A stretch of 64,000 nucleotides of DNA from NCBI RefSeq assembly GCF_016065055.1, contig NZ_CP065856.1:3099836-3163835 (forward strand). The letters run 5' to 3'. The notes under the pieces were generated by a model that was given only the letters and a program-made list of their open reading frames with translations, was not told the origin of the DNA and ran no database searches. The translations under genes and the position numbers were made by a program. This stretch comes from Halosimplex litoreum. GTDB taxonomy: Archaea; Halobacteriota; Halobacteria; Halobacteriales; Haloarculaceae. This document shows positions 1 to 64,000 of this stretch, piece by piece (within the stretch, counting starts at the first letter, position 1; every line of letters begins with the position of its first letter).

Positions 1-2
1 CC

Positions 3-635
3 GCGGACCTGCACCCCGAGGTGCGCGAGCGCTACGCGCTCGGGCCCGACGACGCGTTCGCGACCGTGGGACGGGGCCGGATGGACATCACCCGCGGTGC
101 CGTCGCACTCCCGGTTCTGTACGCGATGCCCACGCGGAACCTCCTGTTCCCCGAATCGGGCGAGGACGTGCCGTTCTCGGTCACCACGGTCGGCTGGCGC
201 GACCCCGCGGGGTACGAGGCGCTGACGACCCGTCGCTCGTTCGAGTTCGACGGGACGGTTCGACGGTTCGACTCGACGACGGTGTGGGACCGCGACCGCG
301 AGCGGTTGTTCGACTTTCTCGGCACCGGCGGGACGGTCGTCTCGGAACTCCACCCCCGTGTCGAGGACGGCGCGCTCGTCGTCGAGGGCGGCAAGCAGTG
401 GACCCGCGTCGGTGGGCGCTACCTGCCGACGCCCGGCCCGCTCGGGGTCGACGTGACGGTGCGGGACCGCTACGACGAGTCCGACGAGCGGTTCTACGTG
501 ACCGCGACCGTCGAGAGCGGGCTGGTGGGCCACATTCTCGGCTATCGCGGGTCGTTCACGCAGGAGCGCCGGGAGATGGAACGGGTGCCCGACGACCTCA
601 AGCCCGTCACCGGGATCGACCCGCTGCCGCCATGA
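3..635 (+). CDS. DUF4166 domain protein (YndJ C-terminal type), 5'-truncated by the window edge
   Basis: The frame is already open at base 3 and the peptide before the first GTG (position 21) still looks like coding sequence (ADLHPE), so the true start lies upstream. The visible part of about 210 residues resembles the soluble DUF4166 domain that forms the C-terminal half of Bacillus YndJ: conserved GR-M motif, a 'PTRNLLFPE' stretch, 'GWRDP', and a C-terminal 'GYRGSFT' segment. No catalytic motif is recognised and the family function is unknown. Its stop (TGA) overlaps the ATG of the next gene in ATGA form, so translational coupling is likely. The neighbour encodes the membrane half of YndJ, so the two halves are separate genes here. 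Function is not claimed; the family call is from recall of sequence features. Confidence 0.7.
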   Translation, partial: ADLHPEVRERYALGPDDAFATVGRGRMDITRGAVALPVLYAMPTRNLLFPESGEDVPFSVTTVGWRDPAGYEALTTRRSFEFDGTVRRFDSTTVWDRDRERLFDFLGTGGTVVSELHPRVEDGALVVEGGKQWTRVGGRYLPTPGPLGVDVTVRDRYDESDERFYVTATVESGLVGHILGYRGSFTQERREMERVPDDLKPVTGIDPLPP

Positions 636-1621
636 GCGGCGGAAAGGTGGACGGGAACGGCACGGCCGAGACGGATCCGGACCCGTTCGCTCGCCTCGTC
701 GCCGGCGGCTCGCTGGCCGATCTGAGTGCGGTCGCCGGTGGGGGGCTGTGGGTCGTCCTCGCCCTCGCCGGCGGGCTCTCGCAGGTCGAACGGGCGCTCG
801 CGCTGGCGCCGTTAGTGGTCGTTCCGCTGGGCGTCGGCCTGGCAGCGCGCGGGGAGTTCACCGGCCTGTCGGGTCGACTGCTCGGTGCCGCCGTCGCGTC
901 GCTCCCGGTCGGCGCGTCGCTGATGGCCCTCTCGCTCGTGGTCGACGCGGGACCGGTCGCCGCGGGGCTGGCCGCGCCGTGGGTGTTCGTGACGAGTCTG
1001 CTCGCGCTCGCCGGGGTGTCGCGAGCGGTCGAACGGGGCAGCATCCGGCCGCTGACGCTCGGCCTCGTCGACGCCGGCCTCGCCTACGTTCCGGTCGCCG
1101 CCGTCGCGCTCGTGCTCTCGCATCTCGGGATCACCTTCTGGTTCGACCCGACCATCGTCCTCCTGACCGCGGTCCACTTCCACTTCGCCGGGTTCGCGCT
1201 GCCGGTGCTGGCGGGCGTGACGGGCCGTCACCTCGGCGGCTTCGACGGCGCCGTTCGCGCCGTGGCGGGCGTGATCCTGGTCGGGCCGGCGATAATCGCC
1301 GTCGGCATCTCGTTCTCGCCGCTCGTCGAAGTCGTCGCCGTCGGCGCGTTCACGCTCGCCGTGGCGGCGTTCGGCCTGCTGGTCCTGGTTCGGGTCGTTC
1401 CGTCGCTGGACGTGCTTCCGGCCGCGCTCGTGGGCCTCTCGGCGCTGGCGCTCCCGGTGTCGATGGTGCTGGCGCTGGGCTACGGCGTGGCGGCGTTCGG
1501 CGGGCCGAACCCGCTGGGCCTGGGCATCGGGCGGATGGCGACGCTGCACGGGTCGCTCAACGCCTACGGGTTCGCGCTGTGTGGCGTCCTCGGGTGGCGA
1601 GCCCACGGGCGCGGGGCGTGA
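632..1621 (+). CDS. YndJ-like polytopic membrane protein
   Basis: This 329-aa protein starts at ATG 632, overlapping the upstream stop by four bases. After a charged N-terminus of about 25 residues it is almost wholly hydrophobic, with roughly ten predicted helices. A histidine-rich membrane motif (TAVHFHFAGF) near residue 190 and 'HGSLNAYGFALCG' near the C-terminus are typical of the YndJ membrane region. In Bacillus YndJ this part is N-terminal and fused to DUF4166; here it is downstream of a separate DUF4166 gene. The histidines could bind a metal or haem, but this is inference. The biochemical role is unknown. Convergent with the regulator gene that ends at 1640. Confidence 0.7.
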   Translation: MSGGKVDGNGTAETDPDPFARLVAGGSLADLSAVAGGGLWVVLALAGGLSQVERALALAPLVVVPLGVGLAARGEFTGLSGRLLGAAVASLPVGASLMALSLVVDAGPVAAGLAAPWVFVTSLLALAGVSRAVERGSIRPLTLGLVDAGLAYVPVAAVALVLSHLGITFWFDPTIVLLTAVHFHFAGFALPVLAGVTGRHLGGFDGAVRAVAGVILVGPAIIAVGISFSPLVEVVAVGAFTLAVAAFGLLVLVRVVPSLDVLPAALVGLSALALPVSMVLALGYGVAAFGGPNPLGLGIGRMATLHGSLNAYGFALCGVLGWRAHGRGA

Positions 1622-1639
1622 CCGGGAACGAACCCCCGC

Positions 1640-3475
1640 TCAGGCGGTGGCGGGGCCGGAGACGGTATCGGGCCGCCCCTCGAACAGCTCCCGGAACAGC
1701 TTCCGCTCGGCCGAGCGGAGGTGTTCGGTGAACGTCGACTGGGAGATGCCCATCATCGACGCGACCGCCTCCCCGCTGGTCTCGCGGGGCCACTCGAAGA
1801 ACCCGGCGAAGTAGGCGGTCTGGGCGGCTTCGAGCTGTCGCTCGGTCAGCGCCTCCTCGAGCCCCGAGCGGAACTCCGGCGTGGACTCGCCGTCGCGCTC
1901 GCGTTCCAGCTGGGAGACGAGTTCGAGCCCCGGGTGAGCCGAGCGCACGGCCTCGACGACCGACCGGACGTCGTTCGACCGCGACACGTCGACGACGAGC
2001 CGACCGTCCCCGCGGTCGATCGACAGCGACCGCACCGCCGCACCGTACCGCGCGGCCGTCGTCACCACCGACGAGTCGTCCGTTCGGAGCCGGAGCAGAC
2101 AGCGCTCCTCGAGCGCACACAGCGACTCGACGGCGCGCACGTGCGACGACGCGTCGACGTGCTCGGCGACCGCCGACGGCTCGCTCCCGGTCACCGAGAC
2201 GTAGGCCGCGCGGTCGCCGTCGCCCTCCGAGAGCCGTTCGAGGTCGACCCGACACTCGAGCGCCGCCGACAGCGAGACGAACGGATCGGTCACCTCGTCG
2301 ACCCGGAACTCCAGCCGGGTCACGTCGTCGGCCGCGAGCGTCCGTCTGCTCTCGGCCGCGTTGATCGCGTCACCGACCGTCAGCCCGAGTTCCGCGAACA
2401 CGCCGCGGTCGATCGACTCGAAGGCACCGTCGGCGCCGCTCTCGACGACCAACACTCCGTAGTCGGCGTCGTGGTACGACAGCGGGACGACCACGCCCGC
2501 CGCCGCCGCGGGGTCGTCGACCGGCGCTCCGCCGTCGTCGACGAACGACGGGGAGCCGCGTTCGAGGACCTCGTCGACGACAGTCCGGTACCCATCGCCG
2601 GACGCGAGCCGGGCTTCGAGGGTCGCCTCGGCGACGCCGGCCGCCGTCCGCACGTCGACGCCGTCGTCGACGAGCCGCGAGTCGCCGACCCAGGCCCCCT
2701 CGAACAGCGCCGAGTCGGCGAACCGGTCACACAGCACCCGCTCGATCTCCCGCCGCGTCGACGCCGCGACCAGCTCCCGGTTGACGTCACGGAGCACCTC
2801 GTTGGTGTTGTTGAGCCGTTCGAGACGCTCGTTTTGCGCCTCGATACGGAGCCGCCGCTCCTTGCGCTCGGTCACGTCGCGCTCGACCGCGACGTACCGT
2901 TCGACCGCGCCGGTGTCGTCCGTTATCGGCGCGATCGTCATGTCGACCCAGCAGAGGTCGCCCGACTTCCGGCGGTTGACGATCTCGCCGTCCCAGACGT
3001 TCCCGGAGGCGATCTCCGCCCACATCTCCTCGTAGAACGCCTCGTCGTGTTCGCCGGATTTCCACAGTCGCGGGTTCTCGCCGACGACCGCGTCGGGGTC
3101 GTGGCCGACGACGCTCTCGACCGCCGGGTTGGCGTACTCGATCGTCCCGTCGGTGTCGGTGAGGAAGATCGCGTGGCCGGCGTGTTCGATCGCCTTCCGG
3201 AACCCGCGGAGCCGTTCGGTGAGACGGCGCTCCTCGACGACGTAGCTCGACAGGTAGTGGACGGTGAACAGCGCGAGCACGCTGACGAGCAGTCCGGGGA
3301 GTTCCGCCAGCGCGGTCGTCGTCTGGCGCGCCGACAGCAACTGCCGCGTCGCCATCAGCGCGAGCATCACCGTCAGGAAGCCAAAGCGCCGGTCGTCGCT
3401 CCGCGAGAGCAACACCAGCGAGTAGCCGACCCCGACGACCCGGAGGCCGATCGAGGCGAGGATGACACCGTTCAC
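1640..3475 (-). CDS. Membrane-anchored PAS/GAF regulator with HTH_10 DNA-binding domain (Bat/DmsR type)
   Basis: 611 aa, GTG start at 3475. Residues 3-77 form three hydrophobic helices, 88-205 are a PAS domain ending in the usual 'RDVTERK', 228-375 look like a GAF domain, 380-520 are the GAF/HTH-associated domain of bacterio-opsin activators, and 541-595 are an HTH_10 helix-turn-helix (LTERQLEAAQTAYFAGFFEW, then GISQSTFTEHLRSAERK). Such proteins bind DNA and respond to redox, oxygen or light; in Halobacterium the DmsR regulator of the dms operon belongs to this class and sits next to it. Here the gene is divergent from a molybdoenzyme operon, so a pathway-specific activator is the natural inference. 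The membrane helices are less usual and suggest sensing at the membrane. A TATA box and a perfect palindrome lie just upstream. Confidence 0.88.
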   Translation of the reverse strand: MNGVILASIGLRVVGVGYSLVLLSRSDDRRFGFLTVMLALMATRQLLSARQTTTALAELPGLLVSVLALFTVHYLSSYVVEERRLTERLRGFRKAIEHAGHAIFLTDTDGTIEYANPAVESVVGHDPDAVVGENPRLWKSGEHDEAFYEEMWAEIASGNVWDGEIVNRRKSGDLCWVDMTIAPITDDTGAVERYVAVERDVTERKERRLRIEAQNERLERLNNTNEVLRDVNRELVAASTRREIERVLCDRFADSALFEGAWVGDSRLVDDGVDVRTAAGVAEATLEARLASGDGYRTVVDEVLERGSPSFVDDGGAPVDDPAAAAGVVVPLSYHDADYGVLVVESGADGAFESIDRGVFAELGLTVGDAINAAESRRTLAADDVTRLEFRVDEVTDPFVSLSAALECRVDLERLSEGDGDRAAYVSVTGSEPSAVAEHVDASSHVRAVESLCALEERCLLRLRTDDSSVVTTAARYGAAVRSLSIDRGDGRLVVDVSRSNDVRSVVEAVRSAHPGLELVSQLERERDGESTPEFRSGLEEALTERQLEAAQTAYFAGFFEWPRETSGEAVASMMGISQSTFTEHLRSAERKLFRELFEGRPDTVSGPATA

Positions 3476-3528
3476 GACCGGGCACCTCCGGGGCGACGGG
3501 CGTCGCCGTTGCGAGCGTCGGTCACGTC

Positions 3529-3542
3529 ACGAACTCGTTCGT
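3529..3542. promoter_or_regulatory. Perfect 14-base palindrome between TATA box and predicted start site
   Basis: ACGAAC and GTTCGT are exact reverse complements separated by two bases. The palindrome sits a few bases downstream of the minus-strand TATA box, where a bound dimer would block RNA polymerase. It is a candidate operator, possibly autoregulatory, for the regulator gene. Confidence 0.4.
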
Positions 3543-3547
3543 CCCGT

Positions 3548-3557
3548 CCTATATAAA
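3548..3557 (-). promoter_or_regulatory. TATA box of the HTH_10 regulator
   Basis: The plus-strand text CCTATATAAA reads TTTATATAGG on the minus strand, a strong haloarchaeal TATA element. Transcription would start near 3525, leaving a leader of about 50 bases before the GTG at 3475. The element could also work on the plus strand, but no start codon follows at leaderless distance there. Confidence 0.55.
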
Positions 3558-3621
3558 CTCAGCCCGTTCCCAGATCCTGAGACGCGTGGCGACGCGGTGA
3601 CGCGACCGTGAGATCCCCCGC

Positions 3622-3688
3622 GCCAAACAGTATTGGCCGGTCGGTTATCCCTCGAAATCGGTGCCGATTCGGGGCCAAAGAGTATCGG
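3622..3688. promoter_or_regulatory. Pair of direct repeats GCCAAANAGTATNGG upstream of the molybdoenzyme operon
   Basis: GCCAAACAGTATTGG at 3622-3636 and GCCAAAGAGTATCGG at 3674-3688 match at 13 of 15 positions and lie 52 bases apart, about five helical turns. Each half contains an internal CCAA/TTGG-type dyad. The rest of the 320-base gap between 3475 and 3796 shows no coding pattern. The repeats are plausible binding sites for the adjacent HTH_10 regulator. A third related copy occurs at 28899. Confidence 0.4.
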
Positions 3689-3795
3689 TGGCACGCACTC
3701 CCGCCGGACGCTCGTACGTTGACGTGTATGATCCGAGCGACCATCGGGACGAGACCGGACCGAGCCGAACCGGACGAGCGTGACGGGTGGTGTCG

Positions 3796-4824
3796 ATGAG
3801 CAGTCGCGACGACCCACAGCCGGGCGTACCGGACGTGGGCCGCGAGATCGACGCGATGGTCGACGACGAGGCGGCCGACGCCCGCGAGGAACTGTCGAAG
3901 ACCGACCACGACACGGATCTCGGGATCGCGATGGCGGAAGACGCAAAGCGCGTCTCACGGGGGGAGCTCTCCGCCGAGGCGTACTGGGAGCGATACGACG
4001 AGGCCGCCGACCGCGAGTTCGGCGACGCCTATCGCGAGACGCCCAACCCGTCGATCGAGAGCGACGACCAGACCATCGACGCCGGCGCCGCCGACGCGAT
4101 GAGCTGTTCGGTCGGCTCGATGGACTCGGTGGCCTGTGACCTCCCGGCGGGCGAGTCCGGCGACGCCGCGGTCGACTCGGAGTCGGACGGCGACGAGCGC
4201 TGGGGGATGGTCATCGACCTCGAGAAGTGCGTCGGCTGTGACTCGTGTACGGTCGCCTGCAAGGCCGAGAACCGGACGCCGCCGGGCGTCTCCTACAACG
4301 TCGTCATGGAGGAGGAACACGGCGATTTCCCCGACGTGACCCGGACGAACGTCCCCCGGCCGTGCATGCAGTGCGAGAACCCGCCCTGTGTGCAGGTCTG
4401 TCCGGTCAGCGCGACGTACAAGATGGACAACGGGGTCGTCAACGTCGACTACGACCGCTGTATCGGCTGTCGGTACTGCATGATCGCGTGCCCGTACGGG
4501 GCGCGCTATTTCGACTTCGGCGAGAACTACGACGACGAGGTCGCGGAGGCCGGGGAGGTGACCAGTCCCGAGTACGGCGTCGACCGCGGGAAGCGCGAGG
4601 GCGACGAGTCACCGGTCGGCAACGTCCGCAAGTGTAGCTTCTGCACGCACCGCCTGGAGCGCGGCGAGGAACCGGCCTGCGTCGAGACCTGTATCGGTGA
4701 CGCCCGGAACATGGGCGACCTCGACGACCCCGACAGCGAGGTCTCGGAGATGGCCGACTCCCCGCGGGCGTTCCAGTTGAAAGAACACGAGGGGACCGAC
4801 CCCAACGTCCACTACCTCAGATAG
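3796..4824 (+). CDS. Four-cluster ferredoxin subunit (DmsB/TtrB/PsrB type) with N-terminal extension
   Basis: 342 aa from ATG 3796; an in-frame GTG lies nine bases earlier. Residues 1 to about 135 are an acidic extension with no cysteine clusters, seen in haloarchaeal '4Fe-4S ferredoxin N-terminal domain' proteins. From residue 145 come the four cysteine groups of the DmsB family: CVGCDSCTVACK, CMQCENPPCVQVCP, CIGCRYCMIACPYG and CSFCTHRL with CVETC. It should carry four FeS clusters and pass electrons between the membrane subunit and the molybdopterin subunit. It begins an operon with 4829, 6097 and 9384; the order FeS-NrfD-catalytic matches ttrBCA rather than dmsABC. There is no signal peptide, so export would be by hitch-hiking on the Tat substrate. 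Substrate unknown. Confidence 0.9.
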   Translation: MSSRDDPQPGVPDVGREIDAMVDDEAADAREELSKTDHDTDLGIAMAEDAKRVSRGELSAEAYWERYDEAADREFGDAYRETPNPSIESDDQTIDAGAADAMSCSVGSMDSVACDLPAGESGDAAVDSESDGDERWGMVIDLEKCVGCDSCTVACKAENRTPPGVSYNVVMEEEHGDFPDVTRTNVPRPCMQCENPPCVQVCPVSATYKMDNGVVNVDYDRCIGCRYCMIACPYGARYFDFGENYDDEVAEAGEVTSPEYGVDRGKREGDESPVGNVRKCSFCTHRLERGEEPACVETCIGDARNMGDLDDPDSEVSEMADSPRAFQLKEHEGTDPNVHYLR

Positions 4825-4828
4825 AGCC

Positions 4829-6097
4829 ATGGCGACCGACCATTCCCGGTTCGAGTTCGACCCCGGATTCGTCAGCGACCGCCTGCGCGTCGCCTGGTAC
4901 GCGTTCGTCGGCGCGCTCCTGCTCGTCGGCGGGTACGCGACGTACCTGCGGATCACGCGGGGGATGGCGAGCACCAACCTCACGAGCACGACCCCCTGGG
5001 GCGCCTGGGTCGCCTTCTACATCTACTTCGTCGGCCTCTCGGCGGGGGCGTTCCTCGTCAGCACGCTCGCGAACGTCTTCGGCGTCGAGGCGATGCACCG
5101 GATCGACCGCGACGCGCTGTTCGCGGCGATCGTCAGCATGGTCGTCGCGCTGCTGTTCGTCTGGACCGACCTGGGCCGGATGGACCGGATGTACCACCCG
5201 TTCGTCTGGCGGCAGTTCACCTCCGCGCTCTCCTGGGAGGTCCACGCCTACGTCGCCTACATCGGCGTCCTCGTGACCGAGCTGTACTTCTCGATGCGCT
5301 ACGACCTCGCCCGCGTCGCCGAGCACGGATCCGGCCTGCGGGCCCGGATCAGCGGGCTGCTGACGCTTGGCCGTCGGGCGACGACCGAGGCTTCCCGGAC
5401 CACCGACCGGACCTGGCTCAAGCGGGCCGGGATCGTCGGCATCCCGCTGGCCATCTTCATGGTCCACGGCGGGACCGGCGTCCTCTTCGCCGTCTCGAAG
5501 GCCCGCCCGTACTGGAACAGCGGGCTCTTCCCGGTGATCTTCATCGTCTCGGCGGTGCTGTCGGGGACGGCGCTCGTGATGGTGCTGTACGTCCTCCGGA
5601 CGAAACTGTTCGACGGGGAGCGCGTCGACCGGGACCTGCTGGACCAGCTGGCGAAACTGCTGGCGGCGTTCGTCGTCGTCGACGTGGCGCTGACGGCCAT
5701 CGAGGCGCTGATCGCTATCGTCAGCTTCCACCCCCACGTCGTCGAGACCTGGCAGATCATCGCGTTCGGCGAGATGTCGTGGTCGTTCTGGTGGTTCATG
5801 GTCGGGTTCGGGTGGGTGTTCCCGCTCGTCGTGCTCTCGAAGCGCGACTGGCGACGCACGCCGTGGCTGATGGCGCTGGCCGGGCTCAGCGTCGTGATCG
5901 GCATCGTCGCCGTGCGGTTCAACATCGTCGTCCCGCCGCAGATCCGCCCCGTCATGGAGGGGTTGCCCCACGGCTCGTACTTCCCGACGGCCGTGGAGTG
6001 GGCGACCAGCGCCGGGATGATCGCGGTCGGCCTGCTGCTGTACACGATCGGCGCGGAACTGCTGCCGCTGACGCCGCTCGACGGAGGTGACCACTGA
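4829..6097 (+). CDS. nrfD: NrfD/PsrC-type membrane anchor and quinone-binding subunit
   Basis: 422 aa, ATG 4829, four bases after the FeS gene's stop. It has about ten hydrophobic helices, beginning at residues 20-42. Recognisable features are the 'TTPWGAWVAFYIYFVGLSAGAF' region near residue 50, typical of NrfD/PsrC proteins, and 'MVHGGTGVLFAVSKARPYWNSGLFP' near residue 210. The family carries no haem and exchanges electrons between menaquinol and the FeS subunit. It supports the reading of a membrane-bound complex iron-sulphur molybdoenzyme. Its stop and the catalytic gene's start overlap by one base (TGATG), so translation is probably coupled. Confidence 0.9.
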   Translation: MATDHSRFEFDPGFVSDRLRVAWYAFVGALLLVGGYATYLRITRGMASTNLTSTTPWGAWVAFYIYFVGLSAGAFLVSTLANVFGVEAMHRIDRDALFAAIVSMVVALLFVWTDLGRMDRMYHPFVWRQFTSALSWEVHAYVAYIGVLVTELYFSMRYDLARVAEHGSGLRARISGLLTLGRRATTEASRTTDRTWLKRAGIVGIPLAIFMVHGGTGVLFAVSKARPYWNSGLFPVIFIVSAVLSGTALVMVLYVLRTKLFDGERVDRDLLDQLAKLLAAFVVVDVALTAIEALIAIVSFHPHVVETWQIIAFGEMSWSFWWFMVGFGWVFPLVVLSKRDWRRTPWLMALAGLSVVIGIVAVRFNIVVPPQIRPVMEGLPHGSYFPTAVEWATSAGMIAVGLLLYTIGAELLPLTPLDGGDH

Positions 6098-9000
6098 TGT
6101 CAACCGACGACACCACCGACGCTGACGCCGGAGGGACCGAAGACGGAGGCCCGTCGCTCACGCGGCGCGACCTCGTGAAGGCGGTCGGGGCCGTCGGCGC
6201 CGTCGGCGCCGCCAGCGCCGCGACCGTGAACGTCGACACCGACGACCTGTGGACCGACGACACCGAACACTACGTCGGCGACGACTACGGGGAGTACGAC
6301 GCCGGCGACGTGATCCACACCACCTGCGGGCAGTGCAACACGTTCTGCCCGATCAAGGTCCGGCTGGCCGACGACAGCGGGACCGGCGAGTACAGCTCGC
6401 TCGTCCGCAAGCTGGCCGGCAACCCCTACTCCTTTTTGAACACCCAGCCGTTCTCGCAGGTTCCCTACGATAGCGACCCCGAGGAAGTCGCGACGGGCGA
6501 CGTCGAGGGGAGCGGCGACGTCGACGCCGATCGGTGGTCGCTCTCGGGCGGCCGCATCTGCCTGAAAGGGCAGGCGGGCATCCAGACGGCCTTCGACACC
6601 TACCGGGTCCGAAAGCCGATGAAACGCGTCGGGCCGCGGGGGTCGGGCGAGTGGAAGACCGTCTCGTGGGAGCAGGCCATCGCGGACATCGTCGAGGGCG
6701 ACGACGATCTGGGCCACCCCGGACTACGAGACCTGTGGGGCTACGCGCCCGAGGAGGAGGTGATGGCCGACTGGGAGGCGGTCCAGTCCGGCGATCTGGA
6801 CAGGTCGACCTTCGACGAGCGGTACGAAGACGTCCTGATCGACACGGACCACCCGGACCTGGGCCCGAAGGCCAACCAGATCGTCGACGTGGGGGGGTTC
6901 CGGCGTAACTTCGTTCGGGCCCGGCTGTGGCACCAGGGCCTGGGCTCGATCAACAGCGTCCACCACGCGGGGACCTGCGGGTTCTCCAGCGTCATGGGGA
7001 ACGTCCGCTCGCACGCGGCCAAGAAGAAGCGCCAGTACCCCGACATCGAGCACTGCGAGTACCTGCTGGTGTGGGGGACCAACCCGATGGTCGCCAACAA
7101 GGGGCCGACGTGGCTCGCCCCGAAGCTGACCAACGCGATCGAGGACGGGATGCGGATGGACGTGGTCGACCCGCGCCTCTCTAAGACCGCCGAGAAGGCC
7201 GACACCTGGGTCCCGGTCGAACCCGGCGCGGACGGCGCGCTCGCGCTCGGGATGGCGCGGTGGATCCTCGACCACGACCGCCACGACACCGAGTACCTCC
7301 GCAACCCCGCCCAGAGTGCCGCTGCGGCGGACGGCGAGCCGACGTGGAGCGACGCGACCCACCTCGTGCTCGTCGACGAGGACGCCGGTCCCAAGGCCCG
7401 CGCCGCCGACCTCGGGCTGGTCCCCGACGGCCACGAGCACGCCGACGACTTCGTCGCCGTCGACGCCGAGACGGGTGAACCGCGGCCGGCCAGCGAGGTC
7501 GAGACCGGCGTCCTCGACGTGTCGCTGACCGTCGACGGCGCCGCCGTCGAGAGCGTCTGGCGTCGCTATCGCGAGCGGGTGTCCGAACACACGGTCGACG
7601 AGTACGCCGAGATGGCCGGCGTCAGCGCCGACCGGATCGCCGAGATCGCCGACGAGTTCACCAGCCACGGCAAGCGTGCGGCGATCATGGCCTACCGCGG
7701 CCCGGCGAAACACACCAACGGCTTCTACAACAGCCGCGCCATCGCGACGCTCCAGCACCTCGTCGGCAACTACGACTGGAAGGGGGGACAGATCACCCCC
7801 TACGCGGGTTACAGCACGATGTCCGGGCGCTACGAACTCGGGCAGGTCCCGGACGGGCACTCGCCGTGGGGGATCCCGCTGTTGCGCGGCGGGGTCAACT
7901 ACGAGGACACCTCGCTGTTCGAGCGCGACGGCGGCTACCCGGCGAAGCGGCCGTGGTTCCCCGTCGCGCCGCCACAGGCCACCCAGGAGCTGTACGGCAG
8001 CGCCGCCGACGAGTACCCCTACGGCGTCGAGGCGCTGTTCATCCGCCCGTACTCGAACAACCACGTGATGGCGGTCGCGGGCGGCGACCAGATCCCCGAG
8101 ATCCTGAGCGACCCCGACACCATCCCGCTGGTCGTCGCCTCGGACACGGTGATCGGTGAGACGAGCAAGTACGCCGACTACGTCCTGCCGGAGCCGACCT
8201 ACCTCGAGCGCTGGGAGAACTTCGGCACCTACCCGAACAAGCGCCTGGCCGACGAGAAGATCAGCCAGCCAGCCGTCAGCGTCGTCCCCGACGCCCGTCC
8301 CTTCGAGGAGGTCCTGATCGACCTCTGGAAGGAACTGGACCTCCCCGGCGTCGGCGAGGGCGCGATCCCGGACGCCGAGGGGAACCTGTGGCCGCTCGAC
8401 CGCTCGGAGGACTTCTACCTGAAGCTCGCGGCGAACGTCGCCTACGACCGCGAGCCCGTCTCCGACGCCGACGCGGACGAACGCGCGGCCTTCCGCGAGA
8501 GCCACGAGACGGGGCTTGGCGAGGCGTTCGACCGCGACCGCTGGCAGCGAGCGGTCCGCGACGAGGAGTGGCCCAAGGTCGTCACCGTGCTCGACCGCGG
8601 CGGCCGCTTCGAGGAACCGGTCGACGAGTACGCCGACCGGTTCGCCGAGCACGGCCACGAGTACGACTACGCCGATCGATTCGACGACAGCAACGCCTAC
8701 GACGGCGAGCAGCTGCGGTACAAACTCGGCTCGCGCGTCGACTTCTACAGCGAGGTCGTCCCGACGGGCAAACACTCCTACACCGGCGAGCGCTTCGACC
8801 CGCTGCCGCGCGTCGACGACGTGGAACACTACAACGGCGACGTGCAGGCGTCGGTCGGCGGTGACGACGAGGCCGAGCGGCCCCTGCGGCTCGTCAACTG
8901 GAAGCCGCGGACCCAGGGGATGCACCGCACCCAGAACAGCCCGTGGCTCCGGGAGACGCGCCCGGAGAACCCCCTGTGGATCAATCCGCGGGACGCCGAG

Positions 9001-9378
9001 GAGCGCGACGTCGAGAACGGCGACGAGGTGGTCATCGACGCTGGCCGGACCACCGTCGAGGGCGTCGCGATGGTCACCGGCGGGATCCGCCCCGGCGTCG
9101 TCGGCGCGATGTGGGGCTGGGGCCGCACCGGCGACGGCGCGAGCGCCCAGACCGTCGACGGGGAGACCCGCGAGGCGGTCGGCGAGGACGGCCACACGCC
9201 CTACCAGTTCGACGAGCCGATGACCGACGAGGCGGGGCTGGCCAAGGGCCGCGACGCCGGGTTCGCGATCAACCACGTCCAGCCGCTGGACGCCGAGCTG
9301 GGCGACACCGGCCTGTCGGACCTGGTCGGCGGGTCCAACGCACAGTACGACGCATTCGTCGACGTGGAGCGGCGGTGA
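6097..9378 (+). CDS. Tat-exported molybdopterin oxidoreductase catalytic subunit (TtrA/PsrA/ArrA-like)
   Basis: 1093 aa. A twin-arginine signal (RRDLVKAVG at residues 23-31, then an Ala/Gly-rich core) predicts folded export. The FeS motif is C77-x2-C80-x3-C84, with the next likely ligand C155 in 'GRICLKG'. That gap of 70 residues is far longer than the 25-35 common in the family and implies an inserted loop. C294 in 'HHAGTCGFSS' is the best candidate molybdenum ligand. The C-terminal molybdopterin-dinucleotide domain (RLVNWKPRTQGMHRTQNSPW, then NPRDAEERDVENGDEVVI) is clear. Length, Tat signal and gene order fit the tetrathionate/polysulphide/arsenate reductase branch better than DMSO reductase, but the substrate cannot be read from sequence. 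The TorD-like gene downstream should deliver the cofactor. Confidence 0.9.
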   Translation: MSTDDTTDADAGGTEDGGPSLTRRDLVKAVGAVGAVGAASAATVNVDTDDLWTDDTEHYVGDDYGEYDAGDVIHTTCGQCNTFCPIKVRLADDSGTGEYSSLVRKLAGNPYSFLNTQPFSQVPYDSDPEEVATGDVEGSGDVDADRWSLSGGRICLKGQAGIQTAFDTYRVRKPMKRVGPRGSGEWKTVSWEQAIADIVEGDDDLGHPGLRDLWGYAPEEEVMADWEAVQSGDLDRSTFDERYEDVLIDTDHPDLGPKANQIVDVGGFRRNFVRARLWHQGLGSINSVHHAGTCGFSSVMGNVRSHAAKKKRQYPDIEHCEYLLVWGTNPMVANKGPTWLAPKLTNAIEDGMRMDVVDPRLSKTAEKADTWVPVEPGADGALALGMARWILDHDRHDTEYLRNPAQSAAAADGEPTWSDATHLVLVDEDAGPKARAADLGLVPDGHEHADDFVAVDAETGEPRPASEVETGVLDVSLTVDGAAVESVWRRYRERVSEHTVDEYAEMAGVSADRIAEIADEFTSHGKRAAIMAYRGPAKHTNGFYNSRAIATLQHLVGNYDWKGGQITPYAGYSTMSGRYELGQVPDGHSPWGIPLLRGGVNYEDTSLFERDGGYPAKRPWFPVAPPQATQELYGSAADEYPYGVEALFIRPYSNNHVMAVAGGDQIPEILSDPDTIPLVVASDTVIGETSKYADYVLPEPTYLERWENFGTYPNKRLADEKISQPAVSVVPDARPFEEVLIDLWKELDLPGVGEGAIPDAEGNLWPLDRSEDFYLKLAANVAYDREPVSDADADERAAFRESHETGLGEAFDRDRWQRAVRDEEWPKVVTVLDRGGRFEEPVDEYADRFAEHGHEYDYADRFDDSNAYDGEQLRYKLGSRVDFYSEVVPTGKHSYTGERFDPLPRVDDVEHYNGDVQASVGGDDEAERPLRLVNWKPRTQGMHRTQNSPWLRETRPENPLWINPRDAEERDVENGDEVVIDAGRTTVEGVAMVTGGIRPGVVGAMWGWGRTGDGASAQTVDGETREAVGEDGHTPYQFDEPMTDEAGLAKGRDAGFAINHVQPLDAELGDTGLSDLVGGSNAQYDAFVDVERR

Positions 9379-9383
9379 TTCCG

Positions 9384-10202
9384 ATGTCCGACAGCGTAGA
9401 CGCGGACGCGGACACGAACCCGAACACGAACGCGGGTCGGTCCCATCACGCCGGCGACGACCGACCGGCGGGGCCGCCCCCGGACGGGGCAGCCGCGCTG
9501 GCGCGAGCGCAGGTGTACGGACTGCTGGCGGCGACGTTCGACGGCGACGTCGAGACCCTCGCGAGCGCGCTCGCCGACGGGACGGTCGCTCGACTGGCCG
9601 ACGACCTCCCGGTGGAGATACCGACGGCGCCGCTGGAGCGCTCTGACCCGAGCGTCGAGGCGCTCCGGGTCGGCTACGACAACCTCTTCGCCGTGCCGGG
9701 ACCGCACTACGTCCCGCCGTTCGCCTCGGCCTGGGCCGACGACCCCAGCGAGTCTTTCGAGTCGGACTCGCCGTATCACGAGGCGGGCGAGGCCGGCGAG
9801 TTGTTCGGCGACCCCGCCGCGGCGGCCGCGCGTTCGCACGCCGCGGCGGGATTCGAACCCGAGCGAGGCGACGGCGTGCCCGACCACCTCGCCGCGTCGT
9901 TCGAGTTCATGCGCGCCCTCTGCGAGCGCGAGGCCGCGCTCCTCGCCGGTGACACCGGTGACGAGACGGGCCGAGGGACCGGCGCGACCGACGGGGAGGC
10001 CGGCGATGGCGCCGACGGGGCCGACGAACTGGCGGCGGTCCGCCGGCTTCAGCGCGAGACCGTCGGGCGCCTCGGGTGGCTCGACGCGTTCCACGAGGCG
10101 GTCGAGCGCGCGGACTCGGCCGAACGGCTGTTCGCCGCGCTCGCGCGGCTCACCCGGGTCTTCGTCGCCTGGGACGCCAGGGCCGGCGTCGCGGCGGTGT
10201 GA
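9384..10202 (+). CDS. TorD/DmsD-type molybdoenzyme chaperone
   Basis: 272 aa from ATG 9384, five bases after the catalytic gene's stop. The first 40 residues are polar and of low complexity. The core is helical, with 'ALARAQVYGLLAATF' near residue 37, 'VGYDNLFAVPGPHYVPPFASAW' and 'LAASFEFMRALCEREAALL', matching the TorD family layout (Y-LF-GP-PP-S). These proteins bind the Tat signal of the catalytic subunit and help insert the cofactor before export. An acidic linker of about 35 residues interrupts the domain at roughly 190-225. Last gene of the operon; convergent with pccB. Confidence 0.88.
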   Translation: MSDSVDADADTNPNTNAGRSHHAGDDRPAGPPPDGAAALARAQVYGLLAATFDGDVETLASALADGTVARLADDLPVEIPTAPLERSDPSVEALRVGYDNLFAVPGPHYVPPFASAWADDPSESFESDSPYHEAGEAGELFGDPAAAAARSHAAAGFEPERGDGVPDHLAASFEFMRALCEREAALLAGDTGDETGRGTGATDGEAGDGADGADELAAVRRLQRETVGRLGWLDAFHEAVERADSAERLFAALARLTRVFVAWDARAGVAAV

Positions 10203-10259
10203 CCGCCGCCGCGGCCTCACGTAGCGGCGCGGGCGAACTGTCGCTGCCGACGAGTTCCG

Positions 10260-11810
10260 CTACAGCGGGATGTTCCCGTGTTTCCGGTCGGGGTGGTCCT
10301 TCCGTTTCGAGCGCAGCGTCTCCAGGTCGCCGATCAGTCGCGAGCGGGTCTCGGGCGGTTCGAGCACGTCGTCGACGAACCCGCGCTCGGCGGCGGTGTA
10401 GGGGTTGGCGAACTCCTCGCGGTACTCGTCGATGAGTTCCTGGCGCTTCTGTTCGACCTGCTCGGCGGCGTCGAGTTCCTCGTCGTAGAGGATGTTGACG
10501 GCGCCCTCGGGACCCATGACGGCGATCTCCGCGGTGGGCCAGGCGTAGTTCACGTCGCTGCCGACGTGCTTGGAGGACATCACGTCGTAGGCGCCGCCGT
10601 AGGCCTTGCGGGTGATGACGGTCATCAGTGGCACCGTCGCCTCGGAGTAGGCGTACAGCAGCTTCGCGCCGTGTTTGATGATCCCACCCTTCTCCTGGTC
10701 CTTGCCGGGCATGAAGCCGGGCACGTCGACGAACGTCAGGAGGGGGATGTTGAACGCGTCGCAAAAGCGGACGAACCGCGAGCCCTTCAGCGAGGAGTCG
10801 ATGTCCAGCGTCCCGGCGTTGACGCGGGGCTGGTTGGCGACGACGCCGACGGCGTGGCCGTCGAGGCGGGCGAAGCCGGTCAGGAGGTTCCGGGCGTAGC
10901 GCTCGGCGGCCTCGAAGAAGGAATCCTCGTCGACGACGCCGTCGATCACGTCGTGCATGTCGTAGGGCTTCTGCGGGGACTGGGGCACTACCTCGCGCAG
11001 ATCCTCGTCAGCGCGGTCGGGGTCGTCCCAGGGATCGACGCGCGGCGGGTCCTCGGCGTTGTTGGCGGGCAGGTACGAGAGGAGATACCGGATGTCGTCC
11101 AGCGCCTCCTCCTCGGCGGCGGGCGCGAAGTGCGCGACGCCCGAGTCGCCGGTGTGGGTCGCGGCGCCGCCGAGTTCGTCGAAGGTCACCTCCTCGCCAG
11201 TGACCGTCTCGATGACGTCCGGGCCGGTGATGAACATGTGGCTGGTCTCCTCGACCATGAAGATGAAATCGGTGATGGCCGGGGAGTACACCGCGCCGCC
11301 GGCGCAGGGACCCATGATCGCCGAGATCTGTGGCACGACGCCCGACGCCAGCTGGTTGCGGTGGAAGATGTCTGCGTAGCCCGCCAGGGCGTCGACGCCC
11401 TCCTGGATGCGGGCGCCGGCCGAGTCGTTGAGGCCGATTATGGGTGCGCCGGTGTCCATGGCCTTGTCCATCACCTTGCAGACCTTCTGGGCGAAGGCCT
11501 CGCCCAGCGAGCCCCCCAGCACCGTGAAGTCGTGGGCGAACACGAAGACGGTGCGGCCGTCGACCTCGCCGTAGCCGGTGACGACGCCGTCGCCCGGGAA
11601 CTCCCGTTCTTCCATGTCGAACTTCGTCGAGCGGTGCTCGCGCAGGGCGTCGATCTCGACGAAGCTGTCGTCGTCGAGGAAGTAGTCGATGCGCTCGCGG
11701 GCGGTCATCTTGCCGCGGTCGTGCTGGGCCTCGATGCGCTCGTCGCCGCCGCCCTTCCGGGCTCGCTCCTTGCGCTCGCGCAGGTCCTCGACGTCCTCCT
11801 CGCGGGTCAC
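10260..11810 (-). CDS. pccB: Acyl-CoA (propionyl-CoA) carboxylase carboxyltransferase subunit
   Basis: 516 aa from the GTG at 11810. The frame extends upstream to 11978, but that part reads as non-homologous sequence, and the usual family start ([20 protein letters not shown]) follows the GTG. Both crotonase-like halves are present: '[11 protein letters not shown]', '[20 protein letters not shown]', '[11 protein letters not shown]', '[17 protein letters not shown]', '[13 protein letters not shown]', and in the C-half '[24 protein letters not shown]' and '[10 protein letters not shown]'. It transfers CO2 from biotin to propionyl-CoA, giving methylmalonyl-CoA. The biotin carboxylase subunit is not in this window. 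The mutase and epimerase genes downstream complete the route to succinyl-CoA. Confidence 0.93.
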
Positions 11811-11989
11811 GTCGAGTTCCCTCCGAGCGGGTCGAACGGCCGGCCGACGCGGGTCCGTGCGGTCATTGGTGGGGCATCGGCAGTCCGGGAGAAAAGCGTT
11901 TCCCGACGCCGGGGCGGCGACGGCGTGTCCGCCCGGCGAGTACGGCGGAAACCGGCGAAGTTTTGACCACGCCGCCACAGACGAGTCCT

Positions 11990-12616
11990 GTGAAGAACGT
12001 CACGGCCCGCCGGTCGAACCCCTTCGGCTTCTCGCCGCCGTGTGAGCCGTTCGTCGCCGGCTACGGCGACGCCAACGCCGACTTCCACGTTGTCGGCGAC
12101 CATCCCGGCGTCCACGGCGGAGCCGAGTCCGGCTACCCGTTCACGGAGTTCGAAGCCAGCGAGCGATTCCAGCGGGCGCTCGCCGAGGGCGGCCTGCTCG
12201 CCGAGACCGGGTCACCCCCGGTCGTCGAGAAGACCTACTTCTCGTATCTCTACCCCTGCGTCCCCGAGGGCGTCCCGAGCGCACAGGACTACGCCGACCT
12301 GGAGAACATCTTCGACTCGGAGATCCGGGCGATCACCGCCCACGTCCTCCTGCCGGTCGGCGAGCGCGCGACCCGGCACGTCTTCGCGAACATGACCGCG
12401 CGACCGGCCGAGGAGGTGGATCTGGACGCCCAGCACGCCACCGAGATCCCGGGGAGCGGCTGGCTCGTCGTCCCGGTCAAGGGCCCCGTGGAGTGGTCCG
12501 ACGACGACGAGCGAGCGTTGGTCGACGCGCTCGTTGAGCTGCGCCAGCGCGACTACGTCCGTCGGGCGGACCTGGGGCGGTTCCTCCCCGACGACGACCC
12601 GTACATGGTCCGATAG
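11990..12616 (+). CDS. Uracil-DNA glycosylase superfamily protein (haloarchaeal type)
   Basis: 208 aa from GTG 11990; '[26 protein letters not shown]' is the usual N-terminus of this haloarchaeal family, which supports GTG over the TTG at 11963. An AT-rich box (TTTTGA) about 27 bases upstream fits a leaderless transcript. The segment '[21 protein letters not shown]' near residue 30 resembles the motif I loop of UDG-fold enzymes, and '[10 protein letters not shown]' follows where a second substrate loop would be. The four cysteines of family 4 UDGs are not evident, so catalytic activity is uncertain. Divergent from pccB. Likely a base-excision or DNA-binding role. Confidence 0.7.
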
Positions 12617-12655
12617 GCGACGCGGCCGGCAACGGCCGTGAACGCCGCGCCCGGC

Positions 12656-14014
12656 TCAGAACGGCGCGAAGAAGGCGGCGTCCTCCGCCAGGAAGAGGCT
12701 CTCGAAGCCGAGATAGAGCGTCGCGAGGATGCCGAAGAAAACGACCGTCCGGAGCGTCCAGAGCCAGGCCATCGCGAGCCTGTCCGAGTCGGAACTCCCC
12801 TCGCGTAGTTCCGCGACGGCGTCCCGGCCGAGGACCCAGCCGACGAACGCGACGACGAGCAGCACCGACAGCGGCAACAGCAGGCCGTAGGCGATCGAGT
12901 CGAACCAGACGAACCAGGCCGAGAAGCCCCCGGGTTCGCCCGTGTCGAGCGCCGATGGGAGCCCGAGGACGAAGAGGACGAGGCCGGCGCCGACGGCCAG
13001 CGCCGGTCGCGAGGCGTCGGTGTTGTCGGTCGCGTAGGACACGGCGACTTCGAGCAGGCTGATCGCCGACGACAGCGCCGCGAGCGCGACGACGCCGAAG
13101 AAGACGACGCCGAGGAGTCGGCCGGCGGGCAGCGCCGCGAACGCCGCGGCCATCGCCTCGAACAGCGCCGTCGGCCCGCTGGTCGCCGGGTCGATCCCCT
13201 CGGCGAAGAGGATCGGGAAGACGACGACGCCGGCGAGCACGCCGATGAGCGTGTTCGAGACGACGATGACACCGCCGTCGACGGGGAGGCTGTCGTCCTC
13301 GCCGACGTAGGAGGCGTAGGTGACCATGATGCCCATCCCCAGCGAGAGGGTGAAGAAGGCCTGGCCGACCGCGTCGGGGACGACCGCGCCCGCGTTGGCG
13401 ACGAGCGAGTCCACGTCCGGCGAGAGGAAGTACGCGAGGCCGTCGGCGGCACCGCCCAGCGTGAGCGCCCACGCCGCCAGCGCGAGCATGAGAACGACGA
13501 TGGACGGGACCATCACCTTCGTCGCCTTCTCGATGCCGTCCTCGATGCCCATCGCGACGATCCCGACGGCGATCGACAGGAAGAGCAGTTGCGCGGCGAT
13601 CGCCTCGGGACCGGAGGCGACCGCCGAGAGGTACGCCCCCGGATCGTCGAAGTACGCGCCGGTGGCGCTGCCGAGGATGTACCGGAGGACCCACCCGCCG
13701 ACCACGTCGTAGTAGGAGAGGATCCAGAACCCGGTGATCATCCCCATGGCGCCGACGATTCGCCAGACTGGTCCGCCCAGCTCCGCGAAGGCGTCGACGA
13801 CGTTGCGCTTTGTCCGCCGGCCGACGACGAACTCCGCGAGCAGCGCCGGGAAGCCGACAAGCGTCACCGCGATCAGGTAGAAGACGACGAAGGCGGCGCC
13901 GCCGTTCGCGGCCGTCTTGAACGGGAACTGCCAGAGGTTCCCCAGGCCGACTGCGCTCCCGATCGCCGCGACGAGGAAGCCGACCCTCGTCGCCCAGGTC
14001 TCTCGTTCTACCAT
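12656..14014 (-). CDS. Sodium-dependent neurotransmitter-symporter family transporter (SNF/NSS)
   Basis: 452 aa from ATG 14014, chosen because 'RETWATRVGFLVAAIGSAVGLGNLWQFPFKTAANGGAAF' is the invariant first helix of the family; the longer frame to 14098 adds only non-homologous residues. About 12 helices follow. The unwound helix-1 motif GSAVGLGNLWQFP binds sodium and substrate. Members carry amino acids or related amines into the cell with Na+, which suits a halophile's sodium gradient. Conserved 'FFSLSLGMGIMVTYASY' marks helix 6 to 7. Substrate cannot be predicted. The gene is divergent from 14098. Confidence 0.9.
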   Translation of the reverse strand: MVERETWATRVGFLVAAIGSAVGLGNLWQFPFKTAANGGAAFVVFYLIAVTLVGFPALLAEFVVGRRTKRNVVDAFAELGGPVWRIVGAMGMITGFWILSYYDVVGGWVLRYILGSATGAYFDDPGAYLSAVASGPEAIAAQLLFLSIAVGIVAMGIEDGIEKATKVMVPSIVVLMLALAAWALTLGGAADGLAYFLSPDVDSLVANAGAVVPDAVGQAFFTLSLGMGIMVTYASYVGEDDSLPVDGGVIVVSNTLIGVLAGVVVFPILFAEGIDPATSGPTALFEAMAAAFAALPAGRLLGVVFFGVVALAALSSAISLLEVAVSYATDNTDASRPALAVGAGLVLFVLGLPSALDTGEPGGFSAWFVWFDSIAYGLLLPLSVLLVVAFVGWVLGRDAVAELREGSSDSDRLAMAWLWTLRTVVFFGILATLYLGFESLFLAEDAAFFAPF

Positions 14015-14097
14015 ATATCCCCGCTTTCGACCGGTGGCCGTGAAAACGGCTACGACCAGTGACGCTAAGTGCCGCCCGTCCGACACGCACGAACGCA

Positions 14098-14721
14098 ATG
14101 CCCTCCCTACTGGAACGACTGCTCGGCGACGACGACACCGACGAGGGAATCGACCTGCAAGAGCGCGAAGACGAGGCCCACGAGGCCTTGCAGAACCGCG
14201 TTACCCCGGAATCGTACGGCATCGACGACTGCGCGGTGACCGGCGTGGCGGTCGTCAACGAGGGGCCCGACGAGGAACCGATCACCGTCCCCATCGCCCG
14301 CTTCTCGCTCGGCGAAGACGTGGAGTCACCGGACCTGGACCTGGTCTGGGAACTGGTGAGCGAGGCGATCCAGGCCATGCAACCCGGCTTCGAGGGCGTG
14401 TTCGTCCGGCACTACGACGTGCAGTTCACCTTCGACGGGGACGGGTTGTTCGAGGCCGAGGAGTGTCGGCGGATCGCGGTGACGCCCGAGCTGGCCGACC
14501 GCCTCGTCACCGAGACGGGCTTCGACGCGGCGGCGTTCGAAGAGGCGATGCTCGAAGCCGACGACATCGACGACCATATCGCGCCGGTGGCGTGGGGCGA
14601 GTGCGTCGACTACAGCCGGAACGACAACGCTGCCGTCGTCACGGGTGCGGCGGCCGCGGCCGCTGGCGCGAGCGCGGCCGGGGCCAGCTGCGCCGGTGCG
14701 GGGGCCGCGGGCGGCTGCTAG
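14098..14721 (+). CDS. Acidic conserved protein with an Ala/Gly/Cys-rich C-terminal tail; function unknown
   Basis: 207 aa from ATG 14098; a GCTAAGTG box about 28 bases upstream suggests a leaderless message. Residues 1 to about 175 form a soluble, acidic alpha/beta-looking domain containing 'VTPESYGIDDCAVTGVAVVNEG', 'PIARFSLGED' and 'RIAVTPELADRLV'. The last 30 residues switch abruptly to Ala/Gly/Ser with two cysteines and end in AGGC. A similar small-residue, cysteine-ended tail in other protein families can be a sorting or modification site, but nothing here proves that. No family recognised with confidence. Divergent from the sodium symporter and convergent with the SDR gene. Confidence 0.75.
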   Translation: MPSLLERLLGDDDTDEGIDLQEREDEAHEALQNRVTPESYGIDDCAVTGVAVVNEGPDEEPITVPIARFSLGEDVESPDLDLVWELVSEAIQAMQPGFEGVFVRHYDVQFTFDGDGLFEAEECRRIAVTPELADRLVTETGFDAAAFEEAMLEADDIDDHIAPVAWGECVDYSRNDNAAVVTGAAAAAAGASAAGASCAGAGAAGGC

Positions 14722-14746
14722 CGCTTCGAAGTCGAGGTTTCGACCG

Positions 14747-15472
14747 CTACGCTTCCCCGTACACCGGCACGGCCGCGCCGCTGGTGACGCTCGCAGCGTC
14801 CGAACAGAGGTACACGATCGTCTCGGCGATGTCCGAGGGGTCGACCCACGACTCGTGGTCGGCGTCGGGCATCATCTCGCGGTTCATCGGCGTGTCGATG
14901 ACGCTCGGCATGACCGCGTTGGCGCGCACCTCGCCGAGGTTCTCCTCTGCGACGGTCTCGGTGAGGATCCGGACGCCGGCTTTCGACGCGCGGTAGGGGC
15001 CGTCGCCCTCGCCGCCTTCCAGCGACGAACGGGCTGAGACGCTGACGATGGCGCCCTCGCCCGGGAGATCCGACTCCCGGAGGTGGGGGATGGCGTGTTT
15101 CGAGGCGAGGAACATCGTCTTGAGGTTCACGTCCACGAGGAAGTCGAAGGTGTCGGCGTCGGTCTCGTCGATCGGCGTGCCGCCGCGCCAGGTGCCCGCG
15201 ATATTCGCGAGCGCGTCGAGGCCGCCGTGGTCGTCGACGACGGCCGAGAGGGTCTCGGCCACCTCGTCCTCGTCGGTGAAATCGCCCTGGTAGAAGTCGA
15301 CACGCTCGCGGTCGGTGTCGAGAGCGAAGTCCTCGTCGTCCGGTCCGATCAGGTCGGCGCCGCAGACGGTCGCGCCCGCGTCGGCGAACGCGCCGCAGAC
15401 CGCGCTGCCGAGCGTCCCGCCGGCGCCGGTCACGAGCACTACGCTGTCTCCGAAGTCAAAGTCGGCTGACAT
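14747..15472 (-). CDS. Short-chain dehydrogenase/reductase
   Basis: 241 aa from ATG 15472; TTTAAC on the minus strand about 27 bases upstream supports this start for a leaderless transcript and rejects the longer frame to 16084. The Rossmann nucleotide motif is TGAGGTLG (residues 15-22), 'NIAG' is the NNAG element, and the catalytic set is S (VSARSS), Y-x3-K (YRASK). D40 after beta-2 ('CGADLIG') favours NAD over NADP. 'VRANAVMPSVIDTPM' is the typical segment after the active site. The substrate is unknown; fatty-acid or sugar alcohols are common in the family. Confidence 0.9.
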   Translation of the reverse strand: MSADFDFGDSVVLVTGAGGTLGSAVCGAFADAGATVCGADLIGPDDEDFALDTDRERVDFYQGDFTDEDEVAETLSAVVDDHGGLDALANIAGTWRGGTPIDETDADTFDFLVDVNLKTMFLASKHAIPHLRESDLPGEGAIVSVSARSSLEGGEGDGPYRASKAGVRILTETVAEENLGEVRANAVMPSVIDTPMNREMMPDADHESWVDPSDIAETIVYLCSDAASVTSGAAVPVYGEA

Positions 15473-15553
15473 ACCCCTGTGTAAGGACCGGTGGCCGTTA
15501 AAGGTAGGTCGGCGGGCGCAAGGTCTACCGGTGGAGGGTGCGAACGCCCGAGC

Positions 15554-16201
15554 ATGGACTGTATCGCCCACCGCGGGTTCGCCGGCGCCAATCCCGAGAA
15601 CACCGTCGCGGCGGTCGAGGCCGCGGCGGCCCGCGCCGACGGCGTCGAGGTGGACGTGCGACGGTGTGGCTCGGGGGAACTCGTCGTCCACCACGACGGG
15701 ACGGTCGACCGGACGACAGACGGGAGCGGCCCGATCGCCGACCACACCGCCGAGGAACTGGCGGCGCTGTCGGTCGAGGGGACGGGACAGGGCGTGCCGA
15801 CGTTCGAGGAAGTCGTCGCGGCAGTCCCCGACGGCACCACGCTGCACGCGGAGTTGAAGGAGCGGGGGACCGGCGAGGCCGTCGAGCGGGTGGTCGCCGC
15901 GATCGGCTGTGACGCCGTCGTCTCGTCGTTCGACCCACGTGCGCTCACCGAGATCGAGGCGCTGCCGACGGCGCTCGTCCAGTTCGAGGGCGAGGCGCTG
16001 GTCTCGCGGGCGCGCCAGCTGGGCTGTTCGTTCGTGCATCCGAACCTGAACGCTTGTAACACCGGACTCGTCGATCGCGCCCACGGCGCCGGGATGGAAG
16101 TCAACGCCTGGACCGTCACCGCGCCCGGGGAGACCGACCGGCTGCGCGCGACCGGTGCCGACGGCGTGATCGCGGATTTCCCCGATTGCTGTCCCGCCTG
16201 A
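15554..16201 (+). CDS. ugpQ: Glycerophosphodiester phosphodiesterase
   Basis: 215 aa from ATG 15554. The GDPD signature is complete: 'CIAHRGFAGANPENT' (catalytic His, Glu and Asn), 'GVEVDVRRCGSGELVVHHDGTVDRTTDG' with the metal-binding E-x-D and the second catalytic His, then 'HAELKERG' with a further Glu/Lys. The C-terminal 'VNAWTV' and 'GADGVIADFP' strands finish the TIM barrel. It hydrolyses glycerophosphodiesters from lipid turnover to glycerol phosphate and an alcohol. It has no signal peptide, so it is cytoplasmic. It is divergent from the SDR gene and convergent with the aminotransferase. Confidence 0.93.
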   Translation: MDCIAHRGFAGANPENTVAAVEAAAARADGVEVDVRRCGSGELVVHHDGTVDRTTDGSGPIADHTAEELAALSVEGTGQGVPTFEEVVAAVPDGTTLHAELKERGTGEAVERVVAAIGCDAVVSSFDPRALTEIEALPTALVQFEGEALVSRARQLGCSFVHPNLNACNTGLVDRAHGAGMEVNAWTVTAPGETDRLRATGADGVIADFPDCCPA

Positions 16202-16226
16202 GTAGCCGGTTGTTGCCCCGCCCGAC

Positions 16227-17330
16227 TCAGAGCGCGTCGAGCAGCACGTCGATATCGTCGGCGGTGTTGAAGACGTGGACGGAGACGCGAACGGTGCCCG
16301 TCAGCGGGATGTCGCGCACGCGGATTCCCGCATCGTCGAGCCGCTCGGCGGTCGCTTCGGGGTCGTCGGCCGCGAACGAGACGAGCCCGGACTCGTACGC
16401 CGGGGGCGAGACGAGACGGTCGCCCAGCCCCGCTTTGAGCCGGCCGGTCAGGCGCTCGACGCGGTCGGTCACGGTATCGAATCCGAGCTCCTCGATCGTG
16501 GCGATGCCTTCGCGGAGGCCGGCGTAGGGGACGGGCGAGACGCTGCCGACCTCCAGGCGCTGTGCGTTGGGTTTCAGCTCACAGGGGTCGGCGGAGGGGT
16601 CCTCGACGCCTTTGTAGCCGACCCCCGCCGGGTCGAGCGTCCGGGCGAACGCGTCGTCGACGTAGAGGAAGCCGGTGCCGGTCGGGCCGAGCAGCCACTT
16701 GTGGCCGGCGGCGGCGACGGCGTCGGCGCCCCACGCCTCGAAATCGACCGGTCGCTGGCCCACGGACTGGACGGCGTCGACGAGGACGCGAGCGCCGGCG
16801 TCCTGGGCGATCTCGGTGAGTTCGGTCGTGGGGAGCCGGCAGCCGTCGGTCCAGCACAGCGAACTGAACACGGCGAGCGTCGCGCCGTCGACGGCTTCGC
16901 GCCACGCCTCGCGGTCGACGTGGCCGCCCGCGGCCTCGACGACGCGGACCTCCACGTCGCGGGTCTCCCGGAGGTGTTGCCAGGGGAGGATCCCGGCGGG
17001 GTGTTCCTGGTCGGTGCGGACGACGACGTCGCCGGGCTCCCACTCCATCGCGCCGGCGATGCGGGCGATGCCGTCGGCGGTGCTCTGGGTGAGCGCCACG
17101 TCCTCGGGCTCGGTGCCGACGTGGGCGGCGACCGTCTCCCGGGTCTCGTCGAGCGCCTCGAACAGCGCGCCGTACGTGCCGGCGTCCGTCGGCGCCTCGA
17201 ACTCGTGGTAGGCCGCTTCCGACTGGACGGCCTCGACGACGCGGCGCGGGCTCGGGCTGCCGGCGCCGGTGTTGAGGTAGACCGCTTCGTCGAGCGCGGG
17301 CATGTCCGCGCGGAGTTCCTCGGGCGTCAT
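16227..17330 (-). CDS. Class V aminotransferase family protein (NifS/CsdA or isopenicillin-N-epimerase-like)
   Basis: 367 aa from ATG 17330, with TTTAAC about 26 bases upstream on the minus strand. Pyridoxal phosphate features are 'QSTADGIARI' near residue 82, D185-x2-Q188 in 'VLVDAVQSVGQ', and the Schiff-base lysine K211 in 'AAGHKWLLGPTGTGFLY'. The family includes cysteine desulphurases, serine-pyruvate aminotransferases and epimerases. A cysteine at residue 159 lies outside the usual desulphurase catalytic loop, and no clear cysteine-containing loop follows the lysine domain, so a desulphurase is less likely. Exact substrate undetermined. A 686-base gap upstream contains structured repeats. 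Confidence 0.87.
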   Translation of the reverse strand: MTPEELRADMPALDEAVYLNTGAGSPSPRRVVEAVQSEAAYHEFEAPTDAGTYGALFEALDETRETVAAHVGTEPEDVALTQSTADGIARIAGAMEWEPGDVVVRTDQEHPAGILPWQHLRETRDVEVRVVEAAGGHVDREAWREAVDGATLAVFSSLCWTDGCRLPTTELTEIAQDAGARVLVDAVQSVGQRPVDFEAWGADAVAAAGHKWLLGPTGTGFLYVDDAFARTLDPAGVGYKGVEDPSADPCELKPNAQRLEVGSVSPVPYAGLREGIATIEELGFDTVTDRVERLTGRLKAGLGDRLVSPPAYESGLVSFAADDPEATAERLDDAGIRVRDIPLTGTVRVSVHVFNTADDIDVLLDAL

Positions 17331-17540
17331 GGCCGAATCGACGAACTGAGCGCGGTTAAACCGACCGCCACGACGCCGACGACCCGGACGCTCGTCGACG
17401 GTCGCGGTCAGTACAGGACAGGTACGTAGCGGTGCGGTCGGCGCGTGCTGTCGCGCGCTTTCATGCGCGCGACGGCACCGCGCGAGGGATGAGCGACGAC
17501 AGGAGCGAATCGGCTGGGGAGGCTCGTGGTTGTCTGCGGT

Positions 17541-17655
17541 CGCTGGCGCGGTACGGTGGCGATCGCTGGCGCGGTACGGTGGCGGTCGCTGGCGCGGTAC
17601 GGTGGCGATCGCTGGCGCGGTACGGTGGCGATCGCTGGCGCGGTACGGTGGCGGT
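17541..17655 (+). repeat. Five-copy 23-base tandem repeat
   Basis: Five uninterrupted units begin at 17541, 17564, 17587, 17610 and 17633. Each begins CGCTGGCGCGGTACGG and the copies differ only at the second-last base (GAT or GGT ending, in order A, G, A, A, G). GCGATCGC palindromes form at the unit junctions. A period of 23 is not a multiple of three, so the array is not coding. It looks like a copy-number-variable array inside structured region A and has no counterpart in region B. Confidence 0.9.
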
Positions 17656-17680
17656 GCTGTGCGGTTGCGGTCCCTGGCGT

Positions 17681-17732
17681 CTCGGCGAACGGAGTGAGCC
17701 GAGGCTCGGAAGACGAACGCAGTGAGTCTTCC
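17681..17732 (+). repeat. Two adjacent hairpins with different stems and a shared 11-base loop
   Basis: Hairpin 1: stem CTCGGC/GCCGAG (17681-17686 with 17698-17703) encloses GAACGGAGTGA. Hairpin 2: stem GGAAGAC/GTCTTCC (17708-17714 with 17726-17732) encloses GAACGCAGTGA. The stems are unrelated but perfectly paired, while the loops differ at one base only. A third member lies at 61216-61236. Confidence 0.8.
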
Positions 17733-18016
17733 GGCGGACTGAACGGGCGAGGCGCGCCCGCGTTCGATTCAGTCGCCTGAGCGGGCACTATCCGCGCGAG
17801 TGCGTCGCGGTGCGGTTGTCCGAGCGCGGATATCCCGGTCAGCGACCGCGAGCGCGCCGAGGGCTTTCACCGCCTGTTGTCGAGTGCGGTCGCTGTCGAT
17901 CGACTTCCTTTCACAACCCATCCACCAGAAACCACTACTCGACTAGCACATCGAACCGATCACGAGCGCGCGGTCGCTCGCCAACGGCTAAGGGGCCGCC
18001 GGACGAACCCTCGGGT

Positions 18017-19702
18017 ATGTTCGACGACGACGACCTCGCGGCCATCCGCGAGGGTCGCGAGGAGTGGGAAGCCGAGACCCGGGGGCCCACCGTCGACCGC
18101 TTCGGCGAGCGCGAGGAGACCTTCGAGACCGACACCGGCGGCCAGGCGGTCGACCCGCTGTACACGCCCGCCGACGTGGCCGACCTGGACTACGAGGACG
18201 ATCTGGGTTTCCCCGGCGAGGAACCGTACACACGCGGCGTCTACTCGACGATGTACCGCGGCCGGCTGTGGACGATGCGCCAGTACGCCGGGATGGGCAC
18301 CGCGACCGAGACCAACGAACGGTTCCACTACCTCATGGACGAGGGCCAGACCGGCCTCTCGATGGCCTTCGACCTCCCCACGCAGATGGGATACGACTCC
18401 GACGCCGGGATGGCCGCCGGCGAGGTCGGGAAAGCCGGCGTCGCCATCGACTCGCTGCGGGACATGGAGACGGTCTTCGACGGCATCCCGCTCGACGAGG
18501 TGAGCACGTCGATGACGATCAACGCTCCCGCGAGCGTGCTGCTCGCGATGTACATCGCCATCGGCGACCAGCAGGGCGTCCCCCGCGAGGAGTTGCGGGG
18601 GACCATCCAGAACGACGTGCTCAAGGAGTACATCGCCCGCAACACCTACATCTTCCCGCCGGAGCCGTCGATGCGGATCATCACCGACATCTTCGAGTAC
18701 TGCGCCGCGGAGGTGCCCAACTTCAACACCATCTCCATCTCGGGGTATCACATCCGCGAAGCGGGTTCGACGGCGGCCCAGGAGATCGCCTTCACCCTCG
18801 CCGACGGCATCGAGTACGTCGAGGCGGCCCAGGACGCCGGGCTCGACGTCGACGACTTCGCCCCGCAGCTGTCCTTCTTTTTCGCCTCCTACAACAACAT
18901 CCTCGAAGAGGTCGCGAAGTTCCGCGCGGCCCGGCGGATGTGGAAACGCATCATGGAGGAGCGGTTCGGCGCCGAGGCCGACGCGTCGAAACAGCTGAAG
19001 TTCCACACCCAGACCGCGGGGTCGACGCTGACCGCCCAGCAGATCGAGAACAACGTCGTCCGCGTGGCCTACCAGGCGCTCGCGGCCGTCCTCGGTGGGA
19101 CCCAGAGCCTCCACACCAACGGCAAGGACGAGGCCCTCTCCCTGCCCACCGAGCAGTCAGTGCGGACCGCCTTGCGGACCCAGCAGATCCTCGCTCACGA
19201 GTCCGGCGCCGCCGACACCATCGACCCGCTCGGCGGGAGCTACTACGTCGAGAGCCTGACCGACGACATCGAAGCCGAGGCTCGTGAGATCATCGACGAG
19301 GTCGACACCCGCGGCGGGATGGGCCGGGCCATCGAGGGCGGCTGGGTGCAACGGCAGATCCAGGACGTGGCCTACGACCGCCAGGAGGAAATCGAGAGCG
19401 GGGAGCGGGTCATCGTCGGCGTCAACGAGTACACCGTCGAGGAGGACGCTCAGGACCCCGACATCGAGGAGGTCTCCGAGGAGCAGGAACGGGCCCAGAT
19501 CGAGCGGCTGGAGTCGGTGCGGGCGGAGCGCGACGACGAGGCGGTGGAGGCGGCGCTGGCGGCGCTTTCCGAGGCCGCCGCGGGCGAGGAGAATCTCGTG
19601 CCGTACATCGTCGACGCCGTCAAGACCTACGCGACGACCGGCGAGATCTGCGACGCGCTGCGCGAGGAGTTCGGGGAGTACCAGCCCGGCGCCGCGATGT
19701 AA
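18017..19702 (+). CDS. mcmA1: Methylmalonyl-CoA mutase, catalytic (large) subunit without the B12-binding domain
   Basis: 561 aa from ATG 18017. The TIM-barrel substrate domain is complete: '[39 protein letters not shown]', '[17 protein letters not shown]', '[16 protein letters not shown]', '[26 protein letters not shown]', '[16 protein letters not shown]' and '[18 protein letters not shown]'. The C-terminal cobalamin-binding DxHxxG domain is absent, as in other archaea where it is a separate small subunit; that partner is not in the window. The enzyme converts (R)-methylmalonyl-CoA to succinyl-CoA. With pccB and the epimerase it forms a propionyl-CoA to succinyl-CoA route. The gene is bracketed by two related structured repeats. 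Confidence 0.95.
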
Positions 19703-20304
19703 GTGGGCGATACTCGACTCGTTCGCACGGTCGGTTCGTTGCCAAAGGAGCGCACTCCATCCGAGTGAGAGCTGTTGCAGGTGGAGGTGCGGCTGGCGCG
19801 TGCTGTCGAGCGTGCCCGCCTCGTGGCGGGCCGCTCGAAACAGTCGCGCGAGGGATGAGCGACGACAGGAGCGAATCGGCTGGGGAGGCTCGTGGCCGTC
19901 TGCGGTGCTGTGCGGGGCGGCTGCTGTCCTGGTGGACTGAAAGGGCGAGACGCGCTCGCGTGCAGTTTAGTCGTCTGAGCGGGCACTATCCGCGCGGTGC
20001 GAGGCGCGCAGCGCTTCGAAGCGAACGGCTGTGCCGTGAGCGGGCGGTGCCGAGAGCGCGGATATCCCGTCTCAGCGACCGCGAGCGGGTCGAGGGCGTT
20101 CATCGCCTGCCGTCGAGCGCGATACCGGCTCCAGCTAGCGAGCGGGTCGAGGGCGTTCAACGTTTGTTGTCTCCAGCGGTCGCGTTCACTCGATCTCGTC
20201 CTACACTAAATCGACCAGAACCGACTACTCAACCCACGATTCGAACCGAACATCGTCAGAACGAGCGACGCCGGGATTAAGCCGCGAACGGGCCAAGACA
20301 CCGT
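19703..20304. repeat. Structured intergenic repeat region B between mutase and epimerase
   Basis: A 602-base gap without a supported gene. It shares architecture with region A: a nested hairpin near 19805-19840 (TCGAGCG/CGCTCGA around GCCCGCC/GGCGGGC), the 50-base identical block 19846-19895, TGAGCGGGCACTATCCGCGC at 19976, and the long-range stem TATCCGCGC (19987-19995) with GCGCGGATA (20056-20064). A 22-base direct repeat beginning GCGAGCGGGTCG occurs at 20081-20102 and 20138-20159. The final 30 bases carry GATTAAG (near 20275-20281), a probable TATA box for the epimerase. Short frames here encode arginine-rich peptides and are rejected as genes. Confidence 0.8.
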
Positions 20305-20694
20305 ATGGAGTTCGACCACGCGGGTATCGCGACCGACGACCGCGATGCGCTCATCGATCGGTACGAAGCGATTTTGAACGCCTCGGTCGCTCACGAAGAA
20401 CAGTTCGGTGACCTCCGAGTCGCCTTCCTCGACCTGGGCAACGGCTACTTCGAACTGCTCGAACCGACGGCCGACGCGGAGGGGCCGATCCCGAACTTCC
20501 TCGAGGGCCGCGGCGCCGGGATCCACCACCTCGCGCTGCGAACGGACGACATCGGCGACGCGCTCGACCGCGCCCGCGCGGCCGGCGTCGACCTCGTCGA
20601 CGAGCAGCCCCGGCCGGGCGCGTGGGGCCACGAGGTGGCCTTTCTCCACCCCGAGTCGACTGGCGGCGTCTTGATCGAGTTCGTCGAGCACTGA
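20305..20694 (+). CDS. mce: Methylmalonyl-CoA epimerase
   Basis: 129 aa from ATG 20305, with GATTAAG 24-30 bases upstream, so probably leaderless. It is a vicinal-oxygen-chelate fold protein with two beta-alpha modules: 'FDHAGIATDDRDALIDRYEAILN' and 'GIHHLALRTDDIGDALDRARAAG'. Likely metal ligands are H5, H74 or H75 and E125 (in 'GGVLIEFVEH'); E50 in 'NGYFELLEP' is a further conserved acid. It interconverts the (S)- and (R)-methylmalonyl-CoA epimers, linking the carboxylase product to the mutase. Length matches the family. Position next to the mutase gene makes the assignment firm. Confidence 0.93.
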   Translation: MEFDHAGIATDDRDALIDRYEAILNASVAHEEQFGDLRVAFLDLGNGYFELLEPTADAEGPIPNFLEGRGAGIHHLALRTDDIGDALDRARAAGVDLVDEQPRPGAWGHEVAFLHPESTGGVLIEFVEH

Positions 20695-20732
20695 GGAGCG
20701 GCCGCGGATCGAACCCTGACGGTCCATCGCCA

Positions 20733-21347
20733 TCACCCCGGCAGCAGGTCGCCGAGCGCGGCGCCGATGGCCATCGGCACGAGCGCGACGGAGAGCTGGC
20801 AGACCGCGATCCAGGGGTCGGTCCAGTCGAGCACGCCCCAGACGGTCATGACGACGACGGCGGTCACGAGCGGGATGGTGAGTACGCCCAGGAACTTCCG
20901 CGGGAGGATCCCGAAGATCGGCTGGTAGACGCGCACGTCCTGGAAGTCGGCGACGTAGAGGATGCCGGCGACGAGCGCGAGCGTCAGCGCGTTCGTCAGC
21001 AGGAAGTACAGCGGCCGGTCGCTGAGGAACACCGCCACGTCGTAGGTGCCGCCCTCGACGAACATGGGGATGCCGAAGAGCAGCGCGCCAAGCAGCGCCT
21101 CGGCGGCGTCCGAGCGGTCGAACCCGAAGGCGACGCGGCCGAACACGGGCGTCTCCTGGACCTCCATCGCCGTCCGCATCGTCTCGCGGACCTGCTCGCG
21201 CTCGGCCTCGGAGTCGACGGTCTCCTCCAGCTCGGCGAGTTCGTCGAACAGATCGCCCATGTCGGGGTCGTCCCCGTCGTCCTCGAAGTCGGGGACGCGA
21301 TCGCCGCGCCCGCTTCCGTCGTCGCTCCGACCGCGACGGCCGCTCAT
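20733..21347 (-). CDS. DUF2391-type integral membrane protein
   Basis: 204 aa from ATG 21347. The N-terminal 60 residues are acidic and contain 'DLFDELAELEETVDSEAEREQVRETM', then four to five hydrophobic helices follow, with 'GFDRSDAAEALLGALLFGIPMFVEGGTYDV' before the first. This layout matches haloarchaeal DUF2391 proteins; function is unknown. The start codon overlaps the stop of the upstream dehydrogenase gene as ATGA, so the two are co-transcribed and translation is probably coupled. No active-site motif is seen. Confidence 0.8.
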   Translation of the reverse strand: MSGRRGRSDDGSGRGDRVPDFEDDGDDPDMGDLFDELAELEETVDSEAEREQVRETMRTAMEVQETPVFGRVAFGFDRSDAAEALLGALLFGIPMFVEGGTYDVAVFLSDRPLYFLLTNALTLALVAGILYVADFQDVRVYQPIFGILPRKFLGVLTIPLVTAVVVMTVWGVLDWTDPWIAVCQLSVALVPMAIGAALGDLLPG

Positions 21348-22402
21348 CCGTCACCGGGTCCGACGGGACCGCCGAAGTCGTCGAACTCGTTGCCGGGGCC
21401 GTCTTCCGGTCCCTCGCCGCCCGCCCCGCTGCCGTCCGGTTCGCCACCGCTCGGCTCGCCGCCGTCGGCCCCGCCCGGTGCGGGCTGGTCGTCGGGGTCG
21501 ACCGGGCTCTCGGCGCGCAGCTCCGGCGTCGGGTCGGGCTCGCTCGGCTCGACGGGGTCGTCGCCCTCCCAGACGTAGAACCCCTCGCCGGTCTTGCGGC
21601 CCAGATCGCCGGCCTCGACTTTCTCGCGGAGGACCGGCGGCGGCGCGAACCGCTCGCCGAGCGCGCTCCGGAGGTGTTCGAGCGCTTCGAGCGTCGCGTC
21701 GAGCCCGCGTTCGTCGGCGGCGGCGAGCGGGCCGACGGGGTGGTCGTGACCGGCGGTCGTCGCCCGGTCGATGGCCGCGACGCCGGCGGCGCGCTCGTCG
21801 ACCATCGTCACGGCTTCGGCGGCCAGCGCGAGCCCGAGCCGCGTCGCCGCGGCCCCGGGTGTGTCCCGGACGACGATCGACTCCCGGTTCAGTCCGTCGA
21901 CGAACGAGACGGCGGCATCACGGGTGGGTTCGGCCGTCTGCTCGGCGACGACCACCTCGACCAGCGGGGCCGCCGGCGGGTCGACGAACTGCAGGCCGAC
22001 GGCGCGGCCGGGGTTTCTGAGGCCGGCCGCGACCGCCGTCACCGACACCGCCGAGCCGCTGGTGGCGACGAGCGTCCCCTCGTCGACCGCTTCCTCGACG
22101 TCGGCGAACAGCGCTCGCCGCGCCTCGCGGTCGGCGTCGGTCGTCTCGATCACGATGTCGGCGTCGGCGACCGCGCCGTCCAGTCCGGTGGTCGCTTCGA
22201 TGCTGTCGACGGCCGACTCGCGCGCGTCGGCGTCGAGTTCGCCCGCGGCGGCGGCGTCGTCGAGGCCCGCTTGGACGGCGTCGATCCCGTCCATAACGAC
22301 GTTGGCGTCGTCGTCGTGGAGGGTCACGGCGTGGCCCGCCGCCGCGCAGCACTGCGCGATCCCGCGCCCCGTCGCGCCCGCGCCCAGTACGGCTACGTCC
22401 AT
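21344..22402 (-). CDS. hbd: 3-hydroxyacyl-CoA dehydrogenase family protein
   Basis: 352 aa from the ATG at 22402; another ATG nine bases upstream (22411) is possible, but CTTAATC on the minus strand centred near 22428 is at the right distance for a leaderless start at 22402. The Rossmann motif is 'DVAVLGAGATGRGIAQCCAAAGH' at residues 2-24. The second residue after GAG is the usual M/T position. A C-terminal helical domain ends in 'GRKTGEGFYVWEGD', the typical tail of HBD proteins. The last 65 residues are a Gly/Pro/Asp-rich low-complexity extension. It oxidises 3-hydroxyacyl-CoA with NAD+ in beta-oxidation or related pathways. Sequence drift in the first loop (GATGRG for GTMGxG) is modest. 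Confidence 0.87.
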   Translation of the reverse strand: MDVAVLGAGATGRGIAQCCAAAGHAVTLHDDDANVVMDGIDAVQAGLDDAAAAGELDADARESAVDSIEATTGLDGAVADADIVIETTDADREARRALFADVEEAVDEGTLVATSGSAVSVTAVAAGLRNPGRAVGLQFVDPPAAPLVEVVVAEQTAEPTRDAAVSFVDGLNRESIVVRDTPGAAATRLGLALAAEAVTMVDERAAGVAAIDRATTAGHDHPVGPLAAADERGLDATLEALEHLRSALGERFAPPPVLREKVEAGDLGRKTGEGFYVWEGDDPVEPSEPDPTPELRAESPVDPDDQPAPGGADGGEPSGGEPDGSGAGGEGPEDGPGNEFDDFGGPVGPGDG

Positions 22403-22674
22403 ACATCCCATGCGAGTGCCGACCCGATTAAGCGTTGTTCCCCCGTCGTCCCTCGAAGCTCGAAGGGACCGAGGCTCCCGACCCGCCCGGTCGCGACGGC
22501 GACGGGAACGACCGCGAGCCGACCGCAGACGGGGGCCTCGTCGGTCGCTCGCTCGTTCGAACGGCCGACGGGACCGCGACCCCGTGGCCGGTGACCCCCG
22601 CCGTCAGCCGCGTGTCAGACGCGTGTCTCTCTCCCGATCGATCTCACAGACGCGCCGCGTTCGACCACCCAGGT

Positions 22675-22696
22675 CCCGAATATGTGCGATATCGGG
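22675..22696. promoter_or_regulatory. Inverted repeat upstream of the TFB promoter
   Basis: CCCGAATAT and ATATCGGG flank GTGCG, pairing with a one-base bulge. The element lies about 40 bases before the tfb TATA box. The rest of the 360-base gap (22412-22771) is GC-rich and shows no gene; it also holds the minus-strand promoter of the dehydrogenase at its left end. Candidate regulator site only. Confidence 0.35.
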
Positions 22697-22736
22697 TCTT
22701 CTGTCCTCTGACATGCGACGAAAAACGGCCGAAGGG

Positions 22737-22745
22737 TTTATATGT
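22737..22745 (+). promoter_or_regulatory. TATA box of the tfb gene
   Basis: GTTTATATG lies about 30 bases before ATG 22772 in an unusually AT-rich stretch and predicts a transcript start near 22767. This makes the in-frame ATG at 22742, which overlaps the box, impossible as the start. A second A/T run (CTATATAAG) lies between box and start. Confidence 0.65.
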
Positions 22746-22771
22746 CCCCAAAATTTGTCTATATAAGAACA

Positions 22772-23743
22772 ATGGAACGGCCGAGCCGCCAGCGCGAGCG
22801 CGTGGAGTCCGAGGAAAAACAGGAGGAACAAACGGACGAGCAGGCCGAACAGCAGCAGTGTCCGGAATGCGAGTCGTCCGCGCTCGTGACGAGCGCCGAC
22901 GGCGGTGAGATCGTCTGTGAGGACTGCGGGCTGATCATCGACGAGGGTAACATCGACCGCGGACCGGAGTGGCGGGCGTTCAATCACAGCGAGCGACAGG
23001 AGAAATCGCGGGTCGGCGCGCCGACGACCCAGACCATGCACGACAAGGGGCTGACCACCCAGATCGACTGGAAGGACAAGGACGCCTACGGTCGCTCCCT
23101 GTCGTCGGAAAAGCGCAGTCAGATGCATCGACTCCGGAAGTGGCAGGAGCGCATCCGGACGAAAGACGCCGGCGAGCGCAACCTGCAGTTCGCGCTGTCG
23201 GAGATCGACCGCATGGCCTCGGCGCTGGGCGTCCCCCGCTCCGTACGGGAGGTCGCCTCGGTCATCTACCGACGCGCGCTCGACGAGGACCTCATCCGCG
23301 GCCGCTCCATCGAGGGCGTCGCCACCGCCTGTCTGTACGCCGCCTGCCGACAGGAGGACATCCCCCGCTCGCTGGAGGAGGTCTCTGAGGTCTCCCGCGT
23401 CGAGCAGAAGGAGATCGGGCGCACCTACCGCTACGTCGCCCAGGAGCTCAGCCTCAAGATGGAGCCGGTCGACCCCAAGCAGTACGTCCCCCGGTTCGTC
23501 TCCGAGCTGGAACTCTCCGAGGAGGTCCAGGCGAAGGCCAACGAGATCATCGACGTGACAGCCGAGAAGGGGCTGCTCTCGGGCAAGTCCCCGACGGGGT
23601 ACGCCGCCGCCGCGATCTACGCCGCCTCGCTGCTGTGCAACGAGAAGAAGACACAGCGCGAGGTCGCCGACGTGGCGCAGGTGACGGAGGTCACGATCCG
23701 GAACCGGTATCAAGAACAGATCGAAGCGATGGGCATCCACTGA
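22772..23743 (+). CDS. tfb: Transcription initiation factor IIB (TFB)
   Basis: 323 aa from ATG 22772. The N-terminus has about 28 polar, Glu/Gln-rich residues, then a zinc ribbon (CPEC at 30-33 and CEDC), the B-finger/reader segment '[21 protein letters not shown]', and two cyclin-fold repeats, the first from about residue 120, ending in an HTH ('[23 protein letters not shown]'). It recruits RNA polymerase to TBP-bound promoters and reads the BRE. Haloarchaea carry several TFBs with partly different regulons; which paralogue this is cannot be told. It has its own strong promoter and is followed by a convergent rhodopsin gene. Confidence 0.96.
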
Positions 23744-23883
23744 CCGGCGCCGCGCCGCAGTGACCCCGCTCGTCCGTAACTGACGGCCTCGCGCCGTCCT
23801 CCGTTCTCCGCGCGCTCGACGCACGAGCGGCTGCGCTGTCGCTCCACGCCGTCGGCTTCGAGTCCGAAAACCGCGTGTCGCCG

Positions 23884-24609
23884 TCAGTCCGCGACCTGGG
23901 CGTCACCGCCGACGGCGTCGACGTCGGCGGTCTCGTCGGTCGCGGCGGCCATCTTGACGAAGTCGTTGATCGCGATGAGGCCGAAGCCGACCTTCGCGAC
24001 AACGTCGATGTACGTGACGACCAGCGCGGTGGTCTCGAGGTCCATGACCTCGAACCCCGCGGGGCCGACGAGCCAGATGACCGGGTAGACCAGCCAGAGG
24101 ACGACGACGAACGCACGGAGTTTCCGGAACAACGCTGCCACGTCGTCGGGTTCGTCGTCGGCTACCGCCTCTATCTCCGTGTACAGGAGGTAGACGACGG
24201 CGGCGAACCCCGCGCTGCCGGCGAGATAGAGCAGCCAGTTCAGCGGGGCGGCGAGCGTCGCGCCGACGAAGCCGAGGACGATGGTCGCCGCCTGCAGCGC
24301 GGCGAGACGGGCGATAGCGCGCGTCGACGCCCCCACGATCAGCGCGACGAGCGCGACGTGGATCGGCGTCGTCAGCAGCCAGTCGACGTAGCGCGGGACG
24401 AAGACCGTCCCGCCGTCGGCGGTCGCGAGCCCGCCGATCCCGAGCGCCATGAGGCCGTAGGCGACCGCCGCGATCGCGGGCACGAGTGCCGCCAGCGCGA
24501 GCTGTCGCCGTCGTTCCGTCGGGACCAGCAGGATGCCGTAGGCCAGCATCGCGGTCCCGACGACCATTCCGAGCGTGCCGATGGTGAACCAGGTTGTGAG
24601 TCCGAACAT
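23884..24609 (-). CDS. sop2: Sensory rhodopsin II-like photoreceptor
   Basis: 241 aa, seven helices, no signal peptide. The retinal Schiff base is K206 in 'YIDVVAKVGFGLIAIND', with D202 as second counter-ion. R73, D76 and W77 in 'RYVDWLLTTP' match bacteriorhodopsin R82, D85 and W86. The proton-donor position (BR D96) is L87, so efficient pumping is unlikely. W172, Y175, P176 and W179 line the pocket. The N-terminus (FGLTTWFTIGTLGMVVGT) closely resembles Natronomonas SRII. Unusually, A205 precedes the lysine, where SRII has the signalling threonine T204. It is the second gene of an operon, two bases after the transducer's stop, so it should signal through that protein for phototaxis. Confidence 0.92.
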   Translation of the reverse strand: MFGLTTWFTIGTLGMVVGTAMLAYGILLVPTERRRQLALAALVPAIAAVAYGLMALGIGGLATADGGTVFVPRYVDWLLTTPIHVALVALIVGASTRAIARLAALQAATIVLGFVGATLAAPLNWLLYLAGSAGFAAVVYLLYTEIEAVADDEPDDVAALFRKLRAFVVVLWLVYPVIWLVGPAGFEVMDLETTALVVTYIDVVAKVGFGLIAINDFVKMAAATDETADVDAVGGDAQVAD

Positions 24610-24611
24610 GG

Positions 24612-26915
24612 TCAGTCGTCCGTGGCCGCGGTCGCGGCCGGTCCGGCGTTCTCGGCGCCGGTTCGCGTCTCGAAGCGCGACAGCGCCGTCGTCAGTTCCT
24701 CGGCCCGCTGGCGGAGGTCACGCGCGGAGGTCGCGACCCGGTCGATCGACTGGGACTGGTCGTCGGCCGCCCCGGCGACCGTGTCAGCCTCCGTCGCCGT
24801 CTGCTGGCTGATCGCCGTCAGCTCGTCGATGGTGCCCATCACCTCCTGGGCGGTCCGGGCCTGCTCCTCGGTCGCGTCGTCGATCTCCTGGATGCCGGTG
24901 TCGACCTCCTCGGTGTGCTCGACGATCGTCTCCAGGGCGTCGACGGCGTCCTCGACCGTCCCGACGCCGTCGGTGACTCGCTCGCTGGTCGACTCCATCC
25001 GGTCGACCGTCTCGCCGGCCTGTGCCTGGATGCCGTCGATCCGTGACTCGATGTCGCCGGCGGCCTCCTTGGTCTCCTCGGCGAGGCCCTTGATCTCGTC
25101 GGCGACGACGGCGAAGCCGGCTCCGTCGCCGTCGGCGTGGGCAGCCTCGATGCTCGCGTTCAGCGCCAGCATGTTCGTCTGCTCGACGATCTCGGTGATG
25201 ACGCTCACGATCTGGCCGATCTCGTCGAGTTCGTCGTCCAGGTCGTTGATCGCCGCGACCGTCTCCTCGGTCTCGGCGTCGATCGCGCCCATCTCCTCGA
25301 TGGCGCGCTGGGCGGCCTCGCGGCCCTCCTCGCCGACCTCGGCGGCTCGCTGGGAGGTCGTCGCGACCTCCTGGGCCGAAGAGGCGACCTGCTGAGCGGT
25401 CGCCGAGAGGTTCTCCATCTCGCCGGCGGCGGCCTCCAGGCGCTCGGACTGCTCGGTCGTCCCGTCGAAGATCTCCGAGATCGAGGCGGTCACCTGATCG
25501 CTCGCCTGGTCGACCCGCTCGGCGTTGGTCCCGACCTGTTCGCTCGCGGCCGACACGTCGCCGGCGAAGGACTTCATCCGCGCGATGGTCTCCTCCAGCG
25601 CGTCGAGCGTCTCGTTGATGCTCTCGCCGACCGCCGCCATCGAGGCGTTGTCGCTGTCGGGGTCGACCCGGCGGGTGAGGTCGCCGTCGGCCGCCTCGGA
25701 GAGCACGTCGCCGTACTCGGTCGCCTTGGCTTCCAGGTGGGTCGTCATCGACTCCATCTCCGCGGCCTCGCGCTCGGCGCGCTCTTTGGCCTCCTCGGCC
25801 TCCGCGCGCGCCTCCTCGGCTTCGGCGCGAGCCTCGTCGGTCTCGGCGATCTGCTCGCGGATGGAGTCGCGCATGTCCTGGAACGAGCGGTAGAGCGCGC
25901 CGATCTCGTCCTCGCGAGTCGTCGCGAGGTCGACTTCCAGGTCGCCGTCGGCCATCGACTCCGCCCGCTCGGACACCCGCCGCAGCGAGACGATCGTGTT
26001 GCTCCCGATGGTGACGCCGACCAGTCCGAGGTTGATGATCGCGAGCAGGACCAGTCCCACCAGGTCGGAGTTGATCTGCGAGCCCAGCGCGTAGGCCGCC
26101 TCCTTCGGCGAGTGGATCATGACGACCCAGTCTCTGGTCTCCATCCCCGTGCTGGCCATGAGCCGGTCGCCCATGTCCATGAACGCCGTCGCGCCGGCCG
26201 ACGCGTTCACCGCGTGGCCCTCGTGGTCGGTGAGGATCCTGCTCGCGTTGGGGTGGGCGACGTACCGTCCGTCGCCGTTGACGACGACCGTCGAGGTGTC
26301 GTCGCGCGAGTCCGCGAACGACGACGACCGCGCTGCGAGGTCGGTCATGAACACGAGCGCGCGGTTCTCGACGCCCGGAACGGGCGTGACGACGGCGACG
26401 ATCGGGTGATCGACCACCGGGACCGAGAACGGTTCCGTCACGTAGGTGTCGCCGGGGTCGTCGAACTGCGGCGGATCGGTCGCGAAGGGTGCACCCTGTT
26501 CGGCCGGGCTCAGCCCTTCGAAGTCGTCGTCCGTGCTCTGAGTGAACACCATCGACTCCGTGTCGAGGTAGTGGATCGCCACCACGTCCGGTGGGACGGC
26601 CCCCGACTCGAACTGGTCGGTCAGCGCTCCGTCGACCGCCTCGCCGTCACCCGACCGAACGGCTTCCAGCTGGGACGTGAGCACGGCTTCCCGCTGGACG
26701 CTCTCGAGCCAGGAGTCCAGCTCGGCCGTCCGCGTCTCCGAGAGCGTTCGCAAGTCGTTTTCGACGTCGTCCTGCAGCGTCGCAGAGGCCTGCGTGCTGA
26801 TGACGGCCCCGAAGCCGACCATCACCACGACCGCCACCGCCAGCGCCGCACCGAGGCGAGCGGCGTACGAACGCCTGATCACCCCGGGCAGGAGAGAAGG
26901 GACATCCGATGTCAT
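24612..26915 (-). CDS. htr2: HtrII-like sensory rhodopsin transducer / methyl-accepting chemotaxis protein
   Basis: 767 aa from ATG 26915; TTTACA on the minus strand about 28 bases upstream fits a leaderless start. TM1 is at about 19-42, an extracellular dCache-like domain spans 43-283, TM2 284-305, HAMP 306-355, a charged coiled coil 357-395, a second HAMP near 390-445, and the signalling hairpin 450-760 with tip 'EQTNMLALNASIEAAHADGDGAGFAVVADEIKGLAEET' (578-615), which binds CheA/CheW. The large outer domain resembles Halobacterium HtrII, which also senses serine, and differs from the short Natronomonas HtrII. It may therefore combine light and chemical input. Gln/Glu pairs in the signalling helices are likely methylation sites. 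Confidence 0.92.
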   Translation of the reverse strand: MTSDVPSLLPGVIRRSYAARLGAALAVAVVVMVGFGAVISTQASATLQDDVENDLRTLSETRTAELDSWLESVQREAVLTSQLEAVRSGDGEAVDGALTDQFESGAVPPDVVAIHYLDTESMVFTQSTDDDFEGLSPAEQGAPFATDPPQFDDPGDTYVTEPFSVPVVDHPIVAVVTPVPGVENRALVFMTDLAARSSSFADSRDDTSTVVVNGDGRYVAHPNASRILTDHEGHAVNASAGATAFMDMGDRLMASTGMETRDWVVMIHSPKEAAYALGSQINSDLVGLVLLAIINLGLVGVTIGSNTIVSLRRVSERAESMADGDLEVDLATTREDEIGALYRSFQDMRDSIREQIAETDEARAEAEEARAEAEEAKERAEREAAEMESMTTHLEAKATEYGDVLSEAADGDLTRRVDPDSDNASMAAVGESINETLDALEETIARMKSFAGDVSAASEQVGTNAERVDQASDQVTASISEIFDGTTEQSERLEAAAGEMENLSATAQQVASSAQEVATTSQRAAEVGEEGREAAQRAIEEMGAIDAETEETVAAINDLDDELDEIGQIVSVITEIVEQTNMLALNASIEAAHADGDGAGFAVVADEIKGLAEETKEAAGDIESRIDGIQAQAGETVDRMESTSERVTDGVGTVEDAVDALETIVEHTEEVDTGIQEIDDATEEQARTAQEVMGTIDELTAISQQTATEADTVAGAADDQSQSIDRVATSARDLRQRAEELTTALSRFETRTGAENAGPAATAATDD

Positions 26916-27074
26916 CGTGCGGTACAGCGAGACACTCCCTGTAAAGCGTTCGTGCGCGATTCTCAGCGGTGATAGCCGAGCCCCGACGATACCGGCGAGT
27001 GTCGCCGGTCGATCGCCCTCGACTCGGGCTCGGCCCAGACCGGATCGGCCTGGGTCCCCGTTCGACCGACCGGT

Positions 27075-28763
27075 TCAGGCCTCGGGCTCGACCCAGACCG
27101 GACCCGCCCAGGCCATCCCGTCGTCGGCCTGCTCGACGCGGAGGTAGTACACGTCGGCGTCGCTACCGCGTTCGTCGCCGTCCGGAGCGTCGGCGACCGA
27201 CGGGCCGGAAGCGCTCAGTCTCCCGTCGTCCCACGTCATCCCCGTCACGGGCTCGTCGTCGGTGACCTCACCGGCCTCGGTGTAGGCACCTAGGTCGGCC
27301 GTCTCGTCGGTCGTTCCGCCCACGACGTGCCAGTCGGCGTTGTTCTTGACGACGGTCACCCGCTCGATCGGGGCGGTCCCGGCCACGAGCCACTCGACGG
27401 TCCGCTCGCCGTCGGCGACCACTGCGCTGTCGTCCTCGCCGACGGCGGTCCCGTCGACGGCGAATTCGGCGAGGATCCGATGGGGTTGGCTCGTCGCGTA
27501 CACCCGCCGCGACCGCAGGCTCTCGAAGATCGACTCGCGGGTCAGGTCCTCGGCGTAGAAGCCCGTCAGCCCGCCCGGATACGACCCCTCGTCCCAGATC
27601 CGCCAGATGTGACCCCAGCCGATCCCGTCCTCCCAGAGGTCCGACAGGGAGGGGAGATGCGGCGGCAGGTGGATGTGCGAGCGGCCCGGTCGCGGCGCGT
27701 GGAAGTCCGACGACCCCATCATGCCGACGCGATAGCCGAGTTCGTGGGCGTCCTGGACGTAGTGGCCGGGCTCGCCCATCTCGCCCTGTCCCATCCGGAC
27801 GGGCTTGGGGTTGCCCGCTTCGCCCGGCTGTTCGCTGGAGCCCCACTGGGAGTACACCTCGACCAGCGGCGCGATCTCGTCGTCGTACTCCATCGCCGAG
27901 AAGTCGAGCGGGTACATCGCCTCGGCGGGGTGGTGGGGGATCGCGAGCACCTCGTTGCCGGTCTCCTCGCGCCACTCGGTCAGCCGACGGAACAGTTTCT
28001 CGTAGCGGTTGGTGTCGACGTCGAGCGAGTCGAACAGCTCGGCCTCCTCGACCCCCTCGAAGTAGACGTTGATGTGACCGCCCACGTTGGGCTGTTTCGT
28101 CCACTCGTAGCCGAACAGGGTCACGAACTCCCCGGGGTCGTGGAAGTGCTTCGTGACGGTCTTCATGCCCTCGAAGTGGCCGTTGTGCATCCGGCGGCGC
28201 TGGAGCTTGGGCGGGATAAAAAAGCCCATCGTGTCGTGGTCGGTGTAGGCCACCACGTCGAGATCCATCACGTCGCGCCCGAAGCGAAAGCCCTTGCTCA
28301 TCGACCCTGCGCCGTCGGAGAACTGCGAGTGGAGGTGGATATCGCCCCAGAACAGCCGCTCGTCGGGCGCGGACTCGAACACCTGGACGGGGTTGCTCAC
28401 GAAGCGAGTGCCCGACTCGTCGGTGAGCGTCAGGTACTGGACGCCGGGCGTCTCGAAGGCGACCCCCGACAGTTCGGTCACGGCCCCGTCGGTCAGGCCG
28501 AAGTCGACCTCCTCGGGGTGGACCGCTTCGGGGTCGGTGCTGTCGACGGCGAGCGTGCCGTCGTAGTCCGGAAGGGCGCGGAGGTACTCGTCCCAGACCG
28601 AGACGGTGGCCGACAGCGACTCCGTCGTGGCGACGCGGGAGGGAAGGACACATTCGACGTCGTCGAACCGTCGCCGCCGACCGCGCGCGATGTCGGCCAG
28701 CGAGGGGTTGTTCTCGGCGAAGACCTTCACGGACTCGATGGCTTTCGTCAGCACGGGGACCAC
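27075..28763 (-). CDS. DUF3604 family protein with a PHP-like metal-binding core
   Basis: 562 aa from GTG 28763, the first start codon in frame. Motifs of a PHP-type phosphoesterase fold are visible: 'GDIHLHSQFSDGAGS' near residue 139, 'DVVAYTDHD' near 173, 'AIPHHPAE', and 'MGSSDFHAPRPG' further on, giving a set of His/Asp metal ligands. This fits DUF3604 (PF12228), a group of large predicted hydrolases of unknown substrate. No signal peptide is present. The N-terminal 130 residues are a beta-rich domain, and the C-terminal 130 look Ig-like ('AGTAPIERVTVVKNNADWHVV'). A GCTTAACC box near 28855 could start a transcript with a leader of about 65 bases. Confidence 0.85.
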   Translation of the reverse strand: MVPVLTKAIESVKVFAENNPSLADIARGRRRRFDDVECVLPSRVATTESLSATVSVWDEYLRALPDYDGTLAVDSTDPEAVHPEEVDFGLTDGAVTELSGVAFETPGVQYLTLTDESGTRFVSNPVQVFESAPDERLFWGDIHLHSQFSDGAGSMSKGFRFGRDVMDLDVVAYTDHDTMGFFIPPKLQRRRMHNGHFEGMKTVTKHFHDPGEFVTLFGYEWTKQPNVGGHINVYFEGVEEAELFDSLDVDTNRYEKLFRRLTEWREETGNEVLAIPHHPAEAMYPLDFSAMEYDDEIAPLVEVYSQWGSSEQPGEAGNPKPVRMGQGEMGEPGHYVQDAHELGYRVGMMGSSDFHAPRPGRSHIHLPPHLPSLSDLWEDGIGWGHIWRIWDEGSYPGGLTGFYAEDLTRESIFESLRSRRVYATSQPHRILAEFAVDGTAVGEDDSAVVADGERTVEWLVAGTAPIERVTVVKNNADWHVVGGTTDETADLGAYTEAGEVTDDEPVTGMTWDDGRLSASGPSVADAPDGDERGSDADVYYLRVEQADDGMAWAGPVWVEPEA

Positions 28764-28898
28764 CGCCGCTCCGGCCGCGGCGCCAGCTCGACGCCGCCGA
28801 CTCCTCGGCGAGCGCCTGTCTGAACGGGCATATCACCGGCGTAGCACGGCTCGGGGTTAAGCTTCCCGGCGAACCGGGACGGTCGATACCTCCGCGAC

Positions 28899-28912
28899 CC
28901 AAACAGTCTTGG
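28899..28912 (+). promoter_or_regulatory. CCAAACAGTCTTGG motif upstream of the pseudokinase gene
   Basis: This 14-base near-palindrome matches the motif pair at 3622 and 3674 (CCAAANAGTNTNGG in all three). It lies about 60 bases before ATG 28972. It may be a site for a common regulator, or simply a recurrent haloarchaeal motif; three copies in 64 kb is suggestive only. Confidence 0.3.
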
Positions 28913-28971
28913 TCGATGACTCGAGAAATATGCGGAGTACGAGCCGCGCTCCGACGCGGCTACCGACCACG

Positions 28972-30525
28972 ATGTCAGAAGACACCACGACGGGCGATCG
29001 AGGCGGGACGGCGGCCGACGGCAGCGGCGGCGATGGAGCGGAGACCGGCGACGACGGCCGCGACGGCAGCCGTGGCCCGGTGCTGGCCGTTCTCGCCGAC
29101 CCCGAGCGGGGCGACGAGCGGCTGCCGCAGGTGCTCGGCGCGCTCGACGGCGACGACCGCGCCGAGCGGTTGCGCGCGACGCTCGCGCTCTGTCTCGCCG
29201 TCGAGGCCGACGCGGATCTGCTCGACCCGGTGGTCCGGCGGCTGGTCGACCGCCTGGACGACGAGCCGCCCGTCGAGATACCCCACGCGCTGGACTACCT
29301 CGCCGCTCGCCGGCCGAAGGCGGTCGACGAGGTGGTCACGGATCTGGACGAGCAGCGGGAGCTGCGCGCCCGACAGCACCTCTATCAGTCCGGTGCCGGG
29401 TTCGCCCGCAGCGAGTACCGCCCGTCCGCTTCGGGCGACCGCGGCGCCGGCCGAGCGCGTGTCGCGGGTGGTGGAGGCGGCGGGGGCGACGGCCAGCGCG
29501 TCTACACGGATCGCTCGCCCGGCGCCGACTTCGACCCGTCGACGCTCGCCGAGGGAGGGGGTGCCGACGGAGCGGAGAGCGACGACGCCGAAGGCGACCG
29601 GGGCGAACCGGACGGCGACGACGCGGACGACGGGCGGCGGGCGCTGACGCGCGGCCGACTGGCGCTCGTCACGCGCCGGCTCTCGACGGTGATCGACCGG
29701 AGCCGGTTCGACGACCTGACCGTCCACTCGGACCGTGAACGGGGCCGATTCGGCGACAGCTACCAGGCCGTCGGAAGCGTCGGTGACGAGGAGGCCCCGC
29801 TCTCGCTGACCGTCTTTCGGATGCCCGACGACGACCGAGCGGCGTTCGCCGGCGCGCTCCGTGACGCCCTCGACGCCTGGGCGGGCGCCGACGGCCACGA
29901 GCTGGTGCTGACGGTCCACGACTGGGGGCTGCGCCCGCGACCGTGGGCCGCGCTCGAACACACCGGGACCGCCCTCGCAGACCGCGAAGACGGGCCCCTC
30001 GACGCTCGCGAGGCCGTCGCGAACGCCGCCGAGATCGCCGACGCCGTCGCCCACGTCCACCAGCGCGGCGTCGTCCACGGCGCGCTCGACCCCGCGACCG
30101 TCGCCTATCCCGGCGCGACCTTCACCGAGCGCGAGCGCCAGCGCCCCCGAGTCACCGACTTCGGTCTCGCCCGCGTCTACGCCGACCACCGCGGACTCGC
30201 GAACGTGATCGACCCCAGATTCGCCGCCCCGGAGCACTACTCCGGCCGATTCGGGGAGATCGACCGCGCCACCGACGTGTACGGGCTCGGCGTCCTGCTC
30301 TATCGGCTGGTGACCGGCGAGCCCCCTTACCACGGCACCGTCGAGGAGGTACGCGCGGGGGTGTGCTCCGACCGCGCTCCGGTGCCGAGCGAGGTCGAAT
30401 CCGACCTCCCTGGCGACCTCGACCGGGTCGTCCGCAAGGCGACCGCGACGGGGAAACTCGCCAGATACGAGACGGTCACGGGGTTCCGGCGGGAACTCCG
30501 GGGAGTCGACGTCGATGGCCGGTGA
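28972..30525 (+). CDS. HEAT-like repeat protein with a C-terminal protein pseudokinase domain
   Basis: 517 aa from ATG 28972. The first 35 residues are low-complexity. Residues 36-130 are helical pairs of HEAT type ('AERLRATLALCLAVEADADLL', 'VVRRLVDRLDDEP'). A Gly/Asp-rich linker runs to about 225, and a kinase fold covers about 230-515. Degeneracy is clear: the beta-3 lysine is missing ('SLTVFRMP'), the catalytic HRD is H369-G370-A371, and the loop asparagine is T376. D396-F-G and the activation-segment 'FAAPEHYSG' and 'DVYGLGVLLYRLVTGEPPY' remain. It is therefore probably a non-catalytic scaffold or nucleotide sensor. It overlaps the next gene, a seven-helix membrane protein, by 11 bases. 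Confidence 0.85.
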   Translation: MSEDTTTGDRGGTAADGSGGDGAETGDDGRDGSRGPVLAVLADPERGDERLPQVLGALDGDDRAERLRATLALCLAVEADADLLDPVVRRLVDRLDDEPPVEIPHALDYLAARRPKAVDEVVTDLDEQRELRARQHLYQSGAGFARSEYRPSASGDRGAGRARVAGGGGGGGDGQRVYTDRSPGADFDPSTLAEGGGADGAESDDAEGDRGEPDGDDADDGRRALTRGRLALVTRRLSTVIDRSRFDDLTVHSDRERGRFGDSYQAVGSVGDEEAPLSLTVFRMPDDDRAAFAGALRDALDAWAGADGHELVLTVHDWGLRPRPWAALEHTGTALADREDGPLDAREAVANAAEIADAVAHVHQRGVVHGALDPATVAYPGATFTERERQRPRVTDFGLARVYADHRGLANVIDPRFAAPEHYSGRFGEIDRATDVYGLGVLLYRLVTGEPPYHGTVEEVRAGVCSDRAPVPSEVESDLPGDLDRVVRKATATGKLARYETVTGFRRELRGVDVDGR

Positions 30526-31249
30526 GGTGGAGCTCGGGCTCTATCTCGTCGCCGACAACCCCAACCTGACCTTCATCGTCTTCATCGGCCTCGTCCTCCT
30601 GACGGTCATCGCCGCACGCTTCGGCGCCTACGCCTACCTCAACATGCGCGCCACCGGCGTCGACGCCCAGCGCGTCCTCTGGGAGTACCTGCTGTACGTC
30701 GGGGCCGTCGCCGCCCTCTACGGCGTCGTCGGTATCCTCGAGATCGTCTCCTCGATCCGCACCCCGTACAAGACCGGGCTCGTGCTCGCCGTCGTCCTCC
30801 TGCTCGCGCTGTCGGTCCGGGAGATCTACTTCAACGCCGCGCTCTCGACGACCGGCGCCGACGGCGCGTTCCCGGGCCGCCGCTTCATCGAAGTCGCCTT
30901 CGTCGCCGTCGTCGCCGCCGTCGTCTTCGGGATCGCCCGCTTCGGTCTCCGGCGGCCCTTGCTCGCGCTCCAGGGCGTCGGCGCGCTCGCCTTCGCCGGC
31001 TACGGCTTCTGGTTCGGCCGCAAACAGACCGCCGCCGCGATGGTCCAGGGCACCATGATCGACTCGCTGCTCCGCCACCTGCTACCGGTCCTCGCGTTCG
31101 CCACGCTCGTCCCCGCCGTCGATATCGCCACCGTCGCCGGTCTCGACCGCGTCGTCGTCCAGCACGTCCAGATCGTCTTCGTCATCATGACCGCCACCGC
31201 GCTGATGACCGCCACGATCAAGCTCCGACAGAATCTGGTGAGTCTGTGA
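30515..31249 (+). CDS. Seven-helix membrane protein of unknown function, coupled to the pseudokinase
   Basis: 244 aa from ATG 30515, overlapping the pseudokinase gene by 11 bases. About seven hydrophobic helices are seen (near 18-36, 57-77, 87-105, 126-146, 149-168, 183-205 and 212-232), with short loops. No rhodopsin lysine pocket or transporter motif is recognised; 'TATALMTATIKLRQNLVSL' ends the protein. The overlap implies coupled expression with the pseudokinase, which could dock on its cytoplasmic face. The stop overlaps the possible GTG of the Nudix gene as GTGA, so three genes may form one operon. Confidence 0.8.
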   Translation: MAGEVELGLYLVADNPNLTFIVFIGLVLLTVIAARFGAYAYLNMRATGVDAQRVLWEYLLYVGAVAALYGVVGILEIVSSIRTPYKTGLVLAVVLLLALSVREIYFNAALSTTGADGAFPGRRFIEVAFVAVVAAVVFGIARFGLRRPLLALQGVGALAFAGYGFWFGRKQTAAAMVQGTMIDSLLRHLLPVLAFATLVPAVDIATVAGLDRVVVQHVQIVFVIMTATALMTATIKLRQNLVSL

Positions 31250-31299
31250 CCACCGCCGACGCGAAAGACCGAACTCCCGAGGCCCACCAGAGACACCCC

Positions 31300-31773
31300 A
31301 TGGACGAGTACGCACACGTCGTCAACGTCGACGGGGTCGTCGCGAGAGCGCGGGACGAGGAGTCTGACGACTCCGGCGACTCGACCACCGAGTACCTGCT
31401 TATCGAGCGGAGCGCCGAGGAGGACCACGCGGCCGGTCTGCTGGGACTCCCGGGCGGCAAGCTCGAACCCGGACCCGGCACCGACCACGCCGTCGAAGCG
31501 ACGGTCCGACGGGAGATCGAGGAGGAGGTCGGCCTCACCGTCGGCGGGGTCGAGTACGTCTGTTCGGGCACGTTCGAGACCGACACCGGCTACCAGTGTC
31601 TGAACGTGGTCACGCTGTGCGAACACGTGGGCGGCGACGCCCGCCCCCGCGAGCCCGACGAGGTAGCGGCGGTTCACTGGCTTACCCTCGACGATCTCCG
31701 CGCTCGCGAGGACGTGCCCGAGTTCACCGAGACGTACGTCGAGCGGGCCGCTGCCGTGGCCGCGTCGGAGTGA
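31300..31773 (+). CDS. Nudix hydrolase
   Basis: 157 aa from ATG 31300 ('DEYAHVVNVDGVVARAR'); an in-frame GTG at 31246, overlapping the upstream stop, would add 18 residues. The Nudix box is recognisable ('LPGGKLEPGPGTDHAVEATVRREIEEEVGL') and keeps REIEEEVG. It has about four extra residues after GGKLE compared with the Gx5Ex7REUxEExGU spacing, with Asp in place of one Glu. Nudix enzymes cleave nucleoside diphosphate derivatives with Mg2+. The changed loop makes activity plausible but not certain. It is the third gene after the pseudokinase. Confidence 0.88.
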   Translation: MDEYAHVVNVDGVVARARDEESDDSGDSTTEYLLIERSAEEDHAAGLLGLPGGKLEPGPGTDHAVEATVRREIEEEVGLTVGGVEYVCSGTFETDTGYQCLNVVTLCEHVGGDARPREPDEVAAVHWLTLDDLRAREDVPEFTETYVERAAAVAASE

Positions 31774-31791
31774 GCCGTTGCGAGAACCGAC

Positions 31792-32403
31792 TCACAGCCG
31801 GTCGCGATCGACTCGCACCCGTCCGAACTCCTCGACGGCGAGCCAGCCACCCCAGACCGCGAACGCGACCGACCCGAACAGTTCGGGGATCGCGATCCCC
31901 GGCGGGAACCACGGGAACAGGAGCCACCACGCCCACGAGACGACGTGGAGGACGCCGAGCAACACCAGAATCAGCCCTCGGAGCGGCCGTCCCGCGGCGT
32001 AGTCGCCAGCGCCCCAGAGGAACACGGCGAGCGTCAGGAACACGAAGAAGGGGACGGCGACGAGGCCGTGGAACGGGCTGGGGATCGGGAACACGCCGAC
32101 CAGCGCCATGAACAGCATGGCGAGCAGGCCGAAGACGCCCCCCGCCTGCCGGATCGGGTGGTCGGTGTCGGCCAGCACCGAGACGACGAAGCCGGTACCG
32201 AGGGCCCCGCCGGCCAGCAAGGCACCGTTGAATATCGGTGCGGTCACGGCGCCGCGGGCGCCGAGATCGGAGAGGGCGTACGACAGCGGCGAGAACCACG
32301 GCGCCGCGACCATCGCGTAGACGACGCCGCCGAAGGCGACGACGATGGCCGCGAGACCGACGACGGGCGGGACCAGCGGGCGAGCGGGGTCGTACTCGGC
32401 CAT
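31792..32403 (-). CDS. DUF998 family membrane protein
   Basis: 203 aa from ATG 32403. About six hydrophobic helices are predicted. 'PWFSPLSYALSDLGARGAVTAPIFNGALLAGG' near residue 35 and 'VGVFPIPSPFHGLVAVPFF' near 100 are the recurrent DUF998 features (LSDLG, an Asn in the second helix, H-x-H-like position after the FP motif). The family function is unknown; a distant tie to cytochrome b561-like or DUF2238-like proteins has been guessed but not shown. The gene is divergent from the geranylgeranyl reductase gene and convergent with the Nudix gene. Confidence 0.8.
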   Translation of the reverse strand: MAEYDPARPLVPPVVGLAAIVVAFGGVVYAMVAAPWFSPLSYALSDLGARGAVTAPIFNGALLAGGALGTGFVVSVLADTDHPIRQAGGVFGLLAMLFMALVGVFPIPSPFHGLVAVPFFVFLTLAVFLWGAGDYAAGRPLRGLILVLLGVLHVVSWAWWLLFPWFPPGIAIPELFGSVAFAVWGGWLAVEEFGRVRVDRDRL

Positions 32404-32489
32404 ACCGCGCGCTGGGACCGCCGCGAGGAAAAAAGAAGGGGAACCGATGGTTGGTAAAGATTTTCTCCGTGGGCGTCTCAGGGGTGTGC

Positions 32490-33860
32490 ATGACTACACG
32501 CGAGTACGACGTCGTGGTCGTCGGGGCGGGGACCGCCGGTTGCTACGCCGCGGCGACCGTCGCCCGCGAGGGCTACGACGTCGCGCTCCTCGAGCGCAAA
32601 CCCGAGGAGGAAGGGGGCCACATCGCCTGCGGCGACGCCCTCAAGGGCGCGAGTTCGTTCCCCGACGCGATCCCGAAATCGAAGATCGAACCGGCGATGA
32701 CCAACACCGGCGTCGACCACGGCCGGTTCGAGATCCCCCAGGAGGACACCGTGCTGGAGATTCCCGTCCCGGGCGAACTCGCCGTCATCGACCGCTGGGA
32801 GTACGGTAGAGCGGTCATCGAGGGCGCGCTCGACGCCGGCGCCGACATCCACTTCGACACGGTCGTCCAGGACGCCCACCAGGCCGACGACGGGACCGTG
32901 ACGGGCGTCCGAGCCATGCACGAGGGCGACCCCGTCGACTACGAGGCCGAGATGGTGATCGACGGCGCGGGCGCGCTGTCGATCCTCCAGGACAAGGTCG
33001 ACTTCGACGGGGCCACCTTCGACACCAACGTCAGCTACAGCCAGTTCTGCTCGGCCTATCGCGAGGTCGTCACCGTCGACGAGCCCGTCGAGTGGGACGA
33101 CGCCTTGGTGTTCAAGCCGACCGAGCGGGCAGCGGGGTACCTGTGGTACTTCCCGCGGACCGACACCGAGATCAACGCCGGGCTGGGCTTCCAGATGAAC
33201 GAGGAGCCGATGCACCTGGTCGAGGACTTAAAACGCGACCTGCGCAATCGCGAGGAGTTCGACGGCGCGACCGTCGAGGACAAACTCGGCGCCGCGCTCC
33301 CGACCCGCCGTCCCTACGACTCGGCGGTCGCCCCCGGCTTCCTCGCGGCCGGCGACGCGGCGGGCCTGGTCAACCCCACGACCGGCGGCGGCATCGGCGG
33401 CGCCGCCTACTCCGGGCAGTACGCCGGCGAGCAGGCCGTCGCAGCCATCGAGGACGGTGACGTGAGCGAGGACGCCCTCTGGGAGTACAACAAGCGCGTG
33501 ATGGACCACTTCGGCGCCCGCTTCGCCACGCTGGACGTCTACAACATCTTCGTGACCGCCTACGACATCGACAGCCTGATGGGCATGCTGGCGGCGCTGC
33601 CGGCGGAGAAGATCGCCGAGGGACTGTACGCCGGCGAGACCGACATCGGCCCCTTACTCAAGCTCAAGACCGCGGTCAAATCCGTCGGCCACTGGGGGAC
33701 GATCTACGACCTCTACGAGACGAAACAGCTGGCCGAGCGCGTGCTGGCCCACTACGAGGACTACCCCGAGACACGCGCCGGTTTCGCCGACTGGCAGGTC
33801 CGCCGCGACGAGATCCTCGACGACGTCTACGAGACGACCGGCGCCGACCCGAAGTACTGA
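32490..33860 (+). CDS. Geranylgeranyl reductase family flavoprotein
   Basis: 456 aa from ATG 32490; the longer frame to 32238 adds only Arg-rich residues. The FAD-binding Rossmann motif is 'DVVVVGAGTAGCYAA' at residues 6-20, followed by 'LLERKPEEEGGHIACGDAL' in which the cysteine corresponds to the active-site-loop cysteine of archaeal digeranylgeranylglycerophospholipid reductases. 'LAAGDAAGLVNPTTGGGIGGAAYSG' near residue 290 is the second FAD motif, and 'YLWYFPR' the substrate-side motif. Such enzymes saturate isoprenoid chains of archaeal lipids or quinones. Haloarchaea carry several paralogues, so the exact isoprenoid substrate is open. Confidence 0.9.
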   Translation: MTTREYDVVVVGAGTAGCYAAATVAREGYDVALLERKPEEEGGHIACGDALKGASSFPDAIPKSKIEPAMTNTGVDHGRFEIPQEDTVLEIPVPGELAVIDRWEYGRAVIEGALDAGADIHFDTVVQDAHQADDGTVTGVRAMHEGDPVDYEAEMVIDGAGALSILQDKVDFDGATFDTNVSYSQFCSAYREVVTVDEPVEWDDALVFKPTERAAGYLWYFPRTDTEINAGLGFQMNEEPMHLVEDLKRDLRNREEFDGATVEDKLGAALPTRRPYDSAVAPGFLAAGDAAGLVNPTTGGGIGGAAYSGQYAGEQAVAAIEDGDVSEDALWEYNKRVMDHFGARFATLDVYNIFVTAYDIDSLMGMLAALPAEKIAEGLYAGETDIGPLLKLKTAVKSVGHWGTIYDLYETKQLAERVLAHYEDYPETRAGFADWQVRRDEILDDVYETTGADPKY

Positions 33861-33969
33861 GCGTCCGCGTCGTTCCTCCTCCGACCGTTCCCCACCGACC
33901 CCGGAGCCGCTGGATCCGTCGTTACTGGATACATTCTGGACAGTAGACGGCGATTACCCCATAGATCGT

Positions 33970-33993
33970 GACGAATGTTTATATGGATTCGTC
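33970..33993 (+). promoter_or_regulatory. TATA box embedded in a perfect 7-base inverted repeat (pilin promoter)
   Basis: GACGAAT at 33970-33976 and ATTCGTC at 33987-33993 are exact reverse complements enclosing GTTTATATGG, which holds the TATA box. A protein bound to the arms would cover the box and block TBP. A second dyad, TACTG/CAGTA at 33923-33945, lies about 30 bases upstream. The predicted transcript start is near 34006, about 105 bases before the pilin ATG. Confidence 0.55.
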
Positions 33994-34112
33994 AATATAC
34001 CGATCGGTAACGCGCGGTGGGGAACAGTCCGGGTGCGTACGGGTCGGCGGCTGGGGTCGCCGTCCCACAGGGGTGCTCGGGCGTCGTTCAGGCGCGCGTG
34101 GGGAAGACAAGC

Positions 34113-34592
34113 ATGAGAGAGTGCGACACATCGAGAGCCGTATCACCGGTCATCGGGGTCATCCTGATGGTCGCGATCACCGTCCTGCTGGCGGCGACGG
34201 CGGCGACGTTCTTCATGGGGTTCGAGGGGTCGCTGTCGGGGTCGCCCACCGTCGCGGTGCAGGGCGAGTTCGCCGTCGACAGCGGCGGGCACGAACTCGC
34301 CGTGGCGTTCACCGGCGGCGACGTCGTGGCCAGCGAGAACGTGAAGATACACGTCGCGAACGCAGGGTGTCGGGGCGTCGGGTCGGTCACCGACCGCTAC
34401 GACGTCGGCGAGCTCGGCGTCTCGGGGTCGTCGGTCGCCGCCGGGACGGACGCACAGGTGACCGTCGGGACCGTCTGTCCGACGGGGGCGAGCCAGCTGG
34501 ACCTCTCGCGGACGGAGGTGACCGTCTCGTGGCTCGAACCCGGTGCGACGAGCGGACAGGTGCTCTACCGCTGGCGCGGCCCCGCGGCCTGA
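34113..34592 (+). CDS. Type IV pilin-like (PilA/DUF1628 class) secreted subunit
   Basis: 159 aa from ATG 34113, which leaves a short charged n-region before the class III signal peptide 'SRAVSPVIGVILMVAITVLLAATAATFF'. Cleavage by the prepilin peptidase PibD should occur just before the hydrophobic stretch. The frame is open to GTG 34017, close to the predicted transcript start, so a 32-residue extension cannot be excluded. The mature domain is beta-rich, with two cysteines about 60 residues apart ('NAGCRG', 'GTVCPTG') that could form a disulphide. Function in adhesion or surface assembly is inferred from the signal. It is monocistronic, behind a palindromic promoter. Confidence 0.85.
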   Translation: MRECDTSRAVSPVIGVILMVAITVLLAATAATFFMGFEGSLSGSPTVAVQGEFAVDSGGHELAVAFTGGDVVASENVKIHVANAGCRGVGSVTDRYDVGELGVSGSSVAAGTDAQVTVGTVCPTGASQLDLSRTEVTVSWLEPGATSGQVLYRWRGPAA

Positions 34593-34619
34593 GTCCGCGG
34601 AGCGACCGCTCGGCATCGC

Positions 34620-35900
34620 TCACGGCCGGTCGCGCGCGAGCGCTAGAATCGTCTCCGTCAGCACGTCGACGCCGACGACCAGCGAGTCCTCGTCGACGTC
34701 GAACGTCGCGGTGTGGTGGCCGCCGGGGTGGTCGGTGCCGACGCCGACGTACGCCGCTCGCCCGCCCCGTTCCTGCACACGGTTCATCAGGAACGTGGCG
34801 TCTTCGCTCCCGCCGAGGTCGTCGTTTCGCAACACGGAGTCGACGCCCGTCGTCCGCCCCGCGATCGTCTCGACCACGTCGACGACGGCGTCGTCGCTCT
34901 CTCCCCCCGGCGCCTCGCCGTCGGGCGTCACCTCGACTTCGCAGTCGTGCATCGCCGCCGCGCCCTCGAGCACGGAGTGGGCCCGACCGCGCATGTACTC
35001 CATGAGTGCGGTCGTCTCCCCGCGGACTTCGCCCTCGATGTGGGCTTCCTCCGGGATCACGTTCGTCGCGCTCCCGCCGCCGACTGTCCCGGCGTTGACG
35101 CGCGTGACGCCGTCCTCGTGGCGGGGGATCGCGTAGAGGTTCTGGACGGCAGTGGCCATCGCCTGGACGGCGTTGCGCCCCGACGCCGGACGACCGCCGG
35201 CGTGGGCCGATTCGCCCGAGAAGTCCGCCCGGAACTGGTGGACCGCCAGGAACCCCTCGACCCCCGCGACCACCTCGCCGGTCGGGTGGTCGAGACCGAC
35301 GTGGACGGCCAGCAGGTAGTCCACGTCGTCGAGCAGCCCGCTCTCGGCCACCGGCTTCCCCCCGCCGACGGACTCCTCGGCGGGCTGGAACAGGACCTTC
35401 AGCGTCCCCGCGAAATCGCTGTCGGCGACCGCCTCCAGCACGCCCAGTCCGATGGTCGCGTGGGCGTCGTGCCCGCAGGCGTGCATCGCCCCCTCGTGTT
35501 CCGACCGGAAGCCCTCGCGGGCGGGGACGTGGTCGTCGTCGGTCGACTCCGCGCGCGGGAGCCCGTCGATGTCGACCCGCAGGGCGACCGTGGGGCCCGA
35601 ACCCCGTTCGAGGACCGCCGCGGCACCCGTGTAGCCGCCGCGCAGTCGCTCCAGCGTTTCGGGATTCGCCCCCACCTCCTCGGCCTGTCGGTACCACCGG
35701 TCCAGTTCCTCGTCGTCCGGGACCCCGATGCGCTCGCCCTCGGCCAGGACCTCGGGTCCGACGAGGACCTCGTCGACGTCTATCGGTTCGAGTTCGTCCA
35801 CGATCCGCGCGGTCGTCCAGAACTCCCGCCAGGCGGGCTCGGGCTTGCGGTGAAACTCACGGCGCAACTCGACGAGACGCTCGCGGCTCGGCTGACTCAT
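34620..35900 (-). CDS. M20 family amidohydrolase/peptidase
   Basis: 426 aa from ATG 35900 ('SQPSRERLVELRREFHRKPEPAW'); upstream in-frame residues to 35984 are not homologous. Metal-binding motifs of the IAA-amino-acid hydrolase/aminobenzoyl-glutamate group are present: 'HACGHDAHATIGLGVL' and 'FQPAEESVGGGKPVAESG', with the catalytic Glu pair in 'PAEE'. The dimerisation/lid domain ('FRADFSGESAHAGGRPASGRNAVQ') is intact, and the final His is in 'TDHPGGHHTATFDVDEDSL'. It hydrolyses N-acyl amino acids or similar amides in the cytoplasm; the substrate is not known. Downstream it converges with the pilin gene. Confidence 0.92.
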   Translation of the reverse strand: MSQPSRERLVELRREFHRKPEPAWREFWTTARIVDELEPIDVDEVLVGPEVLAEGERIGVPDDEELDRWYRQAEEVGANPETLERLRGGYTGAAAVLERGSGPTVALRVDIDGLPRAESTDDDHVPAREGFRSEHEGAMHACGHDAHATIGLGVLEAVADSDFAGTLKVLFQPAEESVGGGKPVAESGLLDDVDYLLAVHVGLDHPTGEVVAGVEGFLAVHQFRADFSGESAHAGGRPASGRNAVQAMATAVQNLYAIPRHEDGVTRVNAGTVGGGSATNVIPEEAHIEGEVRGETTALMEYMRGRAHSVLEGAAAMHDCEVEVTPDGEAPGGESDDAVVDVVETIAGRTTGVDSVLRNDDLGGSEDATFLMNRVQERGGRAAYVGVGTDHPGGHHTATFDVDEDSLVVGVDVLTETILALARDRP

Positions 35901-36297
35901 GGAGAGTGGTGGGCGCCGCGGGAAGGTGTCGGTTTCGGCGATCGGAAGCTGTCGGTCGAGGGACCTCGACGACGGGATCGGCAACCGCTAACAGCGTGAA
36001 AGTCCCGCCCGTGTCGGCTGACCGGCCAGTCTGTGCGGGTGGGACTGAAAGGGGCCGTGCGCTGCGGGAAGACGGGAGCAGCAAGCACTGGAACGAGCGA
36101 AGCGAGTGAAGGGCGCAGCAATCCCCTCGACCGCAGCGCACGGGGGCTTTCAGGCTGTTTGCGGTTCCGTACACGAGTGCTGTCGCGGTATCGGTGGCTG
36201 TTCAAGTGACTCTCACGCTGTTTGCGGTCCCGACGCTCCCCGCGGATGCGGTCGCTGTCGTAGGAATTACGTCAAAATCACCTCGAACGACTCGAAC
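35901..36297. repeat. Structured intergenic region C
   Basis: A 397-base gap without a gene. CTGAAAG and CGTGCGCTGCGG near 36044-36067 pair with CCGCAGCGCACG and CTTTCAG near 36130-36153, four unmatched bases separating the two arms on each side. An outer imperfect dyad begins GTCCCGCCCG near 36001 and returns as GCGGGTGGGAC near 36038. The apical part contains GAACGAGCGAAGCGAGTGA, an expanded form of the hairpin loop at 17687. Two copies of GCTGTTTGCGGT (near 36153 and 36216) and a GCGGTCGCTGTCG motif shared with region A follow. The M20 promoter should lie near 35920-35930. Confidence 0.65.
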
Positions 36298-36612
36298 TCA
36301 GCGGACCTGTTCGATCTCGGCTTCGACGTGGATGCGGTCGGGGTAGTCGTCGCCGGCGACCGAGCGGGCGAAGTCGTCGTGGCCGTGGACTTCGACGGTG
36401 CGGGTGTAGGCGGTGTACTGCCAGGGCTCGAAGCTCCCGCCGTCGGCCGCGAGGCGCTTGCTCTGTGGCACGCGGTGGTCCGTCGGCGGTTGCGGATGGG
36501 GCCCTTTCAGCTCCACGCCCTTGCGCTCGGCGGCTCCCTTGACTCCGTCGACGACGTCGTCGAGGAGCCGTCGATCGCCGCTCGTGAACGTGAGCTTCGT
36601 GACGAAGGGCAT
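36298..36612 (-). CDS. uS10/mL48-family protein (ribosomal protein S10-like)
   Basis: 104 aa from ATG 36612, with CTTATCC on the minus strand about 25 bases upstream. 'PFVTKLTFTSGDRRLLDDVVDGVKGAAERKGVELKGPHPQPPTDHRVPQSK' has the uS10 fold pattern: a beta strand, a long helix, then the 'GP-P-PT' turn and basic hairpin. The second half, 'YTRTVEVHGHDDFARSV', gives the remaining strand. Genuine S10 would be encoded in a translation operon; this one stands alone beside a Nudix gene, so it is a divergent paralogue. It might bind RNA or a ribosome, or act in anti-termination as NusE does in bacteria; that is inference. Confidence 0.8.
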   Translation of the reverse strand: MPFVTKLTFTSGDRRLLDDVVDGVKGAAERKGVELKGPHPQPPTDHRVPQSKRLAADGGSFEPWQYTAYTRTVEVHGHDDFARSVAGDDYPDRIHVEAEIEQVR

Positions 36613-36687
36613 GTCAGTTCGGTCGCCGGGCACCGGGATAAGCGATGCGTTTGCCCCCGAAACTTGTCAGAATATAGGGCGGTTTCG

Positions 36688-36715
36688 GGAGCGACGCTCC
36701 GATATTCACTTAAGG
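36688..36715 (+). promoter_or_regulatory. Promoter of the Nudix gene at 36738 with an upstream palindrome
   Basis: ACTTAAGG around 36708-36715 is centred about 26 bases before ATG 36738 and selects that start over ATG 36717. GGAGC-GAC-GCTCC at 36688-36700 is a perfect 5-base dyad just upstream, and AATAT/ATATT at 36671 and 36702 flank it. The dyad covers the BRE side of the promoter, so it is a candidate operator. Confidence 0.45.
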
Positions 36716-36737
36716 AGTGATAGAGTACTTAGTGGCA

Positions 36738-37193
36738 ATGATAGAGGCCACGAGCGCGGGAGCCATCCTCTTTCGCGATACGCGTGGCCGGCGGGAGTAC
36801 CTCCTCCTCAAGAGTCGCCCGGGCGACTGGGAGTTCCCGAAAGGGGGCGTCGAGGGCGAGGAGGAGCTCCAGCAGACCGCCATCCGCGAAGTGAAAGAGG
36901 AGGCCGGGATCGGCGATTTCCGGCTCTTGGACGGCTTCCGAGAGGACTACGACTACGTGTTCGAAGCCAACGGCAACACCATCCACAAGACCGTACACCT
37001 GTTCATCGCCCGCTCGTTCGAGGCGTCGGCGGAACTCTCCCACGAGCACCGCGACCTGCAGTGGCGCGACTACGAACAGGCCGTCAACACCGTCACGCAG
37101 GACGGCCCCCGCGAGATATTAGAAGAGGCCCACGAGTTCCTCGACGAGAAACTCGCCGAAGACGAGGACGACGAGGAGAAGGAAGCGGAGTGA
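36738..37193 (+). CDS. Nudix hydrolase, diadenosine tetraphosphatase (Ap4A) type
   Basis: 151 aa from ATG 36738, chosen by the promoter spacing. The canonical Nudix box is exact: 'GGVEGEEELQQTAIREVKEEAGI' with all four Glu and the Arg. 'SAGAILFRD' at the start and 'WEFPKGGVE' resemble asymmetric Ap4A hydrolases (PKG before the box), and 'KTVHLFIA' is typical of the same group. The last 25 residues are strongly acidic. The likely reaction is cleavage of Ap4A or related dinucleotides in stress or translation control. Divergent from the uS10-like gene, and both are associated with translation-linked functions. Confidence 0.9.
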   Translation: MIEATSAGAILFRDTRGRREYLLLKSRPGDWEFPKGGVEGEEELQQTAIREVKEEAGIGDFRLLDGFREDYDYVFEANGNTIHKTVHLFIARSFEASAELSHEHRDLQWRDYEQAVNTVTQDGPREILEEAHEFLDEKLAEDEDDEEKEAE

Positions 37194-37251
37194 CGGTCTC
37201 AGTCGTCGCCGCGATCTGAACGGAGAACGGGTCGCCCGGCCAAACGGGCGA

Positions 37252-37641
37252 TTATCCCTCGTAGAGCGACAGCACTCTCGGGAGTCTGTTGAACATCTTG
37301 ATCCCGAACGGCAGTCCGACGACGGAGAGACAGAGCAGATACGCCGCTCCGGTCCAGAGCAGGCTGGCCCACCATCCGACGAGGACGAAGTAAATCCCTC
37401 GGACGAGGATGCTGGAAGAGTTGCTGCTACTCCCGCCTATTTCGACTCTGTCGACATCGTCGTCGGTCTGCTTGAGCGTGAGCGCCTTCGGAACCACGTT
37501 CACTAGTTTTACGCCGACCGGAAGCCCCACGACGGTCAGACTGAACAGCCACGCCGCCGTCAGTAGGATACCAGTCGCCCACCAACCGATGGCGACGAAC
37601 CAGACCGCCCGGATAGCTATCGAGGGGCTATCGTCGGCCAT
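37252..37641 (-). CDS. YccF-type small membrane protein
   Basis: 129 aa. Two copies of a 45-residue unit each hold a membrane hairpin: 'IAIRAVWFVAIGWWATGILLTAAWLFSLTVVGLPVGVKLVNVVPKALTL' and 'ILVRGIYFVLVGWWASLLWTGAAYLLCLSVVGLPFGIKMFNRLPRVLSL'. The GWW and VGLP-G-K signatures identify the YccF (DUF307) family. Function is unknown. It overlaps the upstream PH-domain gene by one base (TGATG), so they are one operon. GC content and codon use in this pair are visibly lower than in the surrounding genes, hinting at a different history. Confidence 0.87.
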   Translation of the reverse strand: MADDSPSIAIRAVWFVAIGWWATGILLTAAWLFSLTVVGLPVGVKLVNVVPKALTLKQTDDDVDRVEIGGSSSNSSSILVRGIYFVLVGWWASLLWTGAAYLLCLSVVGLPFGIKMFNRLPRVLSLYEG

Positions 37642-38123
37642 CAGTCGTACTTCCGTTGCTCTTGGCGGATGGAATTGGCCACGTCCTGGTAATCGGGGAC
37701 GCCGCGCCAGACGATCTCGTCGTTACTCGCGGTCCGCAGGGTGAGCGAACCATGACCGACCAGCCGCTCGAAAATCGATTGGCTGGTGCTCAGACTGTTC
37801 AGGTCGGCAATCCGATACTCACGGCTCGCCTTCGACAGCAGCCCGATTTTCGCTTTCACTCGTTCGTCCGTGACTACGTACCGGGACTGTATCCGCGCGA
37901 GAACGACGTACGCGAAGATACCTCCCCCAACGAGAATTCCACCGGCGGCGGCGTCTCCGCCGAGCCCTGCGAGTAGTACGAACGCCCCGAGAGCGATCTG
38001 TTTCCACCAGAGTGCCCAGCTCGGCCGTCGGTTCTGATGTGCCGACTCGCCCTGCATGAGGTCGATACCGTCCGTATCAGCCTGATGCTGTACATTCTCA
38101 CCTGCCGTAGTAGTATTACCCAT
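37641..38123 (-). CDS. Membrane protein with bacterial PH (bPH2-like) domain
   Basis: 160 aa from ATG 38123. Residues 1-35 are polar, two hydrophobic helices follow ('IALGAFVLLAGLGGDAAAGGILVGGGIFAYVVLA', 42-75), then a PH-like domain: 'QSRYVVTDERVKAKIGLLSKASREYRIADLNSLSTSQSIFERLVGHGSLTLRTAS'. The 'Y-VTDERV' and 'DL-S-STSQS-FERL-G-G-L-L' pattern is typical of the DUF304/bPH2 group. These proteins often accompany YccF or SHOCT proteins; the role is unknown. It is lower in GC than its neighbours. First gene of a two-gene operon with YccF. GTTAAATC just upstream is a possible TATA box. Confidence 0.82.
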   Translation of the reverse strand: MGNTTTAGENVQHQADTDGIDLMQGESAHQNRRPSWALWWKQIALGAFVLLAGLGGDAAAGGILVGGGIFAYVVLARIQSRYVVTDERVKAKIGLLSKASREYRIADLNSLSTSQSIFERLVGHGSLTLRTASNDEIVWRGVPDYQDVANSIRQEQRKYD

Positions 38124-38338
38124 ACATCAGGTCCACACAGTTAAATCAACAAAAATCTATTGGATCACAGACAATACGGCCGTCCTCGTTCGTCAGGCTG
38201 CTTCCGATCAGTGATCAGTCGATATCGTACTGGATATACGTTTCATACACCAACTGTGAGGGGGCTGGAAATCGAACGACGTCGGGATCCGAATTGGACC
38301 GCTGGAGCCATGTCGGTCGGGCGCGTTCGGTCCCTATC

Positions 38339-39397
38339 GTGAGCGAGTTTACGTTCGAACTCACCGTCTGTCAGTGGGCCGAACGGGAGTGGCCGCCGGC
38401 CGGAGGCGGCCCCGAAGTCGGAGACGACGACCGGACTGCCGTCGTCGCCCGACAGATCGGGACCAAACGGCGTCGGTGGGACACCGTCGTCGTCGAGTGC
38501 GACCCCGAGGGACTGCGCCGGCGGGCGAACTTCGGGCTCGCCGAACTCGGCTCGGATCTCCTGCACGTCGTGCGCAACGCGCCCGCCGAGTGGACCTGGT
38601 ACCGCGACGCGCTGCCCGACCCCGGCTACTCCTGGCGCTACGTCCGCGAGGCGATCCACGAGGCGGCCGACCGCGGCGTCGTCGAGACGCGTCGGCTGTC
38701 GAACAACCGGATCGAGATCCGACGCAAGTGGGCCTATCCCGACTGGGTCGAGCGGATCGTCGCCGTCGAGAACAAGCCGGACCTGGACGCCAGCGCCGCC
38801 CGCGCGCTCGGCCCGCAACTGGAACGGGACGTGGCGCTCTCGCTCGCCGACGAGGTGTGGGTCGCCACGACCGAAACCGGCGAGACCGTCGAGCCGGCGC
38901 TGATCGAGGACGTACCGGTCGAAGCGGGGGTCCTCACGGTCGACGCGGCGGGCGAGGCCGACGTATCCTGGCACCCACGGTCGCTCGCGGTCGACGACCC
39001 CGGTACTCGGATCCTCGAACGCCCCTCCGGCGGCGACCGCGACGCTTCGGCCGCCCGCTTCGAGTACGTCGACCCCGAGTGGAAGGCCGACAAGCGGCTC
39101 GAACTCGCCGAGCGCGCGTACGGCCGCGGCTGGCGCGCCTACGCCGACACGATGCGCCCCGACTGCCGCCACTTTCGGCTCACCGACGAGTCGGCGGGCT
39201 TTCTCCCCTACTGCGCCGCGAAGGACTGTCACCCGACCGCCGGCGAGTGTTCCGGGTCCTGTGGCGAGTTCGAGCCGGAACCGCCGGTGTGGCGCTCGGG
39301 CGACTGGCCCATCTCGGGCGGACCCGGCAAAGGGGTCAAGCGACTGCTGGACCGGCAGCGACGGCGTCTGCGACCCGGGCTGGACGAGGAAGCGTAG
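38339..39397 (+). CDS. DUF5787 protein; possible FeS or zinc nuclease with PD-(D/E)XK-like motifs
   Basis: 352 aa from GTG 38339 ('SEFTFELTVCQWAEREW'). A short N-terminal strand carries C11, and D48-x4-E53 ('WDTVVVECD') could be the first acidic motif of a restriction-endonuclease fold. Residues about 65-130 look like a winged helix, and E144-x-K146 ('IVAVENKPDLD') follow D135. The C-terminus carries C276, C292, C297, C304 and C308. An N-terminal cysteine plus a C-terminal cysteine cluster around an ExK core is the plan of Cas4/AddB-type FeS nucleases. The family name DUF5787 is from recall; the nuclease idea is inference. Lone gene between the PH/YccF operon and small conserved genes. Confidence 0.8.
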   Translation: MSEFTFELTVCQWAEREWPPAGGGPEVGDDDRTAVVARQIGTKRRRWDTVVVECDPEGLRRRANFGLAELGSDLLHVVRNAPAEWTWYRDALPDPGYSWRYVREAIHEAADRGVVETRRLSNNRIEIRRKWAYPDWVERIVAVENKPDLDASAARALGPQLERDVALSLADEVWVATTETGETVEPALIEDVPVEAGVLTVDAAGEADVSWHPRSLAVDDPGTRILERPSGGDRDASAARFEYVDPEWKADKRLELAERAYGRGWRAYADTMRPDCRHFRLTDESAGFLPYCAAKDCHPTAGECSGSCGEFEPEPPVWRSGDWPISGGPGKGVKRLLDRQRRRLRPGLDEEA

Positions 39398-39458
39398 CGG
39401 CCCCGGGCGGACGGCGCCGGTTCGCACCTCCGGTCCGTCGCCATCGCCGTCGCCGCTC

Positions 39459-39782
39459 TCAGTCGTCCTCGAACCCGAAGACCCGTCGCAACTCGAACTC
39501 GATGCGGTCGACGAACTCCTCGAGAACGGCGTCGAACCGCTCGTCGTCGACGGGTACCTCGCCCGCCCGCTCGCGCGGGTTCTCCGGGAGTTCGACCCGG
39601 AATCGGCCGTCCCCTTCGTAGAACGGCTCGCTCCCGTCGAGGACGCGACGGTCGATCGCTTTGAGCAGCGTCGAGTCGTAGCGACCGTGGAAGTGCTGGT
39701 AGGCGTTCTTGTAGGCGGTCTGTAGCTCGTTCATGTAGTGGACGTACTTGTCCTCGAACTTCTCCGGGTCGAACGCCGTCAT
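39459..39782 (-). CDS. DUF5783 family small haloarchaeal protein
   Basis: 107 aa from ATG 39782, with GTTTACC about 27 bases upstream on the minus strand. 'FDPEKFEDKYVHYMNELQTAYKNAYQHFHGRYDSTLLKAIDRRVL' and 'SEPFYEGDGRFRVELPENP' are the strongly conserved parts of this haloarchaea-restricted family. It is a soluble, helical, acidic protein without cysteines. Function unknown. It stands alone, with its own promoter, next to another conserved small protein. Confidence 0.83.
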   Translation of the reverse strand: MTAFDPEKFEDKYVHYMNELQTAYKNAYQHFHGRYDSTLLKAIDRRVLDGSEPFYEGDGRFRVELPENPRERAGEVPVDDERFDAVLEEFVDRIEFELRRVFGFEDD

Positions 39783-39846
39783 CGCCAGTCGGTACGACCG
39801 GGGGCCGGTAAACGACTCCGTTCGACGCCGGTCGTCGCCGGTCCGC

Positions 39847-40341
39847 TCAGTCGTCCCCGTCGTCGCGCCGTTGCACTTCCAGCGCGTCGCGCTCGACGGC
39901 CAGCCGGTAGGTCGGGACGGTCTTCTGGACGCGCTCGACGACGCCCTTCTCGGTGAGCGAGCGCAGCGCCGACCGGACCTCGTCGACTGCGGGGTCGCGA
40001 CCGGTGTCGCGCAGATCGTGCAGGGTCGCGACGACGCTCTGGGGTTCGTCGTCGTGGTCGGGGAGGACGTCGATCGCCGCGGCCTGCAGCGCGGGGACGG
40101 TGACGGCTTGCTCGTCGATCTCGCCCTCGACCTGGTCGCCGACGAGGTCGTTGGCCTCCGGCGTGGCGCAGATGAGGCTGTCCTCGTCGCGGTAGTAGTA
40201 GTCTTTCAGTTCGGATTCGAGGTACTGGTGGACGTCGCTCCCGCTGTCCATGTCCCACTGGGCCTGGAGATCGGCGTTTTTCGTCGGCTGGAGCGCCACC
40301 ACGTCCGCGAGTCGCTCGCGGGCCTCGTCCGATAGCGTCAT
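39847..40341 (-). CDS. DUF5797-type winged-helix protein
   Basis: 164 aa from ATG 40341, with GATTAATA about 26 bases upstream on the minus strand, a good TATA box. The N-terminus, 'SDEARERLADVVALQPTKNADLQAQWDMDSGSDVHQYLESELKDYYYRDEDSLICAT', and the C-terminus, 'EVRSALRSLTEKGVVERVQKTVPTYRLA', each look like winged-helix units. This fits the haloarchaeal DUF5797 family (name from recall). It is probably a DNA-binding regulator. No ligand domain or metal-binding motif is visible. Confidence 0.8.
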   Translation of the reverse strand: MTLSDEARERLADVVALQPTKNADLQAQWDMDSGSDVHQYLESELKDYYYRDEDSLICATPEANDLVGDQVEGEIDEQAVTVPALQAAAIDVLPDHDDEPQSVVATLHDLRDTGRDPAVDEVRSALRSLTEKGVVERVQKTVPTYRLAVERDALEVQRRDDGDD

Positions 40342-40404
40342 TCGTCCGAGCGTAGGTTCACCGGGTTATTAATCCGTGTTGCTTGCCGGACGACGACGCA
40401 TCGT

Positions 40405-40995
40405 TCACAGGTCGCCGAGCGTCCCGGCCACGTCCGCCCAGTGGCTGCCCTTCCAGAAGTGCTGGCCGCAGTTTCGACAGCGCCAGACCGTCTCCTCGTG
40501 GGTCTCGGGGGCGTAGTCGGGCGTCGGCTCGGTCCGGTCGACGCGTTCGAGCGGGCCGTTACAGGCCGAACAGCGCGCCGGCTCGTCGGCCAGTTCGAGG
40601 TCGAACCCCGACCGGCGCAGTTCCAGGAGCTGCTCGGTCACCTCCCGCGTCGAGAGCAGTTGCGAGCGCTCGGCGCGAGCCGCCAGCTCGCGATCGCGAG
40701 TCACCAGCACCCGCCCTTCGGTGTGGGCGAGCGCCAGCACGTCGTCGTCGGCCTCGATACCGCGCTCGCCCGCGTAGGCGGCGTCGTACCCGCACATCCG
40801 CAGGTACGTCGCCAGCTTCCCGAGCATCGTGTCGAGCAACAGCGCCGTCTCGCCGGCCGGTTCCTGCGGGAGGTCGTCGCGGTCGTCGGCGTCGCGGCGG
40901 CCGCTGTGGCCCCCATCTCCGACCGCCTCGGCGGCCACAGTGGTTCCCCCGCGGTCGCTCGCGCGCTCGTCGGTGTCGGACTGGTCGCCGGTCAT
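40405..40995 (-). CDS. Mut7-C RNase domain protein (PIN-like fold plus zinc ribbon)
   Basis: 196 aa from ATG 40995, overlapping the PolX stop as ATGA; the frame upstream of it is shadow sequence. After about 50 polar residues comes 'ALLLDTMLGKLATYLRMCGYDAAYAGERGIEADDDVLALAHTEGRVLVTRDRELAARA', a Mut7-C/DUF82 PIN-like core with Asp residues at the expected places (LLLD, DDD, TRD). The C-terminal zinc ribbon is CSAC and CRNC-GQHFWKGSHW. These proteins are predicted ribonucleases. It is the last gene of the operon DUF5788-polX-mut7C. Confidence 0.9.
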   Translation of the reverse strand: MTGDQSDTDERASDRGGTTVAAEAVGDGGHSGRRDADDRDDLPQEPAGETALLLDTMLGKLATYLRMCGYDAAYAGERGIEADDDVLALAHTEGRVLVTRDRELAARAERSQLLSTREVTEQLLELRRSGFDLELADEPARCSACNGPLERVDRTEPTPDYAPETHEETVWRCRNCGQHFWKGSHWADVAGTLGDL

Positions 40996-42734
40996 TCGAG
41001 GAACTCGCGCAGGCCTTCGACGCCTCGCGTATTGAGTACGTCGGTCTGCTCGGCCCAACCACGACGGGCCGTGTGAACGCCGTATCGGACGTATTCGTAG
41101 CTTTCGGGCCGGTGAGCGTCGGTATCGACGGCGATCGTCGCCCCCACCTCGACCGCGGCCTTGACCGCGCCGCCACCCAGGTCCAGCCGGGCGGGGTTCG
41201 AGTTGACCTCCAGCGCGGTGCCGGACTCGGCCGCGACCGACGCCAGCCGCTCGACGTCAACGTCCAGCCCGGATCGCTGATTGATGTACCGGCCGGTCGG
41301 GTGGCCGATGATGTCGACTTCGGGGTGCTCGGCGGCGGCGACCAGCCGGTCGGTGCCGTCGCCGTCCAGCCCGGAGTGGGGCGAGGCGACGACCACGTCC
41401 AGCTCGGCGAGCAGGTCGTCGGCCACCGAGACCGACCCGTCGGTGTCGACGTTCGCCTCGACGCCAGCGAACACCGCGATGTCGGCCTCGTCGGCGACCC
41501 CGCGGACCTCGTCGAGTTGCTCGCGGAGCTGTTCGTCGGGGACGCCGACGCCGCCGACCATGCCCGGCCCGGTGGCGTGGTCGGTGATCGCGACGTAGTC
41601 GTGGCCGAAGTCGGCGGCGCCCTCGACCATCTCCGCGACCGTGTGGTCCCCGTCCGACCAGCCCGTGTGGGTGTGCAGGTCGCCGCGGATCGCCGACGGC
41701 TCGACGAGATCGGGGAGCTCGCCCTCTCGAGCGGCCTCGATCTCGCCCCAGTTCTCGCGGAGTTCGGGGGCCATCCACGGCAGGTCCAGCGCCTCGTACA
41801 TGCCCGCCTCGGTCTCGCCGGCGACGCGCTCGCCGGCCCGCTGGTCGGCGTCGGGGTCGTCCACGTCGGCGACGTCGAAGACGCCGTACTCGTTCATCTT
41901 CAGGTCAGCTTCGATGGCGACGTTGCGGAGCGTGACGTTGTGGTCCTTGCTGCCTGTGAAGTACTGCAGCGCGCTCCCGAACTCGGCGGGGGCGACTACG
42001 CGCAGGTCGACGCGGACCTCGCCGGAGCGGACGCTGGCCTTCTGGCCGCCGGCCTCGATGACGCCGTCGGCCTCGGGCCAGTCGACGAACGCTTCGATCA
42101 CCGCCTCGGGGTCGTCGCTCCCGACGAGCACGTCGACGTCGCCGATGGTCTCCTTCCACCGGCGCAGCGACCCCGCGAGGTCGATCCGCTCGACGCCCGG
42201 GTGGCCATCCAGATACGAGACGACCCCGTCGCCGCGCGGGCGCGCATCGCCCAGCAACTCGCGTTCGGTCGCCTCGCGGGCGAACTCGACGTTCTCCAGG
42301 ATGTTCTGTTCGGTCTTCGCGCCGAAGCCGCCGACTTCCCGGATCTCGCCGGCTTCGGCGGCCGCTTCCAGGTCGTCGAGGTCCTCGACGCCCAGCGCCT
42401 CGTAGAGGCTGCCGACGGTCTTCGGGCCGACGCCTTCGACGCGGGTGAGCGCGCCGATGTCGACCGGCATCTCCGCACGTAACTCCTCTAACTCCTCGAT
42501 CTCGCCGGTTTCGACGTACTCGACGATCTTCGAGGAGATGGCGTCGCCGACGCCCTCGATCTCGCCGACGGCGGACGCGCCGTCGTCGGTGGCGAGGCCC
42601 GCGACGTCGACGGGCGAGTCGCGGACGTTCTCGGCGGCGCGACGGTAGGCGCGGGGCTTGTACTCGACGCCCTCGGCTTCGAGGCGGTCGGCGAACTCCT
42701 CGAGGCGGTCGGCGATCTCGTCGTCGGTGCTCAT
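40992..42734 (-). CDS. polX: Family X DNA polymerase with PHP domain (PolX)
   Basis: 580 aa from ATG 42734. The order is a helix-hairpin-helix fold ('DEIADRLEEFADRLEAEGVEYKPRAYRRAAENV'), a second HhH ('GALTRVEGVGPKTVGSLYEALGV'), the palm with GS motif 'LAGSLRRWKETIGDVDVLVGSDD' giving catalytic D-x-D, the third acid in 'EVRVDLRVV', and the C-terminal PHP phosphoesterase domain ('IRGDLHTHTGWSDGDHTVAEM', 'VAITDHATG', 'DIIGHPTGR', 'IAVDTDAHRPE'). It performs gap-filling synthesis and 3'-end trimming in base excision repair. Translationally coupled on both sides by ATGA overlaps. Confidence 0.95.
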   Translation of the reverse strand: MSTDDEIADRLEEFADRLEAEGVEYKPRAYRRAAENVRDSPVDVAGLATDDGASAVGEIEGVGDAISSKIVEYVETGEIEELEELRAEMPVDIGALTRVEGVGPKTVGSLYEALGVEDLDDLEAAAEAGEIREVGGFGAKTEQNILENVEFAREATERELLGDARPRGDGVVSYLDGHPGVERIDLAGSLRRWKETIGDVDVLVGSDDPEAVIEAFVDWPEADGVIEAGGQKASVRSGEVRVDLRVVAPAEFGSALQYFTGSKDHNVTLRNVAIEADLKMNEYGVFDVADVDDPDADQRAGERVAGETEAGMYEALDLPWMAPELRENWGEIEAAREGELPDLVEPSAIRGDLHTHTGWSDGDHTVAEMVEGAADFGHDYVAITDHATGPGMVGGVGVPDEQLREQLDEVRGVADEADIAVFAGVEANVDTDGSVSVADDLLAELDVVVASPHSGLDGDGTDRLVAAAEHPEVDIIGHPTGRYINQRSGLDVDVERLASVAAESGTALEVNSNPARLDLGGGAVKAAVEVGATIAVDTDAHRPESYEYVRYGVHTARRGWAEQTDVLNTRGVEGLREFLE

Positions 42735-43180
42735 GGCGACCTCGACCGATGGCTCCCCTGGCTGTCCTGGTCCTGTCCGAGCGCCTTCTTCAGGAAGCTC
42801 ATCCAGCGCTTCTTGTCGGCGGTCTCCTGGGCCTCGATCTCCGCTTCGAGGTTCGTCGGACCGAGGTTCTCCAGCGCGTTGAGCGCGCGGTCGATCCCGA
42901 TGATCGCCTCGGCCAGTGCTTCGCCCTCCTCGCGGGAGATCTCCCCGTCCTCGATCAGGTCCTCGCGTTCGCGGCGTTCACGCCGGAGGTTCTTCTTGGC
43001 CTGGTCGACGCGCTCGCGCTCGCCCGCCGGGACGGTGTCGCGCCGCTTGATCTCGAAGACGAACTCCCGCAGGTCGATGTCCTCCCCCTGGATCTCGATG
43101 TGCTCGGGGATCGTCGCACCCACGGTGGCTCCCTCGCGGCCGATGCGTTCCAGGAGCTGTTTGCGCTCGTACTCTTGCAC
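42731..43180 (-). CDS. DUF5788 family coiled-coil protein
   Basis: 149 aa from ATG 43180. 'EYERKQLLERIGREGATVGATIPEHIEIQGEDIDLREFVFEIKRRDTVPAGERERVDQAKKNLRRERREREDLIEDGEISREEGEALAEAIIGIDRALNALENL' is highly charged and helical, with a long coiled-coil tendency from about residue 55 to 100. It matches the haloarchaeal DUF5788 family (name from recall). Its stop overlaps the PolX start as ATGA; a repair-linked accessory role is inferred only from that context. It has no enzyme motif. Confidence 0.82.
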   Translation of the reverse strand: MQEYERKQLLERIGREGATVGATIPEHIEIQGEDIDLREFVFEIKRRDTVPAGERERVDQAKKNLRRERREREDLIEDGEISREEGEALAEAIIGIDRALNALENLGPTNLEAEIEAQETADKKRWMSFLKKALGQDQDSQGSHRSRSP

Positions 43181-43376
43181 GGTCGCCAGTCCGGTCTCGA
43201 CGGTGAAAAACCCACGCGGTGCCGCCGTCCACGGCGGATTCTCGGGTCGGTGCCGAACGGACGGGCGCCGCCGCCGTGGGAGTTCTCACCGAATCCGAAG
43301 GGTAGGCCCTATATGGGTGGGCGTCCTACGAGGGTGTAGCACCGTCGTCAGCGGACGGCCGGCGATTCCATCAACT

Positions 43377-43982
43377 ATGTCCCGCGTATACAGACTCCAT
43401 TCGACACTGGAACTGCCCCTGGAGGACGTGTACGACTTCTTCGACGACCCGGACCTCCCGGACGATATCGAAGACGTCGACATCACCCGCCGGAACAACA
43501 CGCTCATCATCAGCGCTGTCTCCGCCGACGAGAGCATCAGTAAGTACACACCGACTGCACAGCTGAAAGCCAGCGTCACGGAGAACCGCGTCTACGAGGA
43601 GATCGAAGAGGAAGACGAGGAGGACAGCTCCCCCGTTCACACCACCGACACCGCCGGCGGCCCGCAGTGGGGCGCCCTCGAAGAGGAAGAGGAGGAACCG
43701 CCCTCGGAACTCGTCGAGTACGCCTGCTTCAAGGGCGACCGCGAGACAGTCCTGCAGAACAGCACCCTCCAGTACGAGATGTTCCTCGTGCTCTGTGACA
43801 TCGCCCGCGAGGCCGAGAAAGGCACGCTCACGGCCATCACGTGTCCCGACGACGACCTGGAGGCCGTCCGCATCGTCGACAGCGAGGACCGGCCCGCCTC
43901 CATCAACGTCGTCGAGGACCCTCGCGAAGACGAGGACTCCGAAGGCGTCAACTGGCGCGACAACGAGTTCATCAGCGGCTAA
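43377..43982 (+). CDS. Conserved acidic haloarchaeal protein (DUF7110-like), function unknown
   Basis: 201 aa from ATG 43377. The N-terminal strand-helix pair 'SRVYRLHSTLELPLEDVYDFFDDPDLPDDIEDVDITRRNNTLIISAVSADESISKYTPTAQLKASVTENRVY' is strongly conserved in haloarchaea. A Glu-rich linker (near residues 80-110) separates it from a second domain, 'VEYACFKGDRETVLQNSTLQYEMFLVLCDIAREAEKGTLTAIT'. No catalytic motif is apparent; the family label is uncertain. An AT-rich box (CCTATATGG) lies about 63 bases upstream. The preceding 196-base gap is GC-rich and has no other gene. Confidence 0.8.
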   Translation: MSRVYRLHSTLELPLEDVYDFFDDPDLPDDIEDVDITRRNNTLIISAVSADESISKYTPTAQLKASVTENRVYEEIEEEDEEDSSPVHTTDTAGGPQWGALEEEEEEPPSELVEYACFKGDRETVLQNSTLQYEMFLVLCDIAREAEKGTLTAITCPDDDLEAVRIVDSEDRPASINVVEDPREDEDSEGVNWRDNEFISG

Positions 43983-44082
43983 CGACCGTTCCTGTCGTCC
44001 CCGTCTCTCACCCCTTCTACCCGCCGGTGTACTCCGTCTGGCACTTACGACCGTTCCGGTCGTCGGACTGCTCGGTCGCGTC

Positions 44083-44355
44083 TCACACCGCGGCGTCGCG
44101 CACGTCGACGCTTCCGTCGCTCGCGCACTCGACCGTACAGCCCGCGTAGTCGAACGTCACTCGTCCCCCGGTCCCGTCCGGCGTGGAGAACAGCGCGTCG
44201 AGCGCGTCCGGGTCGAGCGCCTCGTACAGCGGCGGGAGCGCCACCTGGTCGACGCCCTTGTGCGCGGCGACCGACGAGACGACGCTCTCGCTCGGCGGCT
44301 GGCTATCGTCACTGTGACCTGGTGTGGTCGTGCTCATCGAGCGCGGATTCTCCAT
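44083..44355 (-). CDS. HalOD1 (halobacterial output domain 1) small protein
   Basis: 90 aa from the ATG at 44355. TATAAACC on the minus strand is centred about 27 bases upstream, which selects this start over the ATG at 44337. The domain is 'SVVSSVAAHKGVDQVALPPLYEALDPDALDALFSTPDGTGGRVTFDYAGCTVECASDGSVDV', the HalOD1 pattern with 'PPLYE-LDPDALD-LF'. HalOD1 domains occur as output modules in haloarchaeal signal transduction, also as stand-alone proteins; the effector role is unknown. A 12-base palindrome CGACG-TT-CGTCG abuts the TATA box at 44386-44397. Confidence 0.85.
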   Translation of the reverse strand: MENPRSMSTTTPGHSDDSQPPSESVVSSVAAHKGVDQVALPPLYEALDPDALDALFSTPDGTGGRVTFDYAGCTVECASDGSVDVRDAAV

Positions 44356-44420
44356 TCCGACGTAAAACTCCACCGAAGGTTTATACGACGTTCGTCGAAC
44401 TTGAACGCCCGTTCGGAACT

Positions 44421-45116
44421 CTATTCCGGCAGGACACCCGGACCCAGGAGCCACTCGGCCACGTCGCGGGTGAGGTACACCTCGATCCAGGCCGCGACGA
44501 CGATCGTGACGGCCAGGATGGCACCGATGACGGCGAGTTCGTACAGTTCGACCCGCGACAGCGCTGTCTCGTCCCAGCCGAGGAGGTACCGGACGATCCG
44601 GTGGGTGACGCGTAGTCCGATCGCCGCCGCCGCGAAGAAGGCCGAGAGTTCGAGCACCCCGTGGGGGAGCAACAGCGAGAGGACCACCGCCCAGGAGGTC
44701 TGGCGGACGACGACCGAGACCACCGCGCCGACGAGGGCGCCGTTGACGACCAGCCCGAACAGCGAGAGCAGCCCGCCGGTGACCGTCCCGAGGCCGATCA
44801 ACAACAGAGCCCTGAGGTTGTTGAGCAACAGCGGCACGAACGCCAGTTCCGGCAGCGGGCTGTCGGCCGGCACCCCCGCCTGAGCCTCCCGGATCAGCGC
44901 CTCCAGCTGCGCGACGGGGATCGACCCGACGACCGCGTAGGCCGCGAACGCGCTCCCGAAGAAGACGACTAACGCCGCGACCAGGTGCCACCGGAACCAC
45001 CGGGTGTACCGCGCCTCCCGGTGCAGCTCCCGAAGTGACCGTCTCCCGCCAGTGTCGCCCGCCTGGGGTTTCGTCCCGTCGTCGTTCGCCCCACGCTGGT
45101 CGGTATCGGCACTCAT
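44421..45116 (-). CDS. SpoIIM-like (stage II sporulation protein M) membrane protein
   Basis: 231 aa from ATG 45116. About 45 polar residues precede five to six helices. 'LLNNLRALLLIGLGTVTGGLLSLFGLVVNGALVGAV' and 'LLPHGVLELSAFFAAAAIGL' are the SpoIIM signatures (N-N-R near a G-rich helix, then LPHGxxEL). Archaeal members of this family are widespread, with a proposed envelope or membrane-remodelling role that is not proven. It lies between the HalOD1 gene and a divergent PP-loop gene. Confidence 0.9.
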   Translation of the reverse strand: MSADTDQRGANDDGTKPQAGDTGGRRSLRELHREARYTRWFRWHLVAALVVFFGSAFAAYAVVGSIPVAQLEALIREAQAGVPADSPLPELAFVPLLLNNLRALLLIGLGTVTGGLLSLFGLVVNGALVGAVVSVVVRQTSWAVVLSLLLPHGVLELSAFFAAAAIGLRVTHRIVRYLLGWDETALSRVELYELAVIGAILAVTIVVAAWIEVYLTRDVAEWLLGPGVLPE

Positions 45117-45273
45117 TACCGGCCCGTTCGATCCCGACCCCCTTCTGTCCTCCGGCCGACAAGACCACTGACCCGCCGCGACGGCGCGCTCTTCGTGTGG
45201 AGTGTTCTCGTCCCCCGACCGACTGGTCCTCCAAAAAGAACTTAACCGGCCCGGTAATTACATCTCATTACCG

Positions 45274-46245
45274 ATGTCAGCCGAGTTCCCCGACTACCTG
45301 GACGTCGACTACAGCGAAGGCGAAGGCGAAGACCCGGCCGACTACCCGCACGTCAACGACAAGATCGAGAAGGCGATCGAGGTCACCCGACGGGGCCTCG
45401 AGGAGTACGAGAACCCGGTCGTGATGTGGACGGGCGGCAAGGACTCGACGCTCACGCTGTACTTCGTCAAGGAGGTCGCCGAGCAGTTCGACCTCGAAGT
45501 CCCCCCGGTCGTGTTCATCGACCACTACCAGCACTTCGACGAGCTGATCGACTTCGTCGAGCACTGGGCCGACGAGTGGGACCTGGAGGTCATCTGGGCC
45601 CGCAACGAGGACGTCGGCGAGATCGTCGACGAGCAGGGTCTCGAACCCGGCGACGATATCGCGATCGACGACCTCTCCGAACACAACCAGCACCACGTCC
45701 GGGAGATCCTCGAGTACGAGGAAGATAGCTTCCCGTTCCTGCTCGACACTTACGTCGGCAACCACCTGCTCAAGACGGTGGCGCTCAACGACGCCATCGA
45801 GGAGTACGACGTCGACGGCATCATCTCCGGCATCCGCTGGGACGAGCAGGAGTCGCGCGCCGACGAGACGTTCTTCTCGCCGCGCCACGACCCGGACATC
45901 TACCCGCCCCACGACCGCGTCCAGACCATCCTCCAGTTCGACGAGGCCGCCGTCTGGGAAGCGTTCTGGAACTTCGTCGTCCCCGACACCGTCGAGGCGT
46001 TCCCGGACGAGGGCTACGTCCCCGAGACCGACGACGACCTGCCCGAGGGCATCGAGCAGGACGACATCCCCGTCTCGCCGAAGTACTTCGCGGGCTTCCG
46101 CTCGCTCGGTTCCGAGGTCAGTACGGATAAAGCCGCCGAGGAGCCCGCCTGGCAGCAGGATCTGGACTCGACGACCGAACGCGCCGGCCGCGCCCAGGAC
46201 AAAGAGGACCTGATGGAGCGCCTGCGCGACCTCGGTTACATGTAG
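45274..46245 (+). CDS. PAPS reductase/ATP-PPase (PP-loop) family protein
   Basis: 323 aa from ATG 45274; CTTAAC about 28 bases upstream fits leaderless transcription and excludes the longer frame from 45202. The PP-loop is 'VVMWTGGKDSTLTLYF', and 'VVFIDHYQHFDELIDFVEHWADEWDLEVIWARN' gives the expected second strand. 'HLLKTVALNDAIEEYDVDGIISGIRWDEQESRA' is the R-x-E part of the substrate site. Members of this haloarchaeal group are annotated as phosphoadenosine phosphosulphate reductases but may be sulphur-transfer or tRNA-modifying enzymes, since the C-terminal ECGLH of true PAPS reductases is missing. Acts in the cytoplasm; substrate unsettled. Confidence 0.88.
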   Translation: MSAEFPDYLDVDYSEGEGEDPADYPHVNDKIEKAIEVTRRGLEEYENPVVMWTGGKDSTLTLYFVKEVAEQFDLEVPPVVFIDHYQHFDELIDFVEHWADEWDLEVIWARNEDVGEIVDEQGLEPGDDIAIDDLSEHNQHHVREILEYEEDSFPFLLDTYVGNHLLKTVALNDAIEEYDVDGIISGIRWDEQESRADETFFSPRHDPDIYPPHDRVQTILQFDEAAVWEAFWNFVVPDTVEAFPDEGYVPETDDDLPEGIEQDDIPVSPKYFAGFRSLGSEVSTDKAAEEPAWQQDLDSTTERAGRAQDKEDLMERLRDLGYM

Positions 46246-46260
46246 GAACGACCCGCTTCG

Positions 46261-46276
46261 TCCGGGGACCCCCGGA
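46261..46276 (+). terminator. Perfect 16-base hairpin 15 bases after the PP-loop gene
   Basis: TCCGGGG and CCCCGGA are exact reverse complements separated by AC. No T-run follows, so it is not a typical archaeal terminator, but position after the stop (46245) suggests 3'-end processing or stability. The remaining 225 bases up to 46502 contain GC-rich, imperfect repeats built on GGCGC and no gene. Confidence 0.3.
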
Positions 46277-46502
46277 GCGACCGCGGTGAGCGGGACCCCG
46301 ACGGCGGGCGAACGGTTCTCACTTCTCGAAGCGGTACCTCGTGCCGACAGCGGCGCGTGTCGCCCCAGCGGCGCACGTCCCTGCAGCGCCGCACGCCACC
46401 GGCGCGTCCGCTGCGACCGGGACAGCCGGACCGCGCGACAGCGAGGGTCGTCGTCGGAGCGCGAGAGAAAGATCGTCGCCGGGTCCGCGTCCGCGACCGG
46501 CG

Positions 46503-46808
46503 CTACGGTTCGACGCACCGTTCGGCCGGGTCGTACTCCAGGACGCCGAGCGCGTCCATCATCGGCAGGTGTTTGTGGTGGAGTTCGATCGCCGCCTCGG
46601 TTAGTCCGGCGTCGTCCGCCTCGCTCCCCTCTCCGCGCGCGACGACCTGCGAGGCGAGTTCCTGCAGGTCGATCGGCGTCGTTCGCTCGTCGAGGACGGC
46701 GAGCGTCAGTCGGCGCCGCCGGTCCGCGAAGATTCGGTACCGCTCGTCGTCGTTCAGTTCGTCCGTGGCCGCGTATTCCAGTTCGATTTCGGTCATTGTC
46801 TCTGACAT
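46503..46808 (-). CDS. DUF7344-like small haloarchaeal protein (HTH-type)
   Basis: 101 aa from ATG 46808 ('SETMTEIELEYAATDELNDDERYRIFADRRRRLTLAVLDERTTPIDLQELASQVV'); ATGs at 46829 and 46796 are alternatives. 'YRIFADRRRRLTLAVL' followed by 'IDLQELASQV' and 'IELHHKHLPMMDALGVLEYDP' is the winged-helix pattern of the haloarchaeal DUF7344 regulators (name from recall). These small proteins are numerous and probably bind DNA. It is divergent from the large PAS regulator at 47032, with a 200-base shared promoter region. Confidence 0.8.
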   Translation of the reverse strand: MSETMTEIELEYAATDELNDDERYRIFADRRRRLTLAVLDERTTPIDLQELASQVVARGEGSEADDAGLTEAAIELHHKHLPMMDALGVLEYDPAERCVEP

Positions 46809-47031
46809 CGTCGTTCTCCAGGGCTTCACCGTAACGTGATAGCAGAGACGCCTTCCTCACTCGTAAGGCCATTCTCTAAGGAGTTAGGTATCGCAGAGTG
46901 ACACGTTCGGCAGGGACGGCGCCACGGACGGCTGGGACCGTCGCTGGGTCACCGCCGGTCGCACCTCGAACCGGGCGCGTGGGTGTTCCGGCGACGGAGG
47001 ATTCAAACGCGCCAGACGCGTAGCATGCCTG

Positions 47032-50000
47032 ATGGACGAGGGATCGCTGACGGACGCGATGCGTACCACGCTGGCGCTGTTCGACGATGGGGGGGAACCG
47101 CAGACGACGACGGAGATAGCGGACCGGCTCGACCTGGGGCGTCGGGCCACGTACGGCCGACTGGACCGACTGGTCGAACGGGAACGACTCCGGACGAAGA
47201 AGGTCGGGGCGAACGCCCGGGTCTGGTGGCGGCCGGTACGGTCGGAGCCCGAGTGGCCGGCCGCGGCCGAATCGCTGGTCGAGGACGTGCTCGACGACGT
47301 GGAAGTGGGGATCTTCGTCCTCGACGAGACGTTCGAAGTCGCGTGGATAAACGGCGCCACCGAGCGCTACTTCGGGATCGACCGCGAGCGGGCGCTGGGC
47401 CGCGACAAGCGCGAGCTCGTGGCCGACCGGGTCGCACCGGCCGTCGAACGGTCGGGCCGGTTCGAGTCATCCGTCCTCGCGACGTACGACGACAACACCT
47501 ACACCGAGCGCTTCGAGTGTCACGTCACGCCGGAGGAGGGCCGCACGGAACGCTGGCTCGAACACCGCTCGAAGCCGGTCGAGTCGGGCGCGTACGCGGG
47601 TGGCCGGGTCGAACTGTACTACGACGTCACCGAACGGGTCCGCTCGGAACGGGCGCGCCGCGAGGAGCACCGAGAGTTCGCGTCGCTCGTCGAAGCTATC
47701 GAGGGGTACGCCATCGTCACCCTCGACCCAGATGGGCACGTCGAGACCTGGAACCCGGGCGCCGAGCGGATCAAGGGCTACGAGGCAGAGGCGATCGTCG
47801 GCGAGCACTTCTCGACGTTCTACACCGAGGCGGACCGGGCGGCCGGCGTCCCGGCGGAGAGCCTCGAGACCGCGGCCGAGCGCGGCTCGCTGGAGGCTGA
47901 GGGGTGGCGCGTCCGGGCCGACGGCACGCGGTTCTGGGCCGACGTGACCATCACGGCGATCCGCGGCGACGACGGCGAGCTAAAGGGGTACGCCAAGGTA
48001 ACCCACGACGTGACCGAGCGGCGGGCGCGCGAACGGCGCCTCGCGCGCCAGCACGACGAGCTGGTGTCGGAACTCGACGAGGTCTTCGAGCGCGTCGACG
48101 ACGCGTTCTACGCGCTCGACGAGTATTTCAGGTTCACGTACGTCAACGACCGCGCCGAGGAGTTGCTGGGGCGCGACCGCGGGGACCTGCTCGGCCGGTC
48201 GGTCTGGCGGGCCCTCGACGTCGAGGAGGCGGACCCGATCCGCGAGCGGTTCGAGCGGGCGATGGCGACCCAGGAGTCGTCGACGTTCGAGCGGTTCTCG
48301 GAACCGCTCGGCATCTGGGAGACGGTCCGGATCTACCCCTCGCCGTCCGGGCTGTCCGTCTACTTCCGCGACATCACCGAGCGCAAGGAGACCGAGATGG
48401 CGCTGAGCGAGAACGAGGAACGCCTGCGGCTCGCGCTCGAGGCCGGGGACCTCGGCGTCTGGGAACTCGACCTCGAGAGCGGGACGTCCCCGGACCGTTC
48501 CCCGAGGCACGACCGGATATTCGGCTACGAGCAGCCACAGGCGGAGTGGAGCTTCGAGCGGTTCCTCGACCACGTCCACCCGGCGGACCGCGAGCGCGTC
48601 GAAGAGAGTTTCGAGGCGGCGTTCGACACCGGCGAGTGGCGCTTCGAGTGCCGCATCGTCCGCGCCGACGGCGCCGAGCGGTGGATCGAGGGCCAGGGCG
48701 AGTTCTTCGACGGTGAGGGGGGCGAGCCCGAGCGGGCGGTCGGCGTCGTCAACGACGTCACCGAGCGCGTGGAGCGCGAGCGCGAACTCGAGGAGTCGAA
48801 GACGCGGTACCAGACGCTCGTCGAGCACTTCCCCAACGGGGCGGTCACGCTCGTCGACGCGGACCTCCGGTACGTCACCGTCGGCGGGACGCCGCCCGGG
48901 GAGGCCGACGTCGACCCCGACGAGCTGGAGGGGCGGTCGCTCCGGGAGGTCTTGCCGGCCGACGTCGCCGACCTGCTCGTCCCGCGCTACGAGGCCGCGC
49001 TGGACGGCGAGGCGGGCGAGTTCGAGGCCGACCTCGGCGACCGTAGCTACGAGTTCCGGGTGGTCCCCGTCCGCGACGAGTCCGGGGCGGTGTCAGCGGT
49101 CATGGGGATGTCCCAGGACGTCACCGGCCGGCGGGCCTACGAGGACTACCTCGAGGACGCCAAGTCCCAGCTCGAGGCCGCGACGGAGGCCGGTGCGATC
49201 GGGACCTGGGAGTGGCACGCCCCCGAGGACCGGTTCGTCGCGGGGACCGCCCTGGCGCGGCAGTTCGGCGTCGCGCCCGCAGCGGCCAGAGAGGGCGTCT
49301 CCGTCGAGCGGTTCTTCGAGGCCGTCCACGAGGCGGACCGCGCCCGCGTCGAACGCGAGGTCAGGGCCGCGCTGGACGAGTGCGGGGAGTACGAGTCGGA
49401 GTACCGCGTGCGCGACGCGGAGGGCGAACTGCGCTGGGTCGTCGCGCGCGGGTCCGTCGAGTGCGACGAAGACGGCGACCCCGTCTCGTTCCCGGGCGCG
49501 CTCACCGACATCACCGAACGCAAGCGGACGGAGATCGTCCTCGAACGACAGCGCGAGCAGCTCGCGGCGCTGAACAACCTCAACGAGGTCGTCCGCGAGA
49601 CCACCGAGGCCGTGATCGAACAGTCCACGCGCGAGGAGATCGAGCGGACGGTCTGCGAGCGGCTCGCGGCGACGGACTCGTACCTGTTCGCGTGGATCGG
49701 CGACGTCGACGCACGCTCCGAGACGGTGAACCTGCGGACGGAGGCCGGCGTCGAGGGGTACCTCGACGGGATCTCAATCTCCGTCGACCCCGACGACGAG
49801 CGCAGCGGGGGGCCGACGGGCAGAGCCCTCCGGACGAGCGAGACGCAGATCTCACACGACATCCGCGCCGACGAGCGTCACGACCCCTGGCGGTCGCACA
49901 TCGAGGAGTACGGGTTCCAGTCCTCGGCGGCGGTGCCGATCGTCCACGAGGGGACGACCTACGGCGTGCTCAACGTCTACGCCGAACGACCACGGGCCTT

Positions 50001-50763
50001 CGACGGCCGGGAGGGGGCCGTCCTCACTCAGCTGGGCGAGGTCGTGGGCCACGCCATCGCCGCCGCCGAACGCAAACGGGCGCTGATGAGCGACGAACTG
50101 GTCGAACTCGAGTTCCGGATCCGGGACGTGTTCGCTGCCCTCGGCGTTCAGGGGGAGACCGGGGGCCGGGTGACCCTCGACCACTTCGTCCCCGTCGGCG
50201 ACGACGAGTTCCTCGTCCACGGGACCGCGACGGACGAGGCGGTCGAGACCGTCCGGACCTTCGTCGAGGCGCTCCCCCACTGGGAGGACCTGTCGGTCAG
50301 TTCTGACGGCGATCCGGCGAAGTTCGAACTCCGGTTGACCGAGCCGCCGGTCCTGTCGGCCGTCGCGTCGCAGGGCGGGTACGTCCAGAGCGCCGTCATC
50401 GAGGACGGCGACTACCTGATGCGCATCCACCTCGCACCGTCCGTCGACGTGCGGCGGGTCATCGACGCCGTCGAAGACGCCTACCCGACCGCCCGGATGC
50501 TCCGCCGCCGCCAGATCAGTCGCGACCACGGCGACTCGGAATCGACGCCGCGGGGGCTGATCGAGGACCTGACCGAACGGCAACGCGTCGCGCTCGAAGC
50601 CGCCTACCACGCCGGATTCTTCGAGTGGCCCCGCGACGCGTCCGGCGAGTCCGTCGCCGAGTCGCTCGGCGTCGCGGCGCCGACCTTCCACCAGCACCTC
50701 CGGAAGGCCGAACGCAAGGTGTTCGAGTCGATCTTCTCGTCGCTCGTCCCGCAACCCGGATAG
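47032..50763 (+). CDS. Six-PAS, GAF and HTH_10 regulator with an additional N-terminal winged helix
   Basis: 1243 aa from ATG 47032. Domains: winged helix 1-70 ('TTTEIADRLDLGRRATYGRLDRLVERERLRTKK'), PAS 80-205, 215-330, 345-452, 460-580, 590-700 and 708-830 (most closing with a 'DVTER'-like PAC signature), GAF 855-1015, Bat-associated domain 1020-1170, HTH_10 1178-1232 ('LTERQRVALEAAYHAGFFEWP', then 'VAAPTFHQHLRKAERKVF'). No membrane segment is seen. Such a protein should integrate several small-molecule or redox signals and act as a transcription regulator. Two DNA-binding ends in one chain are unusual. The target is not evident; the penicillin acylase and DUF7344-like genes are the nearest candidates. 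Confidence 0.93.
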   Translation: MDEGSLTDAMRTTLALFDDGGEPQTTTEIADRLDLGRRATYGRLDRLVERERLRTKKVGANARVWWRPVRSEPEWPAAAESLVEDVLDDVEVGIFVLDETFEVAWINGATERYFGIDRERALGRDKRELVADRVAPAVERSGRFESSVLATYDDNTYTERFECHVTPEEGRTERWLEHRSKPVESGAYAGGRVELYYDVTERVRSERARREEHREFASLVEAIEGYAIVTLDPDGHVETWNPGAERIKGYEAEAIVGEHFSTFYTEADRAAGVPAESLETAAERGSLEAEGWRVRADGTRFWADVTITAIRGDDGELKGYAKVTHDVTERRARERRLARQHDELVSELDEVFERVDDAFYALDEYFRFTYVNDRAEELLGRDRGDLLGRSVWRALDVEEADPIRERFERAMATQESSTFERFSEPLGIWETVRIYPSPSGLSVYFRDITERKETEMALSENEERLRLALEAGDLGVWELDLESGTSPDRSPRHDRIFGYEQPQAEWSFERFLDHVHPADRERVEESFEAAFDTGEWRFECRIVRADGAERWIEGQGEFFDGEGGEPERAVGVVNDVTERVERERELEESKTRYQTLVEHFPNGAVTLVDADLRYVTVGGTPPGEADVDPDELEGRSLREVLPADVADLLVPRYEAALDGEAGEFEADLGDRSYEFRVVPVRDESGAVSAVMGMSQDVTGRRAYEDYLEDAKSQLEAATEAGAIGTWEWHAPEDRFVAGTALARQFGVAPAAAREGVSVERFFEAVHEADRARVEREVRAALDECGEYESEYRVRDAEGELRWVVARGSVECDEDGDPVSFPGALTDITERKRTEIVLERQREQLAALNNLNEVVRETTEAVIEQSTREEIERTVCERLAATDSYLFAWIGDVDARSETVNLRTEAGVEGYLDGISISVDPDDERSGGPTGRALRTSETQISHDIRADERHDPWRSHIEEYGFQSSAAVPIVHEGTTYGVLNVYAERPRAFDGREGAVLTQLGEVVGHAIAAAERKRALMSDELVELEFRIRDVFAALGVQGETGGRVTLDHFVPVGDDEFLVHGTATDEAVETVRTFVEALPHWEDLSVSSDGDPAKFELRLTEPPVLSAVASQGGYVQSAVIEDGDYLMRIHLAPSVDVRRVIDAVEDAYPTARMLRRRQISRDHGDSESTPRGLIEDLTERQRVALEAAYHAGFFEWPRDASGESVAESLGVAAPTFHQHLRKAERKVFESIFSSLVPQPG

Positions 50764-50814
50764 CGCGCTCGCGGTGGCGCCGGCGCCCGCTCCAACGGCC
50801 TCCGACAGCTGCGA

Positions 50815-51097
50815 GTGGCCGTCGACGTGCGAGGGGCCCAGATCGTCGAAGCTGCCGTGAATTCGCAGTTCTCCGGCGAGGCGTCCCTCGCGGTCGGCTG
50901 TCGCGGCGAAACCGTCACCGTCGAGCCCGGCGATTCGGTCCTGATCGAACGGACCGTCGACGGCGAGCAGTGTCGCGTCGCGCTCACCGTCGACGGCGAG
51001 GAAGCCTACGGCGAGGACGTGCCGGGGTACAAGCGGGTGACGCTGACCGTGAAGCCGGAGGGTCGGCCGCCCCCCCCAATCGATCGGCTACCGATAG
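50815..51097 (+). other. Probable small secreted-type domain ORF disturbed at a C8 run
   Basis: From GTG 50815 the frame encodes a plausible soluble domain: 'RGAQIVEAAVNSQFSG', then 'VTVEPGDSVLIERTVDGEQC' and a closing beta strand 'VPGYKRVTLTVKPEG', reminiscent of small Ig-like haloarchaeal proteins. In the given sequence this frame has no stop and runs into the penicillin acylase gene. Loss of one C in the eight-C run at 51070-51077 would place TAG at 51095-51097. So either the run is a sequencing or replication error, or this is a decayed gene. No function is claimed. The acylase promoter must lie inside this stretch. Confidence 0.4.
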
Positions 51098-51141
51098 CAT
51101 TCGGACCAGTCTTAAGTTCGCACGGGCCCCAAGAACGGAGA

Positions 51142-53598
51142 ATGCCAACCAGACGGTCGGTAATCGCCGCCCTCCTCGGCGGGGGCGTCGGCGCCGCGAC
51201 GCTGACGGACGCCCGGGGATATCTCGACCGGTTCGCGCCGCTGTCGGGCGACGCATGGGGCGCTGCCACGGCGGAGACCCGCGACCGGGTCGCGACGCCG
51301 TACGGTCGTGCGACGGTCCGGTACGACGACGCGGGCGTCCCGACCGTCGAGGGTGACGACGAGCTGTCGCTGTACTTCGCGGTCGGGTACGTCCACGCGG
51401 CCGACCGGCTGTTCGAGATGGACCTGATCCGCCGGCGGATGCGCGGGACTCTCTCGGCGGCCGTCGGCGAGCGAACCGTCGAATCGGACCGGTTCCACGC
51501 CCAGATGGACTTCCTCGGCGCCGCCGAGGCCAGCTGGCGGGCCGTCGAAGACACCCCCACCGGTGAGGCGATGCGTGCCTACGCCGCCGGCGTCGAAGCT
51601 CAGCGCACGAGCGAACCGCTGCCCCTGGAGTTTCGTCTGCTCGACTACGAGCCCGCGGCGTGGACGCCCGTCGACTCGATGCTCGTCGAGAAGCAGATCA
51701 GCTGGGGACTGACCGGGAGCTTCCGGTCGCTGCGTCGCTCGGTCGCGGCCGACGCGCTGGGTGAACCGGCCGCGGCGACGCTGTACCCCGAGCGCATAGA
51801 CCACGACGTGCCGATCCTGCGGGAGGAGGCGGCCGCCGGAGCGGACGGCACTGGCGAGGGAAGCGCGCCCGACGACTCGGGTGGGTCCGGTCTCGCGTCG
51901 CTGTCGGCGTGGCTGGCCGACTTCGAGTCCGAGCCCGGGATCGGGTCGAACAGCTGGCTCGTCTCGGGCGAACACACCGCGAGCAGCCGGCCGCTGCTCG
52001 CCAACGATCCCCATCTGAACCTGATGGCGCCGCCGGTGTGGTACCAGATGTACCAGCGCCGGCCGGGGATGCGCGTGCGCGGTGTCACGTTCCCGGGCGT
52101 CCCGTTCGTCGTCATCGGCGAGAACGACGCGGGCGCGTGGGGCTTCACCAACGCCGGGGCGGACGTGCTCGACACCTACACCTACGAGACCCGCGACGGC
52201 GAGTACCGCGACGGCGACGAGTGGCGCGCGTTCGAGACCGAGGAGCGAACGATCGAGGTCGCCGGCGGCGACGACCGCACGGTGACCGTCCGCAAGAGCG
52301 TCCACGGCCCGGTACTCGAACGCGAGGGACGACGGGTCGGCGTCGCCTGGACCGGCCTCCAGGCTTCTCGGACGGCGATCGCGGTCCACGAACTCGACCG
52401 CAGCCAGGGACGCGAAGCCGCGCTCGCCGCGCTCTCGAAGTTCGACACTCCCACGCAGAACGCCGTCTACGCCGACCGCGACGGGAACACTGCCTACTGG
52501 GTGACCGGGCTGATCCCCGTCCGCGAGTCCGGTGGCGACGACGGCGACGGGACCAGCGGTGAGGCCAACGGGGAGTCGGTCCGCGGCGACCGCGTCTTCG
52601 ACGGCTCGGCCCGCGAGGGCGAGTGGCCGGGCTACGAACCGTACGGCGACCCGGACTTCGAGACGGGGTGGATCCCCTTCGACGAGAAGCCCGGTGTGCG
52701 GGACCCCGACTACCTCGCCACGGCGAACCAGCGGATCGTCGACGGCCCCGACCGCTACCTCGGCGAGGGGTACGCCGCGCCCTTCCGCGCCCGCCGGATC
52801 TACGACCTGCTCGACGAGCGGGCCGCGAGCGACGACCCCTTCGATTTCGACTACGTGCGCCGCGTCCAGCGCGACGTGGCCGACGAGCGCGCCCGGTCGT
52901 TCGTCCCGGCGATCCGCGACGCTCGCGAAGCCATGGACGACGCCGCACGGGCCGCGGCCGACCGTCTGGAGGGGTGGGACTACCGGATGGACCGCGACTC
53001 GCGCGCCGCGCTCGTCTTCGAGCTGTTCGTCGGCCACTACCGCGAACGGGTGTTCGACCCCGTGTTCGAGTCGACTGGCCTCGACGAGAGCCACTATCCC
53101 AACGACTGGGTACTGCTCACGCTCGGCCCCGAGAGTCCGTGGTTCACCGACCCGCCCGCCCAGGGAGTCGACTCGCGGTCCCGGGACGACCTGATCGCGG
53201 CTGCGATGGCCGACGCGGTCGCCGAGGTCGACGCCGAGGGCTACGAGACATACGGCGACTACAACCGGACCGCCATCGACCACCCCTTCGACCTGGGCTT
53301 TCTGAACTACCCGCGACTCCCGACGGACGGCTCGCCCGCGACGGTGCGCAACTTCCGCAAGGAGTCGGCCGTCGGCAGCAGCTTCCGCCTGCTCGCCCGC
53401 TTCGACGGCGAGCCCTCGTTGGGGATGATCCCGGGCGGCAACGACGGCGAGTACTTCTCCGACCACTACAGCGATCTCCTGGAAGCGTGGGCCGACGGCG
53501 AGTATCGCCCGCTGGTGGCGACGGTCGACGGCGACCCCGAGATTCGGTTCGACCCCGACGACTCGACCGGCGCCGACGGAGGTGCGAACGATGAGTGA
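51142..53598 (+). CDS. Penicillin acylase family N-terminal nucleophile hydrolase
   Basis: 818 aa from ATG 51142 ('PTRRSVIAALLGGGVGAATLT', a twin-arginine-like signal). TTAAG near 51112 is about 29 bases upstream. The alpha part holds 'GYVHAADRLFEMDLIRRRMRGTLS'. The autocatalytic cleavage and nucleophile site is G268-S269-N270-S271-W ('IGSNSWLVSGEHT'), so S269 becomes the new N-terminus. Beta-part motifs 'LANDPHLNLMAPPVWYQMYQ', 'GENDAGAWGFTNAGAD' and 'NAVYADRDGNTAYWVTGLIPVRE' include the oxyanion-hole residues. Family members cleave amides of penicillins or N-acyl-homoserine lactones; the natural substrate here is not known. Export would make it act outside. Overlaps the next gene by eight bases. 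Confidence 0.92.
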   Translation: MPTRRSVIAALLGGGVGAATLTDARGYLDRFAPLSGDAWGAATAETRDRVATPYGRATVRYDDAGVPTVEGDDELSLYFAVGYVHAADRLFEMDLIRRRMRGTLSAAVGERTVESDRFHAQMDFLGAAEASWRAVEDTPTGEAMRAYAAGVEAQRTSEPLPLEFRLLDYEPAAWTPVDSMLVEKQISWGLTGSFRSLRRSVAADALGEPAAATLYPERIDHDVPILREEAAAGADGTGEGSAPDDSGGSGLASLSAWLADFESEPGIGSNSWLVSGEHTASSRPLLANDPHLNLMAPPVWYQMYQRRPGMRVRGVTFPGVPFVVIGENDAGAWGFTNAGADVLDTYTYETRDGEYRDGDEWRAFETEERTIEVAGGDDRTVTVRKSVHGPVLEREGRRVGVAWTGLQASRTAIAVHELDRSQGREAALAALSKFDTPTQNAVYADRDGNTAYWVTGLIPVRESGGDDGDGTSGEANGESVRGDRVFDGSAREGEWPGYEPYGDPDFETGWIPFDEKPGVRDPDYLATANQRIVDGPDRYLGEGYAAPFRARRIYDLLDERAASDDPFDFDYVRRVQRDVADERARSFVPAIRDAREAMDDAARAAADRLEGWDYRMDRDSRAALVFELFVGHYRERVFDPVFESTGLDESHYPNDWVLLTLGPESPWFTDPPAQGVDSRSRDDLIAAAMADAVAEVDAEGYETYGDYNRTAIDHPFDLGFLNYPRLPTDGSPATVRNFRKESAVGSSFRLLARFDGEPSLGMIPGGNDGEYFSDHYSDLLEAWADGEYRPLVATVDGDPEIRFDPDDSTGADGGANDE

Positions 53599-54007
53599 GT
53601 CGCTGGAGGACGTGTACGGCTCCGAGCCCGACGATTCCTCGGCCGGGGTCCGCGCCCGGCTGCACGACGCGCAGACGAGCCCGCGCGAGCGGTGGATCCT
53701 GACCCTCGCGGCGACCGCGCTCGGCCTCGCGCTCGCGACCGCTCACTGGAGTGGGCTCCTCGCGGGCGGCGCTCTGGTCGGGTTCTGCTGGCCGACGCTC
53801 CGCCGGGCGCTGGTCGCCGGCCTGACTTTCGGCGTCGTCGTCCTGTCGGTCGTCGCCGTCCAGTTCGCCCTCGCCGGGAGTCTCGACGAGTACCTCGCGA
53901 TGGGGCCACTGCTTGCGGTCAGCGTCGCCGTCCCGCTCGTCGCCGGCCCGCTCGGCGCCGCAGCCCGCGGACTCGTTCCGGACGCGCCGCTGTCGGACGA
54001 ATCGTAG
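53591..54007 (+). CDS. Small membrane protein coupled to penicillin acylase
   Basis: 138 aa from ATG 53591 overlapping the acylase stop by eight bases (ATG AGT GAG); an ATG nine bases upstream is possible. A polar N-terminus of about 45 residues ('SESLEDVYGSEPDDSSAGVRARLHDAQTSPRERW') precedes four hydrophobic helices. It has no recognisable family. It could anchor or support the acylase or its release; this is inference from overlap only. It converges with the winged-helix gene at 54027. Confidence 0.78.
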   Translation: MSESLEDVYGSEPDDSSAGVRARLHDAQTSPRERWILTLAATALGLALATAHWSGLLAGGALVGFCWPTLRRALVAGLTFGVVVLSVVAVQFALAGSLDEYLAMGPLLAVSVAVPLVAGPLGAAARGLVPDAPLSDES

Positions 54008-54026
54008 CTCGGCAGCGAGCGGCCGC

Positions 54027-54314
54027 TCACTCGTTCAGGTCGTCGATCAGCGCTTCGAGCGTCCCGATGTGCTCCTCGAACTTCTCGCGTCCCAGATCCG
54101 TGAGTTCGTAGGTGGTCTGGGGTTTACGGTCGACGAACTGCTTCTCGACGGCGACGCAGTCGGCGTCTTCCATCTTCCCGATGTGGCTGGCGAGGTTGCC
54201 CTCGGTCACGTCGAGCGCCTCTTTCAGGTCGGGGAAACTCGTCTCGCCGTGGCGGTAGAGGTAGGCGAAGATCTGGAGTCGCGTCGGCTGGTGGACGAGC
54301 TTGTCGAAATCCAT
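54027..54314 (-). CDS. Winged-helix transcriptional regulator
   Basis: 95 aa from ATG 54314. 'LVHQPTRLQIFAYLYRHGETSFPDLKEALDVTEGNLASHIGKMEDADCVAVEKQFVDRKPQTTYELTDLGREKFEEHIGTL' is a typical small MarR/ArsR-like winged helix with 'LTDLGR-KFEEH-G-LE' at the end, found in many archaea. It lies four bases after the stop of the 215-aa membrane protein, so they form an operon. A possible target is the ABC exporter operon, whose promoter at 57040-57160 has repeated operator-like sequences. Confidence 0.9.
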   Translation of the reverse strand: MDFDKLVHQPTRLQIFAYLYRHGETSFPDLKEALDVTEGNLASHIGKMEDADCVAVEKQFVDRKPQTTYELTDLGREKFEEHIGTLEALIDDLNE

Positions 54315-54317
54315 GGG

Positions 54318-54956
54318 TCAGGCCCGCGTCAGGTACACGTAGGCGGCTATCGCGTACACGATGAAGAGGATGCCGAAGACGCCGACGCCGACGTAGCGCA
54401 GCGGTTCGGCGTGGGGGAGCGACGACGCGTAGAGCAGGACCCACGCGCCGCCGGCGTAGAAGGCCAGCCGGTCGCGCCGTCGGATCCGATAGGCCGTCAG
54501 CACGGCGCCGGTCACCAGCAGCCCGAGTCCGATCGTCGCGATGACCAGCCCGAAATACAACAGCGCCCGGTCGAGCCCAGGGATCTGCCCGGCTGCGTCG
54601 CCGGTGACGCCGGTCACGGCCAGCAGGAAGGCGCCCAGCGACCCGTAGACCGCTCGCCAGCTCGGCGCGCCCTCGGGCGTCTCGCGACTGGGGAGTCGCG
54701 CGGAGACCAGCCACAGCGTCGCGACCGCGACGACGCAGAACACGCCCCAGATCGTGACGTAGGCGGCCGCGCCGAGCGTCTCGTAGAGGAAGAACGTCGC
54801 CTGGACGAGCAGCGCCGCGACGCCGATGATCAGCCCGGCCACCAGCCACAGGCGGGCGCGACCCGGATACCGCTCGGCCAGCCCCATCGCGCCCTTGATG
54901 TCCGACAGCTGGCGCTGTAGCTCCTCCGGATCGACGTTCTCGGCGGCGTCGCTCAC
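54318..54956 (-). CDS. Membrane protein paired with a winged-helix regulator
   Basis: 212 aa from GTG 54956 ('SDAAENVDPEELQRQLSDIKGAMGLAERYPGRARLW'); a GTG three codons earlier (54965) is possible. After about 40 polar residues come six hydrophobic helices (near 38-58, 65-82, 103-120, 128-150, 160-175 and 185-205). It matches no family that I recognise with certainty. Archaeal genes of this type often precede a PadR/MarR-like regulator, as here, and the pair may form a membrane-sequestration or stress-sensing switch; that is inference. A gap of 150 bases separates it from the ABC permease gene. Confidence 0.75.
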   Translation of the reverse strand: MSDAAENVDPEELQRQLSDIKGAMGLAERYPGRARLWLVAGLIIGVAALLVQATFFLYETLGAAAYVTIWGVFCVVAVATLWLVSARLPSRETPEGAPSWRAVYGSLGAFLLAVTGVTGDAAGQIPGLDRALLYFGLVIATIGLGLLVTGAVLTAYRIRRRDRLAFYAGGAWVLLYASSLPHAEPLRYVGVGVFGILFIVYAIAAYVYLTRA

Positions 54957-55112
54957 GGCGACCACCTCACCGTGGGAGGCTGTGCGTCCGTCGACCGGCG
55001 TGGGGTGTCGTGGCGTGTCGTCATGCGTTCGTGAAACAGCCGTTGGCGCCGTGTTGTCGGAGAGCCGGTAAGTCGATTCCGGAAGCGTCGGCGGGGACCA
55101 CCGCCGAGCGAC

Positions 55113-55961
55113 CTATCCCAGTTCCGCCGAGCGAAAGCGCAGGTAGCCGACCAGGGGTGCGCCGACGGTCCACGCGGCTAGAACCAGGACGTTGACCCAC
55201 GGTTCGTAGCCGAGGTAGTCGGGTCGGTCGGCGAACTGTTCGAGGGCCGCGTACTCGCCGGGTGAACCGGCCCAGACGAGTTCCGGAAGGAGGTTGAAGT
55301 ACGCGCCAGCGGGCGAGAGCGAGCCGATCAGGGCCCGCGCCGAATCGGAGACGCCCACGCCGGGGAGAGCGGCGACGGCGTCGAGCGCGGTCCCGAGGTT
55401 GAGGACCGGCAGTGGGCCGACCCAGAACGCCGACAGCAGGAAGTACGCGCCGACGACGCCGACCATCGCGCGCGACCGGGAGGCCACGGAGGCGGAGACG
55501 GCGAGGAAGACGCCGACCATCGCGAGCGCGAAGGCCGTCGAAAGCGCGCCGAGGACCAGGAATCGGGCGGGGTCGGGCGCGTGTTCGTAGGTCGCCAGCG
55601 CGACGGCGAAGGCGACGGCGACGCCCAGGGCGGTCGTCACCGCGGCGACGGCCGCGCGGGTGACGTACTTCCCGCGGACGTACGCCGCCCGCGAGTTCGG
55701 CAGGCCGAGGTGGTAAGTGATCGTCCCGCGCGCGCGGTCGCCGGCGACGGCGAGGTAAGCCAGCGGCGCGAGCAGGAGCGGGAGCGCCCAGGCCACCAGC
55801 GCCGAGAGGCCGAACGTCGTCCGCACGGGATGGGGGTGGACTTCGCTCGACCCGAGGAAGACCAGTCCCGCCAGGACCGCGAACGAAACGACGACGCCGA
55901 CGACGGCGTACGAGCGCCTGATGCTGCGGAAGTCCGTGCGGGCGACCGTCGCGGTGCTCAC
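55113..55961 (-). CDS. ABC-2 type transporter permease
   Basis: 282 aa from GTG 55961, overlapping the ATPase stop as GTGA. Six helices are predicted. 'GLSALVAWALPLLLAPLAYLAVAGDRARGTITYHLGLPNSRAAYVRGKYVTRAAV' is the typical loop after helix 2 in ABC-2 exporters (the PNSRAAYVRGKY coupling region), and 'SPAGAYFNLLPELVW' precedes the last helix. It forms the membrane channel of an exporter with the ATPase encoded just upstream. Substrate undetermined; drugs, lipids and peptides are known for the family. Confidence 0.88.
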   Translation of the reverse strand: MSTATVARTDFRSIRRSYAVVGVVVSFAVLAGLVFLGSSEVHPHPVRTTFGLSALVAWALPLLLAPLAYLAVAGDRARGTITYHLGLPNSRAAYVRGKYVTRAAVAAVTTALGVAVAFAVALATYEHAPDPARFLVLGALSTAFALAMVGVFLAVSASVASRSRAMVGVVGAYFLLSAFWVGPLPVLNLGTALDAVAALPGVGVSDSARALIGSLSPAGAYFNLLPELVWAGSPGEYAALEQFADRPDYLGYEPWVNVLVLAAWTVGAPLVGYLRFRSAELG

Positions 55962-56962
55962 GCCCGCTCACCTCCGGCAGTCGCGGCGCGGGCGTCGCCG
56001 TCGTCCGCGCGGCCCCCGGCGCCGTCGTTCGCGTCGGTCTCGGTGGCGGCCTCCGTTTCGGGTCCCTCGGCGGTGTAGGCCTCGAAGAGGTCTTCGAGGG
56101 AGGACTCCTCGATAGTCACGTCGGCGACGGTCGTACGGTCGTCCAACCGGCGGAGCGCGACCATCTTCGCGCCGGGTGCCGCGCAGGCCACCCGGACCGT
56201 CGACCCGTCGACGGACGCGTCGGTGACGCCGTCGACCGCTCGAATCGGGTCGAGGTCGGGCACCGCGTCGACGGTCGCCGAGACGACGGCTCCCATCCCG
56301 AGGTCGTCGCGGAGGTTCTCGACGGAGTTGACCGCGGTCAGCTCCCCGTTCTGGAGGATGCCGACGCGGTCGGAGACGCGCTCGACCTCGTCGAGGATGT
56401 GGCTGGAGAAGAACACGGCCGCGCCGCGGTCGGCCTCCTCGCGGACGATCTCCCGGACCAGCTGGACGCCGTTGGGGTCGAGCCCCGCGGAGGGCTCGTC
56501 GAGCACGAGCAGATCGGGGGCGCCGACGAGCGCGACCGCCAGCGCCATCCGCTGGAACATCCCCGTGGAGTAGTCGTCGGCGGGTCGCCGAGCGTCTTCG
56601 GGTGCGAGGCCGACCCGGTCGAGGAGGGCGTCCGGGTCGTCGTCGGCACCCTTGGTCTCGACCGCGGCCGCGACGTGCTCGCGTCCGGTGAGGTTCGGGA
56701 CCGGCTCGAACGCTTCCGGAAGGAGTCCTACCCGGGCTTTCACCGACTGGGGGTCCGTCGTCACGTCGGTCCCGAGCACGGACACCTCGCCCGCGGTGGG
56801 GTCGAGAAACCCCAGGAGAACGTTGATCGTCGTCGACTTCCCCGCGCCGTTGGGGCCGAGGAACCCGACGATTTCGCCGCGGTCGACCGAGAGCGACAGG
56901 TCAGAGACCGCGGTCACGTCGCCGTAGCGCTTCGTGAGCCCATCTATCTCGACCGCGCTCAT
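55958..56962 (-). CDS. ABC transporter ATP-binding protein
   Basis: 334 aa from ATG 56962 ('SAVEIDGLTKRYGDVTAVSDLSLSVDRGEIVGFLGPNGAGKSTT'). Walker A is GPNGAGKST, the signature is 'YSTGMFQRMALA' (a STGMxQR variant common in archaeal ABC-2 systems), Walker B is 'LLVLDEPSAGLDPNG', and the switch His is in 'FFSSHILDEVERV'. The C-terminal 100 residues form a regulatory strand domain, followed by an acidic tail. It powers the permease at 55113. A 26-codon leader ORF ends in ATGA overlap with its start. The longer frame to 57124 is shadow. Confidence 0.93.
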   Translation of the reverse strand: MSAVEIDGLTKRYGDVTAVSDLSLSVDRGEIVGFLGPNGAGKSTTINVLLGFLDPTAGEVSVLGTDVTTDPQSVKARVGLLPEAFEPVPNLTGREHVAAAVETKGADDDPDALLDRVGLAPEDARRPADDYSTGMFQRMALAVALVGAPDLLVLDEPSAGLDPNGVQLVREIVREEADRGAAVFFSSHILDEVERVSDRVGILQNGELTAVNSVENLRDDLGMGAVVSATVDAVPDLDPIRAVDGVTDASVDGSTVRVACAAPGAKMVALRRLDDRTTVADVTIEESSLEDLFEAYTAEGPETEAATETDANDGAGGRADDGDARAATAGGERA

Positions 56963-57039
56963 CCCACCAGCACCTCCGGGGAGCGGTCGGCGGCGGGCGA
57001 ACTGTACTGCTCGATCGGAACGGGGACCAGTTCGGGCAT
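56959..57039 (-). CDS. 26-aa leader peptide overlapping the ABC ATPase start
   Basis: ATG at 57039 (minus) begins MPELVPVPIEQYSSPAADRS and ends with six more residues and TGA at 56959-56961, which overlaps the ATPase ATG (56960-56962) as ATGA. CTTTATT centred near 57074 predicts a transcript start near 57046, so this is the first codon set on the message. The spacing and overlap argue that the ATPase is translated by reinitiation after the leader. Similar small ORFs can regulate export operons. Peptide function unknown. It was not found by length-based gene calling, and expression data would decide it. Confidence 0.55.
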   Translation of the reverse strand: MPELVPVPIEQYSSPAADRSPEVLVG

Positions 57040-57160
57040 GCCTCGATCCGAAAACTAGTTTCCAAGCCAATAAAGTTTGCGTGGAAATTGTACTTTGTAA
57101 TGCAAAGCGTAGTTTGCGACACAAAGCGTAGTTTCCGACGCAAAGTGCGGTTTCCGACGG
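57040..57160. promoter_or_regulatory. Promoter and operator-like repeats of the ABC exporter operon
   Basis: Three near-identical direct repeats start at 57105, 57122 and 57141 on the plus strand (CAAAGCGTAGTTTGCGA, CAAAGCGTAGTTTCCGACG, CAAAGTGCGGTTTCCGACG), spaced 17 and 19 bases. TTTCCA and TGGAAA at 57061 and 57083 form a dyad around the minus-strand TATA box (CTTTATT), and AAACTAGTTT (about 57053-57062) is a palindrome. The region is AT-richer than its surroundings. The rest of the 302-base gap up to 57264 shows a CTTTTT stretch near 57237 that may be the promoter of the next gene. Confidence 0.5.
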
Positions 57161-57264
57161 TGAGTGGATCGAGGGCGGGTCCTCCGTCGACGGGTTGAGC
57201 GAGTTCGGCCCTGAGTGGCGGATCGACGCGAGACTTTTTCAGCCCCCGTGACCGACTGTGTGGT

Positions 57265-57396
57265 ATGGCAACGTGGATCGATGATCCGTTCATGCGCCGG
57301 AGCGTGCTCATCACGCTCCTCTGGCTGCTGGCGATGCTCGTCGGCGGTGTCGTGCTGATACGCTTCGGCGACGTGATCCAGGGACTGTTCGCCTGA
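57265..57396 (+). CDS. 43-aa single-helix membrane peptide
   Basis: ATG 57265, 43 aa: a short N-terminus (MATWIDDPFMRRS) and one hydrophobic helix (residues 14-33, 'VLITLLWLLAMLVGGVVLI') then 'RFGDVIQGLFA'. CTTTTT about 27 bases before the ATG can serve as a TATA element. Codon use is typical for the region (G/C third base). It stands immediately upstream of the vWA/kinase/phosphatase operon and could belong to it or regulate it. The gene is too short for most length cut-offs. Function unknown. Confidence 0.6.
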   Translation: MATWIDDPFMRRSVLITLLWLLAMLVGGVVLIRFGDVIQGLFA

Positions 57397-57404
57397 GGCC
57401 GTCG

Positions 57405-57482
57405 GATCGGCGAGCGGGGACTACCGGATCGGCAGGTGAACGCTATCGATCGGCGAGTGGCGACTGTGCGATCGAGGAGTGG
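57405..57482 (+). promoter_or_regulatory. Four helically phased direct repeats upstream of the vWA operon
   Basis: GATCGGCGAGCGG (57405), GATCGGCAGGTGA (57427), GATCGGCGAGTGG (57448) and GATCGAGGAGTGG (57470) begin 22, 21 and 22 bases apart, that is two helical turns, so all lie on one DNA face. The array ends about 20 bases before an A-rich box (AAAAACACATAC, near 57500) which is 27-35 bases before ATG 57536. It looks like a cooperative regulator-binding array for the phosphorylation operon. Confidence 0.55.
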
Positions 57483-57535
57483 AGCGGACCCGACGGGAGA
57501 AAAACACATACGGGACGAGAGCGAGAGGGCGAACG

Positions 57536-58723
57536 ATGGTAGCAATCGAGACCGACGTCAACCGGCCGTACGTGCCCGCCGACGGGGCGACGCTGACGGC
57601 GACGGTCGACGTCGAACCGGGGACGGGGAGCGGGTCCAGCGAACGGCACATCCTCCTCTGTCTGGACACGAGCGGCTCGATGGACGGGGCGAAACTCGAC
57701 CAGGCGCGGGAGGGCGCCTCGTGGGTGTTCGGCCTCCTCGAACCCGACGATTACGTCGGCATCGTCGCGTTCGACTCCGACGCGGAGGTCGTCATGCGTC
57801 CCCAGCGATGGGGCGACACGGCCCGCGAGGATGCCATGCATCGCGTCGAACAGCTGGGCGCTGGCGGGGGAACCGACATGTACGACGGCCTCGACTCGGC
57901 CCGGACCGCGCTGGACTCGCTGGGGTACCGCCCGGAGACCGACGACGCCGTCCGCCGAGTCCTGTTGCTGTCCGACGGCAAGGACAACAACCACGATCCC
58001 GCGGACTTCCGCGATCTCGCGCGGGACATCGACGGCTCGGGCATCCGCATCCTCTCGGCGGGCATCGGCACCGACTACGAGGAAGAGACCATCCGCACGC
58101 TCGGCACGACCGCCCGCGGCGAGTGGACCCACCTCGACTCGCCCGGCGACATCGAGTCCTTCTTCGGCGAGGCCGTCGAGCAGGCCCAGTCCGTCGTCGC
58201 CACGGAGGCGAGCCTCGAACTCGACGCCGCCGCCGGCGTCGAGGTCAGCGAGGTGTACCGCGCGCTCCCGCAGGCCCAGGAGGTCGACGTGAACTGGGCG
58301 GGCAACACCGCGACGGTTCCGCTGCCCGACCTGGCCGAGCGGGAGGACCAGCGCGTCGTGCTAAAAGTACACGCGCCCACACGCGAGAGCCTCGGCGAGC
58401 ACTCGCTGGTCGATGTGACGCTCACGGCGTCGGGCGAACGGGCGAGCGAGCCGATCGTCGCCGAGTACACCGACGATAGCGCCGAACTGGCGGCACACAA
58501 CGAGGCGGTGTCGCTCGACCACCGCCAGACGGTCGTCCGGACGGAACTCGGGAAGGGCAACGTCGCGGCCGCCGAGACGGAAGTCGAGAAGATGACCCGG
58601 ATCCACGGCGAGGACACGGCCGTCGTCGAGGAGGCCCAACGCCAGACCCGGCTCGTCAGCGAGGGCGGACGCAACGAGCGCGAGAACGCCACCAGGATCG
58701 TCGACGACTCCCGAATCGAATGA
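57536..58723 (+). CDS. vWA domain protein (TerY-P-like module component)
   Basis: 395 aa from ATG 57536. The vWA domain spans about residues 35-215 with a full MIDAS: D44-x-S46-x-S48 ('CLDTSGSMDG'), Thr in 'GGGTDMYDG' and Asp in 'LLSDGKDNN'. Residues 1-35 and 215-310 form a beta-rich outer part ('YRALPQAQEVDVNW', 'VPLPDLAEREDQRVVLKV'); the last 70 residues are helical with a coiled-coil tendency. There is no signal peptide, so it is cytoplasmic. vWA proteins bind partners through a metal ion. Its stop overlaps the kinase start as ATGA. In bacterial TerY-P modules vWA, kinase and PP2C are encoded together, as here. Confidence 0.92.
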   Translation: MVAIETDVNRPYVPADGATLTATVDVEPGTGSGSSERHILLCLDTSGSMDGAKLDQAREGASWVFGLLEPDDYVGIVAFDSDAEVVMRPQRWGDTAREDAMHRVEQLGAGGGTDMYDGLDSARTALDSLGYRPETDDAVRRVLLLSDGKDNNHDPADFRDLARDIDGSGIRILSAGIGTDYEEETIRTLGTTARGEWTHLDSPGDIESFFGEAVEQAQSVVATEASLELDAAAGVEVSEVYRALPQAQEVDVNWAGNTATVPLPDLAEREDQRVVLKVHAPTRESLGEHSLVDVTLTASGERASEPIVAEYTDDSAELAAHNEAVSLDHRQTVVRTELGKGNVAAAETEVEKMTRIHGEDTAVVEEAQRQTRLVSEGGRNERENATRIVDDSRIE

Positions 58724-59952
58724 CGGCCGCGCCCACCCGGGGCGACCTGGTCGTCGGCCGCTACGAACTCGGCGAGGTGGTCGGCGAAGGTGGGTTCGCC
58801 AAGGTGTTCGACGCCGTCGACACCGAGACCGGCGAGGCCGTCGCGCTCAAGTATCCCAACTACGAGGGCAGCCAGAACGACCGCGACATCGTCCGGACCT
58901 ACTTCCAGAAGGAGGCAGAGACGCTGGCGGCGATCCGGGCGGCCGGTGGCCACCCCAACGTCATGTCGCTGCGGCAGGTCACCGAGGACGAGGACGGTAC
59001 GTCGGTCCTCGTCGTGGAACTCGTCGACGGCTACGAGCTCGACGACGCCATCCGGCGGACGGGCCCGCTCGACGACATCGACGAGGTCCGCCAGATCGGG
59101 ATCGCTCTCTGTGACGCGATGAGCTTCCTCCACGAGAACGAGATCGTCTACCGCGACCTGAAGCCGGACAACGTGATGATCACACATCGTGGGGGAACGG
59201 TGACGCCGGTGCTCATCGACTTCAACACGGCGACGGGCTTCGACACGGGCGCCGAGGCCGCCGACCAGACCACCATCGTCGGCCCGTACAAGCCCCGTGA
59301 GGTCGCCGAGGCCGACGCGACCGAGATGCGCCAGGGGCCGTGGTCGGACGTCTACTCCGTCGGGAAGATCCTCCTCTACCTGCTGAAGGGGACGGTCCCG
59401 CGAAAGGACGGCGTCGACCCGCGCGACTTCGGCGCCGAGTGCGAGCCCTACCTCGCCGAGATCGTCGAGAAGGCCACCGCGACCGACTACGAGGACCGCT
59501 ACCGAAACGCGACGGCGATGAAGCGGGTCCTCGAAGCGCGCGACCCAAGTCCGCCGCCGTCGGCGACGGTCCGGTACACGCAGGCCGGCGAGCGCTACAC
59601 GATCTATCCGGGCGACACCATCGGCCGGCGCTACGCCGAGGGCCCCCGGTCGTCGGTCGTGATCGAGGACGAGGAGGAGTACATCTCGACCGTGCAGGTG
59701 CAGTTCGACACCGACGCCGACGGCGAGTGGTTCATCCGCGACCGAAGCCTCAACGGGACGTACGTCCAGACCGGCGGCGGCTGGCAGCGCGTGCTCAGCG
59801 AGGCCGGTCGCGAGCGCCTGGAGCAGTCGGGGGAGGACGCGACCGACGCGGAGGGGAACGTGCCGCCGGAGCTGTACGGGCTGCGCGAGGGCGACCTGGT
59901 CGCGCTCGTCCACCCGAGTTACGGCGTCACCTTCGAGTTCAGTACGGCATAA
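58720..59952 (+). CDS. Ser/Thr protein kinase with C-terminal FHA domain
   Basis: 410 aa from ATG 58720, ATGA-overlapping the vWA gene. Kinase features: Gly loop 'GEGGFAKVF' (22-30), K44 in 'VALKYP', catalytic 'YRDLKPDN' (D146, N151), magnesium Asp D167 in an altered 'DFN' (usual DFG), activation end 'GPYKPREVAE' (instead of APE), and 'SDVYSVGKILLYLLKG'. Catalytic residues are intact, so an active kinase is expected. Residues about 295-405 are FHA-like, with 'RDRSLNGTYVQ' (339-349) giving the phosphothreonine pocket. It probably binds a phosphorylated partner in the same operon. Cytosolic, without a membrane segment. Confidence 0.93.
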   Translation: MTAAPTRGDLVVGRYELGEVVGEGGFAKVFDAVDTETGEAVALKYPNYEGSQNDRDIVRTYFQKEAETLAAIRAAGGHPNVMSLRQVTEDEDGTSVLVVELVDGYELDDAIRRTGPLDDIDEVRQIGIALCDAMSFLHENEIVYRDLKPDNVMITHRGGTVTPVLIDFNTATGFDTGAEAADQTTIVGPYKPREVAEADATEMRQGPWSDVYSVGKILLYLLKGTVPRKDGVDPRDFGAECEPYLAEIVEKATATDYEDRYRNATAMKRVLEARDPSPPPSATVRYTQAGERYTIYPGDTIGRRYAEGPRSSVVIEDEEEYISTVQVQFDTDADGEWFIRDRSLNGTYVQTGGGWQRVLSEAGRERLEQSGEDATDAEGNVPPELYGLREGDLVALVHPSYGVTFEFSTA

Positions 59953-59954
59953 CC

Positions 59955-61142
59955 ATGGACTACGCAACGCACTACGACGTGGGGGACCGCAAGCGCGACG
60001 GGGGGATCAACGAGGACAGCGTCGCGGTCTCCGTGTTCGAACAGGGCCACCGCGCGGGCTTCCGCGGCTACGACCGCGACGAGCCCGACGGTGACGAAAC
60101 GGGCGATTCGGACGGCGATGGGAGCGATGGGAGCGCGCGACCCGCGGGACCGGACGGCGACGCCGACCCACAGTCCGACGAGGCCGCCGCCGACGGGGAG
60201 GCCGAGCGCGCCACCGAACCGAGCCCCGACCCGGACAACCGGAGCGCGGCGGTGTTCGCGCTCGCCGACGGCGCCGGCGGCCACGACGCCGGCGACGCCG
60301 CCTCCTACATCGCGACGACGGCCGTCTGCGAGCACCTCGCGGGTACGGCCGTTTCGGCCGCGCGCAGCGAGCCCGCCGGGTTCGACGTGGCCGTCGACGA
60401 GCCGCTCTCGGCCCCGCCGCGGGACGCGGACCTCGAATCGGCGGTCGCCGAGGCGGTCGTCGCGGCCCACCGAGAGGTCCTCGAATACGCCGCCGCCGCC
60501 GGCGAGCAGGCCCACGCCACCGTCGTCGCCGGCGTCTGCGTCGGCGGCCGCTGTCACTACGGCTGGGTCGGCGACTCCCGGGCGTACATCGTCAACGCCG
60601 CCCGCGACGAGATCCTGCCGCTGACCACGGACCACGCGGTCGTCCAGCGGCTGCGCGACGCCGGCGAGATCGACGACGTAGAGGCGCTGGTCCACCCGCG
60701 AGGCAACGAGATCACGCGGGCACTCGGCGGGAGCGGCCGCGCGGACCCCGAGACGACGACCGTCGACGTGGAGACGGCGACGGTTCCGCTCTACCGCGAG
60801 GACGTGCTGCTCGTTACGAGTGACGGGCTGTTGGACGCCCAGACCGAGGCGGCGAAGCTCTACGAGTGGTACGTCGACGCCGGCCGGGACGACGAGATGG
60901 CGGCCGTGGTCCGCGACCGCGCGGTCACCGACGGAGAGATCCGCGAGGCGGTGCTGTCGGCCGAGTCACTGGCCGACGCGGCCGAGCGGCTGGTCGGGCT
61001 GGCCAACGACCGCGGCGGCAAGGACAACTGCTCGACGGTCCTCCTGCACGACGGGACGCTCCCGCCGACGCCCGAGGACCCGCCCGCCCGGGCGGCCGGC
61101 GCTCGCAAGTCGGTGGAGGACCGCGAGACGCGGGTGCAATGA
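59955..61142 (+). CDS. PP2C family Ser/Thr protein phosphatase
   Basis: 395 aa from ATG 59955, two bases after the kinase stop. PP2C motifs: 'RDGGINEDSV' (motif 1, Asp at the metal site), 'VFALADGAGGHDAGDAAS' (metal-binding DGxGGH), 'HATVVAGVCVGGRCHYGWVGDSRAYIV' (GDSR), 'LVTSDGLLD' and 'GGKDNCSTVLL' (final metal Asp-Asn). An acidic, low-complexity insertion of about 55 residues sits between motifs 1 and 2. It should reverse phosphorylation by the kinase upstream. The stop codon lies inside the loop of a hairpin in a tandem repeat. Its last 30 residues are polar and disordered. Confidence 0.94.
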   Translation: MDYATHYDVGDRKRDGGINEDSVAVSVFEQGHRAGFRGYDRDEPDGDETGDSDGDGSDGSARPAGPDGDADPQSDEAAADGEAERATEPSPDPDNRSAAVFALADGAGGHDAGDAASYIATTAVCEHLAGTAVSAARSEPAGFDVAVDEPLSAPPRDADLESAVAEAVVAAHREVLEYAAAAGEQAHATVVAGVCVGGRCHYGWVGDSRAYIVNAARDEILPLTTDHAVVQRLRDAGEIDDVEALVHPRGNEITRALGGSGRADPETTTVDVETATVPLYREDVLLVTSDGLLDAQTEAAKLYEWYVDAGRDDEMAAVVRDRAVTDGEIREAVLSAESLADAAERLVGLANDRGGKDNCSTVLLHDGTLPPTPEDPPARAAGARKSVEDRETRVQ

Positions 61143-61250
61143 GCGTCTCGGGATCGGGAGCCGAGCGACCCGTGAGCAGCGAGACGCGGGTGCAATGAGC
61201 GTCTCGGGATCGGGAGCGGGGAACGAAGTGACCCGCGAGCGGCGAGACGC
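61123..61250 (+). repeat. 56-base tandem repeat with 11-base-loop hairpins after the phosphatase gene
   Basis: A 39-base block beginning GCGAGACGCGGGTGCAATGA is identical at 61123-61161 and 61179-61217, and its first nine bases return at 61242. Each block folds as GAGACGC/GCGTCTC around the 11-base loop GGGTGCAATGA. In copy 1 this loop (61132-61142) contains the PP2C stop codon. GCGGG/CCCGC at 61216-61236 encloses GAACGAAGTGA, the same loop type as at 17687 and 17715. No gene is seen in the 245-base gap; its right end carries the promoter of the zinc-ribbon gene. Confidence 0.8.
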
Positions 61251-61387
61251 TCGTCGAACACGACTGAGGCGGTGGCGCGGCCGACGGGGTCGGCGCGGTC
61301 GCCCGCGGTCGCGCGGTTCTCGACAGTCCGTCGCACCGACACGACGGGGCAACTGTTTTGATGACCGGCCTGCATATGCCGACAGCT

Positions 61388-62668
61388 ATGTCGCACAGCA
61401 CGAGCGGGACGGTCGAATGCCCCCTCTGTGGGGAAGACTTCGACCCGACCGCCGCGGGGGGCTGGTGTACGAACTCCGACTGCGGGGAGTGGCAACACGA
61501 AGCGGCCGTACCCGAGAGGGACGCCGCGGCCGACGCCGGAGAGACCGACGAGGAGGTCGACGCTGCCGGGACCGGTTCGGCGGACGATCCGATCCCGGAC
61601 GCCGAAGTCGACGGAGCGGACGGGGAGCCGGCCGACGTGGCCGGCGCGTCCCACGACAGTGACGTCGACGGGAGTACGGTCGACCACGAGGCCGAGACCG
61701 ACGACCCAGACGAGGGGGCAACCGGCACGGGACCGACGGCGGCTAAGGCCGACCCGGAGGACGCGGCCGACGGCGTCGCGGCCGCCGAGGCTGGTGCCGC
61801 AGTCGCCGCCCCGGACGGTGACGCGGCCGACGCCCTGGACGGTGACCGATCGGAATCGACCGACACCGGGGCGGCCGACGCCCTGGACGGTGACCGATCG
61901 GAATCGACCGACACCGGGGCGGCCGACGAGGGATCCGCTCCCGCGGTGGACGGCGAACCGGCGGCCGAGACGAACGAGCGAGCGGCCGAAACCGAGGCCG
62001 ACGTCGACGCCGACGAGACGTCCGACCTTTCCTGTCCGGGCTGTGGCGAATCGGTCGGTGCCGAGGACAACTTCTGCGCCAACTGCGGCGAGGACGTCTC
62101 GACGCTGGAGCCGGGACCGCTGACGACGTGTCCGGCCTGCGAGAGCGAGGTCGACGCGGAGGACAACTTCTGTGCCTCGTGTGGCGAGGACCTCGACGCG
62201 TACCGGTCGGGCGGCGACGCGAGTGCCGCCGACGAGGCCGACGACGACGGCGCCGCGTCGGCTGGTGGCGCCGATACCGCGAGCGACGACCGTTCGGTGG
62301 AGCGGCCACACGGTGCGGACGCGGACGCAGCGGCGGCGGCCGACGGGGATTCGGCGGCCGAAGGGCCGGAGTCGCTGGTGCTGGTCGTGCGTAACCGCGA
62401 AGTTCAAGTGTGGGACGGGGATACGGTCGGTCGAACCGTCCGGAGTATCGTGATGAACACGGGCGGCGACGAGGACGACGCGGTGCGCATCCACCGCGAA
62501 CACGTGCGGTTCGTCCGTGAGGACGGGCAGTTCTACCTCGTCGCGCTCGGGCAGAACCCGACGGTCGTCGACGGCGAGTCGCTCGACGAGGGCGAGCGGG
62601 CCCCCGTCTCGCCGGGCGACCGGATCGAACTCTCCGGCGTCGCGACGCTGCGCGTCCAGGCCCCCTGA
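61388..62668 (+). CDS. Triple zinc-ribbon protein with C-terminal FHA-like domain
   Basis: 426 aa from ATG 61388 ('SHSTSGTVECPLCG'); ATGs at 61358 and 61376 are alternatives. An N-terminal ribbon (CPLC...CTNSDC) is followed by about 170 acidic, low-complexity residues with an exact 16-residue duplication, then two more ribbons (CPGC...CANC and CPAC...CASC). The C-terminal 85 residues ('SLVLVVRNREVQVWDGDTVGRTVRSI', 'HREHVRFVREDGQFYLVALGQNPTVVDG') have the FHA fold with G-R, H-x-x-R and N-P-T in the phosphopeptide site. It is likely a phosphothreonine adaptor for the kinase and phosphatase. The disordered middle may be the phosphorylated region. Confidence 0.88.
   Translation: MSHSTSGTVECPLCGEDFDPTAAGGWCTNSDCGEWQHEAAVPERDAAADAGETDEEVDAAGTGSADDPIPDAEVDGADGEPADVAGASHDSDVDGSTVDHEAETDDPDEGATGTGPTAAKADPEDAADGVAAAEAGAAVAAPDGDAADALDGDRSESTDTGAADALDGDRSESTDTGAADEGSAPAVDGEPAAETNERAAETEADVDADETSDLSCPGCGESVGAEDNFCANCGEDVSTLEPGPLTTCPACESEVDAEDNFCASCGEDLDAYRSGGDASAADEADDDGAASAGGADTASDDRSVERPHGADADAAAAADGDSAAEGPESLVLVVRNREVQVWDGDTVGRTVRSIVMNTGGDEDDAVRIHREHVRFVREDGQFYLVALGQNPTVVDGESLDEGERAPVSPGDRIELSGVATLRVQAP
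61823..61918 (+). repeat. Exact 48-base in-frame tandem duplication inside the zinc-ribbon/FHA gene
   Basis: Bases 61823-61870 and 61871-61918 are identical, each starting GCGGCCGACGCC and encoding 16 residues (the unit begins AADALDGDRSES). Complete identity shows a recent event and a copy number free to change, within the acidic linker. Confidence 0.93.
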
Positions 62669-62695
62669 CCCCGCGGCTCGGCCCGACGAGCGAGC

Positions 62696-63904
62696 ATGGA
62701 TACCAGAGACACGCGCCGTGAACTCGGCAGGTCCGTCCGCCTTCTCGCAGACGAGGAGCGGTGGCTGTTCCTCGGACTCCTCGCCGGGGCCGCGGGCTAC
62801 CTCATCTGGCTGGCCGGGACCGGCGTCGCCGTCTCGCAGATCGCCGACCTCGCTGTCGGCGCCTACACCGTCGACCCCTGGTCGACCGAAGCCGCGGGGC
62901 TCGCGGTGACGTTCGCCGTCCTCTGGGTGCTCGTCCCGTCGGCCGTCGCCGTCCGCTACGTCGTCGGCAAGCTCACGAACCTGCGGGGGAACGTCGAGCA
63001 GTGTTACCGCTTCGACCGGCCGCTGGTGGCGCTGGTCCCGCCGCTCGTTCTGCTGGGCGTCGCCGTCGCGGTCGGCGCGGCCCGCGGCGTCGCCACGTGG
63101 GACGTGCTCGCGCTGCTGGCGGTCGCGAACACGCTCCTGCTCGTCCGGACCGTCGCCTACGGCTACCGGGTGTACTCCTTCTCGGTGCCGCGCTTGCTTC
63201 AGGCGCTCGTGTTCGCCTCCGCCGTCGTCGCGACGACCGCGACCGTCTCGCGGGCCGCATCGCTGGGCGGCCAGACCGCGCTGGTCGAGGCGGCAACGGT
63301 GCGATACGGCGTGAGCGACGTAGTGTTCGGCGAGGTGAGCCGTGCCGGATTCACGGCGCCGCTGCTCCCGCTCGCCGCGGTCGCGGCGCCGGCCACGCTC
63401 GCGCTCGCGTACGTCTGGCTCCAGTTGTTCGCCAGCCTGCTCGTCCGGATCAGACGGCCGAACGTGCCCCGTTCGGCGATCCGCGCCGGCCAGCGCTACC
63501 CGCAGGTCGTCCAGCCCGGCACGAGCGACCGCCTCGCGATGGGCACGGCCTCCGGGGGTGGCTCCGGGAGCGAATCCGGCGGCGCGTCGTCCGGCGGGGG
63601 ATCGCGATCGACCGACGCCGCCGACGCGTCGTCCGGCGGCTCGTCCGCCGATACCGCGTCGACGGCCGACGATCCGACGAGCGACGCGTCCGGGTCGGCC
63701 GACTCGAGCGGGGACTCCGTCGAGCCCGCGGGGCAGACGCGCGTGTTCTCACCGCCGGAGGACGCCGAAGCCCCCGGTGCCGACGCCGGGAGCGGCGGAA
63801 CGGCGGTGAAAAACGAGTTCTGCCCCATCTGCGGGGAGACCTACGCCGCCGAACCCGACCGCACGAACTGCCCGAACTGCAACGCCGTCCTCGACCGGGA
63901 CTGA
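62696..63904 (+). CDS. Six-helix membrane protein with C-terminal zinc ribbon
   Basis: 402 aa from ATG 62696, 27 bases after the previous stop. Helices at about 23-47, 67-90, 109-130, 137-158, 167-190 and 220-250 have short loops. A Ser/Gly/Asp-rich linker (about 275-370) leads to a zinc ribbon, C-x2-C ('FCPICGETY') and C-x2-C ('NCPNCNAVL'), residues 378-400, on the cytoplasmic side if the topology is even. It is probably the membrane member of the phosphorylation circuit; a ribbon shared with the preceding protein suggests they interact. No family recognised. The gene is convergent with the partial gene at 63951. Confidence 0.82.
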   Translation: MDTRDTRRELGRSVRLLADEERWLFLGLLAGAAGYLIWLAGTGVAVSQIADLAVGAYTVDPWSTEAAGLAVTFAVLWVLVPSAVAVRYVVGKLTNLRGNVEQCYRFDRPLVALVPPLVLLGVAVAVGAARGVATWDVLALLAVANTLLLVRTVAYGYRVYSFSVPRLLQALVFASAVVATTATVSRAASLGGQTALVEAATVRYGVSDVVFGEVSRAGFTAPLLPLAAVAAPATLALAYVWLQLFASLLVRIRRPNVPRSAIRAGQRYPQVVQPGTSDRLAMGTASGGGSGSESGGASSGGGSRSTDAADASSGGSSADTASTADDPTSDASGSADSSGDSVEPAGQTRVFSPPEDAEAPGADAGSGGTAVKNEFCPICGETYAAEPDRTNCPNCNAVLDRD

Positions 63905-63950
63905 CCCAGTCGCGCGTCGGCTCCCGCGCCGTCGTCGTCCGGTCGACCGC

Positions 63951-64000
63951 TCACTCGTAGGTGAGGGTCGTGCCGCCGTCGAACAGCAGGTCGCCGCCGT
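63951..64000 (-). CDS. C-terminal end of a gene continuing beyond the window
   Basis: On the minus strand the last 15 codons read GGDLLFDGGTTLTYE and end in TGA (63951-63953). Third-position GC and the lack of other stops support coding. Only the C-terminus is visible, so no family can be named. It converges with the six-helix zinc-ribbon gene, 46 bases away. Confidence 0.5.
   Translation of the reverse strand, partial: GGDLLFDGGTTLTYE

Follow-up and report, generated by a model that had tools for sequence, protein, structure and literature searches.

The window analysed here is a stretch of 64,000 nucleotides (bases 3099836-3163835) of a single-contig 4.16 Mb genome, and it carries, where a first-pass annotation had placed them, six collinear genes on the plus strand at 57265-63904. 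The kinase encoded at this locus has its nearest named relatives in Halosimplex (96% identity). Since the neighbours on either side, ABC transporter genes upstream and an SDR gene downstream (L002 9787-10929), lie on the opposite strand, we regard the six genes as a bounded cassette.

A short gene found at the 5′ end of the cassette (57265-57396) encodes a 43-aa peptide (TM43) whose hydropathy predicts a single membrane helix and which, among the loci compared, is present only in Halosimplex and some MAGs. It is followed, after a gap of 139 bases, by the gene for a vWA protein (57536-58723; Pfam VWA, 62 bits) with an intact MIDAS (DTSGS...T...D). The overlap of this gene with the next one as ATGA, described at first pass, lies at 58720-58723, and the second partner in the overlap encodes a Ser/Thr protein kinase (58720-59952; Pkinase, 112 bits; motifs YRDLKPDN and DFN) with a C-terminal FHA domain (59617-59772; GR...SLNGT) that had been proposed from the letters and that Pfam detects at 27.7 bits. 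A PP2C-family Ser/Thr phosphatase (59955-61142; PP2C_2, 39 bits; metal-site motifs assigned by eye) starts two bases past the kinase stop, again as first read.

Beyond a second gap, of 245 bases, the gene at 61388-62668 encodes three zinc ribbons, a long acidic linker and a C-terminal FHA domain (62429-62632; VGR...IHREH...NPT), and the earlier reading of this product as zinc ribbons joined to an FHA domain is upheld by Pfam matches to the ribbons and to FHA (31.4 bits). The last gene (62696-63904) was taken at first pass to encode a six-helix membrane protein ending in a zinc ribbon. Its hydropathy fits about six helices, which are followed by a disordered linker and a C-terminal zinc ribbon (63818-63883; CPIC...CPNC) that was assigned by eye and falls under the Pfam cut-off; the AlphaFold model of this protein is poor (pLDDT 46).

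Conservation and inheritance of the cassette

The cassette is conserved as a unit in the gene neighbourhoods of haloarchaeal genomes: the kinase is present in 20 of 195 Halobacteriales genomes, and the vWA gene adjoins it in 20/20. The earlier description, a phospho-module of kinase, PP2C and vWA protein accompanied by FHA readers and a membrane partner, is thereby supported in gene content for other genomes as well. Pairwise identities of the vWA, kinase, PP2C and zinc-ribbon/FHA proteins are correlated with one another (r 0.88-0.95, 78 pairs).

Two arrangements occur among haloarchaeal families. In the family of the window the genes run vWA, kinase, PP2C, zinc-ribbon/FHA and membrane gene; in one genus, no membrane gene was detected in three genomes (L112-L114). 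In the other families the zinc-ribbon/FHA gene precedes the vWA gene, a divergent membrane gene sits outside the set in the opposite orientation, and there is often a second kinase 3′ of the set; here the PP2C C-terminus is longer and shows FHA-like matches, with FHA confirmed by Pfam in three cassettes. One genome, G191, contains two cassettes, one of each arrangement. The proteins of its second cassette are 47-71% identical to those of other families and 31-46% identical to its own first set, and by this resemblance whole sets appear to travel together between families.

The FHA content of the genomes follows the same unit. By comparison of coordinates, 22 of the 23 Pfam FHA domains in the 195 Halobacteriales genomes fall inside the cassette, a lower bound, as the scan passed over FHA domains in a related genus and in the genome from which the window comes; the single match outside it (G081) lies on a contig that matches none of the cassette profiles. 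The genome of the window has one PP2C_2 match, which is the cassette phosphatase, and two further kinase-like genes above the cut-off. Taken from these counts, the FHA and phosphatase content suggests a nearly closed system. The cassette is real and is not a chance neighbourhood. The gaps ahead of two of the genes and the variation of gene order between families would suit signalling genes that are loosely clustered and share no pathway, but the constant adjacency of vWA gene and kinase, the correlated identities, the two whole sets in G191 and the near-confinement of FHA domains to the cassette make such an explanation highly improbable.

Every sampled genome of two listed genera has the cassette, several sister genera are without it, and flanking genes differ from genus to genus. 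In one genus, five loci share identical flanks and the cassette is carried by 8/8 sampled genomes. These observations bear on the possibility that the locus is a defence or stress module of the TerY-P or kinase-kinase-phosphatase (KKP) kind, in which, under phage or xenobiotic stress, the kinase and PP2C would control the activity of a toxic or nucleic-acid effector. Such a module would share the trio of vWA protein, kinase and PP2C; the kinase matches PADLOC kinase profiles (PD-T4-6 and others), and some cassettes combine two kinases with a PP2C, as KKP does (PMC11341870). Against it stand the stable site within that one genus, the lack of an effector gene in the cassette and of any recurring defence or nuclease gene alongside it (flanks compared by clustering alone), and the result for Ter genes: their absence, claimed at first pass for the window, extends to the genome as far as TerD is concerned, with no PF02342 match there although the TerD control was positive in two genomes. 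We thus consider a defence role distinctly unlikely. The PADLOC profiles matched by the kinase are generic to Hanks kinases, and a defence function drawn from them was rejected for that reason.

Two MAGs (L032 and L035) keep the peptide, kinase, zinc-ribbon/FHA and membrane genes, and lack the vWA and PP2C genes. The four retained genes may therefore work without vWA protein and PP2C, although in L032 the FHA domain itself is truncated and decay is therefore possible.

The vWA protein and the conserved threonines

Sequence comparison links the vWA protein to Sulfolobus ArnB (1.2e-8) and to the ArnB paralogue vWA2 (2e-6). The AlphaFold model of the vWA protein (pLDDT 74, with a C-terminal tail of low pLDDT) was compared with known structures, and out of many vWA domains we used only those alignments that cover most of the model. 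ArnB (8S05_A) aligns with model residues 1-382 (Z 25.0, rmsd 7.0, 329 residues) and 4FX5 with residues 8-321 (Z 26.2, rmsd 5.3, 296 residues), whereas lone vWA domains align over only ~31-222. Because the alignments with 8S05 and 4FX5 reach beyond the lone domains, the protein is assigned to the type that combines vWA domain, beta-sandwich and helical bundle, and the model thus predicts a full-length, three-domain ArnB-type protein. The large rmsd values indicate that the domains are probably placed otherwise in the model, and since 4FX5 scores as high as ArnB, the architecture is not restricted to ArnB. The Pfam ArnB C-terminal domain gave no match for the vWA protein (E 0.1; the presence of this profile in our Pfam copy is unconfirmed), and no TerY match was obtained among NCBIfam or PADLOC profiles, a comparison made by profiles alone.

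Distant homologues of the vWA protein in G023, G110 and G115 have no cassette kinase within ~9 kb. ArnB-like vWA genes also occur in other gene contexts on plasmids of Haloplanus, Deinococcus and cyanobacteria; the one on the Haloplanus plasmid adjoins Hsp70/GrpE genes and lacks the cassette kinase. Searches of plasmids with P0002 (1e-30) and P0003 (1e-5) gave no match.

Threonines are conserved in otherwise variable parts of two of the proteins. In the low-pLDDT tail of the vWA protein, T386 of the motif T386-R-I-V (58691-58702) is invariant in alignment A1, and the pattern T-x-[VIL]-[hydrophobic] is found in 14/15 lineages against 0.78 expected. The linker that joins the last helix of the membrane protein to its zinc ribbon varies in sequence and has low confidence. 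T348, R349 and V350 of its motif T348-R-V-F (63737-63748) are nonetheless invariant in alignment A2; families with strongly different membrane parts have TRIF, TRIY or TQIF at the same position, and the pattern T-[RQS]-[VIL]-[FY] is found in 15/15 lineages against 0.13 expected from shuffled linkers. The tail of the PP2C holds a weaker candidate, T392-R-V-Q (61128-61139), whose relatives read DRETVIL, DRQTKII and ERDTVIM: the threonine is kept, and the strict pattern occurs in 4/10 lineages against 0.52 expected. These counts take one sequence per lineage, and the expectations are no strict probabilities, as the patterns were picked after the sequences had been viewed and the lineages share ancestry. 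A genome search for the longer pattern TRV[FY] found two places, one of them the membrane gene, against three in the control, which leaves no basis for naming further targets.

Proven FHA ligands include the tail of DgcB of Bdellovibrio (LEKpTSIV) and that of OdhI, in both of which positions +2 and +3 relative to the threonine are hydrophobic (PMC6733907); GarA is phosphorylated at an ETTS motif. Like these disordered-tail threonines of DgcB and of the actinobacterial GarA and OdhI, the cassette motifs have hydrophobic residues at +2/+3; unlike in those proteins, where the FHA protein bears its own ligand tail, the motif here lies in partners, the vWA protein and the membrane protein. By analogy with the proven bacterial tails, we regard the conserved threonine motifs of the vWA tail and the membrane linker as candidate phosphothreonine ligands of FHA domains. 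Both conserved motifs are new here.

Comparison with ArnA-ArnB and TerY-P

TerY-P modules, as defined in PMC11090510 after Anantharaman 2012, comprise a TerY-like vWA protein, a PP2C and a kinase whose C-terminus is a zinc ribbon or OB fold. The first-pass annotation had filed the locus as a TerY-P variant, a label that fits in that vWA protein, kinase and PP2C are encoded together. It does not fit the kinase, which ends in FHA and has no zinc-ribbon match in a Pfam scan, nor the TerD result for the genome; moreover, the vWA protein is of the ArnB three-domain type, with beta-sandwich and helical bundle, and the FHA readers and the membrane protein are additions relative to TerY-P. The filing is therefore not supported here.

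The ArnB-type vWA protein, the ArnA layout of the zinc-ribbon/FHA protein, the FHA domain of the kinase and the missing TerD make the ArnA-ArnB pair of Sulfolobus acidocaldarius (Saci_1210/Saci_1211; PDB 5A8I, 8S05; vWA2/ArnE, 5A8J), part of the archaellum regulatory network, the closest known system. This nearer comparison and the conserved threonines had been missed at first pass. ArnA consists of a zinc ribbon, a flexible linker and an FHA domain (PMC10470591; PMC6509490), and the product of the gene at 61388-62668 shares its N-terminal zinc ribbon, long flexible linker and C-terminal FHA, with three ribbons instead of one; ArnB and the cassette vWA protein are both three-domain proteins with a threonine-bearing C-terminus. 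A kinase and a phosphatase accompany the pair in both systems, acting on the Arn proteins and, by analogy, possibly on those of the cassette, but only here are their genes part of the same cassette. The types also differ: the cassette phosphatase is a PP2C and that of Arn a PP2A, and the cassette kinase carries FHA where the ArnC-type kinase has an OB fold and TPR. For this reason we call the cassette ArnAB-type and not an Arn orthologue. It further adds the membrane zinc-ribbon protein and the 43-aa peptide and resides in an archaeal group distant from Sulfolobus, and the likeness drawn here concerns the genes and not archaellum control.

Based on these comparisons, we propose, with confidence slightly above even, that the cassette is a self-contained ArnA-ArnB-type switch operating through phosphothreonine. 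The C-terminal threonines of ArnB (IETTRR, EQTR) are phosphorylated by a kinase in Sulfolobus, after which the FHA domain of ArnA binds; the zinc-finger contact is loose and FHA tightens the complex after phosphorylation (PMC12852372). Here, the kinase would phosphorylate T386 of the vWA protein and T348 of the membrane protein, and could dock on already phosphorylated partners via its own FHA domain. The ArnA-like protein would bind the phosphorylated vWA protein tightly through FHA, following a loose contact through its zinc ribbons as in Sulfolobus, and the phosphorylated linker could also hold it at the membrane, until the PP2C erases the marks and resets the switch. The stimulus may enter via the membrane protein or the kinase, and the output, like that of ArnAB, is probably on gene expression. 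We count against the ArnAB-type proposal that, in the window's family, a His replaces the common FHA Ser in the zinc-ribbon protein, that the DFG motif of the kinase is DFN, that the PP2C tail motif is weak, and that L032 and L035 are without vWA protein and PP2C, together with the differing phosphatase and kinase types and the equal score of 4FX5.

Alternatively, the cassette could be a membrane-stress sensor in which the vWA and zinc-ribbon proteins are metal-dependent adaptors (MIDAS, zinc), FHA reading of phosphothreonine merely localises the kinase, and the vWA protein serves as a scaffold that has no relation to ArnAB signalling. Many invariant residues lie in loops of the membrane protein that are cytosolic in a six-helix N-in model, and the one-helix peptide, the intact MIDAS, the reduced gene sets of L032 and L035 and the occurrence of ArnB-like vWA genes apart from the kinase, as by Hsp70/GrpE on the Haloplanus plasmid, are all in keeping with a sensor of this kind. 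It leaves the conservation of the threonine motif in the vWA tail unexplained, and we consider it unlikely.

The proposed ArnAB-type switch would place FHA-based signalling in Halobacteriales and bring its kinase, phosphatase and probable substrates together in a single locus. The host group has genetic tools, and haloarchaea would thereby gain a testable phosphothreonine pathway; individual threonines are named as targets for mutation, and a whole archaeal phosphothreonine pathway could be deleted, rebuilt and assayed together. It would also put the ArnAB switch into a wider family. More tentatively, and with somewhat more doubt than belief, we suggest that haloarchaea and some bacteria share a complete cassette-encoded phosphothreonine switch, comprising a writer, an eraser, two readers and two tagged partners, of which the scattered ArnA, ArnB and ArnC of Sulfolobus would be a dispersed relative, and that the membrane motif T-x-[VI]-[FY] acts as an FHA ligand in trans that moves the ArnA-like protein and the kinase between the membrane and the vWA protein.

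Counterparts of the cassette are found in bacteria. In the MAG L062 and four relatives (L164-L166, L168), kinase, PP2C, ArnB-type vWA and zinc-ribbon/FHA genes lie together, whereas L167 has kinase, PP2C, vWA and a second kinase with no zinc-ribbon/FHA gene detected. A membrane zinc-ribbon protein was not detected in any of these clusters (L062, L164-L168). Their existence indicates that this kind of module predates the haloarchaeal cassette or is more mobile than it. In those bacterial clusters whose kinase was read, it carries both zinc ribbon and FHA, in contrast to the cassette kinase with FHA; some of the bacterial clusters contain a second kinase, and in L062 the cluster is followed by an AIM24 gene.

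Kinase motifs in the cassette and elsewhere in the window

The first kinases of the cassette, as in the window (kinase gene 58720-59952), carry YRD in place of HRD. Their DFG motif reads DFN in the window's family, whereas DFG is present in those bacterial relatives that were read. A second kinase-like protein of the window, P0007 (28909-30525), matches PF00069 with 55 bits and is probably a pseudokinase, since its catalytic loop reads HGALDP instead of HRDLKP.

Distribution and arrangement of the cassette

A bacterial cluster with the same protein types as the haloarchaeal cassette lies at 9986-16725 of L062 and is followed by an AIM24-family gene; further bacterial clusters of this kind are found at L164-L168. 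One genome (G191) has two cassettes, L106 and L121, one with the gene order of the window's family and one with the order in which the zinc-ribbon/FHA gene precedes the vWA gene. This pair speaks for the set having been transferred as a unit from one family to another. Reduced cassettes without the vWA and PP2C genes are present in two MAGs, at L032 (4436-7691), whose zinc-ribbon gene encodes a truncated FHA domain, and at L035 (7009-10903).

Tandem duplications

A 56-nt tandem duplication (61123-61234; copies 82% alike) spans the end of the window's PP2C gene and the spacer after it, and may have rewritten the PP2C tail, which is ETRVQ in the window and ETLLEHD or ETLVEHD in Halosimplex relatives. 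In the zinc-ribbon/FHA gene, the part that encodes the acidic linker contains an exact 48-nt tandem repeat (61823-61918).

ArnB-like vWA genes on plasmids

On a Haloplanus plasmid (L178, 5989-9096), an ArnB-like vWA gene (32% identity) adjoins Hsp70-family and GrpE genes, with no kinase among the neighbouring genes listed. On Deinococcus and cyanobacterial plasmids (L179, L180 and L181), the vWA-matching gene is overlapped by a MerR regulator gene, and that of L181 is annotated as a macro-domain gene.
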